Positions 1 through 64,000 of a stretch of 64,000 nt of DNA are shown here, in pieces. Within the stretch, counting starts at the first letter, position 1; each line of letters begins with the position of its first letter. The stretch lies in contig NZ_CP143258.1 of NCBI RefSeq assembly GCF_036320655.1, positions 1,674,001-1,738,000 on the forward strand, written 5' to 3'. Below the pieces are notes generated by a model that saw only the letters and a program-made list of their open reading frames with translations, was not told the DNA's origin and searched no databases. The stretch is from Porphyromonas pogonae. Its GTDB lineage: Bacteria; Bacteroidota; Bacteroidia; Bacteroidales; Porphyromonadaceae. The position numbers were made by a program, and so were the translations under genes.

Positions 1-2
1 GC

Positions 3-71
3 AAAGTACACAAGATGCCATCGAGTAACCATCAAGAAATTGAAGATATATTAGAATCTCTATTAATATAG
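3..71 (+). CDS. Possible 3' end of a gene that starts before the window
   Basis: One frame is open from the first bases to a TAG at 69-71 and would end in a short acidic tail (EIEDILESLLI). The tail looks like a normal protein C-terminus, but 22 codons are too few to identify a family. The other two frames close earlier. It lies just upstream of the small zinc-knuckle gene and has the same direction. Confidence 0.3.
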   Translation, partial: KVHKMPSSNHQEIEDILESLLI

Positions 72-137
72 TGCTATGATTAGGCACAACCTCTATATAT
101 ATTTGTGCAATATATTAACAAATAAATTCGAAATAAT

Positions 138-389
138 ATGGCAAATTTTTATTGTGAATACTGCGGACAAAAGTTCTCGTCAGTTAGTTCATTAACGGCA
201 TCAAGTTGCTCGCGTCATCCTAACGGAGCAGGCAAGGGCAAACACAAACTTTATGAAGGGAGTGAGAAGGCGAAATATACCTGCAAATACTGTGGGCAGT
301 CTTTCTCCTCACTTTCTTCATTAACGGCATCGAGTTGCTCTAGGCCTCCCAATGGTGCAGGTAAAGGCAAGCATGCTCCTGCATTGTAG
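138..389 (+). CDS. Small duplicated zinc-knuckle protein (83 aa)
   Basis: I do not recognise this as a named family. The protein is two nearly identical halves with a 43-residue period. Each half has a CxxC pair (C6/C9 and C49/C52), a serine-rich stretch (SSLTASSCSR), a third cysteine (C24, C67) and a histidine after a glycine/lysine run (H36, H79), so each probably binds one zinc ion in a C-C-C-H or related arrangement. There is no signal peptide or membrane segment. The two DNA copies differ at many third-codon positions, so the duplication is old and both halves have been kept under selection. Nucleic-acid or protein binding is possible but unproven. Confidence 0.6.
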   Translation: MANFYCEYCGQKFSSVSSLTASSCSRHPNGAGKGKHKLYEGSEKAKYTCKYCGQSFSSLSSLTASSCSRPPNGAGKGKHAPAL

Positions 390-522
390 AAAGGTAAGCG
401 GATTCGACTTCCAAATTCGTTTTTAGTCACTGGAATGAATCCACAAGATGCTTTCGAATCCCAACACAATGGCGATGCCGAAAACCATACAGAGTATGCA
501 AAAATACAAATCAAACATTAAT

Positions 523-723
523 GTTATGCCAGCATATAAATTAACAGCCACAAGACAAATGGGCAAAATACCTAAAGGTTTTGTACTTCAGGTAGCATCA
601 AACTCTATACCTAAGCCAGATGCGAAAGATGTAGAAAATGCAATTATTCGTGCAGGATTCGATGATAATAATTCGCGTAGCTACAAATCTGCGGGAAATT
701 GGACTGTTGAAAAACTCGGTTAA
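523..723 (+). CDS. Small conserved-looking protein, function unknown (about 66 aa)
   Basis: The reading frame is open from 448, but the compact folded-looking part starts at the ATG at 523 (MPAYKLTATRQMGKIPKGF), so I chose that start. The residues before it are low-complexity and probably untranslated. It ends KSAGNWTVEKLG. From memory, short Bacteroidota proteins with an IPKGF/VSNSIP core and a GNW..EKL tail exist without a known function. It is followed within 45 bases by a clear terminator, so it and the zinc-knuckle gene form a unit separate from the ATPase gene downstream. Confidence 0.5.
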   Translation, partial: VMPAYKLTATRQMGKIPKGFVLQVASNSIPKPDAKDVENAIIRAGFDDNNSRSYKSAGNWTVEKLG

Positions 724-763
724 TGGGAAGCTGCATTTTACAACCATTTCTGCTCCTCGATTC

Positions 764-790
764 AAAACTGCTCAAATGAGCAGTTTTTTT
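764..790 (+). terminator. Rho-independent terminator after the 66-aa gene
   Basis: An 11-bp perfect stem (AAAACTGCTCA with TGAGCAGTTTT) with a two-base loop runs directly into a T tract. It separates the small upstream genes from the ATPase operon. Confidence 0.85.
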
Positions 791-834
791 AGACTATTCA
801 TTTACATGTGCCATTATTTAGCATAACGCAGCCG

Positions 835-843
835 TATCTTTGT
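835..843 (+). promoter_or_regulatory. Bacteroidota -7 promoter element before the ATPase gene
   Basis: TATCTTTGT fits the TAnnTTTG consensus of the Bacteroidota primary sigma factor and lies 16 bases before the first plausible start codon. No good TTTG -33 box lies 19-21 bases upstream, so the promoter may be weak or need an activator. The WYL protein of the same operon is a natural candidate regulator. Confidence 0.5.
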
Positions 844-858
844 ATCATAATAACAAAA

Positions 859-2568
859 ATGCATATGAGACAGTTAGAAATCATTCCTCAGAATGAGACT
901 TGTAAGAAAGCGAATAGGAGAAAACAAGAAGTAACTTTAGACCTTATGGGTCATATCGAAAAAATTGTAGATCAAGCAAAAGATTCAAAACTATCGGCTG
1001 AGTTTTACAGAACAGTTAAGACTCACAGTGAATATGTTAGCAAAACTTTAGAGCTTACACCTGTACAGTCAGTTTTGATTTCGCTCTTCATTAACAATAG
1101 CGATGACCAACGCATTGAACTAAAAGAACTGTCTCGAATTGTAAATTGTTCCAATGTCGCTATGATAAGAATGATGAATGATATTGATATTTTGGTAGAA
1201 AAGAAGTATATCCGTGCTAGGCAGAATGATAAAACTTGCCAATTCTGTGTACCAAGCGATTTTATTGAAGCAGTTCGCAAGGAGACCCCTTATGTTCCTA
1301 CCCAATACATCAATTTAGACAAAGATTCATTATTTATTACAATTGAAAAACTAATTAAATTGCGTGATGATGGAGAGTGTTCATATCGAACTATCATTGA
1401 TGATTTAAGTTACATTATAGAGCAAAATCAACACCTCGAATTTTGCAAAAAAGTACGTCCATATCATCATGATTCTGACAACTTTCTAATTCTTATTACA
1501 TTTTGCTCTCTACTTGTAAATGATGATGATAATATGGTTGGATTTCATAACTTTATTGACCTTCTTGGGGATAAAAGATCGCAGATGGTTACCAAACGAG
1601 ATATGGGGCGTGGAGAGCACTTACTGATGAAAAATGGCTATAATTTAATTGAATTTATCAACGATGGCGGATTTGAGAATCACGAATATTTCAAACTAAC
1701 TTCAAAAGCAAAAAAAGAATTATTATCTGACTACAAGTTGAAAGATATTGAAGTGAAGCCGATGCGAGATTTTTTATTGCATACTACTATTGCCCCTAAA
1801 GAACTGTACTATAATGCCAGCGAAACATTACAAATTAACAAGCTAGAGAATTTACTTCAAAATAGCAACTTTCAAAATATTCAAAATCGCCTATCTGATA
1901 GCGGTATGCGCAAAGGTTTTGCCTGTCTGTTCTATGGCTCTCCTGGAACAGGAAAAACAGAAACTGCATATCAAATTGCGAGGAAAACAGGACGAGATAT
2001 TATGATTGTCAACGTTTCTGAAATAAAGAGCTGTTGGGTCGGTGAAAGTGAGAAAAACATAAAAGCCCTTTTCGATAGATATCGGGAATACGTGCGTAGT
2101 TATGAGGTTGCTCCAATTCTTCTTTTTAATGAGGCTGATGCCATTATTGGCATCCGTCAAGAGGCAGCTCAAAGAGGTGTTGACAAGATGGAGAACTCAA
2201 TCCAAAATATTATACTTCAGGAGATGGAAACTCTTGATGGGATAATGATTGCAACTACAAATCTTACTCAAAATTTAGACAAGGCTTTTGAACGAAGATT
2301 TTTATACAAAATTGAGTTTTCACGTCCCACATTGGAAGCTAAGCAATCAATATGGAAGTCAATAATGTCTTTATCAGATGCTGATGCTGAAGAATTGGCA
2401 CGTAGTTATGATTTCAGTGGAGGGCAAATTGAAAATGTCGCTCGTAAACGAACAGTTGATGTCATTATTGGCGGAGTAGAACCTACGTTGGAGACATTGC
2501 ATAGCTACTGTAGGTCAGAGCTATTGTATAAAGCAACAGAAAGACAACGCATTGGTTTTAGAATATAA
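859..2568 (+). CDS. AAA+ ATPase with N-terminal helical/winged-helix-like region
   Basis: About 569 residues. The start is placed at 859 (MHMRQLE); 865 is equally possible, and the earlier start at 808 would lie inside the promoter. Residues about 70-160 look like a winged-helix region (LTPVQSVLISLF, KELSRIVNCSNVAMI). The C-terminal AAA+ module has a Walker A GSPGTGKT (about 360-367), a Walker B LLFNEAD in which the first acidic residue is Asn (N424) while the catalytic Glu E425 is kept, and arginine-finger candidates R479/R480. This is the single-ring, Cdc48/FtsH-like layout without a protease domain, so it probably remodels a protein or nucleoprotein using ATP. It leads an operon with a WYL regulator 32 bases downstream and a beta-CASP nuclease. 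No membrane segment is visible. Substrate unknown. Confidence 0.75.
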   Translation: MHMRQLEIIPQNETCKKANRRKQEVTLDLMGHIEKIVDQAKDSKLSAEFYRTVKTHSEYVSKTLELTPVQSVLISLFINNSDDQRIELKELSRIVNCSNVAMIRMMNDIDILVEKKYIRARQNDKTCQFCVPSDFIEAVRKETPYVPTQYINLDKDSLFITIEKLIKLRDDGECSYRTIIDDLSYIIEQNQHLEFCKKVRPYHHDSDNFLILITFCSLLVNDDDNMVGFHNFIDLLGDKRSQMVTKRDMGRGEHLLMKNGYNLIEFINDGGFENHEYFKLTSKAKKELLSDYKLKDIEVKPMRDFLLHTTIAPKELYYNASETLQINKLENLLQNSNFQNIQNRLSDSGMRKGFACLFYGSPGTGKTETAYQIARKTGRDIMIVNVSEIKSCWVGESEKNIKALFDRYREYVRSYEVAPILLFNEADAIIGIRQEAAQRGVDKMENSIQNIILQEMETLDGIMIATTNLTQNLDKAFERRFLYKIEFSRPTLEAKQSIWKSIMSLSDADAEELARSYDFSGGQIENVARKRTVDVIIGGVEPTLETLHSYCRSELLYKATERQRIGFRI

Positions 2569-2600
2569 CAATTTTAGAAATTTTCAATACGTTAGATAAT

Positions 2601-3536
2601 ATGATAAAAGGAAGAACTTCATCAAAAGAGAATACTGCAAATCTGTTTAATCGTTACGTTTGGCTTGTTGACACAGTTTATCAAGCAGGCAAGACTACAT
2701 TTGAGGCTATTAATGATAAATGGTCTCGATCAATATTAAATGAATCAGGCGAAGATATTCCATTGCGTACGTTTCACAACCATCGCAAAGCTATTGAGCA
2801 GATGTTTGATATAAATATTGAGTGTGATAAGAAAAATGGCTATGTCTACTATATAGAAAATTCCGATGATTTGAAACGTGGAGGTGTACGCTCATGGCTA
2901 ATGAATACATTTGCTGTAAATAACCTGATCAATGAAAGTCATAAACTGAAAAATAGAATTCTCTTTGAACACATTCCGAGCGGGCAGCAGTTTTTGACTC
3001 CTATTATTGAGGCTATGCGTGATAATTTGACTGTGGAGGTAGTCTACCAAAACTATTGGCATGACAAACCACACACGTTTGAGGTTCATCCCTACTGTGT
3101 AAAAGTTTTCAAACAGCGATGGTATGTAGTTGGTAATAGTGCTAAAGAGGAGATACGTATTTATTCGCTTGATCGTGTGCAGTCACTCCAAATCACCGAA
3201 AATAAATTTGCATTACCTAAGGATTTTGATGGTGAAGAATATTTTATAAACAGCTTTGGTATCAGCAATTACGGTAAAGCAGAATTTGTTGCTATAAAAG
3301 TTTTTAATGGAGATAAAAAGAATCGGTATTTAGAATCACTTCCACTTCATCACTCGCAAGAAATGATAGAGCAAACTAAAGATTATACAGTTTTCCGTTA
3401 TTATATTAAGCCAACATACGACTTTCGTCAAGAGTTACTTTCACATGGTGCAGAAGTGGAGGTTATCTCTCCTCTTTGGTTCAGAGAAGAGATTATTGCC
3501 ATTATTAATGAGCAAAAAAGTAATTACGGAAAATGA
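2601..3536 (+). CDS. WYL-domain transcriptional regulator
   Basis: 311 residues. The first part (about 10-60) resembles a winged helix (NRYVWLVDTVYQAGKTTFEA). Residues about 130-210 form the WYL domain, with QRWYVVGNS as the signature and a later SLDRVQSL segment, and a WCX-like tail ends near FREEIIAIIN. WYL proteins bind nucleic-acid or nucleotide ligands and commonly repress phage-defence operons (BrxR and CapW are examples). Here it sits between an ATPase and a nuclease, and its stop overlaps the nuclease start by four bases (ATGA), which implies translational coupling. Control of its own operon is an inference. Confidence 0.85.
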   Translation: MIKGRTSSKENTANLFNRYVWLVDTVYQAGKTTFEAINDKWSRSILNESGEDIPLRTFHNHRKAIEQMFDINIECDKKNGYVYYIENSDDLKRGGVRSWLMNTFAVNNLINESHKLKNRILFEHIPSGQQFLTPIIEAMRDNLTVEVVYQNYWHDKPHTFEVHPYCVKVFKQRWYVVGNSAKEEIRIYSLDRVQSLQITENKFALPKDFDGEEYFINSFGISNYGKAEFVAIKVFNGDKKNRYLESLPLHHSQEMIEQTKDYTVFRYYIKPTYDFRQELLSHGAEVEVISPLWFREEIIAIINEQKSNYGK

Positions 3537-4798
3537 AAATAACAATTCATAGAGGCATAGACCAGATTGGGGGAAGTATTACGGAGATTGCAACAAATAA
3601 TACTCGTATATTGATAGACTTGGGACAAAATTTGCCTGACAACGAGGGTAATATAAATGACCCTCTCGCAACAAAAGAAGAAATTGAGAAACTTACATCC
3701 AAAATCAATGCAGTAATATATACTCACTATCATGGTGATCACATTGGGTTATTTAACCTTGTCCCTAAAGACAAAGATCAATATATCGGGGAGACAGCAC
3801 AACAAGTCGCACTCTGCAAACACAGGAAGTTAGGGCAAATAAAAGGGCGAAAAGAACTTTCTGCTCAGGAAGTAGAGGCAATCAGTCTTATGAAAGCGAT
3901 GAGCGGAGGTAAAACGTTTATCGTTGGCGATATTATCATTACGCCTTATTTTGTGAGCCATTCTGCGTATGAATCTTTTATGCTTCTGATAGAAGCTGAT
4001 GGCAAGCGGGTGTTGCACACAGGCGATTTCAGAGATCATGGCTATTTTGGTAAAGGGCTTACGAAAGTTCTTAAAACACACATCAGACAAGTTGATATTT
4101 TGATAACCGAAGGGACGATGCTATCTCGTAGAGATGAACAAGTTCGGCATGAGAATGAATTGAAACAGGAGTTTATTCATACTATGAAAGATTATAAAAA
4201 CTGCTTTGTAGTTTGCTCTTCAACCGATTTAGAGAGGTTGACAAGCATTTATGCAGCACATAGAGCGGTTCGTCCACAAGCCCCCTTTATCTGTGACGAG
4301 TTTCAGAAAGACATATTCGATATTTTCTCTCAAACAGCAGGCAAAATCAAGACTGATCTATTTAATTTTAGAGATGTGGTTACATTTGAAAGCAAACAAG
4401 CAGATATCTGGCATAACGGATTTACAATGCTGGTACGCTGTACCGATAAATTTGGATATTGGGTCGATAAGCTATTGCCAAAAATCAATCCAAATAATAC
4501 AGTTGTAATATTTTCAATGTGGGGTGAATATATAAATACTTCGAGTTGCCATGCAAAACGAGAATGCCTTGATTTTGTTTCTAAATTTGCGAACTTACGC
4601 AAGTTACACACTAGCGGGCACGCATCTCGAGAATGCCTTACAGAAGTTTGTGAACTCACAAATCCTAGGCTATGTATAATACCGATTCACAGTGAACACT
4701 CAAATAAATATTTAGATTTACCAATTACCCTAGATCAGAAATCTAAAGTCATTTTCAAAAGTTCTACAATAGGAGATTTAACTGTCGAAATAAAATAA
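3533..4798 (+). CDS. Beta-CASP metallo-beta-lactamase nuclease (RNase J / CPSF-73-like)
   Basis: 421 residues. The zinc-binding signature HYHGDH lies at 65-70 after VIYT, a further His follows in FVSHSA, and an Asp in HTGDFRDH. Near the C-terminus HTSGHAS is a typical beta-CASP histidine motif, and CSSTDLERL is the usual start of the beta-CASP insertion. Proteins of this layout cut RNA (RNase J, CPSF-73) or, less often, DNA. At 421 residues it is shorter than housekeeping RNase J, which has about 550 and a C-terminal dimer domain, so it is probably a specialised paralogue. It overlaps the WYL gene by four bases and is the last gene of the unit. No signal peptide, so it is cytoplasmic. Confidence 0.85.
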   Translation: MKITIHRGIDQIGGSITEIATNNTRILIDLGQNLPDNEGNINDPLATKEEIEKLTSKINAVIYTHYHGDHIGLFNLVPKDKDQYIGETAQQVALCKHRKLGQIKGRKELSAQEVEAISLMKAMSGGKTFIVGDIIITPYFVSHSAYESFMLLIEADGKRVLHTGDFRDHGYFGKGLTKVLKTHIRQVDILITEGTMLSRRDEQVRHENELKQEFIHTMKDYKNCFVVCSSTDLERLTSIYAAHRAVRPQAPFICDEFQKDIFDIFSQTAGKIKTDLFNFRDVVTFESKQADIWHNGFTMLVRCTDKFGYWVDKLLPKINPNNTVVIFSMWGEYINTSSCHAKRECLDFVSKFANLRKLHTSGHASRECLTEVCELTNPRLCIIPIHSEHSNKYLDLPITLDQKSKVIFKSSTIGDLTVEIK

Positions 4799-4830
4799 AA
4801 ATCACAGATAAAAACGACTATTGTTGATGT

Positions 4831-4847
4831 TAATTTTGTACCTTTGT
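4831..4847 (+). promoter_or_regulatory. Orphan promoter-like / CTnDOT core-like motif
   Basis: Two overlapping TAnnTTTG matches (TAATTTTGT and TACCTTTGT) point rightward, but no plus-strand gene follows. GTACCTTTGT at 4838-4847 also matches seven of the eight fixed bases of the core GTANNTTTGC that I recall for CTnDOT insertion sites. It may therefore be a promoter that lost its gene or the left edge of an inserted element. Confidence 0.3.
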
Positions 4848-4940
4848 GAAAGTTAAGTCGCTCTTTATATTTTATGCAAAGTGAAGCGGAATAAAGTACC
4901 TCGCTCGTTTCTAATTCGTTACCTATCGGAAAAATTCAGT

Positions 4941-6020
4941 TTATAATTTGCTTGTATATAGCGCATAAGACGAAATGCTATGTCTTGCAAGGTGGAAGGT
5001 GACTCGTTTGTCTATACCGCATTCCTTAGCGATTCGTTTCAGGTAGATATTGGTTTTACTGCAACTTATCATCGGAAATAACCTGCCATCTTTGGCTATT
5101 CCACGATACTTTTTGATGAGTTGAAGTGGTATTTCCAATAGAGGGATATGGCAGGGTGCTCCAGTCTTTTTACGATTGAGATGAATCCACCAGACTCTAT
5201 CTTCAGCTCTGGAAATATTTTTTGCAGTCAAATTACGCATATCGCTGAATGCGATGCCTGTGAATGAGGAAAATAAGAACATATCTCGAATAAAGTTCAA
5301 ATTCGGGCGAGACAGCTTCGCTTTTATCAAGGTTTGTAATTCATCCGAAGTCAATGACTTGGGAATAGGCTCTTGGGCAATGTACTTGTAGTCAATGAAT
5401 GGATCGTTGCGAACCAAGCCATTGTTTATCGCTATTTTGATGATTCTCCGCAGATGAACGATTGTATTGATTATTGTTCCACAAGCAAGACCAAGTTCAA
5501 TACGCAGGTAGTAGTCATAATCGGGAACAAAGGAAGGAGTCAATGCCTGAAAGGGTATGTCGGAAATATTATATTTCTTTCGCATAAAACGTTTCAGATG
5601 TCCCAAAGAGGTAAGGAAGCGTTTATACGTTCCTTCTGCACGGTTTATGCCTACATTTTGTAAGAATTTCTCATTATGAGCCTCAAAGTATTTGACAAGG
5701 GTATCCTGTTGGGAAGCAATTCCCTGAAAGGTGTTCTTTACTTCCAAGGCGGAAATGTTTTCTTTTTTCACCAGCAAATCCTTGTATGCGGAATGGATGG
5801 CGACACAAATCTTGTTTAAGGATGTATTGACAGTAAGGGCGGTTTTACTTTTGCCGGTTGCTCTGCCCGATTTAGTATCCCAAAGGGATACGGGAACATA
5901 AACTTTGGTACTGAATTGCACCATTGATTTTTCGATGCGGATACGTCCCAGAATAGGGATTGTTCCGTCTGCTTTCTCCTCATTTCGTTTGAGGTAAAAG
6001 CTTACTTTTACTGCTTGCAT
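4941..6020 (-). pseudogene. Tyrosine recombinase (integrase), truncated at the C-terminus
   Basis: 359 residues survive. The N-terminus (KVSFYLKRNE...GTIPILGRIRI) is the arm-binding domain of Bacteroidota integrases, residues about 110-210 form the SAM-like core-binding domain, and about 220 onward is the catalytic domain. The HxxR box is present as HLARH at 343-347. After it homology stops: the normal continuation with the second His and the nucleophilic Tyr is replaced by about a dozen unrelated residues and a stop. The first catalytic Arg is not obvious in FLFSSFTGIAFSDM, which is also the case for IntDOT-like enzymes as I recall. Without the Tyr it cannot join DNA. The upstream TAATTTTGT (6042-6050, minus strand) is a promoter candidate. 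Confidence 0.85.
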
Positions 6021-6485
6021 AATTAACTCTTTTACAGGTTACAAAATTAACTGTTATAGAGCTAATCAACGTTACGCAAAGTATTGTGGATTAATGAATA
6101 AGAAACGGATTCCGGGTATAAAACCAAGATAACATAGCCTTGTTTGTCAGAATCGTTCCGAATCGTTTCAGTCAGAAGAAAATTCGTTGGTTGAATGGTT
6201 GCCGCAACTGAAAAACAGGTAACGTATTCGTAACGGAAAGTCTTCCTAAGTACACAATATCTTGCTTTTTTACTGCTTGCTGCGGAGGGTAGAATAATGA
6301 AGTTATCACCGATGGTTCAGACACTTACGCCGTTTCTCTGTTTCTTGCGTTTTTGGTGCAGAGTTTAGGCACGGAACTCCTGCCGTTTGATGCTCGTTTT
6401 TGCTTACTCTCAAAATAGTAAGAAAATGCTAAATGATGATATTTCAAATAGTTACATTCCCTACTTTTCCCTCCGTTTCCCTTAA
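6021..6485. other. Non-coding stretch between integrase start and helicase fragment
   Basis: No convincing gene in 465 bases. It holds the integrase promoter candidate and several copies of a GTAACG/CGTTAC motif (around 6070, 6220 and 6230), which may be arm-type integrase binding sites. A short tandem repeat GAATCGTT occurs twice near 6150-6165. A TAA at 6483-6485 closes the frame just before helicase homology begins, so a rearrangement junction lies at or very near 6486. Confidence 0.4.
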
Positions 6486-8054
6486 TTCTTAGCTGCTGAT
6501 TATGCCCGGAAAATGGCACTCGACATGCGCATGATAGACCCGAATTATGAAGACCATCCCGACAACAAGGCGAGCCACTGTGCCAAGATGATCGCGGAAT
6601 ATTACCAAAAATACGACGCGCAAAAGGGAACGCAGTTCGTTTTCTCGGACTTGGGGACATATCAGCCGGGCGATGGGTGGAACGTCTATTCGGAAATCAA
6701 GCGCAAGCTGACGGAGGACTACGGCATACCGCCAAGCGAGGTGCGCTTCATTCAGGAGTGCAAGACCGACAAGGCGCGGAAGGCGGTGATAGACGCCATG
6801 AATGCCGGAACGGTGCGTGTGCTGTTCGGCTCCACCTCCATGCTCGGAACGGGTGTGAATGCGCAGAAAAGGTGTGTGGCAATCCATCATTTGGACACAC
6901 CGTGGCGGCCATCCGACCTGCAACAGCGTGACGGACGCGGAGTTAGGGCAGGAAATGAGATTGCCAAGCATTTCGCCGGGAACAACGTGGATGTAATCAT
7001 CTACGCGGTGGAGAAGTCACTGGACAGCTACAAGTTCAACCTCCTGCACTGCAAGCAAACTTTCATCTCGCAGCTCAAAAGCGGTGCTATGGGGGCGCGT
7101 ACCATCGACGAGGGGGCAATGGACGAGAAATCGGGCATGAACTTCTCGGAGTACATGGCGTTGTTATCCGGCAACACCGACCTTTTGGATAAGGCGAAAC
7201 TGGAGAAGCGGATCGCATCGCTCGAAGGGGAACGCAAGTCGTTCAACAAGGGCAAGCGTGATTCGGAGTTCAAGCTGGAGTCAAAGACCGGCGAGTTGCG
7301 CAACAACACGGCTTTCATAGATGCCATGACGGAGGACTGGAACCGCTTCCTGTCGGTGGTGCAGACCGACAAGGAGGGCAACCGCCTTAATATAATTAAG
7401 GTGGACGGTGTGGATTCCGCCGATGAGAAGGTTATCGGAAAGCGTTTGCAGGAGATAGCGAAAAACGCCACTACGGGCGGGCTTTACACGCAGGTCGGAG
7501 AGCTTTACGGTTTTCCGATAAAGGTGGTGAGCGAAAGGATACTCAAAGAGGGATTGGAGTTTACCGACAACCGTTTCGTGATAGAGGGAAACTACAAGTA
7601 CACCTACAACAACGGGCATCTGGCGCTGGCTGACCCGTTGGCTGCCGCCCGCAATTTCCTCAACGCGATTGAGAGGATACCCTCAATCATCGACCAGTAT
7701 AAGGCGAAGAACGAGGTACTGAAAAGGGAGATACCGCAGTTGCAGGAGATAGCTGGCAAGGTGTGGAAGAAGGAGGACGAGTTGAAGCAGTTGAAGTCCG
7801 AACTTGCCGCCCTTGACCGCAAGATACAGCTGGAGCTTGCGCCGCCCACGCCCGAAGTCGCCGAAAAGGAGAACGAGGGGCAACAGGTCAAACCGGAAGC
7901 GGAAGATGTGCGGAACAGGCAGGTGCAATATCCCGAAAATGCACCGCCGCAGATACGCAGTCCGGCGGATAGTATCGTTGCCAACCATGTCATAATCGGG
8001 CGTCCAGGACTGTATGCCAAGGAGGAAACCCGGTCCAAAGGATTGAAAATATAA
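6486..8054 (+). pseudogene. C-terminal fragment of a large conjugative-transposon helicase
   Basis: About 520 codons of what is normally a very long SNF2/DEAD-type helicase (often fused to an N6-methylase region) in Bacteroides conjugative transposons. Homology begins abruptly at LAADYARKMALDMRMIDP just after an in-frame stop. What remains is the second RecA-like helicase domain, with FGSTSMLGTGVNAQ and HHLDTPWRPSDLQQRDGR (motifs V and VI), then a long charged coiled-coil-like tail. Walker A and B are missing, so it cannot hydrolyse ATP. An ATG at 6513 could still start a 513-residue product. It has the GC-rich codon use of the tra genes, unlike the AT-rich DNA to its left. Confidence 0.8.
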
Positions 8055-8077
8055 CCTTAGGAATTTTATCTGAAGTA

Positions 8078-8181
8078 TTAATAAGGGCTATCCCAAAAGG
8101 TCTAAAAGTAAATTTTATCCTTTCTGCAAGTATCTGTAGGATGGCAACTGCATTTTTTTCTTTTTGGGCAGCCCTTATTAA
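8078..8181. repeat. 104-bp inverted-repeat element (MITE-like or terminator)
   Basis: The ends are inverted copies: TTAATAAGGGCT is perfect for 12 bp, then a one-base bulge, then CCCAAAA. About 60 unrelated bases separate the arms. The outer TTAA at each end could be a target duplication. TGTCCCAAAA-like ends are common on insertion sequences, so this may be a short non-autonomous element. As RNA it would fold into a long hairpin and could terminate the helicase transcript. Confidence 0.5.
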
Positions 8182-8545
8182 AATTTATTCTTATTTTAGG
8201 TTATATACATTCATGTTCATTTATGTAAAAAATCCTGCTGACCTTGTTTATGTCTTGTCAGTCACCATTTGCAAAACCATATTTGACCCTCAAAGAGGCT
8301 GAATTTGATAAGCAACTTGCTACATACTCATAATAAGGAGCTAAATAGAACACGAATGGGAAATACTCAAATGCCAAACTAAAGAAGATATTGGCCAAAA
8401 TAAACGTTATACCGAGAGAGAAACTTGATTTTTCAACTTCCTAAAACGGTGTTGTTCAAACATTTCTACTTATTTGTACTTGCCAGTTGAACCTACGCTT
8501 CCCTAATAAAATGTCTATGGTAAAAAGTTAAAAAATCCTCCCACT

Positions 8546-8577
8546 TTTGTTAGATATATTTTTTTGTGTAATTTTGT
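8546..8577 (+). promoter_or_regulatory. tetQ-rteA-rteB promoter
   Basis: A TTTG -33 box (8546-8549) is followed after exactly 19 bases by TAATTTTGT (8569-8577), a full match to the Bacteroidota promoter consensus. Transcription would begin near 8583, giving the roughly 130-base leader described for CTnDOT tetQ. Confidence 0.9.
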
Positions 8578-8584
8578 AATCGTT

Positions 8585-8710
8585 ATGCGGCAGTAATAAT
8601 ATACATATTAATACGAGTTAGTAATCCTGTAGTTCTCACATGCTACGAGGAGGTATTAAAAGGTGCATTTCGACAATGCATCTATTGTAGTATATTATTG
8701 CTTAATCCAA
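8585..8710 (+). promoter_or_regulatory. tetQ translational attenuation leader
   Basis: A three-codon ORF encoding Met-Arg-Gln lies at 8585-8596 and a 16-codon ORF at 8640-8690. AATAATATAC at 8595-8604 pairs perfectly with GTATATTATT at 8690-8699, just before the tetQ start at 8711, matching the Hp1/Hp8 pairing reported to hide the tetQ ribosome binding site. In published work on CTnDOT, tetracycline-stalled ribosomes on the three-residue leader open this pairing and allow TetQ, RteA and RteB synthesis. All elements are present, so this copy should still be inducible. Confidence 0.85.
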
Positions 8711-10636
8711 ATGAATATTATAAATTTAGGAATTCTTGCTCACATTGATGCAGGAAAAACTTCCGTAACCGAGAATCTGCTGTTTGCCAGTGGAGCAACG
8801 GAAAAGTGCGGCCGTGTGGATAATGGTGACACCATAACAGACTCTATGGATATAGAGAAACGTAGAGGAATTACTGTTCGGGCTTCTACGACATCTATTA
8901 TCAGGAATGGTGTGAAATGCAATATCATTGACACTCCGGGACACATGGATTTTATTGCGGAAGTGGAGCGGACATTCAAAATGCTTGATGGAGCAGTCCT
9001 CATCTTATCCGCAAAGGAAGGCATACAAGCGCAAACAAAGTTGCTGTTCAATACTTTACAAAAACTGCAAATCCCGACAATTATATTTATCAATAAAATT
9101 GACCGTGACGGTGTGAATTTAGAGCGTTTGTATCTGGATATAAAAACAAATCTGTCTCAAGATGTCCTGTTTATGCAAACTATTGTCGATGGATTGGTTT
9201 ATCCGATTTGCTCCCAAACATATATAAAGGAAGAATACAAAGAATTTGTATGCAACCATGACGACAATATATTAGAACGATATTTGGCGGATAGCGAAAT
9301 TTCACCGGCTGATTATTGGAATACGATAATCGATCTTGTGGCAAAAGCCAAAGTCTATCCGGTACTACATGGATCAGCAATGTTCAATATCGGTATCAAT
9401 GAGTTGTTGGACGCCATCTCTTCTTTTATACTTCCTCCAGAATCAGTCTCAAACAGACTTTCAGCTTATCTCTATAAGATAGAGCATGACCCCAAAGGAC
9501 ATAAAAGAAGTTTTCTAAAAATAATTGACGGAAGTCTGAGACTTCGAGACATTGTAAGAATCAACGATTCGGAAAAATTCATCAAGATTAAAAATCTAAA
9601 GACTATTTATCAGGGCAGAGAGATAAATGTTGATGAAGTGGGGGCCAATGATATCGCGATTGTAGAAGATATGGAAGATTTTCGAATCGGAGATTATTTA
9701 GGTGCTAAACCTTGTTTGATTCAAGGGTTATCTCGTCAGCATCCCGCTCTCAAATCCTCCGTCCGGCCAGACAGGCCCGAAGAGAGAAGCAAGGTGATAT
9801 CCGCTCTGAATACATTGTGGATTGAAGACCCGTCTTTGTCCTTTTCCATAAACTCATATAGTGATGAATTGGAAATCTCGTTATATGGTTTGACACAAAA
9901 GGAAATCATACAGACATTGCTGGAAGAACGATTTTCCGTCAAGGTCCATTTTGATGAGATCAAGACTATCTACAAAGAACGACCTATAAAAAAGGTGAAT
10001 AAGATTATTCAGATCGAAGTGCCGCCCAACCCTTATTGGGCCACAATAGGGCTGACTATTGAACCCTTACCGTTAGGGACAGGGTTGCAAATCGAAAGTG
10101 ACATCTCCTATGGTTATCTGAACCATTCTTTTCAAAATGCCGTTTTTGAAGGGATTCGTATGTCTTGCCAATCTGGTTTACATGGATGGGAAGTGACTGA
10201 TCTGAAAGTAACTTTTACTCAAGCCGAGTATTATAGCCCGGTAAGTACACCTGCTGATTTCAGACAGCTGACCCCTTATGTCTTCAGGCTGGCCTTGCAA
10301 CAGTCAGGTGTGGACATCCTCGAACCGATGCTCTATTTTGAGTTGCAGATACCCCAATCGGCAAGTTCCAAAGCTATTACAGATTTGCAAAAAATGATGT
10401 CTGAGATTGAAGACATCAGTTGCAATAATGAGTGGTGTCATATTAAAGGGAAAGTTCCATTAAATACAAGTAAAGACTACGCCTCAGAAGTAAGTTCATA
10501 CACTAAGGGCTTAGGCGTTTTTATGGTTAAGCCATGCGGGTATCAAATAACAAAAGGCGATTATTCTGATAATATCCGTATGAACGAAAAAGATAAACTT
10601 TTATTCATGTTTCAAAAATCAATGTCATCAAAATAA
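8711..10636 (+). CDS. tetQ: Tetracycline resistance ribosomal protection protein Tet(Q)
   Basis: 641 residues from the ATG at 8711; an upstream in-frame start at 8663 would add 16 residues but lies inside the attenuator. It is an EF-G-like GTPase with G1 AHIDAGKT (10-17), G2 RGIT (52-55), G3 DTPGH (74-78) and G4 NKID (128-131), followed by EF-G domains II-V. It releases tetracycline from the ribosome in the cytoplasm. It matches TetQ as I remember it almost throughout; I65-R66-N67 and D133 after NKIDR look like departures from the common sequence. The stop overlaps the rteA start by one base (TAATG), so the three genes are one operon. Confidence 0.97.
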
Positions 10637-12954
10637 TGGAGCGGTCAGGAAATTTCTATAAGGCAATACGGTTGGGATATATACTTATCTCCATTCTTAT
10701 CGGATGTATGGCATATAATAGCCTCTATGAATGGCAGGAGATAGAAGCATTAGAACTTGGCAATAAAAAAATAGACGAGCTCCGAAAAGAAATAAACAAT
10801 ATCAATATTCAAATGATAAAATTTTCTCTATTGGGTGAAACAATACTGGAATGGAACGATAAAGATATCGAGCATTACCATGCACGGCGTATGGCAATGG
10901 ACAGTATGCTCTGCCGTTTCAAGGCCACCTATCCAGCAGAGCGCATCGATAGTGTGCGCAGTCTTTTAGAGGATAAGGAACGACAGATGTTCCAGATAGT
11001 CCGGTTAATGGATGAACAACAATCTATTAACAAGAAGATAGCCAATCAAATTCCGGTTATTGTGCAGAAAAGTGTGCAGGAACAGTCCAAAAAGCCAAAA
11101 CGAAAAGGTTTCTTGAGCATCTTCGGCAAAAAAGAGGGAACGAAGCCAACGACAACAACGACTACGCTCCGTTCATCCAATAGAAACATGGTCAACGAAC
11201 AGAAAGCGCAGAGCCGTCGATTGTCAGAACAAGCCGATAGTCTTGCTGCCCGTAATGCAGAACTTAACAGACAACTGCAAGGATTGATTTGCCAAATCGA
11301 AAAGAAGGTACAATCTGATTTACAAAATAGAGAAAGCGAGATAACAGCCATGCGTAAAAAATCATTTATGCAGATAGGCGGCTTGATGGGATTTGTTCTT
11401 TTGCTGTTGGTCATTTCCGATATCATCATACACCGTGATGCAAAGAACATTAAACGATACAAACGCAAGACAACGGATTTGATCGAGCAATTGGAACAGT
11501 CCGTGCAACAAAATGAGGTACTCATAACCTCCCGAAAGAAAGCGGTACATACTATTACCCATGAGTTGCGTACACCACTGACGGCAATAACCGGCTATAC
11601 CGAACTTTTGCGGAAAGAATGCAATAGCGGTAATAATGGGCAATATATCCAAAATATACTGCAATCCTCCGACCGTATGCGGGATATGCTCAACACTTTG
11701 CTTGACTTCTTCCGCCTGGACAACGGCAAGGAACAGCCCCGTCTGTCACCCTGCCGGATTTCTGCAATCACGCACACACTTGAAACGGAGTTCATGCCTG
11801 TTGCCGTGAACAAAGGGTTGTCCTTGTCCGTGAAGACTGGACACGATGCCATTGTATTGACCGACAAAGAGCGAATAATACAAATCGGGAATAACCTGCT
11901 GTCAAACGCTGTCAAGTTCACAGAAGAAGGCGGTGTTTCTTTGATTACTGAATATGACAATGGAGTTCTGACACTGGTCGTTGAAGATACAGGTACAGGC
12001 ATGACAGAAGAGGAACAGAAACAAGCGTTCGGTGCGTTTGAACGTCTATCAAATGCCGCCGCAAAGGAGGGTTTCGGGCTTGGGCTTGCCATAATGCGTA
12101 ATATTGTGTCGATGCTTGGCGGAACAATCCGTTTGGACAGCAAGAAAGGGAAAGGCAGTCGTTTCACAGTTGAAATTTCTATGCAGGAAGCTGAAGAACA
12201 GCTTGGATATACAAGCAATACACCTGTTTATCATAACAATAAATTCCATGATGTTGTCGCCATTGACAATGATGAGGTATTACTTCTGATGCTGAAAGAG
12301 ATGTATTCCCAAGAAGGAATACACTGCGACACTTGCACCGATGCTGCGGCACTGATGGAAATGATACGCCAGAAAGAATACAGCCTGTTGCTGACAGACT
12401 TGAATATGTCCGGTATAAACGGTTTCGAATTGCTGGAACTATTGCGTTCGTCCAACGTGGGCAATTCACCAACAATCCCGGTGGTTGTGGCAACCGCTTC
12501 GGGCAGTTGTAACAAAGGGGAACTATTGGCAAAAGGCTTTGCCGGATGCCTGTTCAAGCCGTTCTCCATATCGGAGTTGATGGAGGTTTCCGACAGGTGT
12601 GCCATAAAAGAAACACCGGACGGGAAACCGGATTTTTCAGCCTTGTTGTCCTACGGCAATGAAGCCGTTATGCTGGAAAAGTTGATGACGGAAACCGAAA
12701 AGGAGATGCAGACAATACGGGAAGCGGCAACAGAAAAAGACCTGCGAAAGTTAGATTCCCTGACACACCACCTGCGTAGCTCATGGGAGATACTCCGTGC
12801 TGACCAACCGTTGAGGGAACTTTACAGATTGCTTCATAGCGATGTAATCCCAGATGAAGAAGTGTTAAGCCATGCCGTGATCGCCGTGTTGAACAAGGGA
12901 GCGGAAATAATCCGGTTGGCAGAAGAGGAAAGGAGAAAATACGAAAATGGATAA
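10636..12954 (+). CDS. rteA: Hybrid sensor histidine kinase RteA
   Basis: 772 residues. Membrane segments lie at about 10-30 (YILISILIGCMAYNSLY) and 247-267 (GGLMGFVLLLLVISDIII), with a coiled-coil-rich sensor region between them. The dimerisation box ITHELRTPLTAITGY has its phospho-His at 309, and the ATPase domain follows (NLLSNAVKF, DTGTGM, GFGLGLAI). A receiver domain has LLLTDLNMSG with Asp588, and the C-terminus has an HPt-like helix (LTHHLRSSWE). It is the sensor of the CTnDOT control cascade. Its signal is unsettled; tetracycline itself acts on the leader rather than on this kinase. The 3' end overlaps rteB by eight bases. Confidence 0.95.
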   Translation: MERSGNFYKAIRLGYILISILIGCMAYNSLYEWQEIEALELGNKKIDELRKEINNINIQMIKFSLLGETILEWNDKDIEHYHARRMAMDSMLCRFKATYPAERIDSVRSLLEDKERQMFQIVRLMDEQQSINKKIANQIPVIVQKSVQEQSKKPKRKGFLSIFGKKEGTKPTTTTTTLRSSNRNMVNEQKAQSRRLSEQADSLAARNAELNRQLQGLICQIEKKVQSDLQNRESEITAMRKKSFMQIGGLMGFVLLLLVISDIIIHRDAKNIKRYKRKTTDLIEQLEQSVQQNEVLITSRKKAVHTITHELRTPLTAITGYTELLRKECNSGNNGQYIQNILQSSDRMRDMLNTLLDFFRLDNGKEQPRLSPCRISAITHTLETEFMPVAVNKGLSLSVKTGHDAIVLTDKERIIQIGNNLLSNAVKFTEEGGVSLITEYDNGVLTLVVEDTGTGMTEEEQKQAFGAFERLSNAAAKEGFGLGLAIMRNIVSMLGGTIRLDSKKGKGSRFTVEISMQEAEEQLGYTSNTPVYHNNKFHDVVAIDNDEVLLLMLKEMYSQEGIHCDTCTDAAALMEMIRQKEYSLLLTDLNMSGINGFELLELLRSSNVGNSPTIPVVVATASGSCNKGELLAKGFAGCLFKPFSISELMEVSDRCAIKETPDGKPDFSALLSYGNEAVMLEKLMTETEKEMQTIREAATEKDLRKLDSLTHHLRSSWEILRADQPLRELYRLLHSDVIPDEEVLSHAVIAVLNKGAEIIRLAEEERRKYENG

Positions 12955-14269
12955 GACAAAAATAATTGTGGTGGAAGACAACATCGTGTACTGCGAGTTT
13001 GTCTGCAACATGCTGTCACGGGAGGGCTACCGTACCGTGAAGGCTTACCACCTGTCAACAGCGAAGAAACATCTGCAACAGGCGACGGATAATGACATCG
13101 TGGTTGCCGACCTGCGCCTGCCTGACGGTAACGGCATAGACCTCTTGCGCTGGATGCGAAAGGAGGGAAAGATGCAACCTTTCATTATCATGACAGACTA
13201 TGCCGAAGTGCATACCGCAGTGGAAAGCATGAAGCTCGGTTCGATAGACTATATCCCCAAACAACTTGTGGAGGATAAACTTGTCCCTCTTCTCCGTTCC
13301 ATACAGAAAGAACGGCAGGCGGGACAATCCCGTATGCCCGTGTTCGCCCGTGAAGGTTCCGCCTTTCAGAAAATCATGCACCGCATAAGGCTGGTAGCAG
13401 CAACCGACATGAGCGTGATGATATTCGGAGAGAACGGCACGGGCAAGGAACATATCGCCCACCACCTGCACGACAAGAGCAAACGTACGGGCAAACCCTT
13501 CGTGGCGGTTGACTGCGGTTCACTCTCAAAAGAACTTGCGCCGTCGGCATTCTTCGGACACGTCAAGGGAGCGTTTACAGGTGCGGACAGCACCAAGAAA
13601 GGGTATTTCCATGAAGCGGAAGGCGGCACGTTGTTTCTGGACGAGGTGGGAAACCTCGCGTTGGAAACCCAACAGATGTTGCTCCGTGCCATACAAGAGA
13701 GGCGGTATCGCCCGGTTGGTGACAAATCGGACAGGAGTTTCAATGTCCGCATCATCGCCGCCACCAACGAGGATTTGGAAGTAGCGGTGAATGAAAAGCG
13801 TTTCCGACAGGATTTACTCTACCGCTTGCATGACTTCGTGATAACCGTGCCGCCTTTGCGTGACTGTAAGGAGGACATCATGCCGCTTGCGGAGTTCTTC
13901 CGCGAGATAGCCAACAAGGAACTGGAGTGTAATGTGAGCGGTTTCAGTTCCGAAGCCCGAAAAGCGTTACTGACCCACACATGGCCGGGCAACGTGCGGG
14001 AACTTCGGCAGAAAGTTATGGGTGCTGTATTGCAGGCGCAGGAAGGTGTTGTCATGAAAGAGCATCTGGAACTTGCCGTGACGAAACCGACCTCTACTGT
14101 CAGCTTCGCCTTGCGCAATGACGCGGAGGATAAGGAGCGGATATTGCGTGCGTTGAAACAGGCAAACGGCAACCGGAGTGTCGCCGCCGAACTGCTCGGA
14201 ATAGGCAGGACAACACTATACAGCAAACTTGAAGAGTATGGACTTAAATATAAATTCAAGCAATCATAG
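12947..14269 (+). CDS. rteB: NtrC-type response regulator RteB
   Basis: 440 residues: a receiver domain with VADLRLPDGNG (Asp55), a sigma-54-activator AAA+ domain with Walker A GENGTGKE, GAFTGAD, GGTLFLDEVG and the R finger in FRQDLLYRL, and a Fis-type helix-turn-helix (NRSVAAELLGIGRTTLYSKL). It is the cytoplasmic partner of RteA and activates rteC in CTnDOT. GAFTGA, the loop that contacts sigma-54, is intact. It ends the tetQ operon. Confidence 0.95.
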   Translation: MDKTKIIVVEDNIVYCEFVCNMLSREGYRTVKAYHLSTAKKHLQQATDNDIVVADLRLPDGNGIDLLRWMRKEGKMQPFIIMTDYAEVHTAVESMKLGSIDYIPKQLVEDKLVPLLRSIQKERQAGQSRMPVFAREGSAFQKIMHRIRLVAATDMSVMIFGENGTGKEHIAHHLHDKSKRTGKPFVAVDCGSLSKELAPSAFFGHVKGAFTGADSTKKGYFHEAEGGTLFLDEVGNLALETQQMLLRAIQERRYRPVGDKSDRSFNVRIIAATNEDLEVAVNEKRFRQDLLYRLHDFVITVPPLRDCKEDIMPLAEFFREIANKELECNVSGFSSEARKALLTHTWPGNVRELRQKVMGAVLQAQEGVVMKEHLELAVTKPTSTVSFALRNDAEDKERILRALKQANGNRSVAAELLGIGRTTLYSKLEEYGLKYKFKQS

Positions 14270-14291
14270 CCTGTAATTCACTGAATTTGGC

Positions 14292-14521
14292 TATCTTTGC
14301 ATAACATTTGAGAAAAACGGCGATTGGCAGGAGCTTTTCGCCGCCAACATATAGGATAAGACCGCAAGGCGTTTCAAGCGAAAATCTGGTAAATTGGAAC
14401 TACGGAGACGATTGCGTGATGCTTATGCTATGCTTACGCATAGCGTGCATTCACGTACTCTCCGTAAAGGCTTTACCAGAGCCATCGCTTGAAGGTAGTG
14501 TGAATTGCACGCTACTTTTTT
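14292..14521 (+). ncRNA. Strongly folded RNA ending in an intrinsic terminator
   Basis: TATCTTTGC at 14292-14300 is a -7 promoter match (the -33 box is weak). The transcript would hold a GC-rich hairpin (CGGCGA/TCGCCG, about 14318-14343), then one long arm made of three perfect stems separated by internal loops: 14373-14381 with 14485-14493 (9 bp), 14386-14393 with 14472-14479 (8 bp) and 14401-14408 with 14459-14466 (8 bp), capped by a GCTATGC/GCATAGC hairpin. It ends in a terminator at 14495-14521. It lies between rteB and a reductase-like gene that starts 27 bases after the terminator, so it is either a cis-acting leader or an independent small RNA. I cannot match it to a named RNA family. 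Confidence 0.6.
14495..14521 (+). terminator. Terminator at the end of the folded RNA
   Basis: GTAGTGTG (14495-14502) pairs with CACGCTAC (14508-14515) through one G-U pair around a five-base loop, followed by six T residues. It overlaps the foot of the long folded arm only by adjacency, so both can form at once. Confidence 0.8.
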
Positions 14522-14548
14522 ACCCTTGCCTAACGAAAAGAAACGATT

Positions 14549-14962
14549 ATGGGTAAAGTTCAGATTCTCGCTGTACTGACGATGGACGGATGTCTTTCTT
14601 CAGAGTTATATGATAAAACACATCAGGATTTGTGCCTTGACCGTTGCGGTCTTGATGAAATCAGGAAGAAAGCCCTTTACCGTGTGACACCGGACTATTC
14701 CATTTCAATGCTGCACGAATGGAGAAAAGACGGCACAAACATCCGTTACCTCGCGGAAGCCACACCGGATACGGCAGATTATATAAACGGACTACTGCGT
14801 ATGCACGCTGTGGATGAAATCATACTATACAACGTTCCTTTCATTTTAGGAAGTGGGCGGCATTTTTTCAAATCGGCTCTGCCAAAGCAACACTGGACGC
14901 TTTCCTCTGTGAAAAGCTATCCTAACGGTGTATGCCGAAGTATCTACACCCTTGACAAATAA
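14549..14962 (+). CDS. Short RibD/dihydrofolate-reductase-like protein
   Basis: 137 residues. The N-terminus KVQILAVLTMDGCLS is the typical first strand of RibD C-terminal/DHFR-like reductases, which use NADPH to reduce pyrimidine or pterin substrates, and FILGSGRHFF near 105 is the glycine-containing strand of that fold. It is shorter than usual (about 170-190), so part of the nucleotide-binding region seems to be missing. It sits alone between a folded RNA and rteC, a position similar to small reductase-like ORFs in other CTnDOT elements as I recall. Activity is uncertain. Confidence 0.65.
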   Translation: MGKVQILAVLTMDGCLSSELYDKTHQDLCLDRCGLDEIRKKALYRVTPDYSISMLHEWRKDGTNIRYLAEATPDTADYINGLLRMHAVDEIILYNVPFILGSGRHFFKSALPKQHWTLSSVKSYPNGVCRSIYTLDK

Positions 14963-15095
14963 GCAAGACAGCCAAAATGTACGGCAGTCATACAATTTTG
15001 TTTTCGGAAATAGAAGAAATGTTCTGATTATGAACAATTTAATCCCGTATAAATTCATTCCTTTGGAAAAATATTGAATTTTATACCACTGAATT

Positions 15096-15129
15096 CCAGC
15101 ACCTTGAAAAAGCCGGTGCCGGATTTTTT
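15096..15129 (+). terminator. Terminator after the reductase-like gene
   Basis: GCACC (15099-15103) pairs with GGTGC (15115-15119), with two further outer C-G pairs across a mismatch, followed by a run of six T. It isolates rteC from upstream transcription, consistent with rteC having its own RteB-dependent promoter between 15130 and 15209. Confidence 0.65.
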
Positions 15130-15209
15130 GCTTTCTGACACATGTTTTGCCAATTATATTTATGTGCGCACGCAGAAAACAAAGTGTAATTTTCAAAATT
15201 GACAGAACC

Positions 15210-15815
15210 ATGAATTATTTCTTGCTGGCGGAAACCGACTTCTTCCGCCTGATAAACGAAGCCGGTGACTGCAATATGGAAACGGCATATACGGCTTTCG
15301 CCACCCAAGTGATTGAACTGTGTAACGGCGGCATGGATGCGAACCTTACCATTATCGCGCTTGCTTACATCGAAATCGAGTTGCAGCACCATCCCGTGCG
15401 CAATCTATCAGAAGAAAGAAAAGAGATTGCCGCCTACATCAGCAAGGCCCTGTCTTTCATCAGGAAGATGCAAAAATTCCTTGCCACGCCCCAAGTGCCG
15501 CCACTAATATCCGCCAACAACGCAACTGAAAACACCGCCAGCCTCCTGCAATGGACGGGCAACGCCATAGACCTCGTGGAGCTTATCTACGGCATCGACG
15601 AGATGGGTTGTATCAACAACGGCAATATGCCGCTCAAACAGCTTGCCCCGCTTCTTTACAAGATATTCGGGGTTGAGTCGAAGGACTGCTACCGCTTCTA
15701 CACCGATATCAAACGCCGGAAGAACGAAAGCCGCACCTACTTCCTTGACAGGATGCAGGAGAAACTGAATGAGAGGATGATGCGCGATGAGGAACTGGAA
15801 ATAAAAAGACGGTAA
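15210..15815 (+). CDS. rteC: Regulatory protein RteC
   Basis: 201 residues from the ATG at 15210; the frame opens at 15147, but those extra residues overlap the promoter region. The C-terminal half (LLQWTGNAIDLVELIYGI, INNGNMPLKQLAPLLYKIFG) is the signature of the RteC family, a DNA-binding domain. In CTnDOT, RteB activates rteC and RteC activates the excision operon that leads to mob and tra expression. Here the expected excision operon does not follow; the next gene is Abi_2, so RteC may have no local target in this copy. Confidence 0.9.
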   Translation: MNYFLLAETDFFRLINEAGDCNMETAYTAFATQVIELCNGGMDANLTIIALAYIEIELQHHPVRNLSEERKEIAAYISKALSFIRKMQKFLATPQVPPLISANNATENTASLLQWTGNAIDLVELIYGIDEMGCINNGNMPLKQLAPLLYKIFGVESKDCYRFYTDIKRRKNESRTYFLDRMQEKLNERMMRDEELEIKRR

Positions 15816-15861
15816 GTATTTCTATACCTTTTCATCGTTTGAATGAAAAATCGGCTTATTT

Positions 15862-15893
15862 TTTGTCGTTACATAAAAAAGTCTTATCTTTGC
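15862..15893 (+). promoter_or_regulatory. Promoter of the Abi_2 gene
   Basis: TTTG (15862-15865), exactly 19 bases, then TATCTTTGC (15885-15893): a full Bacteroidota promoter match. It gives the Abi gene a constitutive-looking promoter independent of the rte cascade, with a leader of about 100 bases. Confidence 0.85.
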
Positions 15894-15997
15894 ATCTACA
15901 ATTAAGAAGACATGCGGTTCTGACCGTGTTCAACGATAACAGTACCCGTTTGGCATACCGTAAGATCTGCCGGCGGGTCATTCTTTTTTATAACGGT

Positions 15998-16924
15998 ATG
16001 GCAAATAAGGAATCACGTTCCATTGATGAACAAATAGAACTGCTCAAACAAAGAGGAATGCTTGTCGGCGATGAAGGTTTCGCTGCCCGACATTTGGCTC
16101 ATATCAGCTACTATCGTTTGAAGGGATATTGGTGGGACATGCAGTCCGATAGAGCCAATCATCTGTTTCAGCCGGATTCCAAACTGGAAGATGTAATCAC
16201 ACGCTATTATTTCGACAAGGAACTGCGCCTTATTTTATTTGATGCCATCGAAACAATAGAAATCACGCTACGCACAAAGATGATTTATCATCTTTCACAA
16301 TCCTACGGAGGGCTGTGGTATCGTGACCCGAGATTGTTTGCTGATGTCGCTTTTCACACACAGCACCTCAAAGAACTGATAGAAGAATTCTTACGGAGCA
16401 ATGAGATTTTTGTGAAAGACTACAGGCGCAAGCACCTTGTGACTGATGCAAGCGGTGAAAAGACGCTTGACGAACACCCGGATGCGTGGATTATATTTGA
16501 AGTGGCCACATTCGGCACACTTTCCAAGATATACAAGAACCTTAACCACCAACTGCCCGAAAAATCAGCAATAGCCAATGATATGGGGCTGAATCTACAC
16601 AATGAACTTTCGGGATGGCTTGAAGCCATTTCATATATGCGCAACATAATCGCGCACCATTCCAGAATATGGAGTCGGAACATGGTCAAACGGCCTTGTG
16701 AAATTCATAATCCGCGAATGACATGGCTTTCCCGTCCATTGACCGAGGTACAGCAGAAAAAACCGTTCTATGTGATTACGGCAATGTTATATCTCTGCAA
16801 TGCCATAGACGAGGGGCATACGTTCAAAGAGAAACTGCTGGCATTGTTTGAGGAGTATGCGGATGTGCCCATCTACAAGATAGGCTTCTTCAACCGCTGG
16901 AAAGAAGAGCCGATTTGGAAATGA
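15998..16924 (+). CDS. Abi_2 (AbiD/AbiF-type) abortive infection protein
   Basis: 308 residues from the ATG at 15998 (MANKESRSIDEQIELLKQRG); the upstream in-frame codons lie in the promoter leader. Family marks are HISYYRLKGYWW near the N-terminus, YYFDKELRLILFDAIETIEITLR, and RNIIAHHSRIW near 210-220, a HEPN-like R-x4-H ribonuclease motif. Members of this family stop phage growth by sacrificing the infected cell; an RNA-cleaving mechanism is plausible but not shown here. It is a one-gene unit with its own promoter and terminator between rteC and mobC, so it looks like accessory cargo of the conjugative element. No antitoxin-like gene is adjacent. Confidence 0.85.
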   Translation: MANKESRSIDEQIELLKQRGMLVGDEGFAARHLAHISYYRLKGYWWDMQSDRANHLFQPDSKLEDVITRYYFDKELRLILFDAIETIEITLRTKMIYHLSQSYGGLWYRDPRLFADVAFHTQHLKELIEEFLRSNEIFVKDYRRKHLVTDASGEKTLDEHPDAWIIFEVATFGTLSKIYKNLNHQLPEKSAIANDMGLNLHNELSGWLEAISYMRNIIAHHSRIWSRNMVKRPCEIHNPRMTWLSRPLTEVQQKKPFYVITAMLYLCNAIDEGHTFKEKLLALFEEYADVPIYKIGFFNRWKEEPIWK

Positions 16925-17029
16925 AAAAAGTGCCTGTTTACAGGTGCGGAAAAACAAAAAGAGAAGCAATACAATAAACCTCCTGGGCGCATCGTAAGAC
17001 AGCATACTTGGGAGGCGTTCTTCATTTTA

Positions 17030-17068
17030 AGAGGTGACGGAGATATTTTCCGCCACCTCTGTTTTTTT
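17030..17068 (+). terminator. Terminator of the Abi_2 unit
   Basis: AGAGGTG pairs with CACCTCT across a mismatch, continued by CGGA/TCCG, and seven T residues follow on the plus strand. It lies between the convergent Abi_2 and mobC genes. Confidence 0.8.
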
Positions 17069-17072
17069 ATTT

Positions 17073-19076
17073 CTACTGCAACAGGTGCTTCAGGTTGTCA
17101 TCGCCTGCGATGCGTTCCAGTTCATCCTGCACAATCTGCTTCACCTCTTCCTTGATGCGCCGGTAGTTCGCCTGCACCGTATCCTTCATGCGGTCGTTTC
17201 CGTCCTCGTCCGTGAAATCGGTAATGACAGGTATTTTCTTGTAGGCACTTTCCTCCCGCTTCACCTTCTCGGCATCCACCACAATCTCGCAGTGGAAAAT
17301 CTTCTGCTCGATGCGCTCGTTGAAGTTGTCGGACACCGAACCGACAAACATACCCTGCGTAAGCCCGGAAATCTTGCTCGGCGGGATAAGCGCGTCCATC
17401 TGCGTGTTGATGGAGGTGGAAACATCCTGCCGGTTGATGGAGATAGACTGCCGTTTCTGCAACACCTTCCCGAACCGCTCCGATAGTGTCTTTGCCGTTT
17501 CTCCTACCACCTGCCCGGAGAAAATGTTACCGACCGTATTCATCACGACTTTTGCTTCCTTATCGCCGTAGTCGCGCACTAACTGGCTGAAATCCTGAAA
17601 GCCCAGACACACGGCAACCTTGTTGCTTCGGGCGGTAGCTATAAGATTGTCCAACCCTTTGAAGTATATCGTGGGCAGCTCGTCGATGATGACCGACGAC
17701 TTCAGCATCCCCTTCTTGTTGATGAGTTTCACGATACGGGAGTTATACAGACCGAGAGCCGCCCCGTAAATGTTCTGACGGTCGGGATTGTTGCCCACGC
17801 ATAGGATTTTCGGCTCTTCGGGATTGTTGATGTCCAGCGTAAATTCGCTGTCCGACATCACCCAGTAGAGCTGCGGGGAAATCATCCTCGAAAGCGGAAT
17901 TTTTGCCGACGCTATCTGCCCCATGAGCTGCTCCGCAGCCCCTCCGAGCCAAGCATCCATGAACGGGGAAAGGTAATTCTCCAGTTCGGGATAGGAAGTC
18001 AGTATCGGAAAAATATCCTCGTAACGGCGGTTCAAAAACTCGATGGCATGGGGAAACGTGCAGTATTTCCCGTTCTGATAGATTTTGAGATACCAGATAA
18101 TACTGGCAAACAGAATGATAGGTGACTCCACGAAGAAGTCGCCCTGCTTTTGCACCCACGTTTTATTGAGGTTGAGCATTATCGTGTAGGCACTCTCGTA
18201 AGCGTCCGTAATATCCTCCATGAAATCCGGGTGTATGGGATTGCAACGGTGTGAGCGTCGCGGGTCGTCGAAATTGATCACATAGAATTTCGGCTTCACC
18301 TTGTAGCCCTCCGGGTGGTTCAGCAAATGGTTGTAGGCTATGGTGGACAAGTCACTGAATTTGAAGTCGTACACATACATTGAGAAGCCCTTTTCAATCT
18401 GTTGCTTGATAAAGCTGTTCACCACTGCGTAGGATTTGCCGCTGCCCGGCGTACCCAACACGATGGACGCACGGAAGGGATTCACCACATTGATCCAGCC
18501 GTTGTTCCAACGCTTTTTGTAATAGAAGCGTGTGGGCAGATTGACCGAATACTCGCTTTCGATGAGCCTTGTTTCCTGCATGAAACTCTCGTTCTCATTG
18601 TTGAAAACATCCTCCATCAGATTGTGTTTCAACAGACGGCTCATCCACAGACCGCCCATCAAAAGGCAGACATAGCCTGTACCGATGGTAATGATATACA
18701 GCCCCGTCACCGCTTCGACCGGCAACGGCAGAGCCAGTATCCACCAGTTCAGGAAAAACAGCACGGACCCGATGGCGAGTGCCGTCCATATTTTTCTCCA
18801 AGTGATTTTCTCTCCCTTGACACCCTTCGTACCCAGACAGGACAGGGCAAGCAGCAGGACGGCAAACAGCTTCGTGTACAGTATGGAATGGAACAGCCCC
18901 GCCGTGCGGTCGAAGTTCATCAGGATTTTGTCCACCACACCGATGTTCACGCCCCACAGCCGGATGGCTTCGTAGCAGAACCAGTACACGTTCATGACCA
19001 CTAAAATGATACTCACGGCACGCAGAAAATCCATGATTTTCGCCAATGCCCTCAAATCGTCTTCTTGTTGTGACAT
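17073..19076 (-). CDS. mobC: Type IV coupling protein MobC (TraG/VirD4 family)
   Basis: 667 residues. Several membrane segments occupy the first 150 residues (ISIILVVMNVYWFCYEAI, FAVLLLALSCLG, VLFFLNWWILALPL, GLYIITIGTGYVCLLMGGLW). Walker A GTPGSGKS lies at 208-215 and Walker B SVIIDELP near 460, followed by a TraM-recognition-like helical region. It docks the relaxase-DNA complex at the mating channel in the inner membrane. It is the last gene of mobA-mobB-mobC, 30 bases after mobB, and is divergent from traA across the presumed oriT. Confidence 0.9.
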   Translation of the reverse strand: MSQQEDDLRALAKIMDFLRAVSIILVVMNVYWFCYEAIRLWGVNIGVVDKILMNFDRTAGLFHSILYTKLFAVLLLALSCLGTKGVKGEKITWRKIWTALAIGSVLFFLNWWILALPLPVEAVTGLYIITIGTGYVCLLMGGLWMSRLLKHNLMEDVFNNENESFMQETRLIESEYSVNLPTRFYYKKRWNNGWINVVNPFRASIVLGTPGSGKSYAVVNSFIKQQIEKGFSMYVYDFKFSDLSTIAYNHLLNHPEGYKVKPKFYVINFDDPRRSHRCNPIHPDFMEDITDAYESAYTIMLNLNKTWVQKQGDFFVESPIILFASIIWYLKIYQNGKYCTFPHAIEFLNRRYEDIFPILTSYPELENYLSPFMDAWLGGAAEQLMGQIASAKIPLSRMISPQLYWVMSDSEFTLDINNPEEPKILCVGNNPDRQNIYGAALGLYNSRIVKLINKKGMLKSSVIIDELPTIYFKGLDNLIATARSNKVAVCLGFQDFSQLVRDYGDKEAKVVMNTVGNIFSGQVVGETAKTLSERFGKVLQKRQSISINRQDVSTSINTQMDALIPPSKISGLTQGMFVGSVSDNFNERIEQKIFHCEIVVDAEKVKREESAYKKIPVITDFTDEDGNDRMKDTVQANYRRIKEEVKQIVQDELERIAGDDNLKHLLQ

Positions 19077-19106
19077 ACATTGATTTTTTAATTGTTGATA
19101 CTCCGA

Positions 19107-20354
19107 TTACATACCCAAGCCCTTGCGCTTTTTCTTCTTTTTGCGCTTCATCGCCCGGATGAAAGCCTCTTCCTCGGCATCTACCGCCGGACCTTCGGGA
19201 GTGAGCAAGCCCATTCCGCCCGATACGTCTTCACGGTCGTATGCGGTCTGCCCGTGCGCCTTGTCCGCAGCATCCACAGGGATGGATAGCGGTATCGGCG
19301 GCTGTCCTGCGTATGGCAGGGTAAAATGTTCCTGCAAGGCATTCGCCGAAAGCTCCTTGCCCATGCGTGAGCCGTTCAGCACGCACCCCGTGCGGTGGTC
19401 GATGAAAGTAGCCCCGTAGATGCGCCCTTCCTCCGTATGGCGCAACACGGTGTCGATGCCTTTCTCTTTGAGCAGGGACACAAACCTGTCCTTGTCATAA
19501 GTGCCTTGCAGCACGGAAAGGACGGTGCGTTTCGTCATGTCGGCGAGTTTCCTGTCCTTAATCTCAAGCTTGGAACGGGCAAACTTATTCTGCACGGCTT
19601 CATAGCCTGCGGACTTCCCGAAAAGCGAGGACTTGAACGGGTTGCCGACCTTGTTGCCCTTGTCGTCCGTGACGGAATAGACCAGCCCGTGATATTCCCG
19701 TCCGCGCACGTTACCCCTCGCTTCCTCCACCGTCATATTATATAAGGAAAGGAGCGCACGGTATTCGCCCATCGTCTGGAAACGGTACTGCCCGTTCAGA
19801 GCCTTCAGGGTATTGCCTACCTGCTTCTTCACATCGCCTGCCGATACGTCCACTTTACATAGCGGCGTGTCAAGACGGCGGTTCCTGCGCTCCGCATCGT
19901 GCAGCCCGTATTTCCTTTCAAGCTCACGAGTAATCTGCTTGCTGCGGTAGTAGTTGTTCTTGTCGCTGATACATTTCCCGTTCTCATCCACCCGCACCGT
20001 CACAATGTGCAGATGGTGACGGTCGATGTCCTCGTGCTTGAATACAAGATAAGGCTGGTTGCCAAAACCGAGCTTTTCCAGATACTCGCGGGCGATGTCC
20101 TGCAATTCCGCATCGGTCAGCACATCCTCCGGGTGCGGGTTGAGCGAGATATGCACCACCGGTTTCTCCACTTTCATCTGCGGTGGCAGGAAGGTGTGGA
20201 AGCCCTCCATCGCCTTGCCGATGTCCACCTTCCCCGAACCGTCATTATAGATGCGGTTGGTGGTGAGAAGCCGCCCCTGTGCCTCGTTAATCTTCTCCCC
20301 GTTGTAGGCAATCGCGCCGTACAACGAGCTGCCTACACTGATTTTTGCGACCAT
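19107..20354 (-). CDS. mobB: Mobilisation relaxase MobB
   Basis: 415 residues. The N-terminus (AKISVGSSLYGAIAYNGEK) and the metal-binding histidines in HEDIDRHHLHIV (107-118) mark the relaxase/mobilisation nuclease family of Bacteroides elements. It nicks one strand at oriT and stays bound to the 5' end through a tyrosine (Y11 and Y17 are candidates). The C-terminus is a run of basic residues. It overlaps mobA by 22 bases, so the two are coupled. Confidence 0.9.
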   Translation of the reverse strand: MVAKISVGSSLYGAIAYNGEKINEAQGRLLTTNRIYNDGSGKVDIGKAMEGFHTFLPPQMKVEKPVVHISLNPHPEDVLTDAELQDIAREYLEKLGFGNQPYLVFKHEDIDRHHLHIVTVRVDENGKCISDKNNYYRSKQITRELERKYGLHDAERRNRRLDTPLCKVDVSAGDVKKQVGNTLKALNGQYRFQTMGEYRALLSLYNMTVEEARGNVRGREYHGLVYSVTDDKGNKVGNPFKSSLFGKSAGYEAVQNKFARSKLEIKDRKLADMTKRTVLSVLQGTYDKDRFVSLLKEKGIDTVLRHTEEGRIYGATFIDHRTGCVLNGSRMGKELSANALQEHFTLPYAGQPPIPLSIPVDAADKAHGQTAYDREDVSGGMGLLTPEGPAVDAEEEAFIRAMKRKKKKKRKGLGM

Positions 20355-20836
20355 TTCGCCTCCATTTGAGTTTCACTCTTCTTCAAACGCGACTCGGCAG
20401 AGTCCAAACAAGTTTGGCTCTGCTCTCGCTGCTCTTTCAGCTCCCTTGACAGTTCCACAATCTGACGGCTCAGTTTCACGAGTTCGACGGTGTGTTGCTC
20501 CAATTTATAGAGCAACGCCATCGCCTTTTTCTCTGAAAAATGCAGCCTCAGTTCCTTCACGACTTGGTTGTAATTCGTACCTACGGCGCGGAACTGCGCA
20601 TGAAAATCCGACAGCTTGGTGTAATAGTCCACCAACGTCTTGTCCACCTTCAGCACCTTGAACGGCTGTCCGAAGAAGTGCGCTTTGAGGAAAACCGACC
20701 GCGCATAGACACCCGATTTTCCGAACATGGCGAGGAAACGGTTGTGTTCCTCCTCGTTGAAACGGACGGTGTACCGGTACACCGCCGGATCAAGTTTGGG
20801 ATTTCTCCCTGCTTTGCTTTTCCTTTTCTCTTTCAT
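20333..20836 (-). CDS. mobA: Mobilisation accessory protein MobA
   Basis: 167 residues. The start is strongly basic (KEKRKSKAGRNPKLDP), followed by a ribbon-helix-helix-like segment (YRYTVRFNEEEHNRFLAMF) and a long helix (LYKLEQHTVELVKLSRQIVELSREL). This fits the small oriT-binding partner that recruits the relaxase in CTnDOT mobABC. First gene of the mob operon, starting next to the candidate oriT. Confidence 0.85.
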   Translation of the reverse strand: MKEKRKSKAGRNPKLDPAVYRYTVRFNEEEHNRFLAMFGKSGVYARSVFLKAHFFGQPFKVLKVDKTLVDYYTKLSDFHAQFRAVGTNYNQVVKELRLHFSEKKAMALLYKLEQHTVELVKLSRQIVELSRELKEQREQSQTCLDSAESRLKKSETQMEAKWSQKSV

Positions 20837-21545
20837 ATTACTTTGGATTTAGCGGATTGACGGCATAAGCCGCCGCTTCGGGTCACGGCACCGCAGTTCT
20901 GAAAGGCTTCCCGACTTCGGAGGGAAAGCCCGCCCCCTGCAAGGGCAAGGCGTTTTCCGGGATGCTCAAAATATTTTGAGCGGCTGAAAACATACCTTGC
21001 TATGTTCAGGTGAACATAAAAATCCGTCAGGGGACGGATTGGGAAAATACCTTTCAGGACTCCGGGCCGCGCGCCATCGGCGAACCCTGCCGTCCGGGTG
21101 CAAAGTTACGCTCTTAAAGCGGTAACGAACAGATACTTGACCCGGCCAATGGCTGCCAACCGGCGCAACATGCCGCCACTTGCTTGGGAAGTGATACAAG
21201 TTCAAAAATATACTTGTTTATTTGCAGCATGATTCAAGAAACTAACGGTTTGAAGATATGAGGAAAGGAATATTCAAATACCCGGACAACCGCTTCGGCG
21301 GACACTTGCCGAAACGGATACCCGAACCGTCGGAAACCCGGTTGTCCGACAATTCGGTGACGCATGGATTCAATGACTTCATGACGCAGTGTCGTCATTC
21401 ATCACTTGTCCGCCGCACCGCTTCACCGCAGAACCGGATACGCGGTGACCCGCCCGTGTGCCTGTTCACGGAAACGGATAATGCGGTAATTCAATTCGCA
21501 TGTAAACAGAAAACAAAATCATCAACAATTAAACTGAATAGAACC
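20837..21545. other. oriT: Candidate oriT and divergent mob/tra promoter region
   Basis: No gene is visible in 709 bases between mobA (leftward) and traA (rightward), the usual place of oriT in this family. It holds three palindromes within 80 bases: GCTCAAAATATTTTGAGC (20964-20981, perfect), TATGTTCA/TGAACATA (21001-21018) and AATCCGTC/GACGGATT (21021-21040). TAACTTTGC on the minus strand (21100-21108) is a promoter candidate for mobABC. A long open frame from 21258 into traA is probably leader, since traA homology starts at 21546. The nick site cannot be fixed by eye. Confidence 0.55.
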
Positions 21546-22307
21546 ATGAGTAAGGAAATCTTCGTTGCATTCGCAACACAGAAAGGTGGCATCGGCAAAT
21601 CCACCGTCACGGCACTCGCCGCCAGCTACCTGCACAACGTGAAAGGCTACAATGTCGCCGTCGTGGACTGCGACGACCCGCAGCACAGCATCCACGGCCT
21701 GCGCGAACATGAGACGGCACTCATCGGCAGGAGCATCTACTTCAAGGCTCTCGCGTGCGACCATTTCCGCAAGATAAAGAAGAACGCCTATCCGGTCATC
21801 AAGAGCAACGCGGTGAACGCCCTCGACGATGCGGAAAGGATGATCGCCGCCGAGGTCGTGAAGCCCGACGTGGTTTTCTTCGACATGCCGGGGACACTCC
21901 GGAGCAACGGCGTGATAAAGACGCTCTCGCAGATGGACTACATCTTCACGCCCCTGAGTGCCGACCGCTTTGTCGTGGAAAGTACCCTGAAATTCGTCAC
22001 GATGTTCCGCGACAGGCTGATGACAACCGGGCAAGCGAAAACAAAGGGGCTGCATCTGTTCTGGACGATGGTGGACGGCAGGGAGAGGAACGACCTGTAC
22101 GGCATCTACGAGGAAGTGATAGCCGAAATGGGCTTCCCGGTGCTTTCCACCCGCCTGCCCGACAGCAAGAAGTTCCGCCGCGACCTTTCGGAAGAGCGCA
22201 AGAGCGTTTTCCGCTCCACCATCTTCCCGATGGACACGGCACTGCTGAAAGGGAGCGGCATCCGTGAGTTTTCCGAAGAGATAAGCGACATCATCAGACC
22301 GCAGTGA
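21546..22307 (+). CDS. traA: ParA-like ATPase TraA
   Basis: 253 residues from the ATG at 21546. The deviant Walker A KGGIGKST (15-22) is typical of ParA/MinD ATPases, with VAVVDCDDPQHS and VVFFDMPG as the other ATP-binding strands. First gene of the transfer operon. In CTnDOT-type elements TraA is conserved but its role is not settled; positioning or assembly of the transfer machinery is possible. The stop overlaps the GTG/ATG start region of traB. Confidence 0.88.
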   Translation: MSKEIFVAFATQKGGIGKSTVTALAASYLHNVKGYNVAVVDCDDPQHSIHGLREHETALIGRSIYFKALACDHFRKIKKNAYPVIKSNAVNALDDAERMIAAEVVKPDVVFFDMPGTLRSNGVIKTLSQMDYIFTPLSADRFVVESTLKFVTMFRDRLMTTGQAKTKGLHLFWTMVDGRERNDLYGIYEEVIAEMGFPVLSTRLPDSKKFRRDLSEERKSVFRSTIFPMDTALLKGSGIREFSEEISDIIRPQ

Positions 22308-22309
22308 GC

Positions 22310-22750
22310 ATGGGCAGCAGGAAAGTAAACACGGAAGGCATCGACGAGGAACTGCTGTTGGCATCTATCGGGCGGCGCACACAGGACGGGACACTACGCC
22401 CGGCGCAGGAAGACCCCGCAGCCGTACCGACCGGAGAGGACACCGCCGCACCGGAGCCGCCACCGGCTCAACCCGTGACACGGGAGAGAGCGCAGAGGGA
22501 AGGCGGCCGCCGGAAAAGGCAGGACGAGGACTATAACGAGCTGTTCCTGCGCCGCAACGAGATAAAGACCCGCCAGTGTGTCTATATCAGCCGCGACGTA
22601 CACGGCAAGATCCTCAAAATCGTGAACGACATCGCCGGAGGGGAAATCTCTGTGGGCGGCTATGTGGATACCGTGCTGCGCCAGCATCTGGAACAGCACA
22701 AGGAGAGAATCAACGAACTGTACAAGAAACAACGTGAAGATCTGATTTGA
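22310..22750 (+). CDS. traB: Conjugative transposon protein TraB (DUF3408)
   Basis: 146 residues from the ATG at 22310; a GTG at 22304 is an alternative. The N-terminal half is disordered and rich in Pro and Glu. The C-terminal half (CVYISRDVHGKILKIVNDIAGGEISVGGYVDTVLRQHL, given here only as its span, about 85-125) is a DUF3408 module that looks like a ribbon-helix-helix DNA-binding fold. Short spacing to traA and traC shows co-transcription. Confidence 0.78.
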   Translation: MGSRKVNTEGIDEELLLASIGRRTQDGTLRPAQEDPAAVPTGEDTAAPEPPPAQPVTRERAQREGGRRKRQDEDYNELFLRRNEIKTRQCVYISRDVHGKILKIVNDIAGGEISVGGYVDTVLRQHLEQHKERINELYKKQREDLI

Positions 22751-22752
22751 AA

Positions 22753-23106
22753 ATGGAAAAAGAAATGACACCGAATGAAAAAAGACCGCAGCAGGACTGC
22801 GGAGGCATGCTTGCCCAAGTGCAGGCGAGCGTGGAAATACTGTCGCCCGTCCCGGTGAGCGGCAAATGCTGCGAGAAGGACTATGAACGTCTATTCATCC
22901 GCGACCCGGAAGTAAAGGCGCGGGAGGGCAAGATGGCGTATGTGCGTCCGGAGTACCACGAGCGTATCATGCGCATCACCCGTGTAATCGGGCATGATAG
23001 GCTTACACTGTCCGCCTACATCGACCATGTGCTGACGCACCACTTCAACCAGTGCGAGGACGCTATAAAGAGCCTTTACGCCCGGAATTACAATTCAGTA
23101 TTCTAA
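22753..23106 (+). CDS. traC: Conjugative transposon protein TraC (DUF3408)
   Basis: 117 residues from the ATG at 22753, two bases after the traB stop. The C-terminal part (YVRPEYHERIMRITRVIG, LSAYIDHVLTHHF) parallels the end of TraB, so the two are paralogues of the DUF3408 family. A DNA-binding or accessory role in transfer is inferred from fold resemblance only. Confidence 0.75.
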   Translation: MEKEMTPNEKRPQQDCGGMLAQVQASVEILSPVPVSGKCCEKDYERLFIRDPEVKAREGKMAYVRPEYHERIMRITRVIGHDRLTLSAYIDHVLTHHFNQCEDAIKSLYARNYNSVF

Positions 23107-23122
23107 CTAAAACCGGAAGTAT

Positions 23123-23851
23123 ATGAATGAAACAATCAGCATGACAGACATTCTGCTGGCGGTATCGGTCGGCTGCAACCTATGGTTCCTGTTCCTGCTC
23201 CTTTACGAGCGCATCATGGACATGCGGCTTGTCCGCTTCTTCAAGGGCATCGCCGGATTATGGCGGTCGTTGGACAGGAATGGGCCAAAGAGCGTAGCGG
23301 CACATGAGGAAGTTTCCACGGCAAAGGGGGACATCATCGGCAAGAGCCGTTTCAAAATGGCATCCACCCGGACAATCGCTGCCATACCGGCGCAAGAAGC
23401 CGCCACTTTGGAAAAAGGCATTGAGCTGTCGGAGGAAGAGGCTACTTTTGACGACGGAAACACGGAAACCGCGTCCCGCCCGGCGCAAGTCCCGGAGGAA
23501 AAGCTCGATGAGACCTTCACGAGCATGCCGCCGGAGGAACTGGGATACGGGGAGGACGAACCGGATGAAGACGCTTCGGACACGCCACGGGCTTCGGGCA
23601 GCAGCTTTGACGAGATTGACGACGCCTGCAAGACCGCCATGAACCCGGACGCGACACAGGCGGAACGTGAAAAGGCGGCGAAGGTGTTCACCGACATGGA
23701 AGGCACGGAGCTGTACGAGAAAATGATGGAAGGCTCTTCGGAGATAGGCATCCGCATCAAGGGGCTTATCGAGATCCGGCTGAAGAAACCCGAAAAGGAG
23801 TTCATCGTGCCGGACAACATCGAGGATTTCGACATCCGAAACTATGTATGA
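23123..23851 (+). CDS. traD: Conjugative transposon protein TraD
   Basis: 242 residues. One membrane segment near the start (ILLAVSVGCNLWFLFLLLYERI, about 10-30), then a long acidic, Glu/Asp- and Ala-rich linker and a C-terminal conserved block (DEIDDACKTAMNPDATQ through VPDNIEDFDIRNYV). This is the layout of CTnDOT TraD. Function unknown. A non-coding gap of 200 bases follows before traE. Confidence 0.75.
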   Translation: MNETISMTDILLAVSVGCNLWFLFLLLYERIMDMRLVRFFKGIAGLWRSLDRNGPKSVAAHEEVSTAKGDIIGKSRFKMASTRTIAAIPAQEAATLEKGIELSEEEATFDDGNTETASRPAQVPEEKLDETFTSMPPEELGYGEDEPDEDASDTPRASGSSFDEIDDACKTAMNPDATQAEREKAAKVFTDMEGTELYEKMMEGSSEIGIRIKGLIEIRLKKPEKEFIVPDNIEDFDIRNYV

Positions 23852-24051
23852 CAACTGAAAAAGGAATGGACATGAAATAGTGACATCAACCCACGCGGCA
23901 AGGAAACGCAAGGCGTATCCCGTCCGCAACGGACACGCCCACGTCTGTGGAAACAAACGGGCATCCACTAAAACCAAAGTAAAGTAACAGAGTAACAACC
24001 GCCCGACAAAGGACTATCCACCCTTTCGACGGCAAAAAACAAGGACAATTC

Positions 24052-24369
24052 ATGAACAAGAACATCTTGAAAAACAGAAAAGCAATCCTATCCGCGGCAC
24101 TTTTCATCGCCGCAACCGCCTCCGCTTTCGCGCAAGGAAACGGCATCGCGGGCATCAACGAAGCCACCTCTATGGTGAGTTCGTATTTCGACCCCGGAAC
24201 TAAACTGATATACGCCATCGGCGCGGTCGTCGGGCTTATCGGGGGCGTGAAAGTGTACGGAAAATTCTCATCGGGTGACCCCGACACCTCAAAAACAGCA
24301 GCAAGCTGGTTCGGCGCGTGTATCTTCCTGATTGTAGCCGCCACCATCCTGCGCTCATTCTTCCTTTAA
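24052..24369 (+). CDS. traE: Conjugative transposon protein TraE (DUF4134)
   Basis: 105 residues: a signal peptide (AILSAALFIAATASAFAQ), then two hydrophobic segments (LIYAIGAVVGLIGGVKVYG and CIFLIVAATILRSFF). Size and topology resemble VirB2-type pilin subunits. In operon order it precedes a VirB3-like and a VirB4-like gene, as VirB2 does in type IV secretion loci. Confidence 0.88.
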   Translation: MNKNILKNRKAILSAALFIAATASAFAQGNGIAGINEATSMVSSYFDPGTKLIYAIGAVVGLIGGVKVYGKFSSGDPDTSKTAASWFGACIFLIVAATILRSFFL

Positions 24370-24380
24370 TGTAATAATGT

Positions 24381-24713
24381 ATGGCTGAATACCCGGTAAA
24401 CAAGGGTATCGGCCGTCCGGTAGAGTTCAAGGGCTTGAAGGCACAGTACCTCTTCATTTTCTGCGGAGGTCTGCTGGCTCTCTTCGTCCTGTTCGTCATC
24501 CTCTACATGGTCGGTATCGACCAGTGGATATGTATCGGCTTCGGCGCGGCATCGTCCTCCCTCCTTGTGTGGCAGACCTTCGCGCTGAACGCCCGGTACG
24601 GCGAACACGGGCTGATGAAATTGGGAGCGTCACGGAGCCATCCCCGATACCTTATCAACCGGCGGCGGATAACCCGTCTGTTCAAACGACAACGAAAGGA
24701 AGAAACGACATGA
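24381..24713 (+). CDS. traF: Conjugative transposon protein TraF (DUF4133, VirB3-like)
   Basis: 110 residues with two adjacent membrane segments (YLFIFCGGLLALFVLFVILYMV and FGAASSSLLVWQTFAL) and a basic cytoplasmic tail. Position immediately before the VirB4-like TraG fits a VirB3 role in the inner membrane. The stop overlaps the traG start (ATGA). Confidence 0.85.
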   Translation: MAEYPVNKGIGRPVEFKGLKAQYLFIFCGGLLALFVLFVILYMVGIDQWICIGFGAASSSLLVWQTFALNARYGEHGLMKLGASRSHPRYLINRRRITRLFKRQRKEETT

Positions 24714-27214
24714 GGAATACATCAAAAATGACAACACTGGAAAACAAGTTTCCCCTGCTTGCGGTGGAGCATGGCTGCATCATCTCAAAGGACGCCGACA
24801 TCACGGTGGCTTTCGAGGTGGAGCTGCCGGAGCTTTACACCGTGACGGGCGCGGAGTACGAGGCGATACACGGCTGCTGGTGCAAGGCAATCAAGGTGCT
24901 GCCGGACTACTCCGTCGTTCACAAGCAGGACTGGTTTATCAAGGAACGCTACAAGCCGGAGCTTCAGAAGGACGACATGAGTTTCCTCTCACGGAGCTTC
25001 GAGCGTCACTTCAACGAGCGTCCGTACCTGAAACACACCTGCTACCTCTACCTGACCAAGACGACGAAGGAGCGTAGCCGGATGCAGAGCAACTTCAGCA
25101 CGCTGTGCCGAGGGCACATCATCCCGAAAGAGCTGGACAGGGAAACCACGACCAAGTTCATGGAAGCCTGCGAACAGTTCGAGCGTATCATGAACGACAG
25201 CGGGCTTGTCAGGTTGCGCCGCCTCTCCACCGACGAGATTGTGGGGACGGAGGGTAAGGCGGGGCTGGTAGAACGCTACTTCTCGCTCATGCCGGAAGGT
25301 GACATCACCTTGCAGGACATCGAACTTTCGGCAAGGGAGATGCGCATCGGCGACAACCGCCTGTGTCTGCACACCCTCTCCGACGCGGAAGACCTGCCGG
25401 GCAAGGTGGCTACCGACACCCGTTACGAGAAGCTCTCCACCGACCGGAGCGACTGCCGCCTCTCCTTCGCCTCCCCGGTGGGGCTGCTGCTCTCCTGCAA
25501 CCATATCTACAACCAGTATGTGCTGATAAATAACAGCGAGGAAGCCTTGCAGAAGTTCGAGAAGTCCGCCCGTAACATGCAGTCGCTCTCACGCTATTCA
25601 AGGAGCAACAGCATCAACCGCGAGTGGATAGACCAATACCTGAACGAAGCCCGGTCCTACGGGCTGACCTCGGTACGGGCGCACTTCAACGTCATGGCGT
25701 GGAGCGACGACGCGGAGGAACTGAAGCACATAAGGAACGACGTGGGCAGCCAGCTGGCAAGCATGGAGTGCGTGCCGCGCCACAACACCATCGACTGCCC
25801 TACACTCTACTGGGCGGCGATACCCGGCAATGCGGCGGACTTCCCGGCGGAAGAGAGTTTCCACACTTTCATCGAACAGGCGGTGTGCCTGTTCACGGAG
25901 GAAACCAACTACCGCAGCTCGCTCTCGCCCTTCGGCATCAAGATGGTGGACAGGCTCACAGGGAAACCGCTGCACCTCGACATCAGCGACCTTCCGATGA
26001 AGCGGGGTATCACGACCAACCGCAACAAGTTCGTGCTGGGTCCTTCGGGCAGCGGCAAGTCGTTCTTCATGAACCACCTCGTGCGCCAATATTATGAGCA
26101 AGGCGCACATGTGGTATTGGTGGACACGGGAAACTCCTATCAGGGCTTGTGCGGCATGATCCGGCGCAAGACAGGCGGAGTGGACGGCGTGTATTTCACC
26201 TACACGGAAGAGAAGCCCATATCATTCAACCCGTTCTACACCGATGATTACATCTTCGATGTGGAGAAGAAGGACAGCATCAAGACCCTGCTTCTTACGC
26301 TCTGGAAATCGGAGGACGACAAGGTGACGAAGACGGAGAGCGGCGAACTGGGCAGTGCCGTGAGTGCCTACATCGAGCGTATCCAATCCGACCGTAGCAT
26401 CGTGCCGTCGTTCAACACTTTCTACGAGTATATGCGCGACGACTACCGCACGGAACTGGCGCAGCGCGACATCAAGGTGGAGAAGTCCGACTTCAACATC
26501 GACAACATGCTCACCACCATGCGGCAGTATTACCGGGGCGGACGTTACGACTTCCTGCTCAACTCCACGGAGAACATCGATCTGCTCGGCAAGCGGTTCA
26601 TCGTCTTCGAGATTGACAGTATAAAAGAGAACCGCGAACTGTTCCCCGTCGTGACTATCATCATCATGGAAGCCTTCATCAACAAGATGCGGCGGCTGAA
26701 AGGGGTGCGGAAACAGCTTATCGTGGAGGAGGCTTGGAAGGCCCTCTCTTCGGCAAACATGGCTGAATACCTACGTTATATGTACAAGACGGTCAGAAAA
26801 TATTACGGCGAGGCAATCGTGGTGACGCAGGAGGTGGACGACATCATCAGTTCTCCGGTGGTCAAGGAGAGCATCATCAACAACTCCGACTGCAAGATAC
26901 TTCTCGACCAGCGCAAGTATATGAACAAGTTCGACCAGATACAGGCGTTGCTCGGACTGACGGAAAAGGAGAAGTCGCAGATACTCTCCATCAACATGGC
27001 GAACAACCCTTCACGGCTCTACAAGGAGGTGTGGATAGGCTTGGGTGGCACACAATCGGCGGTCTATGCCACCGAGGTCAGTGCAGAAGAGTATCTGGCG
27101 TACACTACCGAAGAAACGGAAAAAGTGGAGGTTTACCGTCTGGCGGAGAAGCTGGGCGGTGACATCGAAGCCGCCATCCGGCAGCTTGCCGAAAGGCGGA
27201 GGAACAAGGAATAA
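24710..27214 (+). CDS. traG: VirB4-like conjugation ATPase TraG
   Basis: 834 residues from the ATG at 24710, which overlaps the traF stop; the frame opens at 24524 but that part is a traF shadow. Walker A GPSGSGKS lies at 444-451 and Walker B is in RFIVFEIDSI; RKQLIVEEAW and VVTQEVDDI follow, and the N-terminal half is the VirB4/CagE domain. It powers pilus assembly and substrate transfer at the inner membrane. The longest gene of the tra operon and uninterrupted. Confidence 0.93.
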   Translation: MRNTSKMTTLENKFPLLAVEHGCIISKDADITVAFEVELPELYTVTGAEYEAIHGCWCKAIKVLPDYSVVHKQDWFIKERYKPELQKDDMSFLSRSFERHFNERPYLKHTCYLYLTKTTKERSRMQSNFSTLCRGHIIPKELDRETTTKFMEACEQFERIMNDSGLVRLRRLSTDEIVGTEGKAGLVERYFSLMPEGDITLQDIELSAREMRIGDNRLCLHTLSDAEDLPGKVATDTRYEKLSTDRSDCRLSFASPVGLLLSCNHIYNQYVLINNSEEALQKFEKSARNMQSLSRYSRSNSINREWIDQYLNEARSYGLTSVRAHFNVMAWSDDAEELKHIRNDVGSQLASMECVPRHNTIDCPTLYWAAIPGNAADFPAEESFHTFIEQAVCLFTEETNYRSSLSPFGIKMVDRLTGKPLHLDISDLPMKRGITTNRNKFVLGPSGSGKSFFMNHLVRQYYEQGAHVVLVDTGNSYQGLCGMIRRKTGGVDGVYFTYTEEKPISFNPFYTDDYIFDVEKKDSIKTLLLTLWKSEDDKVTKTESGELGSAVSAYIERIQSDRSIVPSFNTFYEYMRDDYRTELAQRDIKVEKSDFNIDNMLTTMRQYYRGGRYDFLLNSTENIDLLGKRFIVFEIDSIKENRELFPVVTIIIMEAFINKMRRLKGVRKQLIVEEAWKALSSANMAEYLRYMYKTVRKYYGEAIVVTQEVDDIISSPVVKESIINNSDCKILLDQRKYMNKFDQIQALLGLTEKEKSQILSINMANNPSRLYKEVWIGLGGTQSAVYATEVSAEEYLAYTTEETEKVEVYRLAEKLGGDIEAAIRQLAERRRNKE

Positions 27215-27252
27215 CTAAAACAGAATGTATCAACAAAAAAAGGAAAACGCAT

Positions 27253-27633
27253 ATGAATTTACCAAAAGTGAAAATGCTGCAAGTCAGCAAGTGTCTGATC
27301 GGATTGGCGGTCATGATGCTGCAATCCTGCGACGTGGCCGACAACCGCCGTGATATGCTGTGCGGGAACTGGGAGAGCGTGGAGGGGAAGCCCGACGTGC
27401 TTATCTACAAGGAGGGCGAAGCCTACAAGGTGACGGTGTTCCGCCGGAGCGGTCTGCGCCGCAAGCTGAAACCGGAAACCTATCTCTTGCAGGAGAAAAC
27501 CGGCAACCTGTTCATGAACACCGGCTTCCGCATCGACGTGTCCTATAACGAGGCCACGGACGTGCTGACCTTCTCGCCGGGCGGCGACTATGTGCGGGTG
27601 AAACCGCAGCCGGGACACCCGACAGAAGAATAA
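27253..27633 (+). CDS. traH: Lipoprotein TraH (DUF3876)
   Basis: 126 residues. A hydrophobic leader ends in MMLQSCD, a lipobox with Cys about 25, so the mature protein is a lipoprotein. The rest is a small beta-rich domain (LCGNWESVEGKPDVLIYKEG). DUF3876 proteins occupy this place in Bacteroides tra operons. Function unknown. Confidence 0.75.
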   Translation: MNLPKVKMLQVSKCLIGLAVMMLQSCDVADNRRDMLCGNWESVEGKPDVLIYKEGEAYKVTVFRRSGLRRKLKPETYLLQEKTGNLFMNTGFRIDVSYNEATDVLTFSPGGDYVRVKPQPGHPTEE

Positions 27634-27656
27634 CAACCACTAAAATCCAAAGTAAC

Positions 27657-28286
27657 ATGAGAACAAGAATAACAATGATTATCTGCCTGTGCCTGCTTTT
27701 CGCAGGCAGGGCAAGCGCACAGTGGGTCGTAAGCGATCCGGGCAATCTGGCGCAGGGTATCATCAATGCCTCCAAAAACATCATCCATACCTCCAAGACT
27801 GCCACGAACATGGTGAGCAACTTTCAGGAAACGGTGAAAATCTATCAGCAGGGCAAAAAGTATTACGATGCTCTCAAATCGGTGAACAATCTCGTCAAGG
27901 ACGCCCGCAAGGTGCAGCAGACCATCCTGATGGTAGGCGACATCACCGACATTTATGTAAACAGTTTCCAAAGGATGCTCCGTGATGGAAATTTCAGACC
28001 AGAAGAGCTGTCGGCAATCGCTTTCGGTTACACGAAACTGCTGGAAGAGAGCAACGAAGTATTGACGGAACTGAAGAATGTGGTGAACATCACCACGCTC
28101 TCCATGACCGACAAGGAGCGCATGGACGTGGTGGAACGCTGCCACTCGAAGATGAAGCGTTACCGCAACCTCGTAAGTTACTACACGAACAAGAACATCT
28201 CCGTGAGCTACCTGCGTGCGAAAAAGAAGAACGACCTCGACCGCATCATGGGGCTGTACGGAAACATGAACGAAAGATACTGGTAG
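27657..28286 (+). CDS. traI: Conjugative transposon protein TraI (DUF4141)
   Basis: 209 residues with a cleavable signal peptide (MIICLCLLFAGRASAQ). The mature part is helical, with heptad-like spacing (TATNMVSNFQETVKIYQQGK and later). Secreted, helical and placed just before TraJ, it resembles a VirB5-like minor pilus component; that parallel is inferred. Confidence 0.82.
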   Translation: MRTRITMIICLCLLFAGRASAQWVVSDPGNLAQGIINASKNIIHTSKTATNMVSNFQETVKIYQQGKKYYDALKSVNNLVKDARKVQQTILMVGDITDIYVNSFQRMLRDGNFRPEELSAIAFGYTKLLEESNEVLTELKNVVNITTLSMTDKERMDVVERCHSKMKRYRNLVSYYTNKNISVSYLRAKKKNDLDRIMGLYGNMNERYW

Positions 28287-28289
28287 CCT

Positions 28290-29294
28290 ATGAATTTCGA
28301 CAACCTTCACCAGATTCTACGTTCGCTTTACGAGCAGATGATGCCGTTGTGCGGAGACATGGCGGGTGTGGCGAAAGGCATCGCCGGACTGGGTGCGCTG
28401 TTCTACGTCGCCTACCGGGTATGGCAGTCGCTGGCGAGAGCCGAACCGATAGACGTATTCCCGATGCTCCGTCCTTTTGCCATCGGTCTGTGCATCATGT
28501 TCTTCCCGACTGTGGTGCTGGGCACGATAAACAGCATCCTCTCACCCGTCGTACAGGGCACGGCAAAGATGCTGGAGGCGGAAACGCTGGACATGAACAC
28601 CTACCGCCAGCAGAAGGACAAATTGGAATACGAGGCGATGATGCGCAACCCCGAAACCGCCTACCTCGTGTCCAACGAGGAGTTTGACAAGCAGCTGGAG
28701 GAACTCGGCTGGTCGCCCTCCGACATGGTGACGATGGCGGGGATGTATATCGACCGGGGAATGTACAACATGAAGAAAAACATCCGCGACTTCTTCCGCG
28801 AGATACTGGAATTGCTGTTCCAAGCCGCCGCCCTCGTGATAGACACCGTCCGAACCTTCTTCCTCGTGGTGCTGGCGATACTCGGTCCGATAGCCTTCGC
28901 CATATCGGTGTGGGACGGTTTCCAAAGCACGCTCACGCAGTGGATATGCCGCTACATACAGGTATATCTGTGGCTGCCGGTGTCGGACATGTTCAGCACC
29001 ATACTGGCGAAGATACAGGTGCTGATGCTGCAAAGCGACATCGAGCGGATGCAGGCAGACCCGAACTTCTCGCTGGATTCGAGCGACGGGGTGTACATCG
29101 TGTTCCTCTGCATCGGCATCATCGGCTACTTCACCATTCCCACCGTTGCCGGCTGGATTATCCAAGCCGGAGGCATGGGCGGTTACGGTCGCAACGTGAA
29201 CCAGATGGCGGGACGTGCCGGAGGAATGGCGGGCAGTGTTGCCGGAGCTGCGACAGGCAATATGATGGGACGTGCCGGCAAATTGCTGAAATAA
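28290..29294 (+). CDS. traJ: Membrane channel protein TraJ (VirB6-like)
   Basis: 334 residues with at least five hydrophobic segments (GIAGLGALFYVAYRVW, FAIGLCIMFFPTVVLGTI, FFLVVLAILGPIAFAISVW, VYIVFLCIGIIGYFTIP among them) and a glycine-rich C-terminus. This is the TraJ family of Bacteroides conjugative transposons, thought to be a VirB6-like inner membrane channel part. Confidence 0.87.
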   Translation: MNFDNLHQILRSLYEQMMPLCGDMAGVAKGIAGLGALFYVAYRVWQSLARAEPIDVFPMLRPFAIGLCIMFFPTVVLGTINSILSPVVQGTAKMLEAETLDMNTYRQQKDKLEYEAMMRNPETAYLVSNEEFDKQLEELGWSPSDMVTMAGMYIDRGMYNMKKNIRDFFREILELLFQAAALVIDTVRTFFLVVLAILGPIAFAISVWDGFQSTLTQWICRYIQVYLWLPVSDMFSTILAKIQVLMLQSDIERMQADPNFSLDSSDGVYIVFLCIGIIGYFTIPTVAGWIIQAGGMGGYGRNVNQMAGRAGGMAGSVAGAATGNMMGRAGKLLK

Positions 29295-29327
29295 CAATCA
29301 TGTAGAATCATTGAAACAGAATTAAGA

Positions 29328-29951
29328 ATGGAATTTAAGTCACTCAGAAACATCGAATCATCGTTCAGGCAGCTACGCCTGTTCGGTATCGTCTTCCTCT
29401 CGCTGTGCGCTGTGGTGACGGTGTGGAGCGTGTGGAACTCCTACCGTTTCGCAGAGAAGCAACGGGAGAAAATCTATGTGCTGGACAACGGCAAGTCGCT
29501 GATGCTGGCTCTCTCTCAGGATTTATCGCAGAACCGCCCGGCGGAAGCACGGGAGCATGTGCGCCGCTTCCACGAGCTTTTCTTCACGCTGTCACCTGAA
29601 AAAAGCGCGATTGAACACAACGTAAAACGTGCCCTGCTGCTGGCGGACAAGAGCGTGTACCACTATTATTCGGACTTCGCGGAGAAGGGGTACTACAACC
29701 GCATCATCGCCGGGAACATCAACCAAGTGCTGAAAGTGGACAGCGTGGTGTGCGACTTCAACGCCTATCCCTACCGTGCCGTGACCTACGCCACGCAGAA
29801 AATCATCCGGCAAAGCAACGTCACCGAGCGCAGCCTCGTGACCACCTGCCGCCTGCTGAACGCATCGCGGTCGGACGACAACCCAAACGGTTTCACCATC
29901 GAGGGGTTCACCATCATCGAGAACAAGGATTTACAGACAATCAAACGGTAA
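29328..29951 (+). CDS. traK: Conjugative transposon protein TraK (VirB8-like)
   Basis: 207 residues: a short cytoplasmic start, one membrane segment (LFGIVFLSLCAVVTVWSVWN, about 18-38) and a periplasmic domain. Size and topology fit a VirB8-like scaffold protein, and TraK is the name used in CTnDOT. Confidence 0.87.
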   Translation: MEFKSLRNIESSFRQLRLFGIVFLSLCAVVTVWSVWNSYRFAEKQREKIYVLDNGKSLMLALSQDLSQNRPAEAREHVRRFHELFFTLSPEKSAIEHNVKRALLLADKSVYHYYSDFAEKGYYNRIIAGNINQVLKVDSVVCDFNAYPYRAVTYATQKIIRQSNVTERSLVTTCRLLNASRSDDNPNGFTIEGFTIIENKDLQTIKR

Positions 29952-29957
29952 CAGGAC

Positions 29958-30266
29958 ATGAAAAGTATCAGAAAATCAATGTGGGGCATGTATTGGAAAC
30001 TCCACGACAAACGGAAACGGCTGGTGGCAAGGCTCAAAGGGTATCTGGACGGTTTGCCGCCGGAAACACGCCGCCGCATCGTGCTGGGGATGCTCGCCGC
30101 CTTCGCGATGCTTGCCCTCTACACCTTCGGCAGAGCCGTCTATGACATCGGCAGAAACGACGGCTCACGTATGGATACGGGACATGCCGGACGGGTGGAA
30201 CTACCGACCCCGGTGGAAACTGACAATCACTTAACACCTTATTTATATGGAACAGACGAAGAATGA
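29958..30266 (+). CDS. traL: Conjugative transposon protein TraL (DUF3989)
   Basis: 102 residues with one membrane segment (GMLAAFAMLALYTFGRAVYD) after a basic N-terminal region. It overlaps traM by 20 bases, which is normal coupling for this operon. Function unknown; conserved in place between TraK and TraM. Confidence 0.8.
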   Translation: MKSIRKSMWGMYWKLHDKRKRLVARLKGYLDGLPPETRRRIVLGMLAAFAMLALYTFGRAVYDIGRNDGSRMDTGHAGRVELPTPVETDNHLTPYLYGTDEE

Positions 30267-31593
30267 ATCAACGAAAGAGAACAAAGCCGCTCCCGACGCG
30301 GGAAAGCCGAAAAAGGAGCGCGAACCGCTGACAGAGGCGCAGCGGCTGAAACGGCAGAAGATGATAGTCCTGCCTGCTATGGTGCTGGTCTTCATCGGGG
30401 CGATGTGGTTGATATTCGCCCCTTCCTCCGGCAAGGAACAACCGCCGGGAACGGACGGCTACAACACCGAGATGCCAGACGCGGACAAGGCGAACCGGCA
30501 GATTATCGGCGACAAGCTGAAAGCCTACGAGCATGGGGAGATGGAAGAGCGGCTGGAGAGCCGCAACCGTGCCATCGGGCAGCTGGGCGACATGTTCGAC
30601 CGCGAGATAGCGGGAACGGAGGACGGTACGGACTTCGACCTCGCCAATCCGGGCGGCAAGGAAGAAAGGGCAAAGCCTGCCACGCCGCAAACCATCCAAT
30701 CCTCCGCAGCCGCCTACCGTGACCTGAACGCCACCCTCGGCAACTTTTACGAACAGCCGAAGAATGACAATGCGGAGATGGATGTGCTATTGGAGCGCAT
30801 CGCCTCGTTGGAATCGGAACTGGAAAGTGAAAAAGGCAGGACTTCATCTATAGACGAACAGGTGGCACTTATGGAGAAGTCCTATGAGCTGGCGGCAAAG
30901 TACATGGGCGGTCAGAACGGTGGGAAGCCGGAACAGGCGGCAGAGCCTGCCACCGTGCAGAAGGGAAAGAAGAACACGGCGACACCCGTAAGGCAAGTGA
31001 CCCGCCAAGTCGTTTCCTCCCTTGCACAGCCCATGAGCAACGCGGAGTTTGTCGCCACTTTCTCACAGGAACGCAACCGGGGTTTCAACACGGCTGTCGG
31101 CACGGCGGAGGTATCGGACAGGAACACCATCCCGGCGTGTGTGCATGAGGCGCAGAGCGTGACGGACGGGCAGACGGTAAGGCTTCGCCTGCTGGAGCCT
31201 ATGGCGGTGGCGGGCAGGACAATCCCACGGGGTGCGGTGGTGGTCGGCACGGGCAAGATACAGGGTGAACGACTCGACATCGGGATCACCTCGCTGGAAT
31301 ACGACGGCACGATTATCCCCGTGGAGCTTGCGGTCTATGACACGGACGGACAGCCCGGCATCTTCATCCCGAACTCGATGGAGATGAACGCCGTCCGAGA
31401 GGTCGCCGCCAACATGGGAGGTTCGTTGGGTAGCAGCATCAATATCTCCACCAATGCCGGGGCGCAGCTCGCCTCCGACTTGGGCAAGGGGCTGATACAA
31501 GGAACGAGCCAGTACATCGCGGGGAAGATGCGCACCGTCAAGGTGCATCTGAAAGCCGGGTACAGGGTCATGCTTTACCAAGAAAAAGATTGA
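30247..31593 (+). CDS. traM: Conjugative transposon protein TraM (VirB10-like)
   Basis: 448 residues: charged N-terminus, one membrane segment (MIVLPAMVLVFIGAMWLIF, about 38-56), a long linker with a coiled coil (LERIASLESELESE) and a C-terminal beta-barrel-like domain (AGRTIPRGAVVVGTGKIQG, AGYRVMLYQEKD). This is the architecture of VirB10/TrbI proteins that span from inner to outer membrane. Confidence 0.88.
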   Translation: MEQTKNESTKENKAAPDAGKPKKEREPLTEAQRLKRQKMIVLPAMVLVFIGAMWLIFAPSSGKEQPPGTDGYNTEMPDADKANRQIIGDKLKAYEHGEMEERLESRNRAIGQLGDMFDREIAGTEDGTDFDLANPGGKEERAKPATPQTIQSSAAAYRDLNATLGNFYEQPKNDNAEMDVLLERIASLESELESEKGRTSSIDEQVALMEKSYELAAKYMGGQNGGKPEQAAEPATVQKGKKNTATPVRQVTRQVVSSLAQPMSNAEFVATFSQERNRGFNTAVGTAEVSDRNTIPACVHEAQSVTDGQTVRLRLLEPMAVAGRTIPRGAVVVGTGKIQGERLDIGITSLEYDGTIIPVELAVYDTDGQPGIFIPNSMEMNAVREVAANMGGSLGSSINISTNAGAQLASDLGKGLIQGTSQYIAGKMRTVKVHLKAGYRVMLYQEKD

Positions 31594-31629
31594 AATCAAT
31601 AAAAAAATTACCACTAAAATCCAAAAGTA

Positions 31630-32616
31630 ATGAGAAAAGTAATCATCATGTTTGCCCTCGCTATGGGCATCGCAACTGCCAACGCGCAGGAGAATGTAAC
31701 CGTTGAAACGACCAACGGAAGTGAACAGCCGACCTTGACGAAGGAGGTCTATCCGCAGAAGGAGGCGGACGGAGACCTGTATCACGGTCTGTCGCGCAAG
31801 CTGACCTTCGACCGCATGATACCGCCGCACGGTCTGGAAGTGACCTACGACAAGACCGTCCACGTCATTTTTCCGGCGGAGGTGCGCTATGTCGATTTAG
31901 GCTCGCCCGACCTGATTGCCGGGAAAGCCGACGGAGCGGAGAACGTCATCCGCGTGAAGGCTACCGTAAGGAATTTTCCCAACGAAACGAATATGTCCGT
32001 CATCACGGAGGACGGCAGTTTCTACACCTTCAACGTGAAGTACGCCGCCGAACCGCTGTTGCTCAATGTGGAGATGTGCGACTTCATCCATGACGGCAGC
32101 ACGGTGAACCGCCCGAATAACGCACAGGAAATCTATCTGAAAGAGCTGGGCAGCGAAAGCCCGATGCTGGTGCGACTTATCATGAAGTCCATCCACAAAC
32201 AGAACAAGCGCGAGGTGAAGCATATCGGCTGCAAGCGTTTCGGCATCCAGTATCTTCTCAAAGGCATCTACACGCACAACGGATTGCTCTATTTCCACAC
32301 GGAGATAAAGAACCAGAGCAACGTGCCTTTCGATGTGGACTACATCACTTGGAAAATCGTGGACAAGAAGGTGGCGAAGCGTACCGCCGTGCAGGAGCAG
32401 ATCATCCTGCCGCTCCGCGCGCAGAACTACGCCACCCTCGTGCCGGGCAAAAAGAGCGAGCGCACGGTCTTCACGATGGCGAAGTTCACCATCCCCGATG
32501 ACAAGTGCCTCGTGGTGGAGCTGAACGAGAAGAACGGCGGCCGTCACCAGTCCTTCGTGATTGAGAACGAGGATTTGGTACGTGCGGGTACCATCAACGA
32601 ACTTCAAGTGCGCTGA
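31630..32616 (+). CDS. traN: Conjugative transposon protein TraN (DUF4138, VirB9-like position)
   Basis: 328 residues with a signal peptide (IIMFALAMGIATANAQ). The mature protein is beta-rich (VIFPAEVRYVDLGSPDLIAG, LLYFHTEIKNQSNVPFDVDY). DUF4138 family, following TraM as VirB9-type proteins accompany VirB10; the role in the outer membrane complex is inferred from that order. Confidence 0.87.
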   Translation: MRKVIIMFALAMGIATANAQENVTVETTNGSEQPTLTKEVYPQKEADGDLYHGLSRKLTFDRMIPPHGLEVTYDKTVHVIFPAEVRYVDLGSPDLIAGKADGAENVIRVKATVRNFPNETNMSVITEDGSFYTFNVKYAAEPLLLNVEMCDFIHDGSTVNRPNNAQEIYLKELGSESPMLVRLIMKSIHKQNKREVKHIGCKRFGIQYLLKGIYTHNGLLYFHTEIKNQSNVPFDVDYITWKIVDKKVAKRTAVQEQIILPLRAQNYATLVPGKKSERTVFTMAKFTIPDDKCLVVELNEKNGGRHQSFVIENEDLVRAGTINELQVR

Positions 32617-32618
32617 CC

Positions 32619-33194
32619 ATGAGAAAGTACATCGCAATAATCATCGCGTCGCTTGCCCTTTTTACAGGGCAGGCGCACGCCCAGCGGTGTCTGCCGAAGA
32701 TGCAGGGCATCGAGGTGAGGGCGGACATGGCGGACGGCTTCAATCCCGGCGGCAAGGACGGCGGGTACAGTTTCGGGGCGGCTCTCTCCACTTACACGAA
32801 GAGGGGGAACAAGTGGGTGTTCGGTGGCGAATACCTCCTGAAAAACAATCCCTACAAGGATACCAAGATACCCGTGGCGCAGTTCACGGCGGAGGGCGGA
32901 TATTACTTCAAGATACTGTCGGACGCCCGAAAAATCGTGTTCGTCTATGCCGGGGCTTCGGCTCTCGCCGGATATGAATCGGTGAATTGGGGGAATAAGG
33001 TGCTGCATGACGGCTCCACGCTGCACGACCGGGACGCCTTCATCTACGGCGGTGCGCTGACGCTCGATGTGGAGTGCTACGTGACAGACCGTATCGCCCT
33101 GCTTGCCAACCTGCGTGAGCGTTGCCTGTGGGGTGGCGACACGCGGAAGTTCCACACGCAGTTCGGGGTCGGCGTCAAGTTCATCATCAACTGA
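32619..33194 (+). CDS. traO: Conjugative transposon protein TraO
   Basis: 191 residues with a signal peptide (IAIIIASLALFTGQAHAQ). The mature part alternates hydrophobic and polar residues and ends FGVGVKFIIN, like a small eight-stranded outer membrane beta-barrel. TraO of CTnDOT has this form. Two bases after traN. Confidence 0.87.
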   Translation: MRKYIAIIIASLALFTGQAHAQRCLPKMQGIEVRADMADGFNPGGKDGGYSFGAALSTYTKRGNKWVFGGEYLLKNNPYKDTKIPVAQFTAEGGYYFKILSDARKIVFVYAGASALAGYESVNWGNKVLHDGSTLHDRDAFIYGGALTLDVECYVTDRIALLANLRERCLWGGDTRKFHTQFGVGVKFIIN

Positions 33195-33201
33195 CACGGG
33201 C

Positions 33202-34104
33202 ATGGAACGGACGGAAATAGATGCTATCAGAAGGATGCCGCTTGCGGATTTTCTCGCACGGTTGGGGCATGAGCCTGTCAGAAGGAGCGGTAACGAGCTG
33301 TGGTATATCGCCCCGTACAGGGGCGAGCGCACCCCCTCTTTCCGTGTGAACGTGGCGAAACAGCTTTGGTACGACTTCGGTTTGGGCAAGGGCGGTGACA
33401 TCTTCACGCTTGCCGGGGAGTTTCTGCAAAGCGATGACTTCATGAAGCAAGCGAAGTTCATAGCGGAAGCCGCCAATATGACGGTTGCCGGATGGGAAAA
33501 GCCCGCCTATCTCCCGAAGCCGACCGAACCTGTCTTTGAGGATGTGGAGGTCGCTCCGCTGTTTCGTTCACCGCTGACGGAGTATTTAGAGGAACGAGGC
33601 ATACCAATCGGAGTAGCATCCCGCCACTGTTGCCGCCTGAACTACAGTGTGCGTGGAAAACGGTATTTCGCTGTCGGTTTCCTGAATATGGCAGGTGGAT
33701 ATGAAGTCCGAAGCCGATATTTCAAGGGGTGCATCCCGCCAAAAGATGTGTCTTTGGCAAGGACGAAGGAAATCCCGGCTGACGAGTGCCTCGTGTTTGA
33801 GGGCTTCATGGACTTTCTCTCCGCCGTGACGCTTGGCGTAACCGGTAACGCTGACTGCCTTGTACTGAACTCTGTCGCCAACGTGGAGAAGGCGGCGGGA
33901 TTGCTGGACGGCTACGGGCGCATCGGATGCTTCCTTGACCGTGACGAAGCCGGACGGCGGACGCTTGACGCTCTTGCCAAACGGTATGGGGCGCATGTCG
34001 CCGACCGTTCCTCCCTCTATGGCGGTTGCAAGGACTTGAACGAGTATCTGCAACAGACAACGAAAAAACAGAAAAACAACCATCTAAAAATCGAAGAAAA
34101 ATGA
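33202..34104 (+). CDS. traP: Conjugative primase TraP (TOPRIM domain)
   Basis: 300 residues from the ATG at 33202; the frame continues upstream into traO. The N-terminal block (ELWYIAPYRGERTPSF, WYDFGLGKGGDI) is a primase zinc-ribbon fold that has lost its cysteines. The TOPRIM metal sites are LVFEGFMDF and CFLDRDEAG. Such proteins prime the complementary strand in donor or recipient. It overlaps traQ by four bases. Confidence 0.87.
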   Translation: MERTEIDAIRRMPLADFLARLGHEPVRRSGNELWYIAPYRGERTPSFRVNVAKQLWYDFGLGKGGDIFTLAGEFLQSDDFMKQAKFIAEAANMTVAGWEKPAYLPKPTEPVFEDVEVAPLFRSPLTEYLEERGIPIGVASRHCCRLNYSVRGKRYFAVGFLNMAGGYEVRSRYFKGCIPPKDVSLARTKEIPADECLVFEGFMDFLSAVTLGVTGNADCLVLNSVANVEKAAGLLDGYGRIGCFLDRDEAGRRTLDALAKRYGAHVADRSSLYGGCKDLNEYLQQTTKKQKNNHLKIEEK

Positions 34105-34604
34105 ACATACTGAACAACAGAAACAAGAGAACAAATATCTTTAAGGTGGTGGCGTTATGCCTGATAGCCGCTGTGTCATTCACCATCGTGTCGTGCGATG
34201 ACGACATGGACATCCAGCAGTCCTATCCCTTCACGGTGGAGGTCATGCCCGTGCCGAACAAGGTGACGAAGGGGCAGACGGTGGAAATCCGCTGTGAGCT
34301 GAAAAAGGAGGGCGACTTCGCTAACACGCTTTACACCATCCGCTATTTTCAGTTTGAGGGAGAAGGAAAGTTGAAAATGGATAACGGCATCACCTTCCTG
34401 CCTAACGACCGCTACCTGCTGGAGAACGAAAAGTTCCGCCTGTACTACACGGCGGAGGGCGAAGAGGCGCACAACTTTATTGTGGTGGTGGAGGACAACT
34501 TCGGCAACTCTTTCGAGTTGGAATTTGACTTCAACAACCGGAATGCAAAGGATGACGGTTTGACCATCGTTCCCATCGGCAACTTCAGCCCCTTGCTAAA
34601 ATGA
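34101..34604 (+). CDS. traQ: Lipoprotein TraQ (DUF3872)
   Basis: 167 residues from the ATG at 34101. A hydrophobic leader ends in FTIVSCDDD, a lipobox with Asp at the +2 position. The rest is a beta-rich domain with VEVMPVPNKVTKGQTVEIRC. DUF3872 family, usually the last named tra gene in CTnDOT. It overlaps the lysozyme gene by four bases. Confidence 0.85.
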   Translation: MNILNNRNKRTNIFKVVALCLIAAVSFTIVSCDDDMDIQQSYPFTVEVMPVPNKVTKGQTVEIRCELKKEGDFANTLYTIRYFQFEGEGKLKMDNGITFLPNDRYLLENEKFRLYYTAEGEEAHNFIVVVEDNFGNSFELEFDFNNRNAKDDGLTIVPIGNFSPLLK

Positions 34605-35128
34605 TGCGTGTATTCATGACAATGCTCTGTTCGCTTCTGACGGTCTGTTTTGTGTCCGCACAGATCAGCCGCCAAGAGGGAACGGACGGGCAGGCGGCAA
34701 TCTACCGGCTGTCTCTATTCGAGAGGGCGGTACGATGCACGAAGTATTTTGAGGGATGGCACTCGGAAAAGCACCACCCATACGTGGGTTGGGGTCACAA
34801 GATTTTGCCGGGCGAAAGGTACTCGGCACGAACCATGACGAAGCGGCAGGCGGACGCGCTCCTGCGGAAAGACCTGCGGAAGTTCTGCGCGATGTTCCGG
34901 CAGTTCGGGAAGGATAGTCTTTTACTTGCCACGCTTGCTTACAACGTGGGTCCATACCGGCTTTTGGGTAGCAAGACAATCCCTAAAAGCACCTTGATAA
35001 AGAAGCTGGAGGCTGGCGACAGGAACATCTACCGGGAGTATGTAGCCTTCTGCAACTACAAAGGAAAACGCCACGCCATGCTGCTCAAACGGAGAAAGGC
35101 GGAGTTTGCACTGCTGTATATCCCGTGA
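34601..35128 (+). CDS. T4-type lysozyme of the conjugation operon
   Basis: 175 residues with a signal peptide (LCSLLTVCFVSAQ). CTKYFEGWH carries the catalytic Glu and YVGWGHKI the following active-site strand of phage T4-type muramidases (GH24-like), with LATLAYNVGP further on. It probably opens peptidoglycan locally so that the mating channel can cross. Last gene of the tra operon, directly before a strong terminator. Confidence 0.85.
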   Translation: MMRVFMTMLCSLLTVCFVSAQISRQEGTDGQAAIYRLSLFERAVRCTKYFEGWHSEKHHPYVGWGHKILPGERYSARTMTKRQADALLRKDLRKFCAMFRQFGKDSLLLATLAYNVGPYRLLGSKTIPKSTLIKKLEAGDRNIYREYVAFCNYKGKRHAMLLKRRKAEFALLYIP

Positions 35129-35136
35129 CTGTAAAT

Positions 35137-35173
35137 GAAAATCCGATGAAGCCGCCAACTTCATCGGATTTTC
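35137..35173 (+). terminator. Bidirectional terminator between the tra and pcf operons
   Basis: A perfect 15-bp inverted repeat (GAAAATCCGATGAAG at 35137-35151 and its complement at 35159-35173) with a seven-base loop. The A/T-rich ends provide U-rich tails on both strands, so it can end both convergent operons. Confidence 0.85.
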
Positions 35174-35179
35174 CGCTTT

Positions 35180-35401
35180 TCATACATTCGGGATTGTACC
35201 CGTATCTATCACGTCACCATCCCTGCAAAATTCGATGCTTCCGGGTGTAAATCCCATGCTCCCGATTGCGATGTGACGGATATAGTCCGCATACTCCCTA
35301 CCTTGAAAATTCTTTCCCGTAAGGTTTTTGAAAATCATCTTTATGCTTATGCCGTCGTTGCCGTGCAAGATGATTTTTCCGTCCTGCCTGATTGTTTCCA
35401 T
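35180..35401 (-). CDS. Small protein of the conjugative element, unknown function (73 aa)
   Basis: Unrecognised beyond its position. Soluble, no signal peptide, with ISIKMIFKNLTGKNF and GFTPGSIEFCRDGDV segments that suggest a small alpha/beta fold. Last gene of the leftward accessory operon; a gap of 117 bases separates it from the gene upstream. Confidence 0.6.
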   Translation of the reverse strand: METIRQDGKIILHGNDGISIKMIFKNLTGKNFQGREYADYIRHIAIGSMGFTPGSIEFCRDGDVIDTGTIPNV

Positions 35402-35518
35402 AATAAAAACTTGTTTTTGTGAATAATATCGCAGATTGGCACAGAGGTTTCTTTGCTACTTTCTTTGTCCGCCATCATGCTCACCGAAAGAAAGTAGGGC
35501 GGCTCTCGCCGCCGCAAC

Positions 35519-35827
35519 TCAAAAGCGTGTGTAAAGTCCCGTCACCATCGTGAATATTTCTTCCAGCATATCAAAATAGATGCCCTCGTGTACGGCAATG
35601 TACTTTTCCTTGCACTCGAAAGTCTTTTTGCTGAATGTCCTGCGGTAGAACCGCATATTGTAGAGGTCTGCCCCCGCATCATAGATGATGTCAAGGCGGT
35701 TGGCACTTGTCTTGTTCCGTGTAAGGCTCATCCGTAAGCCGTTGCCCATGTCGATGAAATCACGGCTACCCGTCATGGCGGTAAATCTTCTTCCGCCTAT
35801 CTGCTGTAATATCGTCTGTGCTATCAT
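35519..35827 (-). CDS. Small protein of the conjugative element, unknown function (102 aa)
   Basis: Begins MIAQTILQQIGGRRFTAMTG and contains RLDIIYDAGADLYNMRFYRR. I recall this start from ORFs near the end of Bacteroides conjugative transposons, without an assigned function. Soluble; the DNA just downstream has no gene. Confidence 0.65.
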   Translation of the reverse strand: MIAQTILQQIGGRRFTAMTGSRDFIDMGNGLRMSLTRNKTSANRLDIIYDAGADLYNMRFYRRTFSKKTFECKEKYIAVHEGIYFDMLEEIFTMVTGLYTRF

Positions 35828-35881
35828 TAACCGTTGTTTTTAGGGTTTTAAGTGTTGGCGGTGTCCGCACCGCCAACTTGT

Positions 35882-36127
35882 TCAAAATTCTCGCATCTCG
35901 GCAATGGGTGTCTGCCGTTGCAGCCACTCTTTCACACATTCCATATTATACTCGCTCGTGATGACTGCCGTATGGCTGTCGGTGGCGGTGAAACGTGTGC
36001 TTTCGTAATCATCTATCCACCCTTTGAGGGTGTCAGTTCCCCACGCTTGGGCATCGTCAAAGATACCGTCCAATGCCGTGATAGGTTCGCTGAATTTGAC
36101 TATCAGCGTTTGATAGGTCGTGTTCAT
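35882..36127 (-). CDS. Small protein, unknown function (81 aa)
   Basis: The start at 36127 (MNTTYQTLIVKFSEPITALDG) is chosen because it overlaps the stop of the preceding DUF3873 gene by four bases (ATGA); the open frame continues further upstream but inside that gene. Acidic and soluble, no motif recognised. Confidence 0.6.
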   Translation of the reverse strand: MNTTYQTLIVKFSEPITALDGIFDDAQAWGTDTLKGWIDDYESTRFTATDSHTAVITSEYNMECVKEWLQRQTPIAEMREF

Positions 36128-36354
36128 CGGTTGCCCTCCTTTCCCTGCTTTGCGTTCAGCCACTTGTCCCTTGCGGTTCGGCACTCGTCCAATGTGGTTT
36201 TTACACAAGCGAACAATTCTCCGTCCGTGTGGCGGTAGTCGTATTGCACAAGTGTCCGCCTGCGTCTGCCGATACCCGATTGGAAACGCTCGTATTTCTC
36301 CGTACCTGCTTCCGTGCAGGTACTTACTCCGTTGATGGTCATTCGTGTTGCCAT
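36124..36354 (-). CDS. DUF3873 family protein
   Basis: 76 residues starting MATRMTINGVSTCTEAGTE, with YDYRHTDGELFACV, the signature of DUF3873, a family seen in Bacteroides conjugative elements. Function unknown. Coupled by a four-base overlap to the 81-residue gene. Confidence 0.72.
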   Translation of the reverse strand: MATRMTINGVSTCTEAGTEKYERFQSGIGRRRRTLVQYDYRHTDGELFACVKTTLDECRTARDKWLNAKQGKEGNR

Positions 36355-36373
36355 AATGTTGCTTTTTAGATGG

Positions 36374-36631
36374 TTAAAAATGTACTGACAGAACTCTGTT
36401 CTTCATCACCATTTCGGGGTTGCTCGTGTAGCGTTGGTGCAGGTAGAAATGGTGTGAGCCGAAGCCGTAAAGGAAGAACTTGTCAAGTTCGTGCTTCTCG
36501 GCAAACTCCTTTACGCTCTTTCTCAATTCCCCCTCACTCGTTGTGAGAGTGAGGAGGTTTACAAATTCAAGGAACAATGCAGGGATTTTATCGTCCCACA
36601 CACAAATCATGCTTTCAATTCTTACTTCCAT
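36374..36631 (-). CDS. Small protein, unknown function (85 aa)
   Basis: Helical (LFLEFVNLLTLTTSEGELRK, FAEKHELDKFFLYG), soluble and unrecognised. It sits 24 bases after the PcfJ-like gene in the same operon. Confidence 0.6.
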   Translation of the reverse strand: MEVRIESMICVWDDKIPALFLEFVNLLTLTTSEGELRKSVKEFAEKHELDKFFLYGFGSHHFYLHQRYTSNPEMVMKNRVLSVHF

Positions 36632-36655
36632 ATCAATGTTGTTTTAGGGTTGATG

Positions 36656-37987
36656 CTATGCCACTTTCATCCGCTCACGGATAAGGTTGGCGTTCTTATT
36701 CACAAGGTCTATGATGCGCTCGTGGTATTCGGTGTCTTGGTTGTACTTGCCGTGGCACTGCACCACCTTGAGTGTCCGCAAATCCACCTCTACGGTTTCA
36801 ATTATCTCACCGCCAATCCTTGCCGAGAGTATGAGGGTGTCGGCTTTCTTGTAGTATTCACTGCCGAACACGCAGATGTTCTGTGCCTTGCCCTCGCTGT
36901 AATACTCGTCTATACTTTCAAGCACCTTGATGATTATTTCCTCGTCCGTGATTACCAATCCGAAGAATTTGGATTTGTTGGCGATGAAATCCTCCGCATC
37001 TTTTTCCCTTTGCAGTTGCCGCTGTTGCTCACGCTCACGCCTTTCAATCTCCCAGCGGCGGCGTTGCTCGGCTCGTTCCTTCTCGTGTATGGTTTCAATC
37101 TTTCGGGTTGCGTTGTCGTGTGCCGCCATGAAATCTTCGGGGCAGATGTTCTTCGGGTTGCGGAGGTCTTGACCGAGTTTGTTGAGCATACGCAGATAGT
37201 CGCACCACATGGAGAAGTTGTCTATCAGATACTTGTGACGCTTGGCAATCAGATATGATGCCCAGCATTCATCGGCAGTACGGGCATTGAAAAGAAAGTG
37301 TTTCATAACCTCAATCTCACCGCCTTTCATAAGGGTTTCAATTCTTGGGTCTGAAAGCAAGGCTTTGAAAAGACGCACGGGGGAAATGCCGTGGAAATCG
37401 CCCTTGAAGCCGTTGCGTCTGAGTTGGGGTAATACCCTCATTTTGGGATATGCACAGCTTCTTGCCACAACATCATCGTATAGGCTGTTGTGCGGTCTTA
37501 TCTCCATCGCGCTGCACAATGCCCATACATCGCAGTAACAGAATGTGAAGCCACGGAGCAACGCCATGTCCGTAACCTTACCGTCGGGTGAAATCCAACG
37601 CTGCACAACCTCGTGGCAATAGAAGTGCATCGGCTCGCCTTTCCTGCTCTCGCATCTGACCTGCGCCACACGGATTACCTGATAGCCTTTGCAGGTGGTT
37701 ATCACGCTGAAATACTGCGTTTCCTTGTAGATACGTTTGCGTGTGTCCTGCACTTTGAGTTCGGCATGGCATTTGGGGCAGGTGCAACCTTCAAGGGTGT
37801 CGCACAGTACGCTGTCGCTGTGCCACTCGTGACCGCAGTCGGAGCAGGTGATGTTCCCTTTCTTGGTGCGGTAGCCTATATGTTCAATGCAGTGGCGGTA
37901 TGCCCATTCAATTTGTGTCGTTGATATGGGGCGGAGGTTGGCTGAAAGTCTTGCCACCTCTTTCTGTATCTTGGTCTTCGGTTTCAT
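36656..37987 (-). CDS. PcfJ-like protein
   Basis: 443 residues. An N-terminal zinc ribbon (CSDCGHEW and CPKCHAEL) is followed by a mixed domain and a long charged coiled-coil-like helix (EKERAEQRRRWEIERREREQ). This fits PcfJ, first named on Enterococcus plasmid pCF10 and common near the ends of Bacteroides conjugative transposons next to PcfK. A role in DNA processing is assumed from that association; activity unknown. It overlaps PcfK by four bases. Confidence 0.8.
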   Translation of the reverse strand: MKPKTKIQKEVARLSANLRPISTTQIEWAYRHCIEHIGYRTKKGNITCSDCGHEWHSDSVLCDTLEGCTCPKCHAELKVQDTRKRIYKETQYFSVITTCKGYQVIRVAQVRCESRKGEPMHFYCHEVVQRWISPDGKVTDMALLRGFTFCYCDVWALCSAMEIRPHNSLYDDVVARSCAYPKMRVLPQLRRNGFKGDFHGISPVRLFKALLSDPRIETLMKGGEIEVMKHFLFNARTADECWASYLIAKRHKYLIDNFSMWCDYLRMLNKLGQDLRNPKNICPEDFMAAHDNATRKIETIHEKERAEQRRRWEIERREREQQRQLQREKDAEDFIANKSKFFGLVITDEEIIIKVLESIDEYYSEGKAQNICVFGSEYYKKADTLILSARIGGEIIETVEVDLRTLKVVQCHGKYNQDTEYHERIIDLVNKNANLIRERMKVA

Positions 37988-38400
37988 AAGCCTAAATCAA
38001 ATAATGAGGGTTGGGGGTGGGTTTCTTTTCTCGCTGACGGTCTGTTGCGGTTCTGCAACTTGCGGAGTTCCTCCTCTTGGTATCTGCGGACTGCATTCTG
38101 ACGTGCCTCCGCCTTTTCCTCTTCCGTGAGTTCCACAACATGGTTCACCACCACTTGGCAGTTCATAGGTTTGCCCACCTCTATCTCGTTTTCCTCATAG
38201 TAGTGGATGACTTGCCCGAATATCTCTCCGTCCGTGAAGCCGCTGCAACCGCTTTTCTGCACATAGTTCAGAATGTGGGTCACACACTCGTCTATGTTTT
38301 TGGCAGGGTTGCGGTACTTCTTCGCAAAGAGCGTATCTTCCTCCGCCCGCTGTTCCAGATACATTTGTATCGTTCTTTTGAAATGGTCTGTTCCTTTCAT
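37984..38400 (-). CDS. PcfK-like protein
   Basis: 138 residues (KGTDHFKRTIQMYLEQRA, YVQKSGCSGFTDGEIFGQVI, and a basic/Gln-rich tail ending SLFDLGL). PcfK-like proteins are paired with PcfJ. The short DLGL-like C-terminus could be a clamp- or partner-binding peptide; that is a guess. Confidence 0.8.
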   Translation of the reverse strand: MKGTDHFKRTIQMYLEQRAEEDTLFAKKYRNPAKNIDECVTHILNYVQKSGCSGFTDGEIFGQVIHYYEENEIEVGKPMNCQVVVNHVVELTEEEKAEARQNAVRRYQEEELRKLQNRNRPSARKETHPQPSLFDLGL

Positions 38401-38413
38401 ATCGCTGTCGTTT

Positions 38414-38635
38414 TTAGATTGTCTGTTTAAGTATCTCTCTCCAATAGGTCGGCTCTACCTCGCTGAGAAGGAAGTCCATGAAGTCCCTCCGTGCGTCCTT
38501 GTTCAGTTCGTGGTACAATCTTCGGAAAGTGCTAAAATTGCCGTTGATGTACGTTTCCACCATATACACGAAGATGTTGTCCACCTCGTAATATTTGCAC
38601 TGCTGCGCTACCGTCTTGCAGTTTCTCTTTGCCAT
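38414..38635 (-). CDS. Small protein, unknown function (73 aa)
   Basis: Start at 38635 (MAKRNCKTVAQQCKYYEV); the longer open frame upstream overlaps the membrane protein gene and is not used. Helical and soluble (FSTFRRLYHELNKDARRDF). Second gene of the leftward operon, 13 bases before PcfK. Confidence 0.6.
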   Translation of the reverse strand: MAKRNCKTVAQQCKYYEVDNIFVYMVETYINGNFSTFRRLYHELNKDARRDFMDFLLSEVEPTYWREILKQTI

Positions 38636-38646
38636 GTCGGTAAGGG

Positions 38647-38862
38647 TTAAAGGGTGAATAACCAAAGGATGAAGCCGAAGAAGGCAATGGTGAAAAGGAT
38701 AGCCACGATTACACCTATCGCCACTCGGAACACTCCGTTTACAATCTCTCTGATGATGCCCCAAAGGATGCCGAACACCCCGAAGGCGGTGCGCATCATC
38801 AAGCCGCATATCGCCAACCCGATGTATTGCGCCACTTGTCTGAAATTTGCCGTTGCTGTCAT
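38647..38862 (-). CDS. Small membrane protein (71 aa)
   Basis: Two or three hydrophobic segments (YIGLAICGLMMRTAFGVFGI and FRVAIGVIVAILFTIAFFGF) with hardly any soluble part. First gene of the leftward pcf operon, whose promoter should lie between 38863 and about 39000; no full TTTG-N19-TAnnTTTG match was seen there. Confidence 0.6.
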   Translation of the reverse strand: MTATANFRQVAQYIGLAICGLMMRTAFGVFGILWGIIREIVNGVFRVAIGVIVAILFTIAFFGFILWLFTL

Positions 38863-39890
38863 ATCTTCGCTGTTTTTGATTTTTTTGTTTTTTATGCGGA
38901 TTCAAGAGCTGAGGGAGTTGAGTTTCAAACTATCTTATCTGCCTCTCGTTTATCCGACATTTTTTTTATGCGTCTTTCTGTCGCATCGGTCGTTTTCGTT
39001 TCGGGTGCTTGAAAAGGTAGGGATTAGGGAATGCAAGGTTTTTCGGTCAAAATACTACCCGCAGGGCTGGAGATTTTTACCGAAAACAGGAGGCTTGACC
39101 TTGCTTTCCCGTCCAATCCCGGAATTACCTTTGCGCCCAGAACGGAAATGACTGCCTGATGCGGCTCACTGAAAGGCGCAAAAATGGAGGTAAACGAAAA
39201 CAGAGGCTGATTGGGTAGAAAAAACTTCAGGGAAAAATCCGTAAAAAAGGAATCACCAAAAGGAAAAAGACATCACCGGAAGCGTGAAAAGGGCAAACCA
39301 CTACAAAGGAAGTATGATTGTTTTCCGATCCGACAGGACTTGTCCAGCCGGGCGACAACAATCATTCTTCCCGGATTGCCCGCTGTGTGTGGCTACCTGT
39401 TTCATTCATGGGGCAGGCGGACACACTCTGCATTCACTTTCCGCTTCCGGCAAAAGGGACAGCGAAAAAAAAAAATCATCTGAAAACCCGTAAAAGCACC
39501 TCTTGGCATAGGCGCAAAAGAAAGGGGCATTGCTTCATCTGTCTAAACATCGTTTAGGCGTGAGGCAATGCCCTTTTCTCCGGCTATGCGGTAGTTGGCA
39601 CACGTTTGTTCCAAACTCGTTTTGGGCAATGGTGTGCCGACGGATAATACCGCTTTTACGGAAAAATCTTATGAATGAGGGGATAAAAATCTGGGAGTTT
39701 ATATCAAAATCTCGGATTAAATAGCTACTTTTGCATACGAAGAGTTCTTTGAAGGTTACGCAACGCGCAGAAGGATAATGCAGTAGATAACTAACTAAAT
39801 CGTAACCTATTACTATCAAGAGCGATTAACCAACGCTCATTTCCAATAAATTACACTCTTTTCGTAACTTCATTTAACAAAGATACATTT
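38863..39890. other. Right-end non-coding region of the conjugative element
   Basis: About 1 kb without a convincing gene; short open frames here share no recognisable motif. It has a purine-rich stretch (39200-39500), the 61-base hairpin at 39519-39579, and TACTTTTGC at 39726-39734, which matches both the -7 promoter and, with the preceding base, seven of eight fixed positions of GTANNTTTGC. Composition turns AT-rich after about 39640. The element-chromosome border is probably near 39730 but is not proven. Confidence 0.45.
39519..39579. terminator. Long hairpin near the right end of the element
   Basis: A 19-bp stem (39519-39537 with 39561-39579, two G-U pairs) topped by a second 6-bp stem CTAAAC/GTTTAG with a three-base loop. 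A-rich and T-rich flanks allow it to terminate in either direction, and it would shield the element from chromosomal transcription. Confidence 0.65.
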
Positions 39891-40783
39891 TTACTTCGAA
39901 TAATATCTCAGCCATTCATTTAGAGATAACACAGGAAAGTGCTTGCCGTTCCATACTACTCCATACTTGCTGAAAAACTTGGCTGCATGCTTGTTGGCAT
40001 TGATCTCAAACCATCTGAAGTCATGCATTGTCACTCCTTCGGCGATAGGTTTTTGTGAATACATAATGCTTACAAGGCTTGGCAATCCTATTACTATTAG
40101 ATACAAAGGCCCCCATCTGTGACTATCGAAGCTGTGACCGTATTCATGCATAAACAGATAGTCAGAGCATATTTTGGAAGGGGTCATAAAAGGTTGGTCG
40201 TAAGGTAAATTGAGGATAATATTAGAGCCTAAGCTAATACCATTGTATTTCGAACTTTTGTCTTGAATAATCCATGTCACACCATATGCCCATGTTAGCC
40301 TCGCATGTCTGTGACAAATAATAAATACAAGACCGTAACCCAATCCTAAATGAGTTTGAATTATCTCCCATGTCCAACGTAGCCACATAATATAAGAGGA
40401 ATCACCAAAACATCTACTAAAATTATAAGCAAGAAAAGCCCGGGTTGTAGATGAGGCCATAAGATATGCGATGAGGATAAGGATGAACTCAAATCCGAGG
40501 ATGCCCAATACAACTATTGATATCCACATCGGTAAAAAAAATATGGAGCAAATGACAATATATAAGAGGAATCACCAAAACATCTACTAAAATTATAAGC
40601 AAGAAAAGCCCGGGTTGTAGATGAGGCCATAAGATATGCGATGAGGATAAGGATGAACTCAAATCCGAGGATGCCCAATACAACTATTGATATCCACATC
40701 GGTAAAAAAAATATGGAGCAAATGACAATCGAGCTCCATGAGATCATCGATATGGATATCAATAATAATTGTTTTTGGGACAT
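39891..40783 (-). pseudogene. Membrane protein with HEYGH metalloprotease-like motif, broken by a tandem duplication
   Basis: The first frame (start 40783, MSQKQLLLISISMISWSSIV) encodes two membrane segments, then leaves frame inside the duplicated 170 bp and stops near 40514. The second frame (39891-40529, restart at MWISIVVLG) repeats the same residues and continues to the end. Removing one 170-bp copy restores one protein of about 240 residues with membrane segments (SIVVLGILGFEFILILIAYL) and a C-terminal domain with LFMHEYGHSFDSHRWG, an HExxH-like zinc site (HEYGH). Function unknown; the fragment from 40529 could still be made. Confidence 0.75.
40390..40729. repeat. Perfect 170-bp tandem duplication
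   Basis: Bases 40390-40559 are repeated without any difference at 40560-40729. The unit is not a multiple of three, so it shifts the frame of the gene that contains it. Identity over the full length means it is very recent, still subject to loss by slippage or recombination, or an assembly error. Confidence 0.95.
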
Positions 40784-40797
40784 ATAATCAAGTCAAA

Positions 40798-41655
40798 TTA
40801 CTTGATTTCGAGATTGACGATGACAGGGCAGTGGTCAGAAGGGTAGTTACCATGAAATTTTACATCACATACCATGTAGTCTTTTACGTCAATATTTCCT
40901 CTAACAAAAATATAATCTATGAGTACTTCTTTTCCCGGTATGCGCCCAAATTCCTGATAACTCCATCCCGGGCTCAATATCCCGTTTTCAGCCTCAATTC
41001 TGCAATCTCTCAGGTGTGATGGATTGTTTTTATCAGTGATTGTTTTGATAACATCATCATCAGGAATCGAATTGAAATCGCCACACAGGATTACAGGTCT
41101 TTTGCCTGCGAGTTCATTTATCTTTTTGAGCAATAAAAGTGCAGAGTTGTGTCTAGCAGTTTTGCCCTCGTGGTCAAGATGAGTATTCATGAAGAATATT
41201 TCTTTTCCGCTAATCTTATTTTTCAATACATTCCATGTTGCTATTCTTTCACATGCCGCATCCCAGCCTTTGCCCGGTTTATTCGGATTTTCAGAAAGCC
41301 AAAAGTATCCTTTCTTTACTACAGTCCAGCTTTTATTTCTTATTCCTACAGGACTATATTCTCCCTCAGTCTTGCCATCTTCTCTTCCTACGCCGTACAG
41401 ATTACAAGCCAAAGCTTTTTCCATGAACAATAGTTGTGGATAGAGAACTTCTTGCAAACCTATAATATCGGGCGAAAAAAGATTGATCATAGATGCCACA
41501 TACCCTTTTCTTTTTTCCCAATTATTGTCCCCTTTGTCATGATCATTTTTATAACGGATGTTATAAGTCATCACTTTCAATGGGATAGCCGCAGCACAAT
41601 AAGTGCAACCTATTGCCGTGATAGCAAGTCCGGCAATCAATGATTTTAAGTTCAT
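40798..41655 (-). CDS. Secreted endonuclease/exonuclease/phosphatase-family protein
   Basis: 285 residues with a signal peptide (IAGLAITAIGCTYCAAA). Catalytic motifs in order: MTYNIRY, IGLQEV, MNTHLDHEG, LCGDFNSIPDD, LIDYIFVRG and SDHCPVIVNL, all the metal and phosphate contacts of the Mg-dependent EEP fold. Targets in this family are nucleic acids, inositol phosphates or lipids; the periplasmic location and lack of extra domains do not tell which. 14 bases upstream of the broken HEYGH gene. Confidence 0.88.
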   Translation of the reverse strand: MNLKSLIAGLAITAIGCTYCAAAIPLKVMTYNIRYKNDHDKGDNNWEKRKGYVASMINLFSPDIIGLQEVLYPQLLFMEKALACNLYGVGREDGKTEGEYSPVGIRNKSWTVVKKGYFWLSENPNKPGKGWDAACERIATWNVLKNKISGKEIFFMNTHLDHEGKTARHNSALLLLKKINELAGKRPVILCGDFNSIPDDDVIKTITDKNNPSHLRDCRIEAENGILSPGWSYQEFGRIPGKEVLIDYIFVRGNIDVKDYMVCDVKFHGNYPSDHCPVIVNLEIK

Positions 41656-41692
41656 AAGTCTTTTTCTCTTTTTTTAGTAAATAAAACCTAAT

Positions 41693-42133
41693 TTAGGCAT
41701 ATTTCATTGTGATGTATTCAATCAGTTTGTCATATTGTTTTATACCCAAGCTATGTAATCCCTTGATTACATAGGGTCTATGCAGATCTTTTATCTTTAC
41801 AGGTATACCATTCCATATAAGTATATCTATGTCGATAGGCATGGGTTTACAGTATGCATTACTCTTAAAGTCATTGCGTTTTCTGCCACAAAGAGTTTCA
41901 ATTTCTTTAAGTCTTTTACCAAGGGACTGTCGGCTCAAAGAAGTGTACCCTATAATTATAATGTCTTTAAATGGATTTGCATCGTCAGGGTAGCCATACG
42001 CACAACTTGTCATAGGCGTGGAGTAGGAGAGATTGGGCAACCATCGATCCAGAAGTTTCTTTGCCCGTAAAAAATTCATTGCGCTATTTTCATTACTCCC
42101 CATGCTCATAACAAATGTATTGAGATGTTTCAT
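41693..42133 (-). CDS. folK: Hydroxymethyldihydropteridine pyrophosphokinase (HPPK)
   Basis: 146 residues, slightly short for FolK (about 160). MSMGSNENSAMNFLRA is the first strand and loop, FKDIIIIGYT the core strand, and KPMPIDIDILIWNG the metal-binding DxD motif. It transfers pyrophosphate from ATP to 6-hydroxymethyl-dihydropterin in folate synthesis. It overlaps the DAHP synthase gene by four bases, linking folate and chorismate supply. Confidence 0.82.
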   Translation of the reverse strand: MKHLNTFVMSMGSNENSAMNFLRAKKLLDRWLPNLSYSTPMTSCAYGYPDDANPFKDIIIIGYTSLSRQSLGKRLKEIETLCGRKRNDFKSNAYCKPMPIDIDILIWNGIPVKIKDLHRPYVIKGLHSLGIKQYDKLIEYITMKYA

Positions 42134-43194
42134 TTCTTTTTACTTTGTTGTATCAGCACCGATTGCTCATGTATAGTACTAAAGATATCTTTGATGAAAG
42201 AGGCATCAAGACCGGTAGAGCCCCCTTTGGCCATTCTTTTTTCCAACATGTCTTTGTAGCGAGGAGGCTGTACAATACATAAATTATGATTAGCCTTAAA
42301 GTCCCCTATCATTTCTGCCAATACCATCCTGTCAGACAATAACTCTATGAGTTGTTCATCTATTTGATCTATTTGCTTTCGCCAAGCCTCGAGCAGAAAG
42401 CTATTATCATCACCACGTTTATGGACTTTGAGTTGTGTAAGTATATCACCCAACTCATCAGGTGTTATCTGTTGGCGACTATCACTTTGGGCTTCTGCAG
42501 GATGGCAGTGCGACTCTACGATAAGTCCGTCATAGTGCATGTCAAGTGAAGTTTGGCATACTTCTGCTACCAGCTCTCTTTTTCCTGTAATATGGCTTGG
42601 ATCTCCTATAAGAGTGAGGGTTGGGTAGCGTCTTTTCAGTTCAATAGGTATTTGCCAGTGAGGAGGATTTCGGTAGACACTTTGCCCATAGGTACTGAAC
42701 CCCCTGTGAATAGCTCCTATTTTGTTGATGCCTGCCTCCCTGAGGCGTTCTATGGCTCCTATCCATAATTCTATGTCAGGATTGATAGGGTTCTTTATGA
42801 ACACAGTGATATTATGATGTCCCCTTAGTGCATCTGCAATCTCTGCCATGGCAAAAGGGCTCGAAGTAGTGCGAGCTCCTATCCATATAATATCAATGTT
42901 AGCACGGATGATTTCTTCTACATGTGCTCGGGTAGCGACCTCTGTAGCCACTTTCATTCCCAATTCATCTCGTACTCTCAATAGCCATGGAATACCTTTA
43001 CTACCTACGCCTTCAAATCCTCCCGGCTTGGTTCGGGGTTTCCATAAACTGGCTCGAAAGATATCGATATGATGGCGTTTGAGTGCACGGGCGGCTTCCA
43101 TTACTTGGTTTTCTGTCTCGGCACTGCAAGGCCCGGCTATAACGATAAAGGGGTATGCTGTCGAATGAACTGATCTTAAGGGATCAAATGTCAT
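42130..43194 (-). CDS. Bifunctional DAHP synthase / chorismate mutase
   Basis: 354 residues. Residues 1-260 form a KDO8P-like (type I beta) DAHP synthase (FIVIAGPCSAETENQV, SLWKPRTKPGGFEGVG, LTLIGDPSHITGKRELV, IVESHCHP). Residues about 268-350 are an AroQ chorismate mutase (EAWRKQIDQIDEQLIELLSDR). The fusion is usual in Bacteroidota and gives allosteric control of the first shikimate step by the mutase domain. Its ATG overlaps nothing upstream; 16 bases separate it from the next gene. Confidence 0.92.
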   Translation of the reverse strand: MTFDPLRSVHSTAYPFIVIAGPCSAETENQVMEAARALKRHHIDIFRASLWKPRTKPGGFEGVGSKGIPWLLRVRDELGMKVATEVATRAHVEEIIRANIDIIWIGARTTSSPFAMAEIADALRGHHNITVFIKNPINPDIELWIGAIERLREAGINKIGAIHRGFSTYGQSVYRNPPHWQIPIELKRRYPTLTLIGDPSHITGKRELVAEVCQTSLDMHYDGLIVESHCHPAEAQSDSRQQITPDELGDILTQLKVHKRGDDNSFLLEAWRKQIDQIDEQLIELLSDRMVLAEMIGDFKANHNLCIVQPPRYKDMLEKRMAKGGSTGLDASFIKDIFSTIHEQSVLIQQSKKK

Positions 43195-43210
43195 GTCTGT
43201 GTAATATTTT

Positions 43211-44569
43211 CTATTGATTATTATTTATAATATAGTTTTCTTCGAGTTCCGCTATATGCCTGAGTAAGTCACGATATAGACGGGAGTGCAAAGGGTGTAC
43301 ATCTTTGGATAGGTATTCGTTACTGAAATGTATGTTTAGCTCACCGTTGTTGGCTGCAATATTATTCAATATCTCTATACATTTCTGGTGAGCATTGTCA
43401 TAGTCATCTTTTAGATCTTGTGTGATGCTCTTGTCATAGATACAAAGTGGATGTTGTATGAGATCATACAGGATCCCTGTATTAGGATTTATAAATTTTA
43501 CGGGGCGCGAAGTCCCTAGACGGAAGCCAGGTACATCATAGTACCCCAATGAAAATTCATGCTTTATGCCTGAGTTGAGTACAGATACCATATCTTCCGG
43601 TTCGCGGGCACATAACTCATAGTTCATACTGATATTGATACCGAATCGGGTAAAATAATAAAGATATTTGCGAGCATACTTCACTTGATCCGGATAGAGG
43701 CAAATAGAGTAATTGCAGAGTAAGCCTATCTTTACCTTATTTTTCCTTACAATCGTCCAGAAGTTGCGCATCCTTATGTTAGTTAGTTTATAATGTGGAC
43801 GATCTTCCTTCCTTGCCCCGGGTGTTTTGAGGAAAAAAAGGGTTTTGATATTTTGAAGACTTGTACAGGTCTTACGTATATCATTCTCCCAATCGACAAA
43901 TCTAGGAAAAGTGTAAAACGGATCTTTTTTCTTATTGGAAAAAGTAAGATGAAAAGCTTTGAGTGGGGGCTTTCGCTCTATGAACAGAAGTTTCAAGAAA
44001 TCTTTTACACCTGTATATTCATACATTCGGTTGATGCTGTGGAGAAAATTGACTCCTGAAAATAGAGGTTGAGTAGGAGGTGTGAATTTAAAACCTGCAT
44101 CGGCCAATATTGATCTTAGAGCTTTGCCATATTCGTCTGCGATAGGTCTGTGGATGAATTCTTGATTGAATGGCAGGCTGCTTTTCCCCGGGAACCGCCC
44201 CAGATGGTCACGCTCATTCCTCTTGAACATCTCTTCATACCTACTTATGAGGAAATAAGCCGAGGCTATTATGTCAGCATGAATTATAAGGTGTGATACA
44301 CCTTTTTGATCTATGTAAATCTCTTCTTTCTCCTCTCCATACAGCAGTGGTATCCCATGCCAGCTCGATAGGGGAGTTATGGGGTATGAAGCAGGGCTAC
44401 CGTAAATCCCCAATTCGAAAAAACCAGATGGTTTTATGATAATGGGGTATTGAGATATCTTTTCTTCATCTGAGGTATAGCCAATGATACTATCAGGCAT
44501 CCGTTTGTTTCCTAATGGGGCACCTACTATAAAATTTATTACATAAGAAATGACTTCACCACTGACCAT
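43211..44569 (-). CDS. Large conserved protein, polysaccharide-deacetylase-like (DUF7033-like)
   Basis: 452 residues without a signal peptide. It resembles Bacteroidota proteins annotated as DUF7033/deacetylase-like, from segments such as IIHADIIASAYFLISRYEEM, WGIPLLYG-type strands, KAFHLTFSNKKKDPFYTFPRF and LGYYDVPGFRLGTSRP. The catalytic Asp/His set of true deacetylases is not clear, so the enzyme activity is uncertain. It is the first gene of the leftward unit; TATATTTGT at 44594-44602 (minus strand) is a promoter candidate. Confidence 0.5.
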   Translation of the reverse strand: MVSGEVISYVINFIVGAPLGNKRMPDSIIGYTSDEEKISQYPIIIKPSGFFELGIYGSPASYPITPLSSWHGIPLLYGEEKEEIYIDQKGVSHLIIHADIIASAYFLISRYEEMFKRNERDHLGRFPGKSSLPFNQEFIHRPIADEYGKALRSILADAGFKFTPPTQPLFSGVNFLHSINRMYEYTGVKDFLKLLFIERKPPLKAFHLTFSNKKKDPFYTFPRFVDWENDIRKTCTSLQNIKTLFFLKTPGARKEDRPHYKLTNIRMRNFWTIVRKNKVKIGLLCNYSICLYPDQVKYARKYLYYFTRFGINISMNYELCAREPEDMVSVLNSGIKHEFSLGYYDVPGFRLGTSRPVKFINPNTGILYDLIQHPLCIYDKSITQDLKDDYDNAHQKCIEILNNIAANNGELNIHFSNEYLSKDVHPLHSRLYRDLLRHIAELEENYIINNNQ

Positions 44570-44593
44570 ATTGAACTCAAATTAATTATCCAT

Positions 44594-44602
44594 ACAAATA
44601 TA
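44594..44602 (-). promoter_or_regulatory. -7 promoter element of the 43.2-44.6 kb gene and its operon
   Basis: TATATTTGT on the minus strand, about 25 bases before the start codon at 44569. There is no clear TTTG at the expected distance. The genes to its left down to 40798 are closely spaced and may all use it. Confidence 0.4.
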
Positions 44603-44846
44603 CAGCTTTGTGGTCGAACACTCTTAAAAAACAAAAGAATATGATATATATACATCATGCAACTATATGCAAAGCTTCCATAATAGTATTGAAATGTTGA
44701 TGTTCATGAGTCTTATGGGTATGATATCATCTTTTTACGATTACGAATTTATTATTGATTGTCATTCAATAACAAGAGTATTATAAATATTTATGTGATT
44801 GTTCTGATGATGCTTGAGAGGTGGCAGTGGAGCAATTGCTGAAATG

Positions 44847-44962
44847 ACCAAAACATTACAGTTAAAATACGATCGTATCTTAACTGTAATGTTTTGGTGT
44901 TTTAACTGTAATACAAAAGTGTTTTAACTAAAACAGATTTGTGTTTTAACTGTGATACAGAA
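44847..44962. repeat. 52-bp palindrome followed by 22-bp iteron-like repeats
   Basis: 44847-44898 is a palindrome with one mismatched pair in 26, centred on CGATCG. Its right half is the first of four consecutive 22-bp units (44875, 44897, 44919, 44941) that share GTGTTTTAACT or a close variant and usually continue GTAATAC; the left half is the same unit inverted. The array sits in the 490-base gap between the 452-residue gene and the IS5-like element, and no gene is visible in the rest of that gap. Repeats with exact 22-bp period suggest repeated binding sites for one protein. Confidence 0.85.
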
Positions 44963-45063
44963 GAGGCTCATTGGCAGTTTGGCAAAATAATAAATTTTAT
45001 GATAAAAGTTTATGATCGTAATGCCACGGAACCGTGAAGCTGTGGATTCTACATAGTCGTCCC

Positions 45064-46371
45064 TTAAAAAGCACATTTCAGCGAAATCCTCTCCATTGGG
45101 AGTGTTTCGCTGATTTTGTTTATTAGGTACAAAAGAAGCTTCATGGCTCTTTTGAAGTTATATGCAGCAGCAGCTAACATTACATTGATAGCATCCCCGA
45201 AGAGCCCTTTGTAAAAGTTACGTCCTAAGCGATAATCTGACTTCAAATGTCCGATAGTTGGTTCTATTCCTGCACGCTTGCAGAAAAGTCGATGCTTCTT
45301 TTTACGTTGATAATAACTGTCTTTAGCTTTTGGAGTGTCAGGAATCAATATTTGCGTACCGTTTATTTCTTTTTTCCCACGGTAACCTCTATCTCCGGCC
45401 AGTTTCTTAATCCTTTCTCCCGTGAGTCTCTTCACCTGATCGAGGCTTTGCTCTATGGTATGTCCGTCGTACTCATTACGGAAAGAAGAGGCTCCCAAAA
45501 TCACTCCCGTCATGGAGCGTATAATCGAGACTTTGTTTCCAAACTCATATTTTTTGTGCTCCTTACCTTTACTGATGCATTGAACATCCGGTTCATGAAT
45601 AGAATAAATCTTTTGAGTGGAATTACGCCGTTGCGAAAGAATCCTTTCAAAGAGGGAAATGAGTTTGTCGTACTCCCTGTTATTACCCAGGTTTCGTTTA
45701 AGTTCCCGAACCAAACGTCCCGCTATTGTTCGTAACCGTTTATCCGCTTTAAGAGCTTTCTTACGGTTCTTGGGATGGTTGCGAAAACGTTGATCCCGAT
45801 AAATTCTTTTCAATACGAAAGTATAGCTTTGACGAATGGGTAGATTGAGAGCCCTTACGATTTTGAGAACCTTGCCTACTATCTTCTTATGCAACTTGGC
45901 ATCTGTAGGATAAGTCACATTCTTTTCCTGCACGGTGGAGTCTATAAAAGCGGTATCGTGGTGATCCTTCTCATTTTTGTCATCATTCACACGAATACTT
46001 TCTGCAAGAATAAGCTCTATCCCTCTTTCGCCGATACGTTTGCGGAAGTGAACCAGTTCCGAGGCATTGCAGGGAAAGGAAGGAGTAAACTCCTGCATGC
46101 CACAAAAATATTGAAAATAAGCGTTCTCACTCCATTGTTCTACAACAGATTCATCTGAAATATTACGCAAATGCTTCAGAATTAAAAGACCACACATTAA
46201 ACGAATAGGCTTACCGGGACGACCATTGTCAGGGCAATACAAGGAAGAAAAATCCTCTTCGAACCTTTTCCAATCGATTTTATGGGAAAGTTTATACAGA
46301 GGATGTTGCTGGTTAAGCAAATCGTCCAGCGAAGAGAATAGAGATTGAACTGTTTGAGTAGGGCGTATCAT
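45064..46371 (-). CDS. IS5-like transposase
   Basis: About 435 residues from the start at 46371 (MIRPTQTVQSLFSSLDDLL); a start nine residues earlier lies in the promoter. The N-terminal DUF772-like part (GRPGKPIRLMCGLLILKHL) is followed by the DDE core: FIDSTVQEKN for the first Asp, KKLAGDRGYRGKKE for the second and RAGIEPTIGHLKSDYRLG for the Glu. The three residues are spaced and placed normally, so it should be active. Cut-and-paste transposition is expected for this family. Confidence 0.85.
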   Translation of the reverse strand: MIRPTQTVQSLFSSLDDLLNQQHPLYKLSHKIDWKRFEEDFSSLYCPDNGRPGKPIRLMCGLLILKHLRNISDESVVEQWSENAYFQYFCGMQEFTPSFPCNASELVHFRKRIGERGIELILAESIRVNDDKNEKDHHDTAFIDSTVQEKNVTYPTDAKLHKKIVGKVLKIVRALNLPIRQSYTFVLKRIYRDQRFRNHPKNRKKALKADKRLRTIAGRLVRELKRNLGNNREYDKLISLFERILSQRRNSTQKIYSIHEPDVQCISKGKEHKKYEFGNKVSIIRSMTGVILGASSFRNEYDGHTIEQSLDQVKRLTGERIKKLAGDRGYRGKKEINGTQILIPDTPKAKDSYYQRKKKHRLFCKRAGIEPTIGHLKSDYRLGRNFYKGLFGDAINVMLAAAAYNFKRAMKLLLYLINKISETLPMERISLKCAF

Positions 46372-46421
46372 AAAAAATCTGCAAGTTTCTACATCCAAAG
46401 ATACAAAAACTTGCAGATTTA

Positions 46422-47498
46422 ACGTGAGTTCGGTCTAAGCGTGGTGTACTAAGTGGGTTGATGGATTGTGTATGATTTCGAGGTTTAATTCCGGCTTTTT
46501 GGGTAGCAGATTGTAGGCAATTATGCCGGCAATCAAATTAATGGCGAAATTATTGACGCTTCTATGTCGTGTATGCTCTATTTGACAAACGTTTTTGAGT
46601 AGATCATTAACGGTTTCCACAAGTGCTCTTTTTCTGAGTAATATCCTATCATACAGGCTCATCAGAGTGTTTTTCATGTTTTTCTTTATCTTCGTAATCA
46701 TGTGTATGTCGTCAATGAAGAGCTTATCGAAAAGACTTTGTGAGATGTATCCTCTGTCGGCAACAAGTTTGCCGAATAGTTTCTTCGTGAAGGTTCCGCC
46801 TTTAAGTGGAGCACGGTCATCCGTATTCCCCGGTGTGATTTGATATTGAATGATTTCACCCCGGTCGTTAATCACAATATGTAGTTTGAAACCATAGAAC
46901 CATCCCATACTGCATTTGCCCTTTTGGGCCCATCCTTTCATGGTCTTATGCCCGTGTGCCCGCTTGATATGGCAGGTGCGTAAAGGTGTGGAATCAATGA
47001 ATGAGATACCGGTGCATTCGCCCAGACAACACATATTGAGAAATGAAATTAGTTTGAATGCCACCTTGCTTTGTAATTCCACAAAACGATTGTAAGAGAC
47101 CAACGAAGGAAAATCCGAATGACATTGTTGCGTAATATATTGAAGATAAAAGGACTTAAAATCGCGATACCTCGAATGATGGAAAAGAATCAGAATAGTC
47201 ATGATTTCAGCATCGGACATCCTAAACTTGCGATTTCTTCGCTTTTTGTTTCCTTCGCAAAGGGTTCTTTGCTGAATCAAGGTATCGAAAAGTTTGGAAA
47301 AATCATCGGTAAGACAGAAAATTTCAACTATATTTGTTTTCATAAAGTGGTGTTTTGTTTGTTTATATCTTATTGATTGTCAACTACTAAGATACAAATA
47401 ATTCACCACTTTTGCAATGAAATACATAAGAAATTACACTGATTTACAACACCTTGTAAACTCTATTATTCCTATTATCCCTTATATCGAACTCACGT
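46422..47498 (-). mobile_element. IS982-family insertion sequence with 7-bp target duplication
   Basis: Ends are inverted repeats starting ACGTGAGTTCG (16 of 18 bases match with RT.TAAG following). The flanks carry AGATTTA on both sides, a 7-bp target duplication. Length 1,077 bp. It landed upstream of the IS5-like transposase promoter, so it is the younger of the two. Confidence 0.88.
46435..47343 (-). CDS. IS982-family transposase
   Basis: 302 residues. DDE motifs: GISFIDSTPLRTC, KLVADRGYIS and RALVETVNDLLKN. Other family marks are KGWAQKGKCSMGWFYGFKLH and a C-terminal INLIAGIIAYNLLP helix. Full length for the family and uninterrupted. Confidence 0.9.
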   Translation of the reverse strand: MKTNIVEIFCLTDDFSKLFDTLIQQRTLCEGNKKRRNRKFRMSDAEIMTILILFHHSRYRDFKSFYLQYITQQCHSDFPSLVSYNRFVELQSKVAFKLISFLNMCCLGECTGISFIDSTPLRTCHIKRAHGHKTMKGWAQKGKCSMGWFYGFKLHIVINDRGEIIQYQITPGNTDDRAPLKGGTFTKKLFGKLVADRGYISQSLFDKLFIDDIHMITKIKKNMKNTLMSLYDRILLRKRALVETVNDLLKNVCQIEHTRHRSVNNFAINLIAGIIAYNLLPKKPELNLEIIHNPSTHLVHHA

Positions 47499-47582
47499 AG
47501 ATTTATCAAAGAGTACAAGAATGTAATTCGCTGTATATCAGAAAATAAACGCGATTTTAAGGGGCGACTACATACAAAGAAC

Positions 47583-47618
47583 AACCCTCTGATTTCTTCA
47601 AAAAGATACCAGAGGGTT
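47583..47618 (-). terminator. Hairpin downstream of fabI
   Basis: AACCCTCTG and CAGAGGGTT form a perfect 9-bp stem with an 18-base loop between the fabI stop and the insertion sequences. There is no strong U tract on the minus strand, so termination is probable rather than certain. Confidence 0.5.
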
Positions 47619-47675
47619 AAGATCATATAATTGATTTTAGATGATAATCAATTGTCGAGTAAGGACGTATGTTAA

Positions 47676-48506
47676 TTACTTCTTGTTTTCTCTCCCACGA
47701 GCAAAGTTTTCAATAGCTTCGAGACTCATACCCATACTACTAAACCCTCCGTCATTGAAAAGATTTTGCATCGTAATTTTCCGAGTAAGATCACTGAATA
47801 GAGTGATACAGTAATCTGCACAATCATCCGCATTGGCATTGCCCAGAGGTGATAGATCTTCAGCAAAGTCAAGAAGATCACTCATGCCTTTGACACCACT
47901 TCCTGCCGTTGTGACGGTAGGGGATTGCGATACAGTATTGATACGTACGCCTTTTTCTCTGCCATAATAGTATCCGAAACTACGTGTTATAGACTCCAAC
48001 AAACTTTTGGCGTCTGCCATATCTCCGTAGCCTAGGAACGTGCGTTGGGCTGCTATATAAGTGAGTGCCACTACAGAGCCACCTTGAGCTATGGCGTCTT
48101 GTTTTTTCGCTACCTGAAGCATTTTGTGAAAAGAAATAGCGGATATATCCAGTGTAGTATTGAGCATTTTGTAATCCAGATCATCATATGTGCGTCCTTT
48201 TCTTACATTGGGGCTCATGCCTATGGAGTGTAGTACAAAATCAATTTTGCCACCAAGGATCTCTACTGATTTTGCAAAAACTTGTTCTAAATCTTCCACA
48301 CTTGTTGCATCTGCCGGGATCACCTCTACGTCCAACTTTTCAGCCAACCCGTTTACTTGTCCCATGCGAACGGCTACTGCGGTATTACTCAGTGTAATGA
48401 TAGCTCCTTCTTCTACAGCTCGTTCAGCAACTTTCCAAGCGATAGACTGGTCATTGAGCGCTCCAAAGATAATACCTCTTTTGCCTGCTAATAAATTATG
48501 ACTCAT
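47676..48506 (-). CDS. fabI: Enoyl-ACP reductase FabI
   Basis: 276 residues from 48506 (MSHNLLAGKRGIIFGALND); 48509 gives one more Met. It is a short-chain dehydrogenase fold with the FabI form of the cofactor loop (GALNDQSIAWKVA), LHSIGMSP, and the catalytic pair in YGDMADAKS (Tyr-x6-Lys). It reduces enoyl-ACP with NADH in the last step of each fatty-acid elongation round and is the target of triclosan-type inhibitors. Promoter TATCTTTGT at 48541-48549. Confidence 0.93.
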   Translation of the reverse strand: MSHNLLAGKRGIIFGALNDQSIAWKVAERAVEEGAIITLSNTAVAVRMGQVNGLAEKLDVEVIPADATSVEDLEQVFAKSVEILGGKIDFVLHSIGMSPNVRKGRTYDDLDYKMLNTTLDISAISFHKMLQVAKKQDAIAQGGSVVALTYIAAQRTFLGYGDMADAKSLLESITRSFGYYYGREKGVRINTVSQSPTVTTAGSGVKGMSDLLDFAEDLSPLGNANADDCADYCITLFSDLTRKITMQNLFNDGGFSSMGMSLEAIENFARGRENKK

Positions 48507-48540
48507 CATGTATATGTGTTTAAATTTAAAAATCTGAATT

Positions 48541-48549
48541 ACAAAGATA
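48541..48549 (-). promoter_or_regulatory. fabI promoter -7 element
   Basis: TATCTTTGT on the minus strand, 35 bases upstream of the fabI start. The region where a TTTG -33 box should be reads TTGG repeats, a near match. Confidence 0.6.
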
Positions 48550-48569
48550 ACTATTTGTACCAACCAACC

Positions 48570-51044
48570 CTATTCCTGATAATATATTCGTTGTATGCGA
48601 GAGGATAGATTGGTGAGTATTTCGTAAGGAATGGTACTCATAGCATCAGCCATGCGATATAGAGGCATATCTGATGTCCCGAAAAGAACAATTCGGTCGC
48701 CTTCGTTTACATTAGTATCCGTTACATCTATCATGCAGGTATCCATACATATATTACCAATAGTGGGGCAGGGAATACCATTTATGATTATGAAATAATT
48801 TCCATTGCCCAATTTCCTGCTAAATCCATCGGCATAGCCTATGGGTATAATGGCTATTTTGCTATCACGAGTGAGTTTACCTTTACAACCATAGCCGATC
48901 GTATCACCGGCTGGCACCGTTTTTATCTGAAGTATTGTTGTTGATAAAGTCGCAATAGGATTAAACGCCTGATTGGTAACAGGGCTGAATCCATAAAGAC
49001 CTATCCCTAAGCGAGCCATATCGTAGTGATGGGTGGCAAATCGTTCTATGCCGGCTGTGTTAAGAATATGCTTTAGAGGGGTATATCCCAGATGTCGGAT
49101 GAAGGTTTCTGTCCCTTTTTCAAATATCTTTACTTGTTTGTCTGTGAAATCATCTTTCGACGGATCATCAGCTGCAGCAAGATGACTGAATACACTCATC
49201 ACCTTCATGTTGTCAGAGGAATGTAGATAATCACCCAAAGCTTCCAATTCATTGATGTCAAATCCAAGACGATGCATGCCGGTGTCTATCTTGATATGGA
49301 TAGGATACTTCTTGATATCTCTACTGATTAGTTCCTTCTCAAAATCTTTCAATAAATTGAGACTGTATATTTCTGGTTCAAGATTGTATTCAATCAGAGT
49401 ATCCCATGTAACAAGCTCCGGATTCATTACTATTATAGGGCTTTTGATTCCTTTGTTGCGAAGATATTTGCCTTCATCAGCTACTGCTACTGCCAGATAA
49501 TCCATATTCATATCCTGAAGGGTGCGTGCTATCTGATATGCTCCTATACCGTATCCTTGAGCTTTGATCATACATACCATCTTGACCCCTTTAGCAAGCA
49601 TGCTCTTGTAGCGATTTACATTATCACGTATGGCATTGAGATCGACCTCAAGTATTGTCTGATGCATGTGTTGAGCAAGACGCTCCGTCAGTTTTTCAAA
49701 AGCAAATTTACGTGCACCTTTTATCAAGATAGAAGCATTATGCAAGTAATCCATTTTATGTGAGAGCAGGAGCTTTTCTGTACTTTCATAAAAGGAAGCG
49801 TTTAGGTTTCTGAAAAAATCGGCCTTTTCAGAGATATTTTTCCCCACACCTATTACATAATCTATATGAAATCGCTCTAGGGTAGATGCTAATTCTTTAT
49901 AAAGTACTGCGCTGTTTTTATTGGACTCCTGAATATCAGATATAATAACAGCTTTCATATTAGACGAAGATTGACCGCGCCTTTTCTGAAAATCCAAGGC
50001 TATTTCCAGTGATAATAAATCATTACTATAGGCATCATTGATAATCGTATTGCCTCGATACCCATTTTTTACTTCAAGTCGCATTTCTACAGCCTTGAGT
50101 TTTTGGAACCTTTCACTATCACTTAAAATACTAGGTTTAATAACCATTAAGACTGTGAGACATTGAATGATATTTTCAATGGACGCGTTGTCTGTAAAAG
50201 GTATTGTAACAGACTGTTCCAATCCCATAAAGCGAAAAGTAATTGTAGTCTCTTTATCTGTTTTTTCAATATCTTTTATAAACATAGGAGCGTCTGTAAT
50301 AGATTTGCTCCAGCCAACACCATTGATTATCAAACCTGAGCTTTGCATCAGATTTGATATCATGGGATTATCGGCATTATATATAATTGTGGGACAATCC
50401 TTGAATAGGATCATTTTTTCCCGAAGTTTTTCTACTACACTTTCAAAGTTTTCTTGGTGGGCATCGCCTATCCCGGTGATAACGCCAATCGTTGGTTTTA
50501 TGATACCCTCCAACTTTATCATTTCTCCCGGTTTGGAAATACCTGCTTCGAAAATAGCAAGGTTATGCTCATTGGAAAGCTGCCATACTGATAGTGGAAC
50601 ACCTATTTGAGAGTTAAAGCTTTTGGGTGAACGGGCTATATTGAAATCTCGGCAAAGGAGCTGATACATAAATTCTTTTACTACCGTTTTGCCATTGCTC
50701 CCGGTAATGCCTATAACAGGGTAATTGATGAGTTCACGTTTGGTTTGTGCTATTTTTTGGAGAGCTTTTACGCTATCTTTTACCAAAATAAAATTAGCAT
50801 CAGGGAAGTCATTGGCAAAGATTTCATAATCTTCCTGTACAATAAAGCTACGTACTCCTGTATTGTATAAATAGGGGATATAAAGATGTCCGTTGCCTAG
50901 GTCAGTGATAATAGCAAAAAACAACGTATTATCAACGGTGGATAGAGATCTGCTGTCTGTCAATAAGTTTTTGATCTCAATATTTTCCGATATTTGCCTA
51001 TGTTCGGCTTTAAGCAGATTTGCAATTCCTTCAATTGTAAACAT
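48570..51044 (-). CDS. MurF-alanine racemase fusion
   Basis: 824 residues. Residues 1-450 are UDP-MurNAc-tripeptide:D-Ala-D-Ala ligase, with the P-loop GITGSNGKTVVKEF near 110. Residues about 460-824 are a fold-type III alanine racemase, with the PLP lysine in MVCMIKAQGYGIGA and catalytic Tyr region IGYGCKGKLTRDSKIAIIPIGYADGF, quoted here by its core GYADGF. One polypeptide makes D-Ala and adds D-Ala-D-Ala to the peptidoglycan precursor. The fusion is typical of Bacteroidales. Confidence 0.93.
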   Translation of the reverse strand: MFTIEGIANLLKAEHRQISENIEIKNLLTDSRSLSTVDNTLFFAIITDLGNGHLYIPYLYNTGVRSFIVQEDYEIFANDFPDANFILVKDSVKALQKIAQTKRELINYPVIGITGSNGKTVVKEFMYQLLCRDFNIARSPKSFNSQIGVPLSVWQLSNEHNLAIFEAGISKPGEMIKLEGIIKPTIGVITGIGDAHQENFESVVEKLREKMILFKDCPTIIYNADNPMISNLMQSSGLIINGVGWSKSITDAPMFIKDIEKTDKETTITFRFMGLEQSVTIPFTDNASIENIIQCLTVLMVIKPSILSDSERFQKLKAVEMRLEVKNGYRGNTIINDAYSNDLLSLEIALDFQKRRGQSSSNMKAVIISDIQESNKNSAVLYKELASTLERFHIDYVIGVGKNISEKADFFRNLNASFYESTEKLLLSHKMDYLHNASILIKGARKFAFEKLTERLAQHMHQTILEVDLNAIRDNVNRYKSMLAKGVKMVCMIKAQGYGIGAYQIARTLQDMNMDYLAVAVADEGKYLRNKGIKSPIIVMNPELVTWDTLIEYNLEPEIYSLNLLKDFEKELISRDIKKYPIHIKIDTGMHRLGFDINELEALGDYLHSSDNMKVMSVFSHLAAADDPSKDDFTDKQVKIFEKGTETFIRHLGYTPLKHILNTAGIERFATHHYDMARLGIGLYGFSPVTNQAFNPIATLSTTILQIKTVPAGDTIGYGCKGKLTRDSKIAIIPIGYADGFSRKLGNGNYFIIINGIPCPTIGNICMDTCMIDVTDTNVNEGDRIVLFGTSDMPLYRMADAMSTIPYEILTNLSSRIQRIYYQE

Positions 51045-51080
51045 CGTGTGTGTCCCAAATTTATTTATAATAATCTATTA

Positions 51081-52058
51081 TTAGAGTCTCTGTTCCAGCT
51101 CTTCATCATTGAGGTATAGTAGAGGATATTTATTTTTGAGTGCCTTAAGCTTATGTTCAGCCTGTTCCATCATAAGCATATAATTAGGGTCATCCTCATG
51201 TAGTGGTCTATGAGCAAATGTACTCTTAATTTTGCTAAGCATAGTCATGGCATCGTATAATTCGGGGGTAATAATCCAATCCTTAAACTTTTGTGAGATG
51301 TATTTTATTGCCAGATCCGATGGGTGAGCCATATCTTCTTTGTAGAATCTGTAATCCCGCAACTCATCCATCATGATTTCGTAAGCCGGAAAGTAAATAA
51401 TATGATCAGGGAATTGCTTTTGTAATTCGTATGTAAAGAGGTGTAATATGGCTTTACTCACTTGATTTCCATGTGCCCCGTCTTTTAGGTGTCTGATAGG
51501 ACTCACAGTAATGATTATCTTAAGCTCATTGTTTTTGCTGATAAGGGTTTGTATAAGAGGTTCCCAATATTGTAGTAATTCTTCTATCGAACAAAGCTTT
51601 CTCTCAAAGGAATAATCGGGTATCTTATGGCAATTCGTCACTACTTCACCTGTTTCTTTGTATCTGTATACGAATGCCGTACCCCACGTGAGACAAAGCC
51701 ATTCCATTTCTTGCACAGCATTGATGCCTTTCAAAAAAGAATCATTGATCATGTCAAGTGTTTCTTTTTTATGAATGCCTGAGTATGATCCATGGTGCAT
51801 AAAACTATGGTAAAGATCATTGTACTCAAACAAGTCATCTGCTGTAAAGAGTTCCTCTTTTAGAAGTTTTTTTATGCAACGTTCTATAGAAAGGGGGTTG
51901 TACAATGTCCCCATAGGATTTACCAATGTGCGAAATCCATTATGGTACATATACATCCCGATATTATCACTAAAACATGATCCCATGAATACCATCTGTT
52001 CACCGAACTTGATTTTTCGGGTCATTGGTTCGGGAGTTACCCTGGTAATAAATTCCAT
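51081..52058 (-). CDS. GSCFA domain protein
   Basis: 325 residues. The signature FMGSCFSDNIG at about 28-38 names the family, and the following TLYNPLSIE and LTWGTAFVY blocks fit. It resembles SGNH/GDSL esterases, in which the Ser of GSC would be the nucleophile and HPSD near 245 (AHPSDLA) gives the Asp/His. Likely an esterase acting on cell-envelope glycans; substrate unknown. No signal peptide seen. It stands 36 bases upstream of murF-alr. Confidence 0.85.
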   Translation of the reverse strand: MEFITRVTPEPMTRKIKFGEQMVFMGSCFSDNIGMYMYHNGFRTLVNPMGTLYNPLSIERCIKKLLKEELFTADDLFEYNDLYHSFMHHGSYSGIHKKETLDMINDSFLKGINAVQEMEWLCLTWGTAFVYRYKETGEVVTNCHKIPDYSFERKLCSIEELLQYWEPLIQTLISKNNELKIIITVSPIRHLKDGAHGNQVSKAILHLFTYELQKQFPDHIIYFPAYEIMMDELRDYRFYKEDMAHPSDLAIKYISQKFKDWIITPELYDAMTMLSKIKSTFAHRPLHEDDPNYMLMMEQAEHKLKALKNKYPLLYLNDEELEQRL

Positions 52059-52071
52059 TTTGAAAATTAAT

Positions 52072-53118
52072 TTACAATTTTTCTGTAATAGATGTTTGTT
52101 TCTTTCTCCTCAGCCATGCCGGAATAATGAAAACGCCAATAATCAGATTGGTATAATATGAAAAAAAGCGCCAGCATACCGCTGCCATCAGGGCAATGCT
52201 TGATGATGAGAAATAATCGGCATAATATACTTTGAACATATACTCACTCAATCCGCTCCCTCCCGGTGTGGGGCTTACTATCATTAATATCCACAAAACA
52301 AATTGTCTCGCCAATGCCAATAACTGGTTACCGCCTGTATTAAAAGCAAACAAGATGGCATTGACGATCATATATCTGAATATCCAAGAAACGGCGGATA
52401 TCATGAAAGCCTGCATCCAAAAAGCAAAAGATTTTTGCTTCATTTCTCTGGCACATATTTCAAGATCTTTGTTTAGAATCTCAATATTATGCTTCCATTT
52501 TCTCAATCCGGGGAGACTAAAAAACAGTAAAAGCACTTTTGCCGTCCAAGAAGGCTTGACGAAAAGTGATATATATAGCATTACAGTGTATAAAACAATT
52601 ACAACGTACAAACTAAAAAAGACGATTGAAATACCGGAATAAAGTACTGGCGTATTACTGAAAAGATCATCCAATGTAGTGAAAAGTAAAATTACACCGC
52701 AGGACAAACTGAAAAATAATTCATCGAGAAAAAGACAAGTAATGGTAATAGCTGTAGATTTTCCCATATTAAGTCCTTCACGATTAAGGAACCAGATAAG
52801 CAGAGTACTCCCGCCAACTATTCCGGGCGTTACAGCAGAAGTAAACTCAACAAGCGAGTTTACTTCAAAGCTCTGTTTCATGGATAGCTGCTCTGATGAG
52901 AGTAGCCTAAACCTGTAGGTCATAAGCATAAACTGAATGACAAAAAAAACAAGAGCCGCAGACAGACCGGCATAGAACTGTATGTCAATAACGAGTGTAT
53001 CAAAATCACTGGGATCAAACTCATTCCACAAAATAATACCTACTACGCTGAGCCCTATCAGGATTGGTATCCATACGTGCTTTACGTTGCCTGCTACTTT
53101 CTGTCCGGCATCTTTCAT
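52072..53118 (-). CDS. Flippase-like membrane protein (lysylphosphatidylglycerol synthase TM family)
   Basis: 348 residues with about eight membrane segments (VWIPILIGLSVVGIILW, LSAALVFFVIQFMLMTY, GVILLFTTL, VIVLYTVMLYISLFV and more) and the family motif SPTPGGSGLSEY near 290. Related to YbhN/AglD-type proteins thought to move or modify lipids. The fused transferase domain of MprF is absent, so lysyl transfer is not expected. Confidence 0.82.
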   Translation of the reverse strand: MKDAGQKVAGNVKHVWIPILIGLSVVGIILWNEFDPSDFDTLVIDIQFYAGLSAALVFFVIQFMLMTYRFRLLSSEQLSMKQSFEVNSLVEFTSAVTPGIVGGSTLLIWFLNREGLNMGKSTAITITCLFLDELFFSLSCGVILLFTTLDDLFSNTPVLYSGISIVFFSLYVVIVLYTVMLYISLFVKPSWTAKVLLLFFSLPGLRKWKHNIEILNKDLEICAREMKQKSFAFWMQAFMISAVSWIFRYMIVNAILFAFNTGGNQLLALARQFVLWILMIVSPTPGGSGLSEYMFKVYYADYFSSSSIALMAAVCWRFFSYYTNLIIGVFIIPAWLRRKKQTSITEKL

Positions 53119-53164
53119 CTCATATTCTTCTTATCATGCAGCAACGAACTTGCCACAAGCGTTA

Positions 53165-54043
53165 CTAATCGATATACCGTTTTGTAATATCTCCGAAATA
53201 ATCAATTCTTCTATCACGGAAGAATGGCCACCATCGTCTTACATTTTCTGTTCTTTTGAAATCAATGTTTGCTACACATGCTTCTTCATCAAGACCAAGT
53301 TGGGCAATAATCTCTCCTTGCGGCCCTGCAATAAAACTGTGTCCCCAAAACTTGATTCCGTTTGTTTGGCATGAAGGATCCTCTTCCATTCCCACACGAT
53401 TTACAGCTATTACAGGTACTCCATTGGCCACAGCATGCCCTCTCTGTACTATCTGCCACGCATCACGCTGCCTTGTCTGCTCTTCATCTTTATCAGAAGA
53501 TTCCCAACCTATGGCCGTAGGGTAAATAAGAAGCTCTGCTCCTTTAAGAGCCATAAGTCTGGCTGCCTCGGGATACCATTGATCCCAACACACCAATACT
53601 CCCAACTTGCCTGCAGAAGTCTGTATAGGTTCAAATCCAATATCTCCCGGTGTGAAGTAAAACTTCTCATAATAAGCGGGGTCATCAGGGATATGCATCT
53701 TTCGGTATTTACCGGCAATAGATCCGTCTTTTTCTACAACCACGGCTGTGTTGTGATAAAGACCGGGTGCTCTTTTCTCAAAAAGAGAAAGGACTATTAC
53801 AATACCCAGTTCTTTCGCAATATTCCCATAATAATGAGTACTGGGACCAGGTATTGTTTCAGCTTGATTAAACACTTCTACATCTTCCGTTTGGCAGAAG
53901 TAAAGTCCATTGTGTAGCTCTTGAAGCACCACGAGTTCAGCTCCTTTTTCTGCTATGGCTCTTATGCTTTTTTCGAGCTTTAATTTGTTTGCTTCTATAT
54001 CCGATGTATTAGCTTGCTGTATTATTCCTACTTTCATTTCCAT
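53165..54043 (-). CDS. aguB: N-carbamoylputrescine amidase
   Basis: 292 residues of the nitrilase superfamily with the Glu-Lys-Cys triad: LVVLQELHN (Glu), YRKMHIPDDP (Lys) and LGVLVCWDQWYPE (Cys). It hydrolyses N-carbamoylputrescine to putrescine, CO2 and ammonia. It overlaps the agmatine deiminase gene by ten bases, which together gives the two-step route from agmatine to putrescine. Confidence 0.92.
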   Translation of the reverse strand: MEMKVGIIQQANTSDIEANKLKLEKSIRAIAEKGAELVVLQELHNGLYFCQTEDVEVFNQAETIPGPSTHYYGNIAKELGIVIVLSLFEKRAPGLYHNTAVVVEKDGSIAGKYRKMHIPDDPAYYEKFYFTPGDIGFEPIQTSAGKLGVLVCWDQWYPEAARLMALKGAELLIYPTAIGWESSDKDEEQTRQRDAWQIVQRGHAVANGVPVIAVNRVGMEEDPSCQTNGIKFWGHSFIAGPQGEIIAQLGLDEEACVANIDFKRTENVRRWWPFFRDRRIDYFGDITKRYID

Positions 54044-55098
54044 TTATTTTTATTCATAAAACCTAAGGGAAATTGCATGGTGGCACAGTGCAGACTACCA
54101 TGTTGCTGCACCAGAGCTGTACAGTCTATCCCTACGACTTCTCTTCCCGGTAAAGCATTTCTGAGGGCATCCAATGTCATCTTATCATACTCAGGTTGAT
54201 TGTAAATAGGAACCAATAAAGCGTCATTGACAAAAAGAAAGTTAGCATATGTAGCCGGTAGTCTGCATCCGTTACTGTCATGCATAGGCTTGGGCAGTGG
54301 CAATGGAATCAACTGATAGGGTTTTCCGTCAGAAGTCGTAAAACCTTGCAGTTCCTTTTCCATCTCTTGTAAATCGCGGTAATGGCTATCATCATTATCA
54401 TAGCATTTTACATAGGCTATGGTGCATGGGTCTATAAACCTTGCCAATGTATCTACATGTCCGTCAGTATCGTCTCCTTCCAGCATCCCGTTTTTCAAAA
54501 TGAGAAGTCTTTCTGCTCCCAATGATTCTTGGATGATATCAGTCAATTCATCAGGACTGAATCCCGGATTCCTATTAGGCTCCAGAAGGCAACTCTCTGT
54601 TGTGAGTATAGTGCCGATGCCGTCTGATTCCACAGAGCCTCCCTCCAAAACGAGCAACAAGCGGTTGATATATTCCACATCTTTGGCGTAAGCTCGGGAA
54701 ATGTACAGTAATCGTCCCAAAAGATTGTCAAAATTTGATGCAAATTTCATACCCCATCCATTGAATGTGTAATCGGCTACAGCCGTCCTCTCTTTATCAT
54801 CTTTGCGGATTCTTAGAGATAGCGGGGCATAGTCTCTGCACCATGTATCATTGGATGGCATTTCCATCACAAATAGTTCGTGTGGATATTCTTTGCCTGA
54901 AAATAGAGTCTTTATTTCTTGAGGTTCAGGAGTCAGTATCAGCAAATCTTCGTATCCAAGGATATTCTCAGCAATATTCAGGTAACATTTTGTTACTTCA
55001 TCAAGCATATATTCCCAATCGCTACCCTTGTGAGGCCATGATATCACTATCAAATCTTGTTTTTCCCATTCAGGAATCAGTGTTATTTTTTCAGTCAT
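54034..55098 (-). CDS. aguA: Agmatine deiminase
   Basis: 354 residues of the pentein fold: SWPHKGSDWEYM near the start, NDTWCRDYAP with the substrate-binding Asp, EGGSVESDGIGT, and the catalytic histidine in EGDDTDGHVDTLARF. The C-terminal cysteine is in GSLHCATMQFPLGF. It converts agmatine to N-carbamoylputrescine. Translationally coupled to aguB. Confidence 0.92.
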   Translation of the reverse strand: MTEKITLIPEWEKQDLIVISWPHKGSDWEYMLDEVTKCYLNIAENILGYEDLLILTPEPQEIKTLFSGKEYPHELFVMEMPSNDTWCRDYAPLSLRIRKDDKERTAVADYTFNGWGMKFASNFDNLLGRLLYISRAYAKDVEYINRLLLVLEGGSVESDGIGTILTTESCLLEPNRNPGFSPDELTDIIQESLGAERLLILKNGMLEGDDTDGHVDTLARFIDPCTIAYVKCYDNDDSHYRDLQEMEKELQGFTTSDGKPYQLIPLPLPKPMHDSNGCRLPATYANFLFVNDALLVPIYNQPEYDKMTLDALRNALPGREVVGIDCTALVQQHGSLHCATMQFPLGFMNKNKWK

Positions 55099-55107
55099 TA
55101 TGGAATA

Positions 55108-55719
55108 TTACAATTTTAGTTTATTATACTCATTCACCAGTTCCTCCCATTTGTAAGGATCATTGATCCAAAACCTGAAGTCTTTGCCTTGAGCAATAGC
55201 CTGCCGTATCATTGTGGAAGATATTTCCAGTAAAGGGGCCTCACTCATGTATACAAATTTACCACTGATATTCCTTTCTTTAAAATCATATCCGTTTCTG
55301 GGATAAATGTAAATAGGTAGAAGATTGAGTAAAACTTCATAAGCATGCCATAGTTCAATTTTAGACCAATTGTCAGCACCTATAATAAGGCTGAAATGAT
55401 CACCCGGATATAACATATGCAAGGCTCTGACAGTATTCACTGTATAATGGGGATGAGGTAAATAGGCCTCTATACAACACAATTTATAACGTGGATTACC
55501 TTGAAATGTATCGATGATGAGGCGTGATCGGAAATCGAAATCCAATTGATCCGATTTGTTTTTATGCGGATTAAGTGGGCTAAGCACTAACCATATTTCA
55601 TCAAAGCCATATTGCTCGACAGTGTAATTAGCCAAAGCCATATGTCCTATATGCAGGGGATTGAACGATCCGAAGTATAGTCCTATCTTGCGACTTCCGT
55701 TTTTTTCTTTCTTTATCAT
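55108..55719 (-). CDS. nadD: Nicotinate-nucleotide adenylyltransferase
   Basis: 203 residues. The nucleotidyl transferase motif GSFNPLHIGH is at about 17-26, LVLSPLNPHK follows, and SSTMIRQAIAQG at the C-terminal side is the ISSTxIR motif. It joins ATP and nicotinate mononucleotide in NAD synthesis. One base separates it from pncB, so the salvage step and the adenylation step are co-transcribed. Confidence 0.92.
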   Translation of the reverse strand: MIKKEKNGSRKIGLYFGSFNPLHIGHMALANYTVEQYGFDEIWLVLSPLNPHKNKSDQLDFDFRSRLIIDTFQGNPRYKLCCIEAYLPHPHYTVNTVRALHMLYPGDHFSLIIGADNWSKIELWHAYEVLLNLLPIYIYPRNGYDFKERNISGKFVYMSEAPLLEISSTMIRQAIAQGKDFRFWINDPYKWEELVNEYNKLKL

Positions 55720-56898
55720 TTAGATAAGCTCCAAAGTTTTTTGGGCTAAAAATATTTCTTCGGGGTCACCGGTATGTTTACCCTGCACATCGCTCAGTTT
55801 AATGCATTTGTGCCATTTATCTTTTTCGGTCATTTTGCACTTCCATAGCTTCATTACAATATTCATGGGTTTTACATGATCACCTACGTCATTGGAGAGA
55901 TTGGTTCCGATGCCGAAGCCTGCTCCAATGCGGCCTTGACAACTCCTTTTGATTTCTATTGCCTTTTCCGTATCCAGACCATCAGAAAAAATGATATATT
56001 TTATTTGTGGATCTACCTTTAGTTCTTGATATCTATTGATTGCCTTATCTATAAAAGTGTAGGGGTCTCCACTATCGTGCCTTAGGCTGGTAAAAAGCAT
56101 TGCATGCTTTTTGCTGAAATTGCGCATAAATACGTCTGTGGTGTAAGTGTCCGTAAGCACTGTTCCCAGATCACCATCATAAACATTGATCCAATTTTCC
56201 ATGGACATATAATTGGCCATTTTATATCCAAACATGGCGCCGTGAAACTGTATCCACTCATGCGGATGAGTACCGGATACCTTGATGTTGTGTTTATAAG
56301 CCAGATACACATTACTTGTACCGAAAAAGCACTCTTCTCCACGTTGTTTGAGTCTTTCCGTAACCCAATCTTCAATATCAAAACTAAATCTTCGTCTCAT
56401 CCCGAAGAATGAGAACCTGATATCATTCTCCTTGAATAGATCAATCTTCAGGTCAAGAGCCTCTCGGGCATAGTCCATATTAGGTTTGATACCTTTTATT
56501 TTATAATACAGTTCACTCACAAGAGCAAGTAATGGTGTTTCCCATAGTGTTACTCTATATAGGAGCCCTTCCGCAAGAATAGACAGATGGTTGTCACTGT
56601 CTATCTCCACCTTTATTTCTTCAGGATTGAAACGGAAACCTTTGAGAAAGTCAATATATATGGGGGGGAGATAAGGTAGCTCTTTTCTCAGAAAAATAGC
56701 TTCACTGTCAGTGAGAGCTAAGTCAGACATAAACTGAATTTCTTCTCTCAGTTTTTCAACAAAACCTTCAGGGTAACTCTCGTTGCCTCGGTCAATAAAT
56801 TTAAATTGTCCGTATGCTCGCGGAAAAAGTTTGGCATATGCGTAACTTGTAGTAAACTTATATAAGTCTGTATCTAATATGCTTTTAATAATGCCCAT
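55720..56898 (-). CDS. pncB: Nicotinate phosphoribosyltransferase
   Basis: 392 residues. LDTDLYKFTTSYAYAKLFP is the family start, FGMRRRFSFDIEDWV the phosphoribosyl region, SGTHPHEWIQF the autophosphorylated His segment, and RHDSGDPYTF the PRPP-binding loop. It makes nicotinate mononucleotide from nicotinate and feeds NadD. Promoter not identified. Confidence 0.93.
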   Translation of the reverse strand: MGIIKSILDTDLYKFTTSYAYAKLFPRAYGQFKFIDRGNESYPEGFVEKLREEIQFMSDLALTDSEAIFLRKELPYLPPIYIDFLKGFRFNPEEIKVEIDSDNHLSILAEGLLYRVTLWETPLLALVSELYYKIKGIKPNMDYAREALDLKIDLFKENDIRFSFFGMRRRFSFDIEDWVTERLKQRGEECFFGTSNVYLAYKHNIKVSGTHPHEWIQFHGAMFGYKMANYMSMENWINVYDGDLGTVLTDTYTTDVFMRNFSKKHAMLFTSLRHDSGDPYTFIDKAINRYQELKVDPQIKYIIFSDGLDTEKAIEIKRSCQGRIGAGFGIGTNLSNDVGDHVKPMNIVMKLWKCKMTEKDKWHKCIKLSDVQGKHTGDPEEIFLAQKTLELI

Positions 56899-56960
56899 TG
56901 TGATGTTTTTTAGAGGTGTAAACTTAAAATTGAGGTGGATTTTTGATATAAAGCCTTAGT

Positions 56961-57737
56961 TCAATCCCCCTGTTTGTTATCTGATTCGGTTGTTGAGGTT
57001 TGGTTATATTTTTCGATCAATCGCTTTGCCCTTTCTTCACTTATAATCTCCGTATTGGTTATATAATATTTTGGACTAAGAAAATCACCTATTTGGTTGC
57101 ATTTGTTTATGTAGTCTTCAAACACATTGGCTATAGGGGCACTAAAAGGCATCAAAAATTTGAATAAACAATAATGACCCTTGCATTCATACATCTCTAT
57201 TTCTCCTTTATTCTGTGAGATTGCTAATTCAAATTCTTTTCTAAGTAAGTTTTCTTGATATACTTCAAAGTCCAGAATATTTTTATGGAATACAAGTCCC
57301 ATCATACGCATCATACCATTGTGACCACCAAGACCTGTAGTAAGAGCTATTTGCTTTTCATCCATAATCTCTGATATTACACCTATCTTTGCTTCCATCT
57401 CAGCCATGAGAGCCCATTGGCGTAATGACTGCGAAAGTATATTTGAGGCAAGAAATTTTTCAATAAGCCTCAGAGCTTCTATTCTTACTCCGGATGCTAT
57501 ACGGGAAAGGTATAACTTCTTGATGTCTTCAGGTACATCGGGGTCAAATAGAGTTTCTTCGGCATACATGATCTCTTCGTCATCCATAGCGAATTTAGCA
57601 GCTTTGAGTTGTGCTGAGTTGTGGAAATATTCATTTTGCAGAACAAGAGGAATAGGCTCATCCAACTGATGAATGCGTGAAAGCATTTCATCTGAAAATG
57701 ACGGTATCTGATTTATTTTATTATTCAGTTTGTTCAT
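56961..57737 (-). CDS. Conserved helical protein, unknown function
   Basis: 258 residues from 57737 (MNKLNNKINQIPSFSDEML); 57746 adds three residues. The middle has HEAT-like helices (DVPEDIKKLYLSRIASGVR, ALRLIEKFLASN, LRQWALMAEMEAKIG), then GLGGHNGMMRMMGLVF. No signal peptide. I do not recognise a family; it is probably conserved in related Bacteroidales. It precedes pncB by 62 bases on the same strand. Confidence 0.6.
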   Translation of the reverse strand: MNKLNNKINQIPSFSDEMLSRIHQLDEPIPLVLQNEYFHNSAQLKAAKFAMDDEEIMYAEETLFDPDVPEDIKKLYLSRIASGVRIEALRLIEKFLASNILSQSLRQWALMAEMEAKIGVISEIMDEKQIALTTGLGGHNGMMRMMGLVFHKNILDFEVYQENLLRKEFELAISQNKGEIEMYECKGHYCLFKFLMPFSAPIANVFEDYINKCNQIGDFLSPKYYITNTEIISEERAKRLIEKYNQTSTTESDNKQGD

Positions 57738-57746
57738 AATTTGCAA

Positions 57747-58052
57747 AGATAAAGTTTTCGCACATTTGACACCATTTTTACAATATCAATCTTCGCGCAT
57801 ATTTCACTTTTATTGAAACAAATGAGAATTTGTTTAGTTGCACAGTTCTTTTGTATCCTTTTAATCTGCCCGGTATTTATAGCTTAATGTACACTAGCAT
57901 GTTTTTCTTTGGCTTTTATTTTTGCGTTTTTGGCAAGTATACTGGTGTCTTAGCCTAAGGTAATTCTTTAGTGATTGCAATATGTTCAGTTTCTAATCAG
58001 GCTAATTACCATAATATGTATATAAAAAAACAATAATGCTACTTGCAATAAA
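57747..58052. other. Intergenic, no feature seen
   Basis: About 300 AT-rich bases between the helical-protein gene and the end of the frameshifted GH3 gene. I see no terminator, repeat or promoter that stands out. Confidence 0.4.
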
Positions 58053-61000
58053 TCAGTAAGATAGAGCATTATATATTGCTTGATGTATTTGTTGCCTGAT
58101 ATTATTTGTAATAAGTAAGGTATTGAGGCGTGATGGATATGTTCTGTTGGAAAGGAAGATAAAGCCGATTTGTTTATCAGGGTCTATCCAGAAACATGTT
58201 CCTGTAAAGCCTGTGTGTCCGTAAGATGATGCTGAGAGGCATCAGAAGCAGCCAAACTCGCTCCTGTAAAACGAGGCTTGTCAAATCCTAAACATCTATA
58301 TCCGTGTACCCCCGTATTGCTAATAAATTGTTTGAATATTTTGGAAGGGATGATCTGTTTACCTTCATATATTCCATTATTCATATACAACATGAGTATT
58401 TTGGCTAGTTCTTCCGCTGAACCAAACAAGCCGGCATTACCGGCTATACCTCCCATACATGCAGCAGTCTCATCATCTACAGTTCCTTGTACTATTCGTT
58501 TGCGCAGAAAATTGTCTTTATGTGATGGAGCGATTGTCTCTTTTTTGATTCCTTTTTCAAGAGGATTAAAGTATAAGTGTACACCCATTGGTGAATAGAT
58601 GTTTTTTTGAATAAAATCATCTAAAGACATATCTGTTGAATTCTCTACAATGTGTTGTAGAAGTAAAAAGCCAATGTCGCTGTATTTATAGCTGCCTCGA
58701 CCCCTTAGGGGTGTAAAGGCAATTCTATCAAGCATCTTATCCTTGAAACCATTTTTCAGGAATATTCCGGGGGCAAAAGTATATGGATATTCCTTGGAAC
58801 GTTTAGAAGAAACCCATAATGCATCCCAATCAAATGATGGGTTTCCCCATGCATTGCGTCCTATTTTTATACCTTCACGGAATGGTTTGTAACGGATAAG
58901 TGCTCCTGAATAACTTGATGAATCTATCAGATCCGTATAGAAGTTGATAGAAGGTGTAAGTCCCGCCTGATGCAGCAATAACTCTTTTACTGTTATGTTC
59001 TCTAAAGGGGTATCAGCAAACCTGTATACATGATCACCCAGCTTGGTATTAAGACTTATTTTGTGCTGTGCTATAAGTAACATCACAGCAGGTGTTGTGG
59101 CTATGGCTTTTGTAACAGATGCGAGATCGTACAGCGTTTTATTATTCACAGCAGGTGCTCCTGCTGATCCTGTGAGTGTACCAAAGCTTTTATTGTATAT
59201 AATATTGTCTTTACTGATTACCACAATTTGGCATCCCGGGTAAGCTCCTTTTTGAATGCCCTCCTTAGCCAATCGGTCTATAGCACTTAGTGAAATAGGA
59301 TTAATAATGTGCTTTGAGAGGGTATTAGGCATTGTAGGGAGTTTTACGCTTTGTTTGCCATCTGTACCAAAAAGTCTGTAAACTACGGCATCTACAGATT
59401 CTTTACAATATTCGTAAGCTATGAGTACAGCTTTACTATTCGAGAAGGATGAGCTATTTCGATCCCAATAGTACGGTGAAGTAAATAGGTTGAGGATTAC
59501 AGGTGTCTTTTTTGTCAATCGGCTTATTAGTGGTACCGCTTTAGTAGAAGTGTTGTACTGATTCACGATTACCATATCATAGGATGACAGCTTTTGTTCT
59601 ATTTTTGTAACTTCTGCACTATTGGCAGGCAGTACCATGTGTGTTACTGTACCATATTTACTTACCATATTCTCAAATAAAGAGCCTTGGTTGCCTATGT
59701 TTAATACAGCTATGGATTTGTATTTACCCTCACGAAGTTTTTCAATAGTGTTATCAGTGTTTTTACGAACCAATAGGCTATTGCGCCAAAGTTTCTGGCA
59801 GAGGGCGATGGAAGCAGGAGTATAAATCTGATTTTTTACATCGTCCGGTAGTGTAGGCTCAGCCGATTTGGCATCCATGATTAGTCTGTATTTGTATTCC
59901 AATACCTTTTTGCATTTAGCATTGATCAGGGATTCACTCAGCACACCTGTCTTGACAGCATCCACGACTTCTTGTAGAGCTTTTGATGGACTAATAGGTC
60001 CCAGCAAAATATCATTACCGGCAGCAAGAGCCCTTACGGATATAGGATTTTTGGAAGAGGATTGGACTCCTCTCATCTCCAAACCGTCAGTAAAAACAAG
60101 TCCCTTGAAACCCATTTTGTTTTTGAGTAAGTCTGTAGTAATCCTATAACTCAATGAGGATGGAATAGGCTCAGGCTCTAATGCAGGTACTCTGAGATGC
60201 CCTACCATGATGCCCCCTAAGCCTGAGCGGATATACTCTCTGAAAGGTAACAACTCTGTCTTTTCTAATGACGACCGAGATGCTGATACGCTTGGCAAAG
60301 TCTTATGAGAATCTTCGGACGTATTGCCATGCCCCGGGAAATGCTTACCTACAGCCAATACGCCACCATCTTCGAGCCCTTTGGCATAAGCAATGGCTTT
60401 GCATGAGACTATCATGGGATCACTACCAAAACTACGTGTACCTATTACGGGATTCTGGGGATTGTTATTGACATCCAGTACCGGTGCAAAATTGATAAAT
60501 ATGTCCATAATACGGCATTGTCGTGCTACTTCTCTGCCATATTGATAAATGAGGCTATTGTCAACGATGTTGGATAACGCCATATTTCTAGGATATCTTG
60601 GTGCATCTTTGAGCCTCATATTGAGTCCCCACTCGCCATCCAGCGATACCAGCAAAGGGATATTACTTGTCCGTTGTAACTCATCAGACATGGTCTTCTG
60701 AGTTTCTAAATATCCTTTCTGAAATAATATACCTCCCCAATGCTCTTTGGCTATCTTATTTCTGATGAGTCTGATTGATTCAGGTCTATCTGACGGGTTT
60801 ACAACAGGCATTATCAGTTGACCCACCTTTTCCTCTAATGTCATGCCTTGCATGGTTCTATTTACCCATCGATTCATCTCTGATGAATTGACTTTTTTGA
60901 ATAAATTTGAGGGAAGGGTATTATTATGCTGAGCATGTATATACAACATACTCAATAGTGCAATAAGTGCGTAAAAAATGTATTTCCTCAGCTTGTTCAT
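58053..61000 (-). pseudogene. GH3 beta-N-acetylglucosaminidase / serine beta-lactamase-like fusion with a frameshift
   Basis: The first frame (61000-58184, 938 residues) has a signal peptide (FYALIALLSMLYIHAQ), a GH3 domain with NagZ-type KHFPGHGNTSEDSH near 220, and a C-terminal class C beta-lactamase-like domain with SVTK (nucleophile and base) and YSDIG. It then runs into 15-20 foreign residues and a stop. Another frame continues with SSYGHTGFTGTCFWIDPD and ends at 58053. That lost part holds the third motif, HTG. A two-base TC gain or one-base loss at a TCTC tract near 58235 explains the shift. Such fusions trim peptidoglycan fragments in the periplasm; the GH3 half may remain active. Confidence 0.82.
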
Positions 61001-61109
61001 TGTAAAATACGATCCTATACCGGATATGGACTACACGGTATAGAGTGAATTAAATGAGAAAACCTCTACATTAATCCTATGGGACAGAAGCTTTTGATAT
61101 GCTTGAACA

Positions 61110-61592
61110 TTATTTCATATCCGGCAAATCGCTACCGTCAAACCCAAAAGGTAACAATGTTTTATTGTCTTCTATTATTACTGCTTGTTCTTCTCCACAA
61201 AGGAGAACCTCAAAAGGATGAAATCTTGTAGCTGTTTCCATCATCACTTGACGACATGAACCGCAAGGTGAGATGAAGGGAACCCTTTGGCCTCCGCTAA
61301 AGGCTACAATCAAAAGTTTCTCCACAGAATTATCAGGATATTTTGCTCCTGCATAGAAGAGAGCAGTGCGTTCAGCGCACGTGCCTGAAGGATATGCGGC
61401 GTTTTCTTGATTGGATCCGCCTACAATGATGCCATTATCAAGTAATACGGCAGCTCCTACCTTAAATCTGCTATAGGGAGCGTGGGCTTTGAGAGCAAAA
61501 CTAATAGCCGTGTCTTCTAATTTCTTTTCAATATCGGAAAATTCATTTTTCCGAACAATCTTATATGGAATTTCTATAGATGATCTTTTCAT
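61110..61592 (-). CDS. cdd: Cytidine deaminase
   Basis: 160 residues. Zinc ligands and catalytic Glu are in TCAERTALF and SPCGSCRQV, and SRFKVGAAVLLDNG is the usual N-terminal strand. It deaminates cytidine and deoxycytidine in pyrimidine salvage. Slightly longer than the classic form (about 130-135) through an N-terminal extension. Confidence 0.93.
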   Translation of the reverse strand: MKRSSIEIPYKIVRKNEFSDIEKKLEDTAISFALKAHAPYSRFKVGAAVLLDNGIIVGGSNQENAAYPSGTCAERTALFYAGAKYPDNSVEKLLIVAFSGGQRVPFISPCGSCRQVMMETATRFHPFEVLLCGEEQAVIIEDNKTLLPFGFDGSDLPDMK

Positions 61593-61612
61593 GCTTTGAA
61601 TGTTATCGAACT

Positions 61613-61644
61613 TAAAGATAAGGCATATTATCCGTTAATTCAAA
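61613..61644 (-). promoter_or_regulatory. cdd promoter
   Basis: On the minus strand TTTG (61641-61644), 20 bases, then TATCTTTA (61613-61620), a good Bacteroidota promoter with the last G replaced. It lies 20 bases before the cdd start. Confidence 0.7.
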
Positions 61645-61663
61645 TCATAATACATGCTTTATG

Positions 61664-61850
61664 GAGACTGTTGCAAAAGTCAACAGTCTTGTGGATTTTG
61701 GAGGCAAAGCCGACAAAAGACACTTTGACCGGACAGAGAGGGTAAAGTGCAAGGCGCTAAGAGTGAGTGCACAGGGAGTTTACTTCAGGTAAATGACCAA
61801 GCGCGAATCTCGCAAGCAACGAAGCAATTGGCCTGTTATGCAACGGTCTC
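61664..61850. mobile_element. 187-bp MITE-like element with 5-bp target duplication
   Basis: The ends are inverted GAGACTGTTGCA and GAGACCGTTGCA (11 of 12). TTATG stands directly outside both ends as a target duplication. The interior codes for nothing convincing. The end sequence is of the type I associate with insertion sequences of Porphyromonas and relatives, so it is probably a non-autonomous derivative mobilised by a transposase encoded elsewhere. Confidence 0.8.
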
Positions 61851-62012
61851 TTATGGTCTATTAAAAAAACTGATAATGTTTGCAGGACAAGAACATCGTT
61901 TTTGCCTAAAAGCCTCCATTATTGGTTCGTATCTATATTTAGAGGTCGATCTCTATTGTAATAATCAGGTATGATCGGTCTGATAATCTCTGAATTTTTT
62001 CCGTGCTTTGAG

Positions 62013-62021
62013 TATCTTTGA
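62013..62021 (+). promoter_or_regulatory. -7 promoter element of the PNGase F gene
   Basis: TATCTTTGA about 30 bases before the start codon. The -33 box is not clear. The MITE-like element ends 160 bases upstream, so it may influence expression. Confidence 0.5.
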
Positions 62022-62050
62022 TGTCTGTAATCTATTAACTATATCATCAA

Positions 62051-63295
62051 ATGCGTATTTCTCAATTTTTATCAAGAGTCCTATCTCTTACTATCTGTTT
62101 TCTTATCTTTAGCCCCATTGCCTATGGAGCAAGATATGACACCGTCTATCGTAATAGTATATTCAAAGAACAACCTATTGTGTTCAATCCTAAAATACAT
62201 CCTGAGGCATATGCACTCAAAGACGGTGTCGTTTACCTTGGCAATGGCAGGGTAGTGCTCAAGAAAATAAATATTCCTTATTTCAAGAGAGACTCCAAAG
62301 TTTATATCAAGATCAAATTGCAATCCAATGGTGATCCGTGGGATAAGTCAGGCTCATGTTTTGTATTACCCACGACCTCTGATATCAATATGATCAAGGT
62401 AATTCAGAACACTGGCAAATATCCTATAATTGATAGCAATAAACTTGAAAAATTTGTGGGGATTGTTCCCGGAAAAGGATTTGAACCTGTAGTCGAACTC
62501 ATGCGTTTTATGACTCCTTTCGGTGTAGGGGCTTTTACTCCAAAAGACAGTCTCTTGGCTGAAAAGAGAACTCCTGTTTATATTGATGGATTTGCTCCCT
62601 ATATGGAGTGGAATCAGGAAATAACTGATCGTTTACCCCTGCTTAGAGGTGAAGTCTATGTTGGTACATTCATAGATACATGGACAGAAAAGGGGTATAA
62701 AATATCAGTGGAGCTTATGATCTCTCAAAGTAATATAAAATCGGATCATCAGAAAAAAACGTATCTCAAGTCACTGATCAATACCGTATATTACCCCGGT
62801 CAGTCCATTCCTGATCTTTTTGCTCGCAAATCCGTAGAAATACCTTTTACAATCCCCATAAATGCAAAAAATGTAAGACTTCATTATATAACATCAGGAC
62901 ATGGCGGACATGAAGGTGGGGATGAATTTGTACAGCGCAGAAACATCATATCATTGAATGGGAATGAAATTTACAATTTTATTCCTTGGAGAAATGATTG
63001 CGCTTCTTTTCGTCGTTATAATCCCTCTACAGGTGTATGGCTCAAAAAGAGGAATGTAGCCTATATCTCAGACGAAGGAAAGCGTGTCGAGAAAGTTGTA
63101 GAAGAGCCGATAGCCTCTTCAGACTTGTCTCGATCCAACTGGTGTCCCGGGAGTGATGTTAGTCCTGTAACAATTCCTTTAGGGAAAATAAGCAAGACTT
63201 CTAATATCCTTAAAATTGCTATCCCTCAAGCTCAACCGGCAAAAGATAATGCACTTAATCATTGGTTAATTTCCGCATGGATAACTTGGGAATAA
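62051..63295 (+). CDS. Secreted peptide-N-glycosidase F-like amidase
   Basis: 414 residues with a signal peptide (LTICFLIFSPIAYGA). Family blocks: TSGHGGHEGGDEFVQRRN, WRNDCASFRRYNPSTG and DLSRSNWCPGSDV; the acidic residues around GGDEF are at the active-site cleft in the known enzyme. It cleaves the bond between Asn and the first GlcNAc of N-linked glycans, releasing the intact sugar. In a host-associated bacterium that would mean host glycoprotein use. Longer than the classic Elizabethkingia mature enzyme (314) through extra N-terminal sequence. A single-gene unit with its own promoter and terminator. Confidence 0.9.
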   Translation: MRISQFLSRVLSLTICFLIFSPIAYGARYDTVYRNSIFKEQPIVFNPKIHPEAYALKDGVVYLGNGRVVLKKINIPYFKRDSKVYIKIKLQSNGDPWDKSGSCFVLPTTSDINMIKVIQNTGKYPIIDSNKLEKFVGIVPGKGFEPVVELMRFMTPFGVGAFTPKDSLLAEKRTPVYIDGFAPYMEWNQEITDRLPLLRGEVYVGTFIDTWTEKGYKISVELMISQSNIKSDHQKKTYLKSLINTVYYPGQSIPDLFARKSVEIPFTIPINAKNVRLHYITSGHGGHEGGDEFVQRRNIISLNGNEIYNFIPWRNDCASFRRYNPSTGVWLKKRNVAYISDEGKRVEKVVEEPIASSDLSRSNWCPGSDVSPVTIPLGKISKTSNILKIAIPQAQPAKDNALNHWLISAWITWE

Positions 63296-63314
63296 TAAAG
63301 CATAAGTAGAGATG

Positions 63315-63353
63315 GATGGGGCTTTTCGAATATTCGGAAAGCCCCATCTTTTT
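63315..63353 (+). terminator. Terminator after the PNGase F gene
   Basis: GATGGGGCTTT pairs with AAAGCCCCATC, continued by CGAATATTCG at the tip, followed by five T. Stem of more than 14 bp. Confidence 0.9.
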
Positions 63354-63604
63354 ATGCAATCTTTTGTCAGAATGATATGAATTGTGCTTCCTTTATTTCT
63401 TATCTCCTGGCTAAAAGAATGACAGTCCATGGACACTAGATGAGTATTCTGATAATATAAAGAATCAATATGATGACATCATATACAAAAATCAAAGGAG
63501 TTGCTAAATATTTAGTATATTTAAGCCGTTGGATCGGTGTATAATTACCGAGCTTAACCGTGATGAACATTGATAAGTAACTAACTAATCAAAAATACTA
63601 AAAC
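63354..63604 (+). other. Leader region of tryptophanase
   Basis: 250 bases with no gene I can support. No tnaC-like leader peptide with a conserved Trp codon is evident. The last 60 bases are A-rich, as is common before Bacteroidota start codons. Confidence 0.35.
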
Positions 63605-64000
63605 ATGAAACTACCTTTTTCCGAGGCTTACCGTATCAAGATGGTTGAGCCTATTCGTAAAAGTACACGTGAAGAGCGTGAACAATGGATCAAAGATGCT
63701 AAGTACAACCTTTTTATGCTGAAAAGCGATAATGTATTTATTGATTTACTCACAGATTCCGGTACTGGTGCGATGAGCGACAAACAATGGTCTGAAATGA
63801 TGCTGGGTGATGAAAGCTACGCCGGAGCTCGCTCATACTATAAGATGAAAGATGCGATCAAAAATATTTTGGGTTTTGATTACTTTTTACCTACCCACCA
63901 AGGACGGGCAGCTGAGAATGTTTTGTTCTCTACAATTATAAAGGAAGGAGATATTATACCCGGTAATTCACATTTTGACACCACAAAAGGTCACATTGAG
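63605..64000 (+). CDS. tnaA: Tryptophanase (beta-eliminating lyase), 5' part
   Basis: The first 132 codons are in the window and the gene runs off the right edge. LPFSEAYRIKMVEPIRK, IDLLTDSGTGAMSDKQW, MMLGDESYAGARSYY, PTHQGRAAENVLF and HFDTTKGHIE match tryptophanases of Porphyromonas type as I recall them. Tyrosine phenol-lyase is the near relative; FDTTKGH favours tryptophanase. It is a PLP enzyme that makes indole, pyruvate and ammonia from tryptophan; the PLP lysine lies beyond the window. Confidence 0.85.
   Translation, partial: MKLPFSEAYRIKMVEPIRKSTREEREQWIKDAKYNLFMLKSDNVFIDLLTDSGTGAMSDKQWSEMMLGDESYAGARSYYKMKDAIKNILGFDYFLPTHQGRAAENVLFSTIIKEGDIIPGNSHFDTTKGHIE

What the first reader, a model, noticed from the sequence alone, without database searches (positions are those of the whole stretch)
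859..4798. Unnamed three-gene unit: AAA+ ATPase, WYL regulator, beta-CASP nuclease
Three tightly spaced co-directional genes (32-base gap, then a four-base overlap) join a regulator type that often controls phage defence, an ATPase with an altered Walker B (Asn for the first acid, catalytic Glu kept) and an RNA-cutting beta-CASP enzyme shorter than housekeeping RNase J. The unit lies beside a broken integrase and a conjugative element. I know of no described system with this gene set. A defence or RNA-surveillance role is inference from composition and location.
Basis: partly seen in the sequence, partly recalled or inferred. Interest (0 to 1): 0.78.

Follow-up and report, generated by a model that had tools for sequence, protein, structure and literature searches.

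The report
Two shuffled defence modules, one operon
Three neighbouring bacterial genes (an ATPase, a regulator and an RNase J-like enzyme) are real and lie on mobile DNA, but comparison with over a hundred related loci shows they are not a fixed three-gene system: they join two mobile building blocks, one of which, the RNase J-like enzyme, normally travels with a DNA-cutting type of enzyme that is missing here.

Summary
In detail: AAA+ ATPase (859-2568), WYL regulator (2601-3536) and beta-CASP nuclease (3533-4798), with a 32-base gap, a 4-base overlap and a family-wide Asn-Glu Walker B. They sit between a mobilizable element's relaxase/exonuclease/GmrSD genes and a truncated integrase. The interpretation as a three-gene unit holds only in part. 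In 109 distinct loci with this beta-CASP family, 83 have a PD-(D/E)XK protein immediately upstream, usually overlapping by 4 bases, from Bacteroidota to Alphaproteobacteria; often a metallophosphoesterase (PADLOC candidate PDC-S10) follows. That pair is the real core. The AAA protein forms its own module with WYL (20 of 47 loci) beside McrBC, DUF2779 or GmrSD. AAA, WYL and the nuclease occur together in 4 of 109 loci, each time in another order; three of these four also carry a GmrSD pair. The order AAA-WYL-nuclease was seen only here, with WYL in the slot of the missing PD-(D/E)XK partner. Best reading: a modular, mobile, probably anti-phage cassette in which a sensor/regulator module was joined to an RNA-cutting effector that lost or swapped its usual partner. 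No description of the PD-(D/E)XK/beta-CASP pair was found in the papers searched. Defence function is inferred, not shown.

The parts
764..790 (+). Intrinsic terminator-like hairpin (10-bp stem, T tail) that separates the trio from the genes upstream
   Evidence: Sequence AAAACTGCTC-AAAT-GAGCAGTTTTTTT; fold -13.0 kcal/mol
835..842 (+). Bacteroides-type -7 promoter box TATCTTTG (consensus TAnnTTTG), 17 bases before the AAA start codon; the -33 box is weak
   Evidence: 11 such boxes occur in 5 kb, so position, not rarity, is the argument
859..2568 (+). AAA+ ATPase, 569 aa: two predicted winged-helix-like regions (about 68-142 and 206-288), then a classical CDC48/Vps4/IetA-like AAA domain (349-535), Walker B Asn-Glu
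   Evidence: (AF2 model, mean pLDDT 76, pTM 0.44)
2601..3536 (+). WYL-WCX transcriptional regulator, 311 aa; occupies the slot that a PD-(D/E)XK gene holds in most relatives
   Evidence: tree; slot comparison
3533..4798 (+). RNase J-like MBL/beta-CASP nuclease, 421 aa, all catalytic motifs present, motif C His (RNA-type)
138..389 (+). Small protein with two C2H2-like zinc-finger motifs in a duplicated segment; same cassette, role unknown
448..723 (+). 91-aa ORF without known family, between GmrSD pair and trio
1..71 (+). 3' end of the second GmrSD-like (DUF262) gene; the pair, a 3'-5' exonuclease and a MobA-type relaxase lie upstream of the window (L069 3793-10071)
4941..6020 (-). Tyrosine integrase, truncated before the catalytic Tyr; same family as integrases beside relatives L047 and L100

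Best explanation
A composite cargo operon of an integrative mobilizable element that joins two recurrent modules. Module 1 (AAA-WYL): a wHTH-AAA+ ATPase and a WYL repressor act as infection or damage sensor and transcriptional switch. Module 2: a beta-CASP ribonuclease that in most relatives is encoded right after a PD-(D/E)XK nuclease and often before a metallophosphoesterase. In the usual form I infer that the PD-(D/E)XK protein and the beta-CASP enzyme act together on invader nucleic acid (DNA cut, RNA cut). In the window the PD-(D/E)XK gene is absent; WYL sits in its place and a GmrSD pair lies just upstream, so the DNA-directed part may be supplied by GmrSD while the beta-CASP enzyme, expressed when WYL is released, degrades RNA and restricts the phage or stalls the cell. 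Shown: the gene content, motifs, module recurrence, mobility. Inferred: RNA as substrate, WYL repression, AAA sensing, defence.
For: MBL-PD-(D/E)XK adjacency in 83 of 109 loci, including plasmids of Cereibacter and Sphingomonas. PD-(D/E)XK model pLDDT 91.7; conserved E97, D141, E156-x-K158; most of the top structural matches are PD-(D/E)XK enzymes such as NucS, Can2, Card1, HamA, SduA and McrC, best Z 8.8-8.9. AAA-WYL adjacency in 20 of 47 AAA loci, beside McrBC (6), DUF2779 (6), GmrSD (4). AAA plus GmrSD both near the MBL in window, L063 and L142, Fisher p = 0.008. Metallophosphoesterase partner scores 219 bits as PADLOC PDC-S10. Relaxase and integrase flank the cargo. Motif C is His (IPIH), as in RNase J.
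Against: No functional data. General defence-family enrichment among other MBL neighbours is weak: at least 11 of 140 against about 5-6 of 140 control proteins, and many neighbours are housekeeping genes. PDC-S10 is itself only a candidate. The trio's exact order is seen once; three AAA+GmrSD co-occurrences are a small, post hoc count. Loci are not phylogenetically independent.
Confidence: 0.5

Rival explanations
1. The three genes form a dedicated, self-contained defence system in which the AAA protein directly drives the beta-CASP nuclease and WYL represses the operon.
For: Tight spacing and own promoter/terminator context; AAA, WYL and MBL also meet in L063, L142 and L164; L200 has AAA in the MBL operon without WYL.
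Against: Only 4 of 109 MBL loci hold all three, with different orders; most AAA-WYL pairs have no MBL and most MBLs have neither. L142 and L164 also carry the PD-(D/E)XK partner.
Confidence: 0.15
2. The beta-CASP gene is an orphan: a PD-(D/E)XK-MBL pair was broken during element decay, and the MBL gene only happens to follow AAA-WYL.
For: PD-(D/E)XK partner absent here and no relative found elsewhere in the genome (no positive control); the neighbouring integrase is truncated.
Against: MBL reading frame and all catalytic motifs intact; 4-base overlap implies translational coupling; L063 independently lacks the partner and has AAA, WYL and GmrSD.
Confidence: 0.2
3. AAA-WYL(-MBL) controls the mobile element itself (transfer, excision or exclusion of other elements) and not phages.
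For: Relaxase and integrase flank the cargo; L047 and L100 elements carry related integrases.
Against: The same modules occur away from relaxases, beside McrBC, GmrSD and DUF2779.
Confidence: 0.1
4. A replacement or supplement for housekeeping RNase J-type RNA decay.
For: Best family match is RNase J (TIGR00649 1.8e-16); RtcB plus an RF-1-domain protein (PrfH-like RNA repair pair) lie next to three related loci.
Against: Sporadic, in about 7% of genomes of the order; far below the RNase J cut-offs; lacks the C-terminal domain.
Confidence: 0.05

Closest known systems
RNase J (beta-CASP ribonucleases); PDB 7pcr, 3zq4, and E. faecalis EF2904 (2az4)
   Same: MBL plus beta-CASP core, motifs including motif C His; the family profile's best solved match is EF2904 (7e-18), then RNase J
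   Different: 421 aa, no RNase J C-terminal domain; 59.7 bits against a 400-bit RNase J cut-off; accessory and mobile, usually paired with PD-(D/E)XK
IetAS (IetA AAA ATPase)
   Same: AAA domain matches IetA models (2.4e-32 over 337-541)
   Different: Only the AAA domain; 99.7 bits against a cut-off of 510; no IetS-type protease in the examined flanks; different N-terminal half
MBL-protease pairs of Hachiman, AVAST, Lamassu and Canu (Tuck et al., PMC12799240)
   Same: Precedent: an MBL-fold nuclease module recurrently acquired by unrelated antiviral systems
   Different: Those nucleases resemble DNA-uptake (ComEC-type) hydrolases and pair with proteases; here it is an RNase J-like beta-CASP enzyme paired with PD-(D/E)XK
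Type VII CRISPR Cas14 (beta-CASP effector)
   Same: beta-CASP nuclease used as defence effector; 7.7e-10 to the Cas14 model; 8yhd matched by the family profile
   Different: 37.7 bits against an 800-bit cut-off; no cas genes among the neighbours examined
CapW/BrxR-type WYL regulators
   Same: WYL plus WCX domains, 311 aa, next to defence-type genes
   Different: No CBASS or BREX genes among neighbours; Pfam found no HTH in this protein; not compared structurally

Membership tests
RNase J family | MBL and beta-CASP catalytic motifs (HxHxDH, motifs A, B, C with His) | tested here: met
RNase J family | Score above family cut-off (TIGR00649, 400 bits) | tested here: not met
   59.7 bits
RNase J family | C-terminal domain, about 555 aa | tested here: not met
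   421 aa; match stops at profile position 388 of 546
RNase J family | 5'-3' exo- or endoribonuclease activity | not testable with these tools
   needs biochemistry
IetAS | IetA equivalog score (NF042959, 510 bits) | tested here: not met
   99.7 bits
IetAS | Adjacent IetS subtilisin-like protease | tested here: not met
   Pfam on neighbours from relaxase to integrase shows none
Type VII CRISPR Cas14 | Cas14 model cut-off (NF045584, 800 bits) | tested here: not met
   37.7 bits
Type VII CRISPR Cas14 | CRISPR array and Cas5/Cas7 genes | not tested
   arrays not searched; no cas gene among the annotated neighbours
CapW/BrxR WYL regulators | wHTH-WYL-WCX architecture | tested here: inconclusive
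   WYL and WCX found; wHTH not detected by Pfam
CapW/BrxR WYL regulators | Linked CBASS or BREX genes | tested here: not met
   neighbours are GmrSD, exonuclease, relaxase, AAA, MBL, integrase
PD-(D/E)XK-MBL pair (core seen in this study) | PD-(D/E)XK gene within a few genes of the MBL gene | tested here: not met
   WYL in that slot; no relative of the main partner family found in the genome, search without positive control
AAA-WYL module (seen in this study) | wHTH-AAA with NE Walker B directly beside WYL | tested here: met
   window WYL is sister to the AAA-paired WYL of L100
GmrSD / type IV restriction | GmrSD_N (DUF262) domains above cut-off | tested here: met
   For the adjacent upstream pair, not for the trio itself: 113 and 76 bits

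The most novel reading that the evidence does not exclude
A widespread, undescribed non-CRISPR defence core in which an RNase J-like beta-CASP ribonuclease works with an interchangeable DNA-cutting partner (several unrelated PD-(D/E)XK families, or a GmrSD pair when PD-(D/E)XK is missing), switched by a WYL repressor and an AAA+ sensor, so that DNA and RNA of the invader are attacked together.
Probability: 0.3. Interest if true: 0.78.

Novelty: new variant of a known kind. Interest (0 to 1): 0.5.

Why it matters
RNase J-type enzymes are known as housekeeping RNA-decay enzymes; as defence effectors I know only the CRISPR type VII case. If the PD-(D/E)XK/beta-CASP pair is antiviral, it would be a new common nuclease core with swappable partners, found from gut Bacteroidales to Alphaproteobacteria plasmids. 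It would also show how a sensor/regulator module (AAA-WYL) is plugged into different effectors (McrBC, GmrSD, DUF2779, beta-CASP) on mobile elements. The window locus is a natural test: does the beta-CASP enzyme work without its usual partner?

Tried and rejected
Looked for the trio as a conserved unit: found in 4 of 109 loci, order not kept. Tested whether two contigs of G413 (L060, L100) join into PD-(D/E)XK-MBL-MPE-AAA-WYL-integrase: no end overlap, so not claimed. Searched viral contigs: only 2 MBL relatives, and one close plus one partial AAA relative, so not chiefly phage genes. Phage records: one partial weak match. Pfam gave no family for the main PD-(D/E)XK partners; Foldseek gave no match at E <= 0.001, so the assignment rests on the VIA-align list, motif conservation and an AF2 model. 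The PADLOC hits of the MBL protein to LmuA and RTasMBL are short MBL-motif matches. Paper searches for PDC-S10, beta-CASP with anti-phage terms, and WYL with MBL fold and AAA found no description of this set. The neighbour enrichment test came out weak and is reported as such.
Full report
CHECK. The first protein is a wHTH-AAA+ ATPase with a classical AAA domain at 349-535 (Pfam 1.2e-24; PADLOC IetA 2.4e-32; p97, Vps4 and proteasome folds). Walker A (GSPGTGKT), sensor 1 and both Arg fingers are invariant or nearly so in 35 homologues, and so is the Asn of Walker B: the altered Walker B is a family trait. The AF2 model (pLDDT 76, made from six sequences only) shows two helix-helix-helix-strand-strand segments before the AAA domain, which I read as tandem winged helices; that reading was not tested separately. 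The second protein is a WYL-WCX regulator. The third is an RNase J-like MBL/beta-CASP enzyme with all metal ligands and motif C His.

CONTEXT. The window is part of a 2.9-Mb single-contig Bacteroidales genome. Upstream of the window lie, in the same direction, a small 131-aa ORF, a MobA-type relaxase, a 3'-5' exonuclease, two GmrSD_N (DUF262) proteins, a small zinc-finger protein and a 91-aa ORF. A terminator-like hairpin (764-790) and a TATCTTTG box (835) then precede the AAA gene, so the trio may be its own transcript; the -33 element is weak. Downstream is a tyrosine integrase truncated before its catalytic Tyr, followed by a tetQ/rteA-type conjugative element. The cargo therefore appears to belong to a mobilizable element whose integrase end was damaged, possibly by the neighbouring conjugative element (inference).

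DISTRIBUTION. The MBL family is accessory: 29 of 393 genomes of the order, in 25 of 206 genera, none in 3 other genomes of the genus. The AAA family is in 59 of the same 393. They co-occur in 11 genomes (4.4 expected, p = 0.0014) and in 5 of these lie within 10 kb (0.06 expected).

WHAT THE MBL NORMALLY TRAVELS WITH. I mapped genes around 109 distinct MBL loci: the order survey, plasmids, and the best 80 from a scan of 84,980 species that had at least 571 relatives. In 83 of 109 the gene immediately upstream in the same direction is a PD-(D/E)XK-type protein (76 by profile, 7 by the D...ExK motif), usually overlapping by 4 bases; several more have it one or two genes away or fused (for example L068). 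A model of the main partner family has pLDDT 91.7; residues E97, D141, E156 and K158 are invariant in 40 sequences; the VIA-align list is dominated by PD-(D/E)XK enzymes (NucS, EndoMS, XisH, Can2, Card1, HamA, SduA, McrC; best Z 8.8-8.9), although Foldseek alone gave no E <= 0.001. Proteins of at least four sequence types fill this slot (profiles PDX, PDXb, PDXc, PDXd, plus L139, L191, L200 and L217), so the partner seems to be swapped while the MBL stays. A metallophosphoesterase, PADLOC candidate PDC-S10 (219 bits), is near in 26 of 109 and WYL in 33 of 109. The pair also occurs on Sphingomonas, Cereibacter and Rhizobium plasmids.

WHAT THE AAA NORMALLY TRAVELS WITH. In 47 AAA loci, WYL is within two genes in 20 (13 same direction, 7 opposite). 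Third genes vary: McrBC (6), DUF2779 (6), GmrSD pair (4). The window WYL is sister to the WYL of L100, which is paired with the window-like AAA (50% identity) and an integrase of the same family, without MBL. So AAA-WYL was probably inherited as a module.

THE TRIO. AAA, WYL and MBL share a locus in the window, L063 (AAA-MBL-WYL-GmrSD-GmrSD, with a divergent double-AAA protein), L142 (GmrSD-GmrSD-WYL-AAA-ORF-PD-(D/E)XK-MBL-DUF2779) and L164 (WYL-ORF-PD-(D/E)XK-MBL-ORF-AAA, the AAA gene split). In three of these four a GmrSD pair is also present; AAA and GmrSD near an MBL coincide more than expected (p = 0.008, small post hoc counts, loci not independent). The window and L063 lack the PD-(D/E)XK gene, which suggests, but does not show, that GmrSD can stand in for it.

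MECHANISM. Most likely: WYL represses, a trigger (nucleic-acid ligand or damage) releases it, the AAA protein acts as sensor or remodeller, and the beta-CASP enzyme cuts RNA, with DNA cutting by PD-(D/E)XK in most loci and perhaps by GmrSD here. Gene content and motifs are shown; substrate, trigger and defence role are inferred. A general enrichment of known defence families in the remaining MBL neighbourhood is weak, so defence rests on mobility, PDC-S10, WYL and the type IV restriction partners.

VERDICT. Observation confirmed; three-gene unit not conserved; two recurrent modules found, one of which (PD-(D/E)XK plus beta-CASP) I could not find described in the papers searched. The closest conceptual precedent is the recurrent acquisition of MBL-protease pairs by several antiviral systems (PMC12799240), which involves a different MBL type and partner.

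Noticed in passing
L187:10124-11919, L191:11928-13729, L217:5439-7234: An RtcB ligase followed by an RF-1-domain protein (PrfH-like RNA-repair pair) lies close to the PD-(D/E)XK-MBL genes in three loci; possible link between RNA cutting and RNA repair.
   Followed up: partly
L044:8793-10100: A beta-CASP relative whose HxHxDH motif reads HFHPEL and which has no PD-(D/E)XK partner: probably a dead enzyme after partner loss.
   Followed up: no
L115:6464-8791: The same NE-type AAA domain fused to a Pif1-like helicase (my reading of the sequence).
   Followed up: no
window 138-389: Small protein made of two near-identical C2H2-like zinc-finger segments, between the GmrSD pair and the AAA gene.
   Followed up: no
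L219:4091-5791: A close AAA relative (48%) sits at the edge of phage structural genes in an IMG/VR contig, so the module can be prophage cargo.
   Followed up: partly
L047:7554-12327, L100:2367-4937: Elements with integrases of the window's family carry PD-(D/E)XK-MBL-MPE (L047, beside a relaxase fragment) or MPE-AAA-WYL (L100): the same element family appears to shuffle these modules.
   Followed up: partly
L068:6081-7571, L061:9928-10542: An unnamed ~200-aa domain occurs alone before the MBL gene (L061) and fused to the PD-(D/E)XK protein (L068).
   Followed up: no
L052:7177-8109: In this locus a REase-ARP (PF22558) PD-(D/E)XK protein lies near the PD-(D/E)XK slot, one small ORF before the MBL gene: a further partner type.
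   Followed up: no
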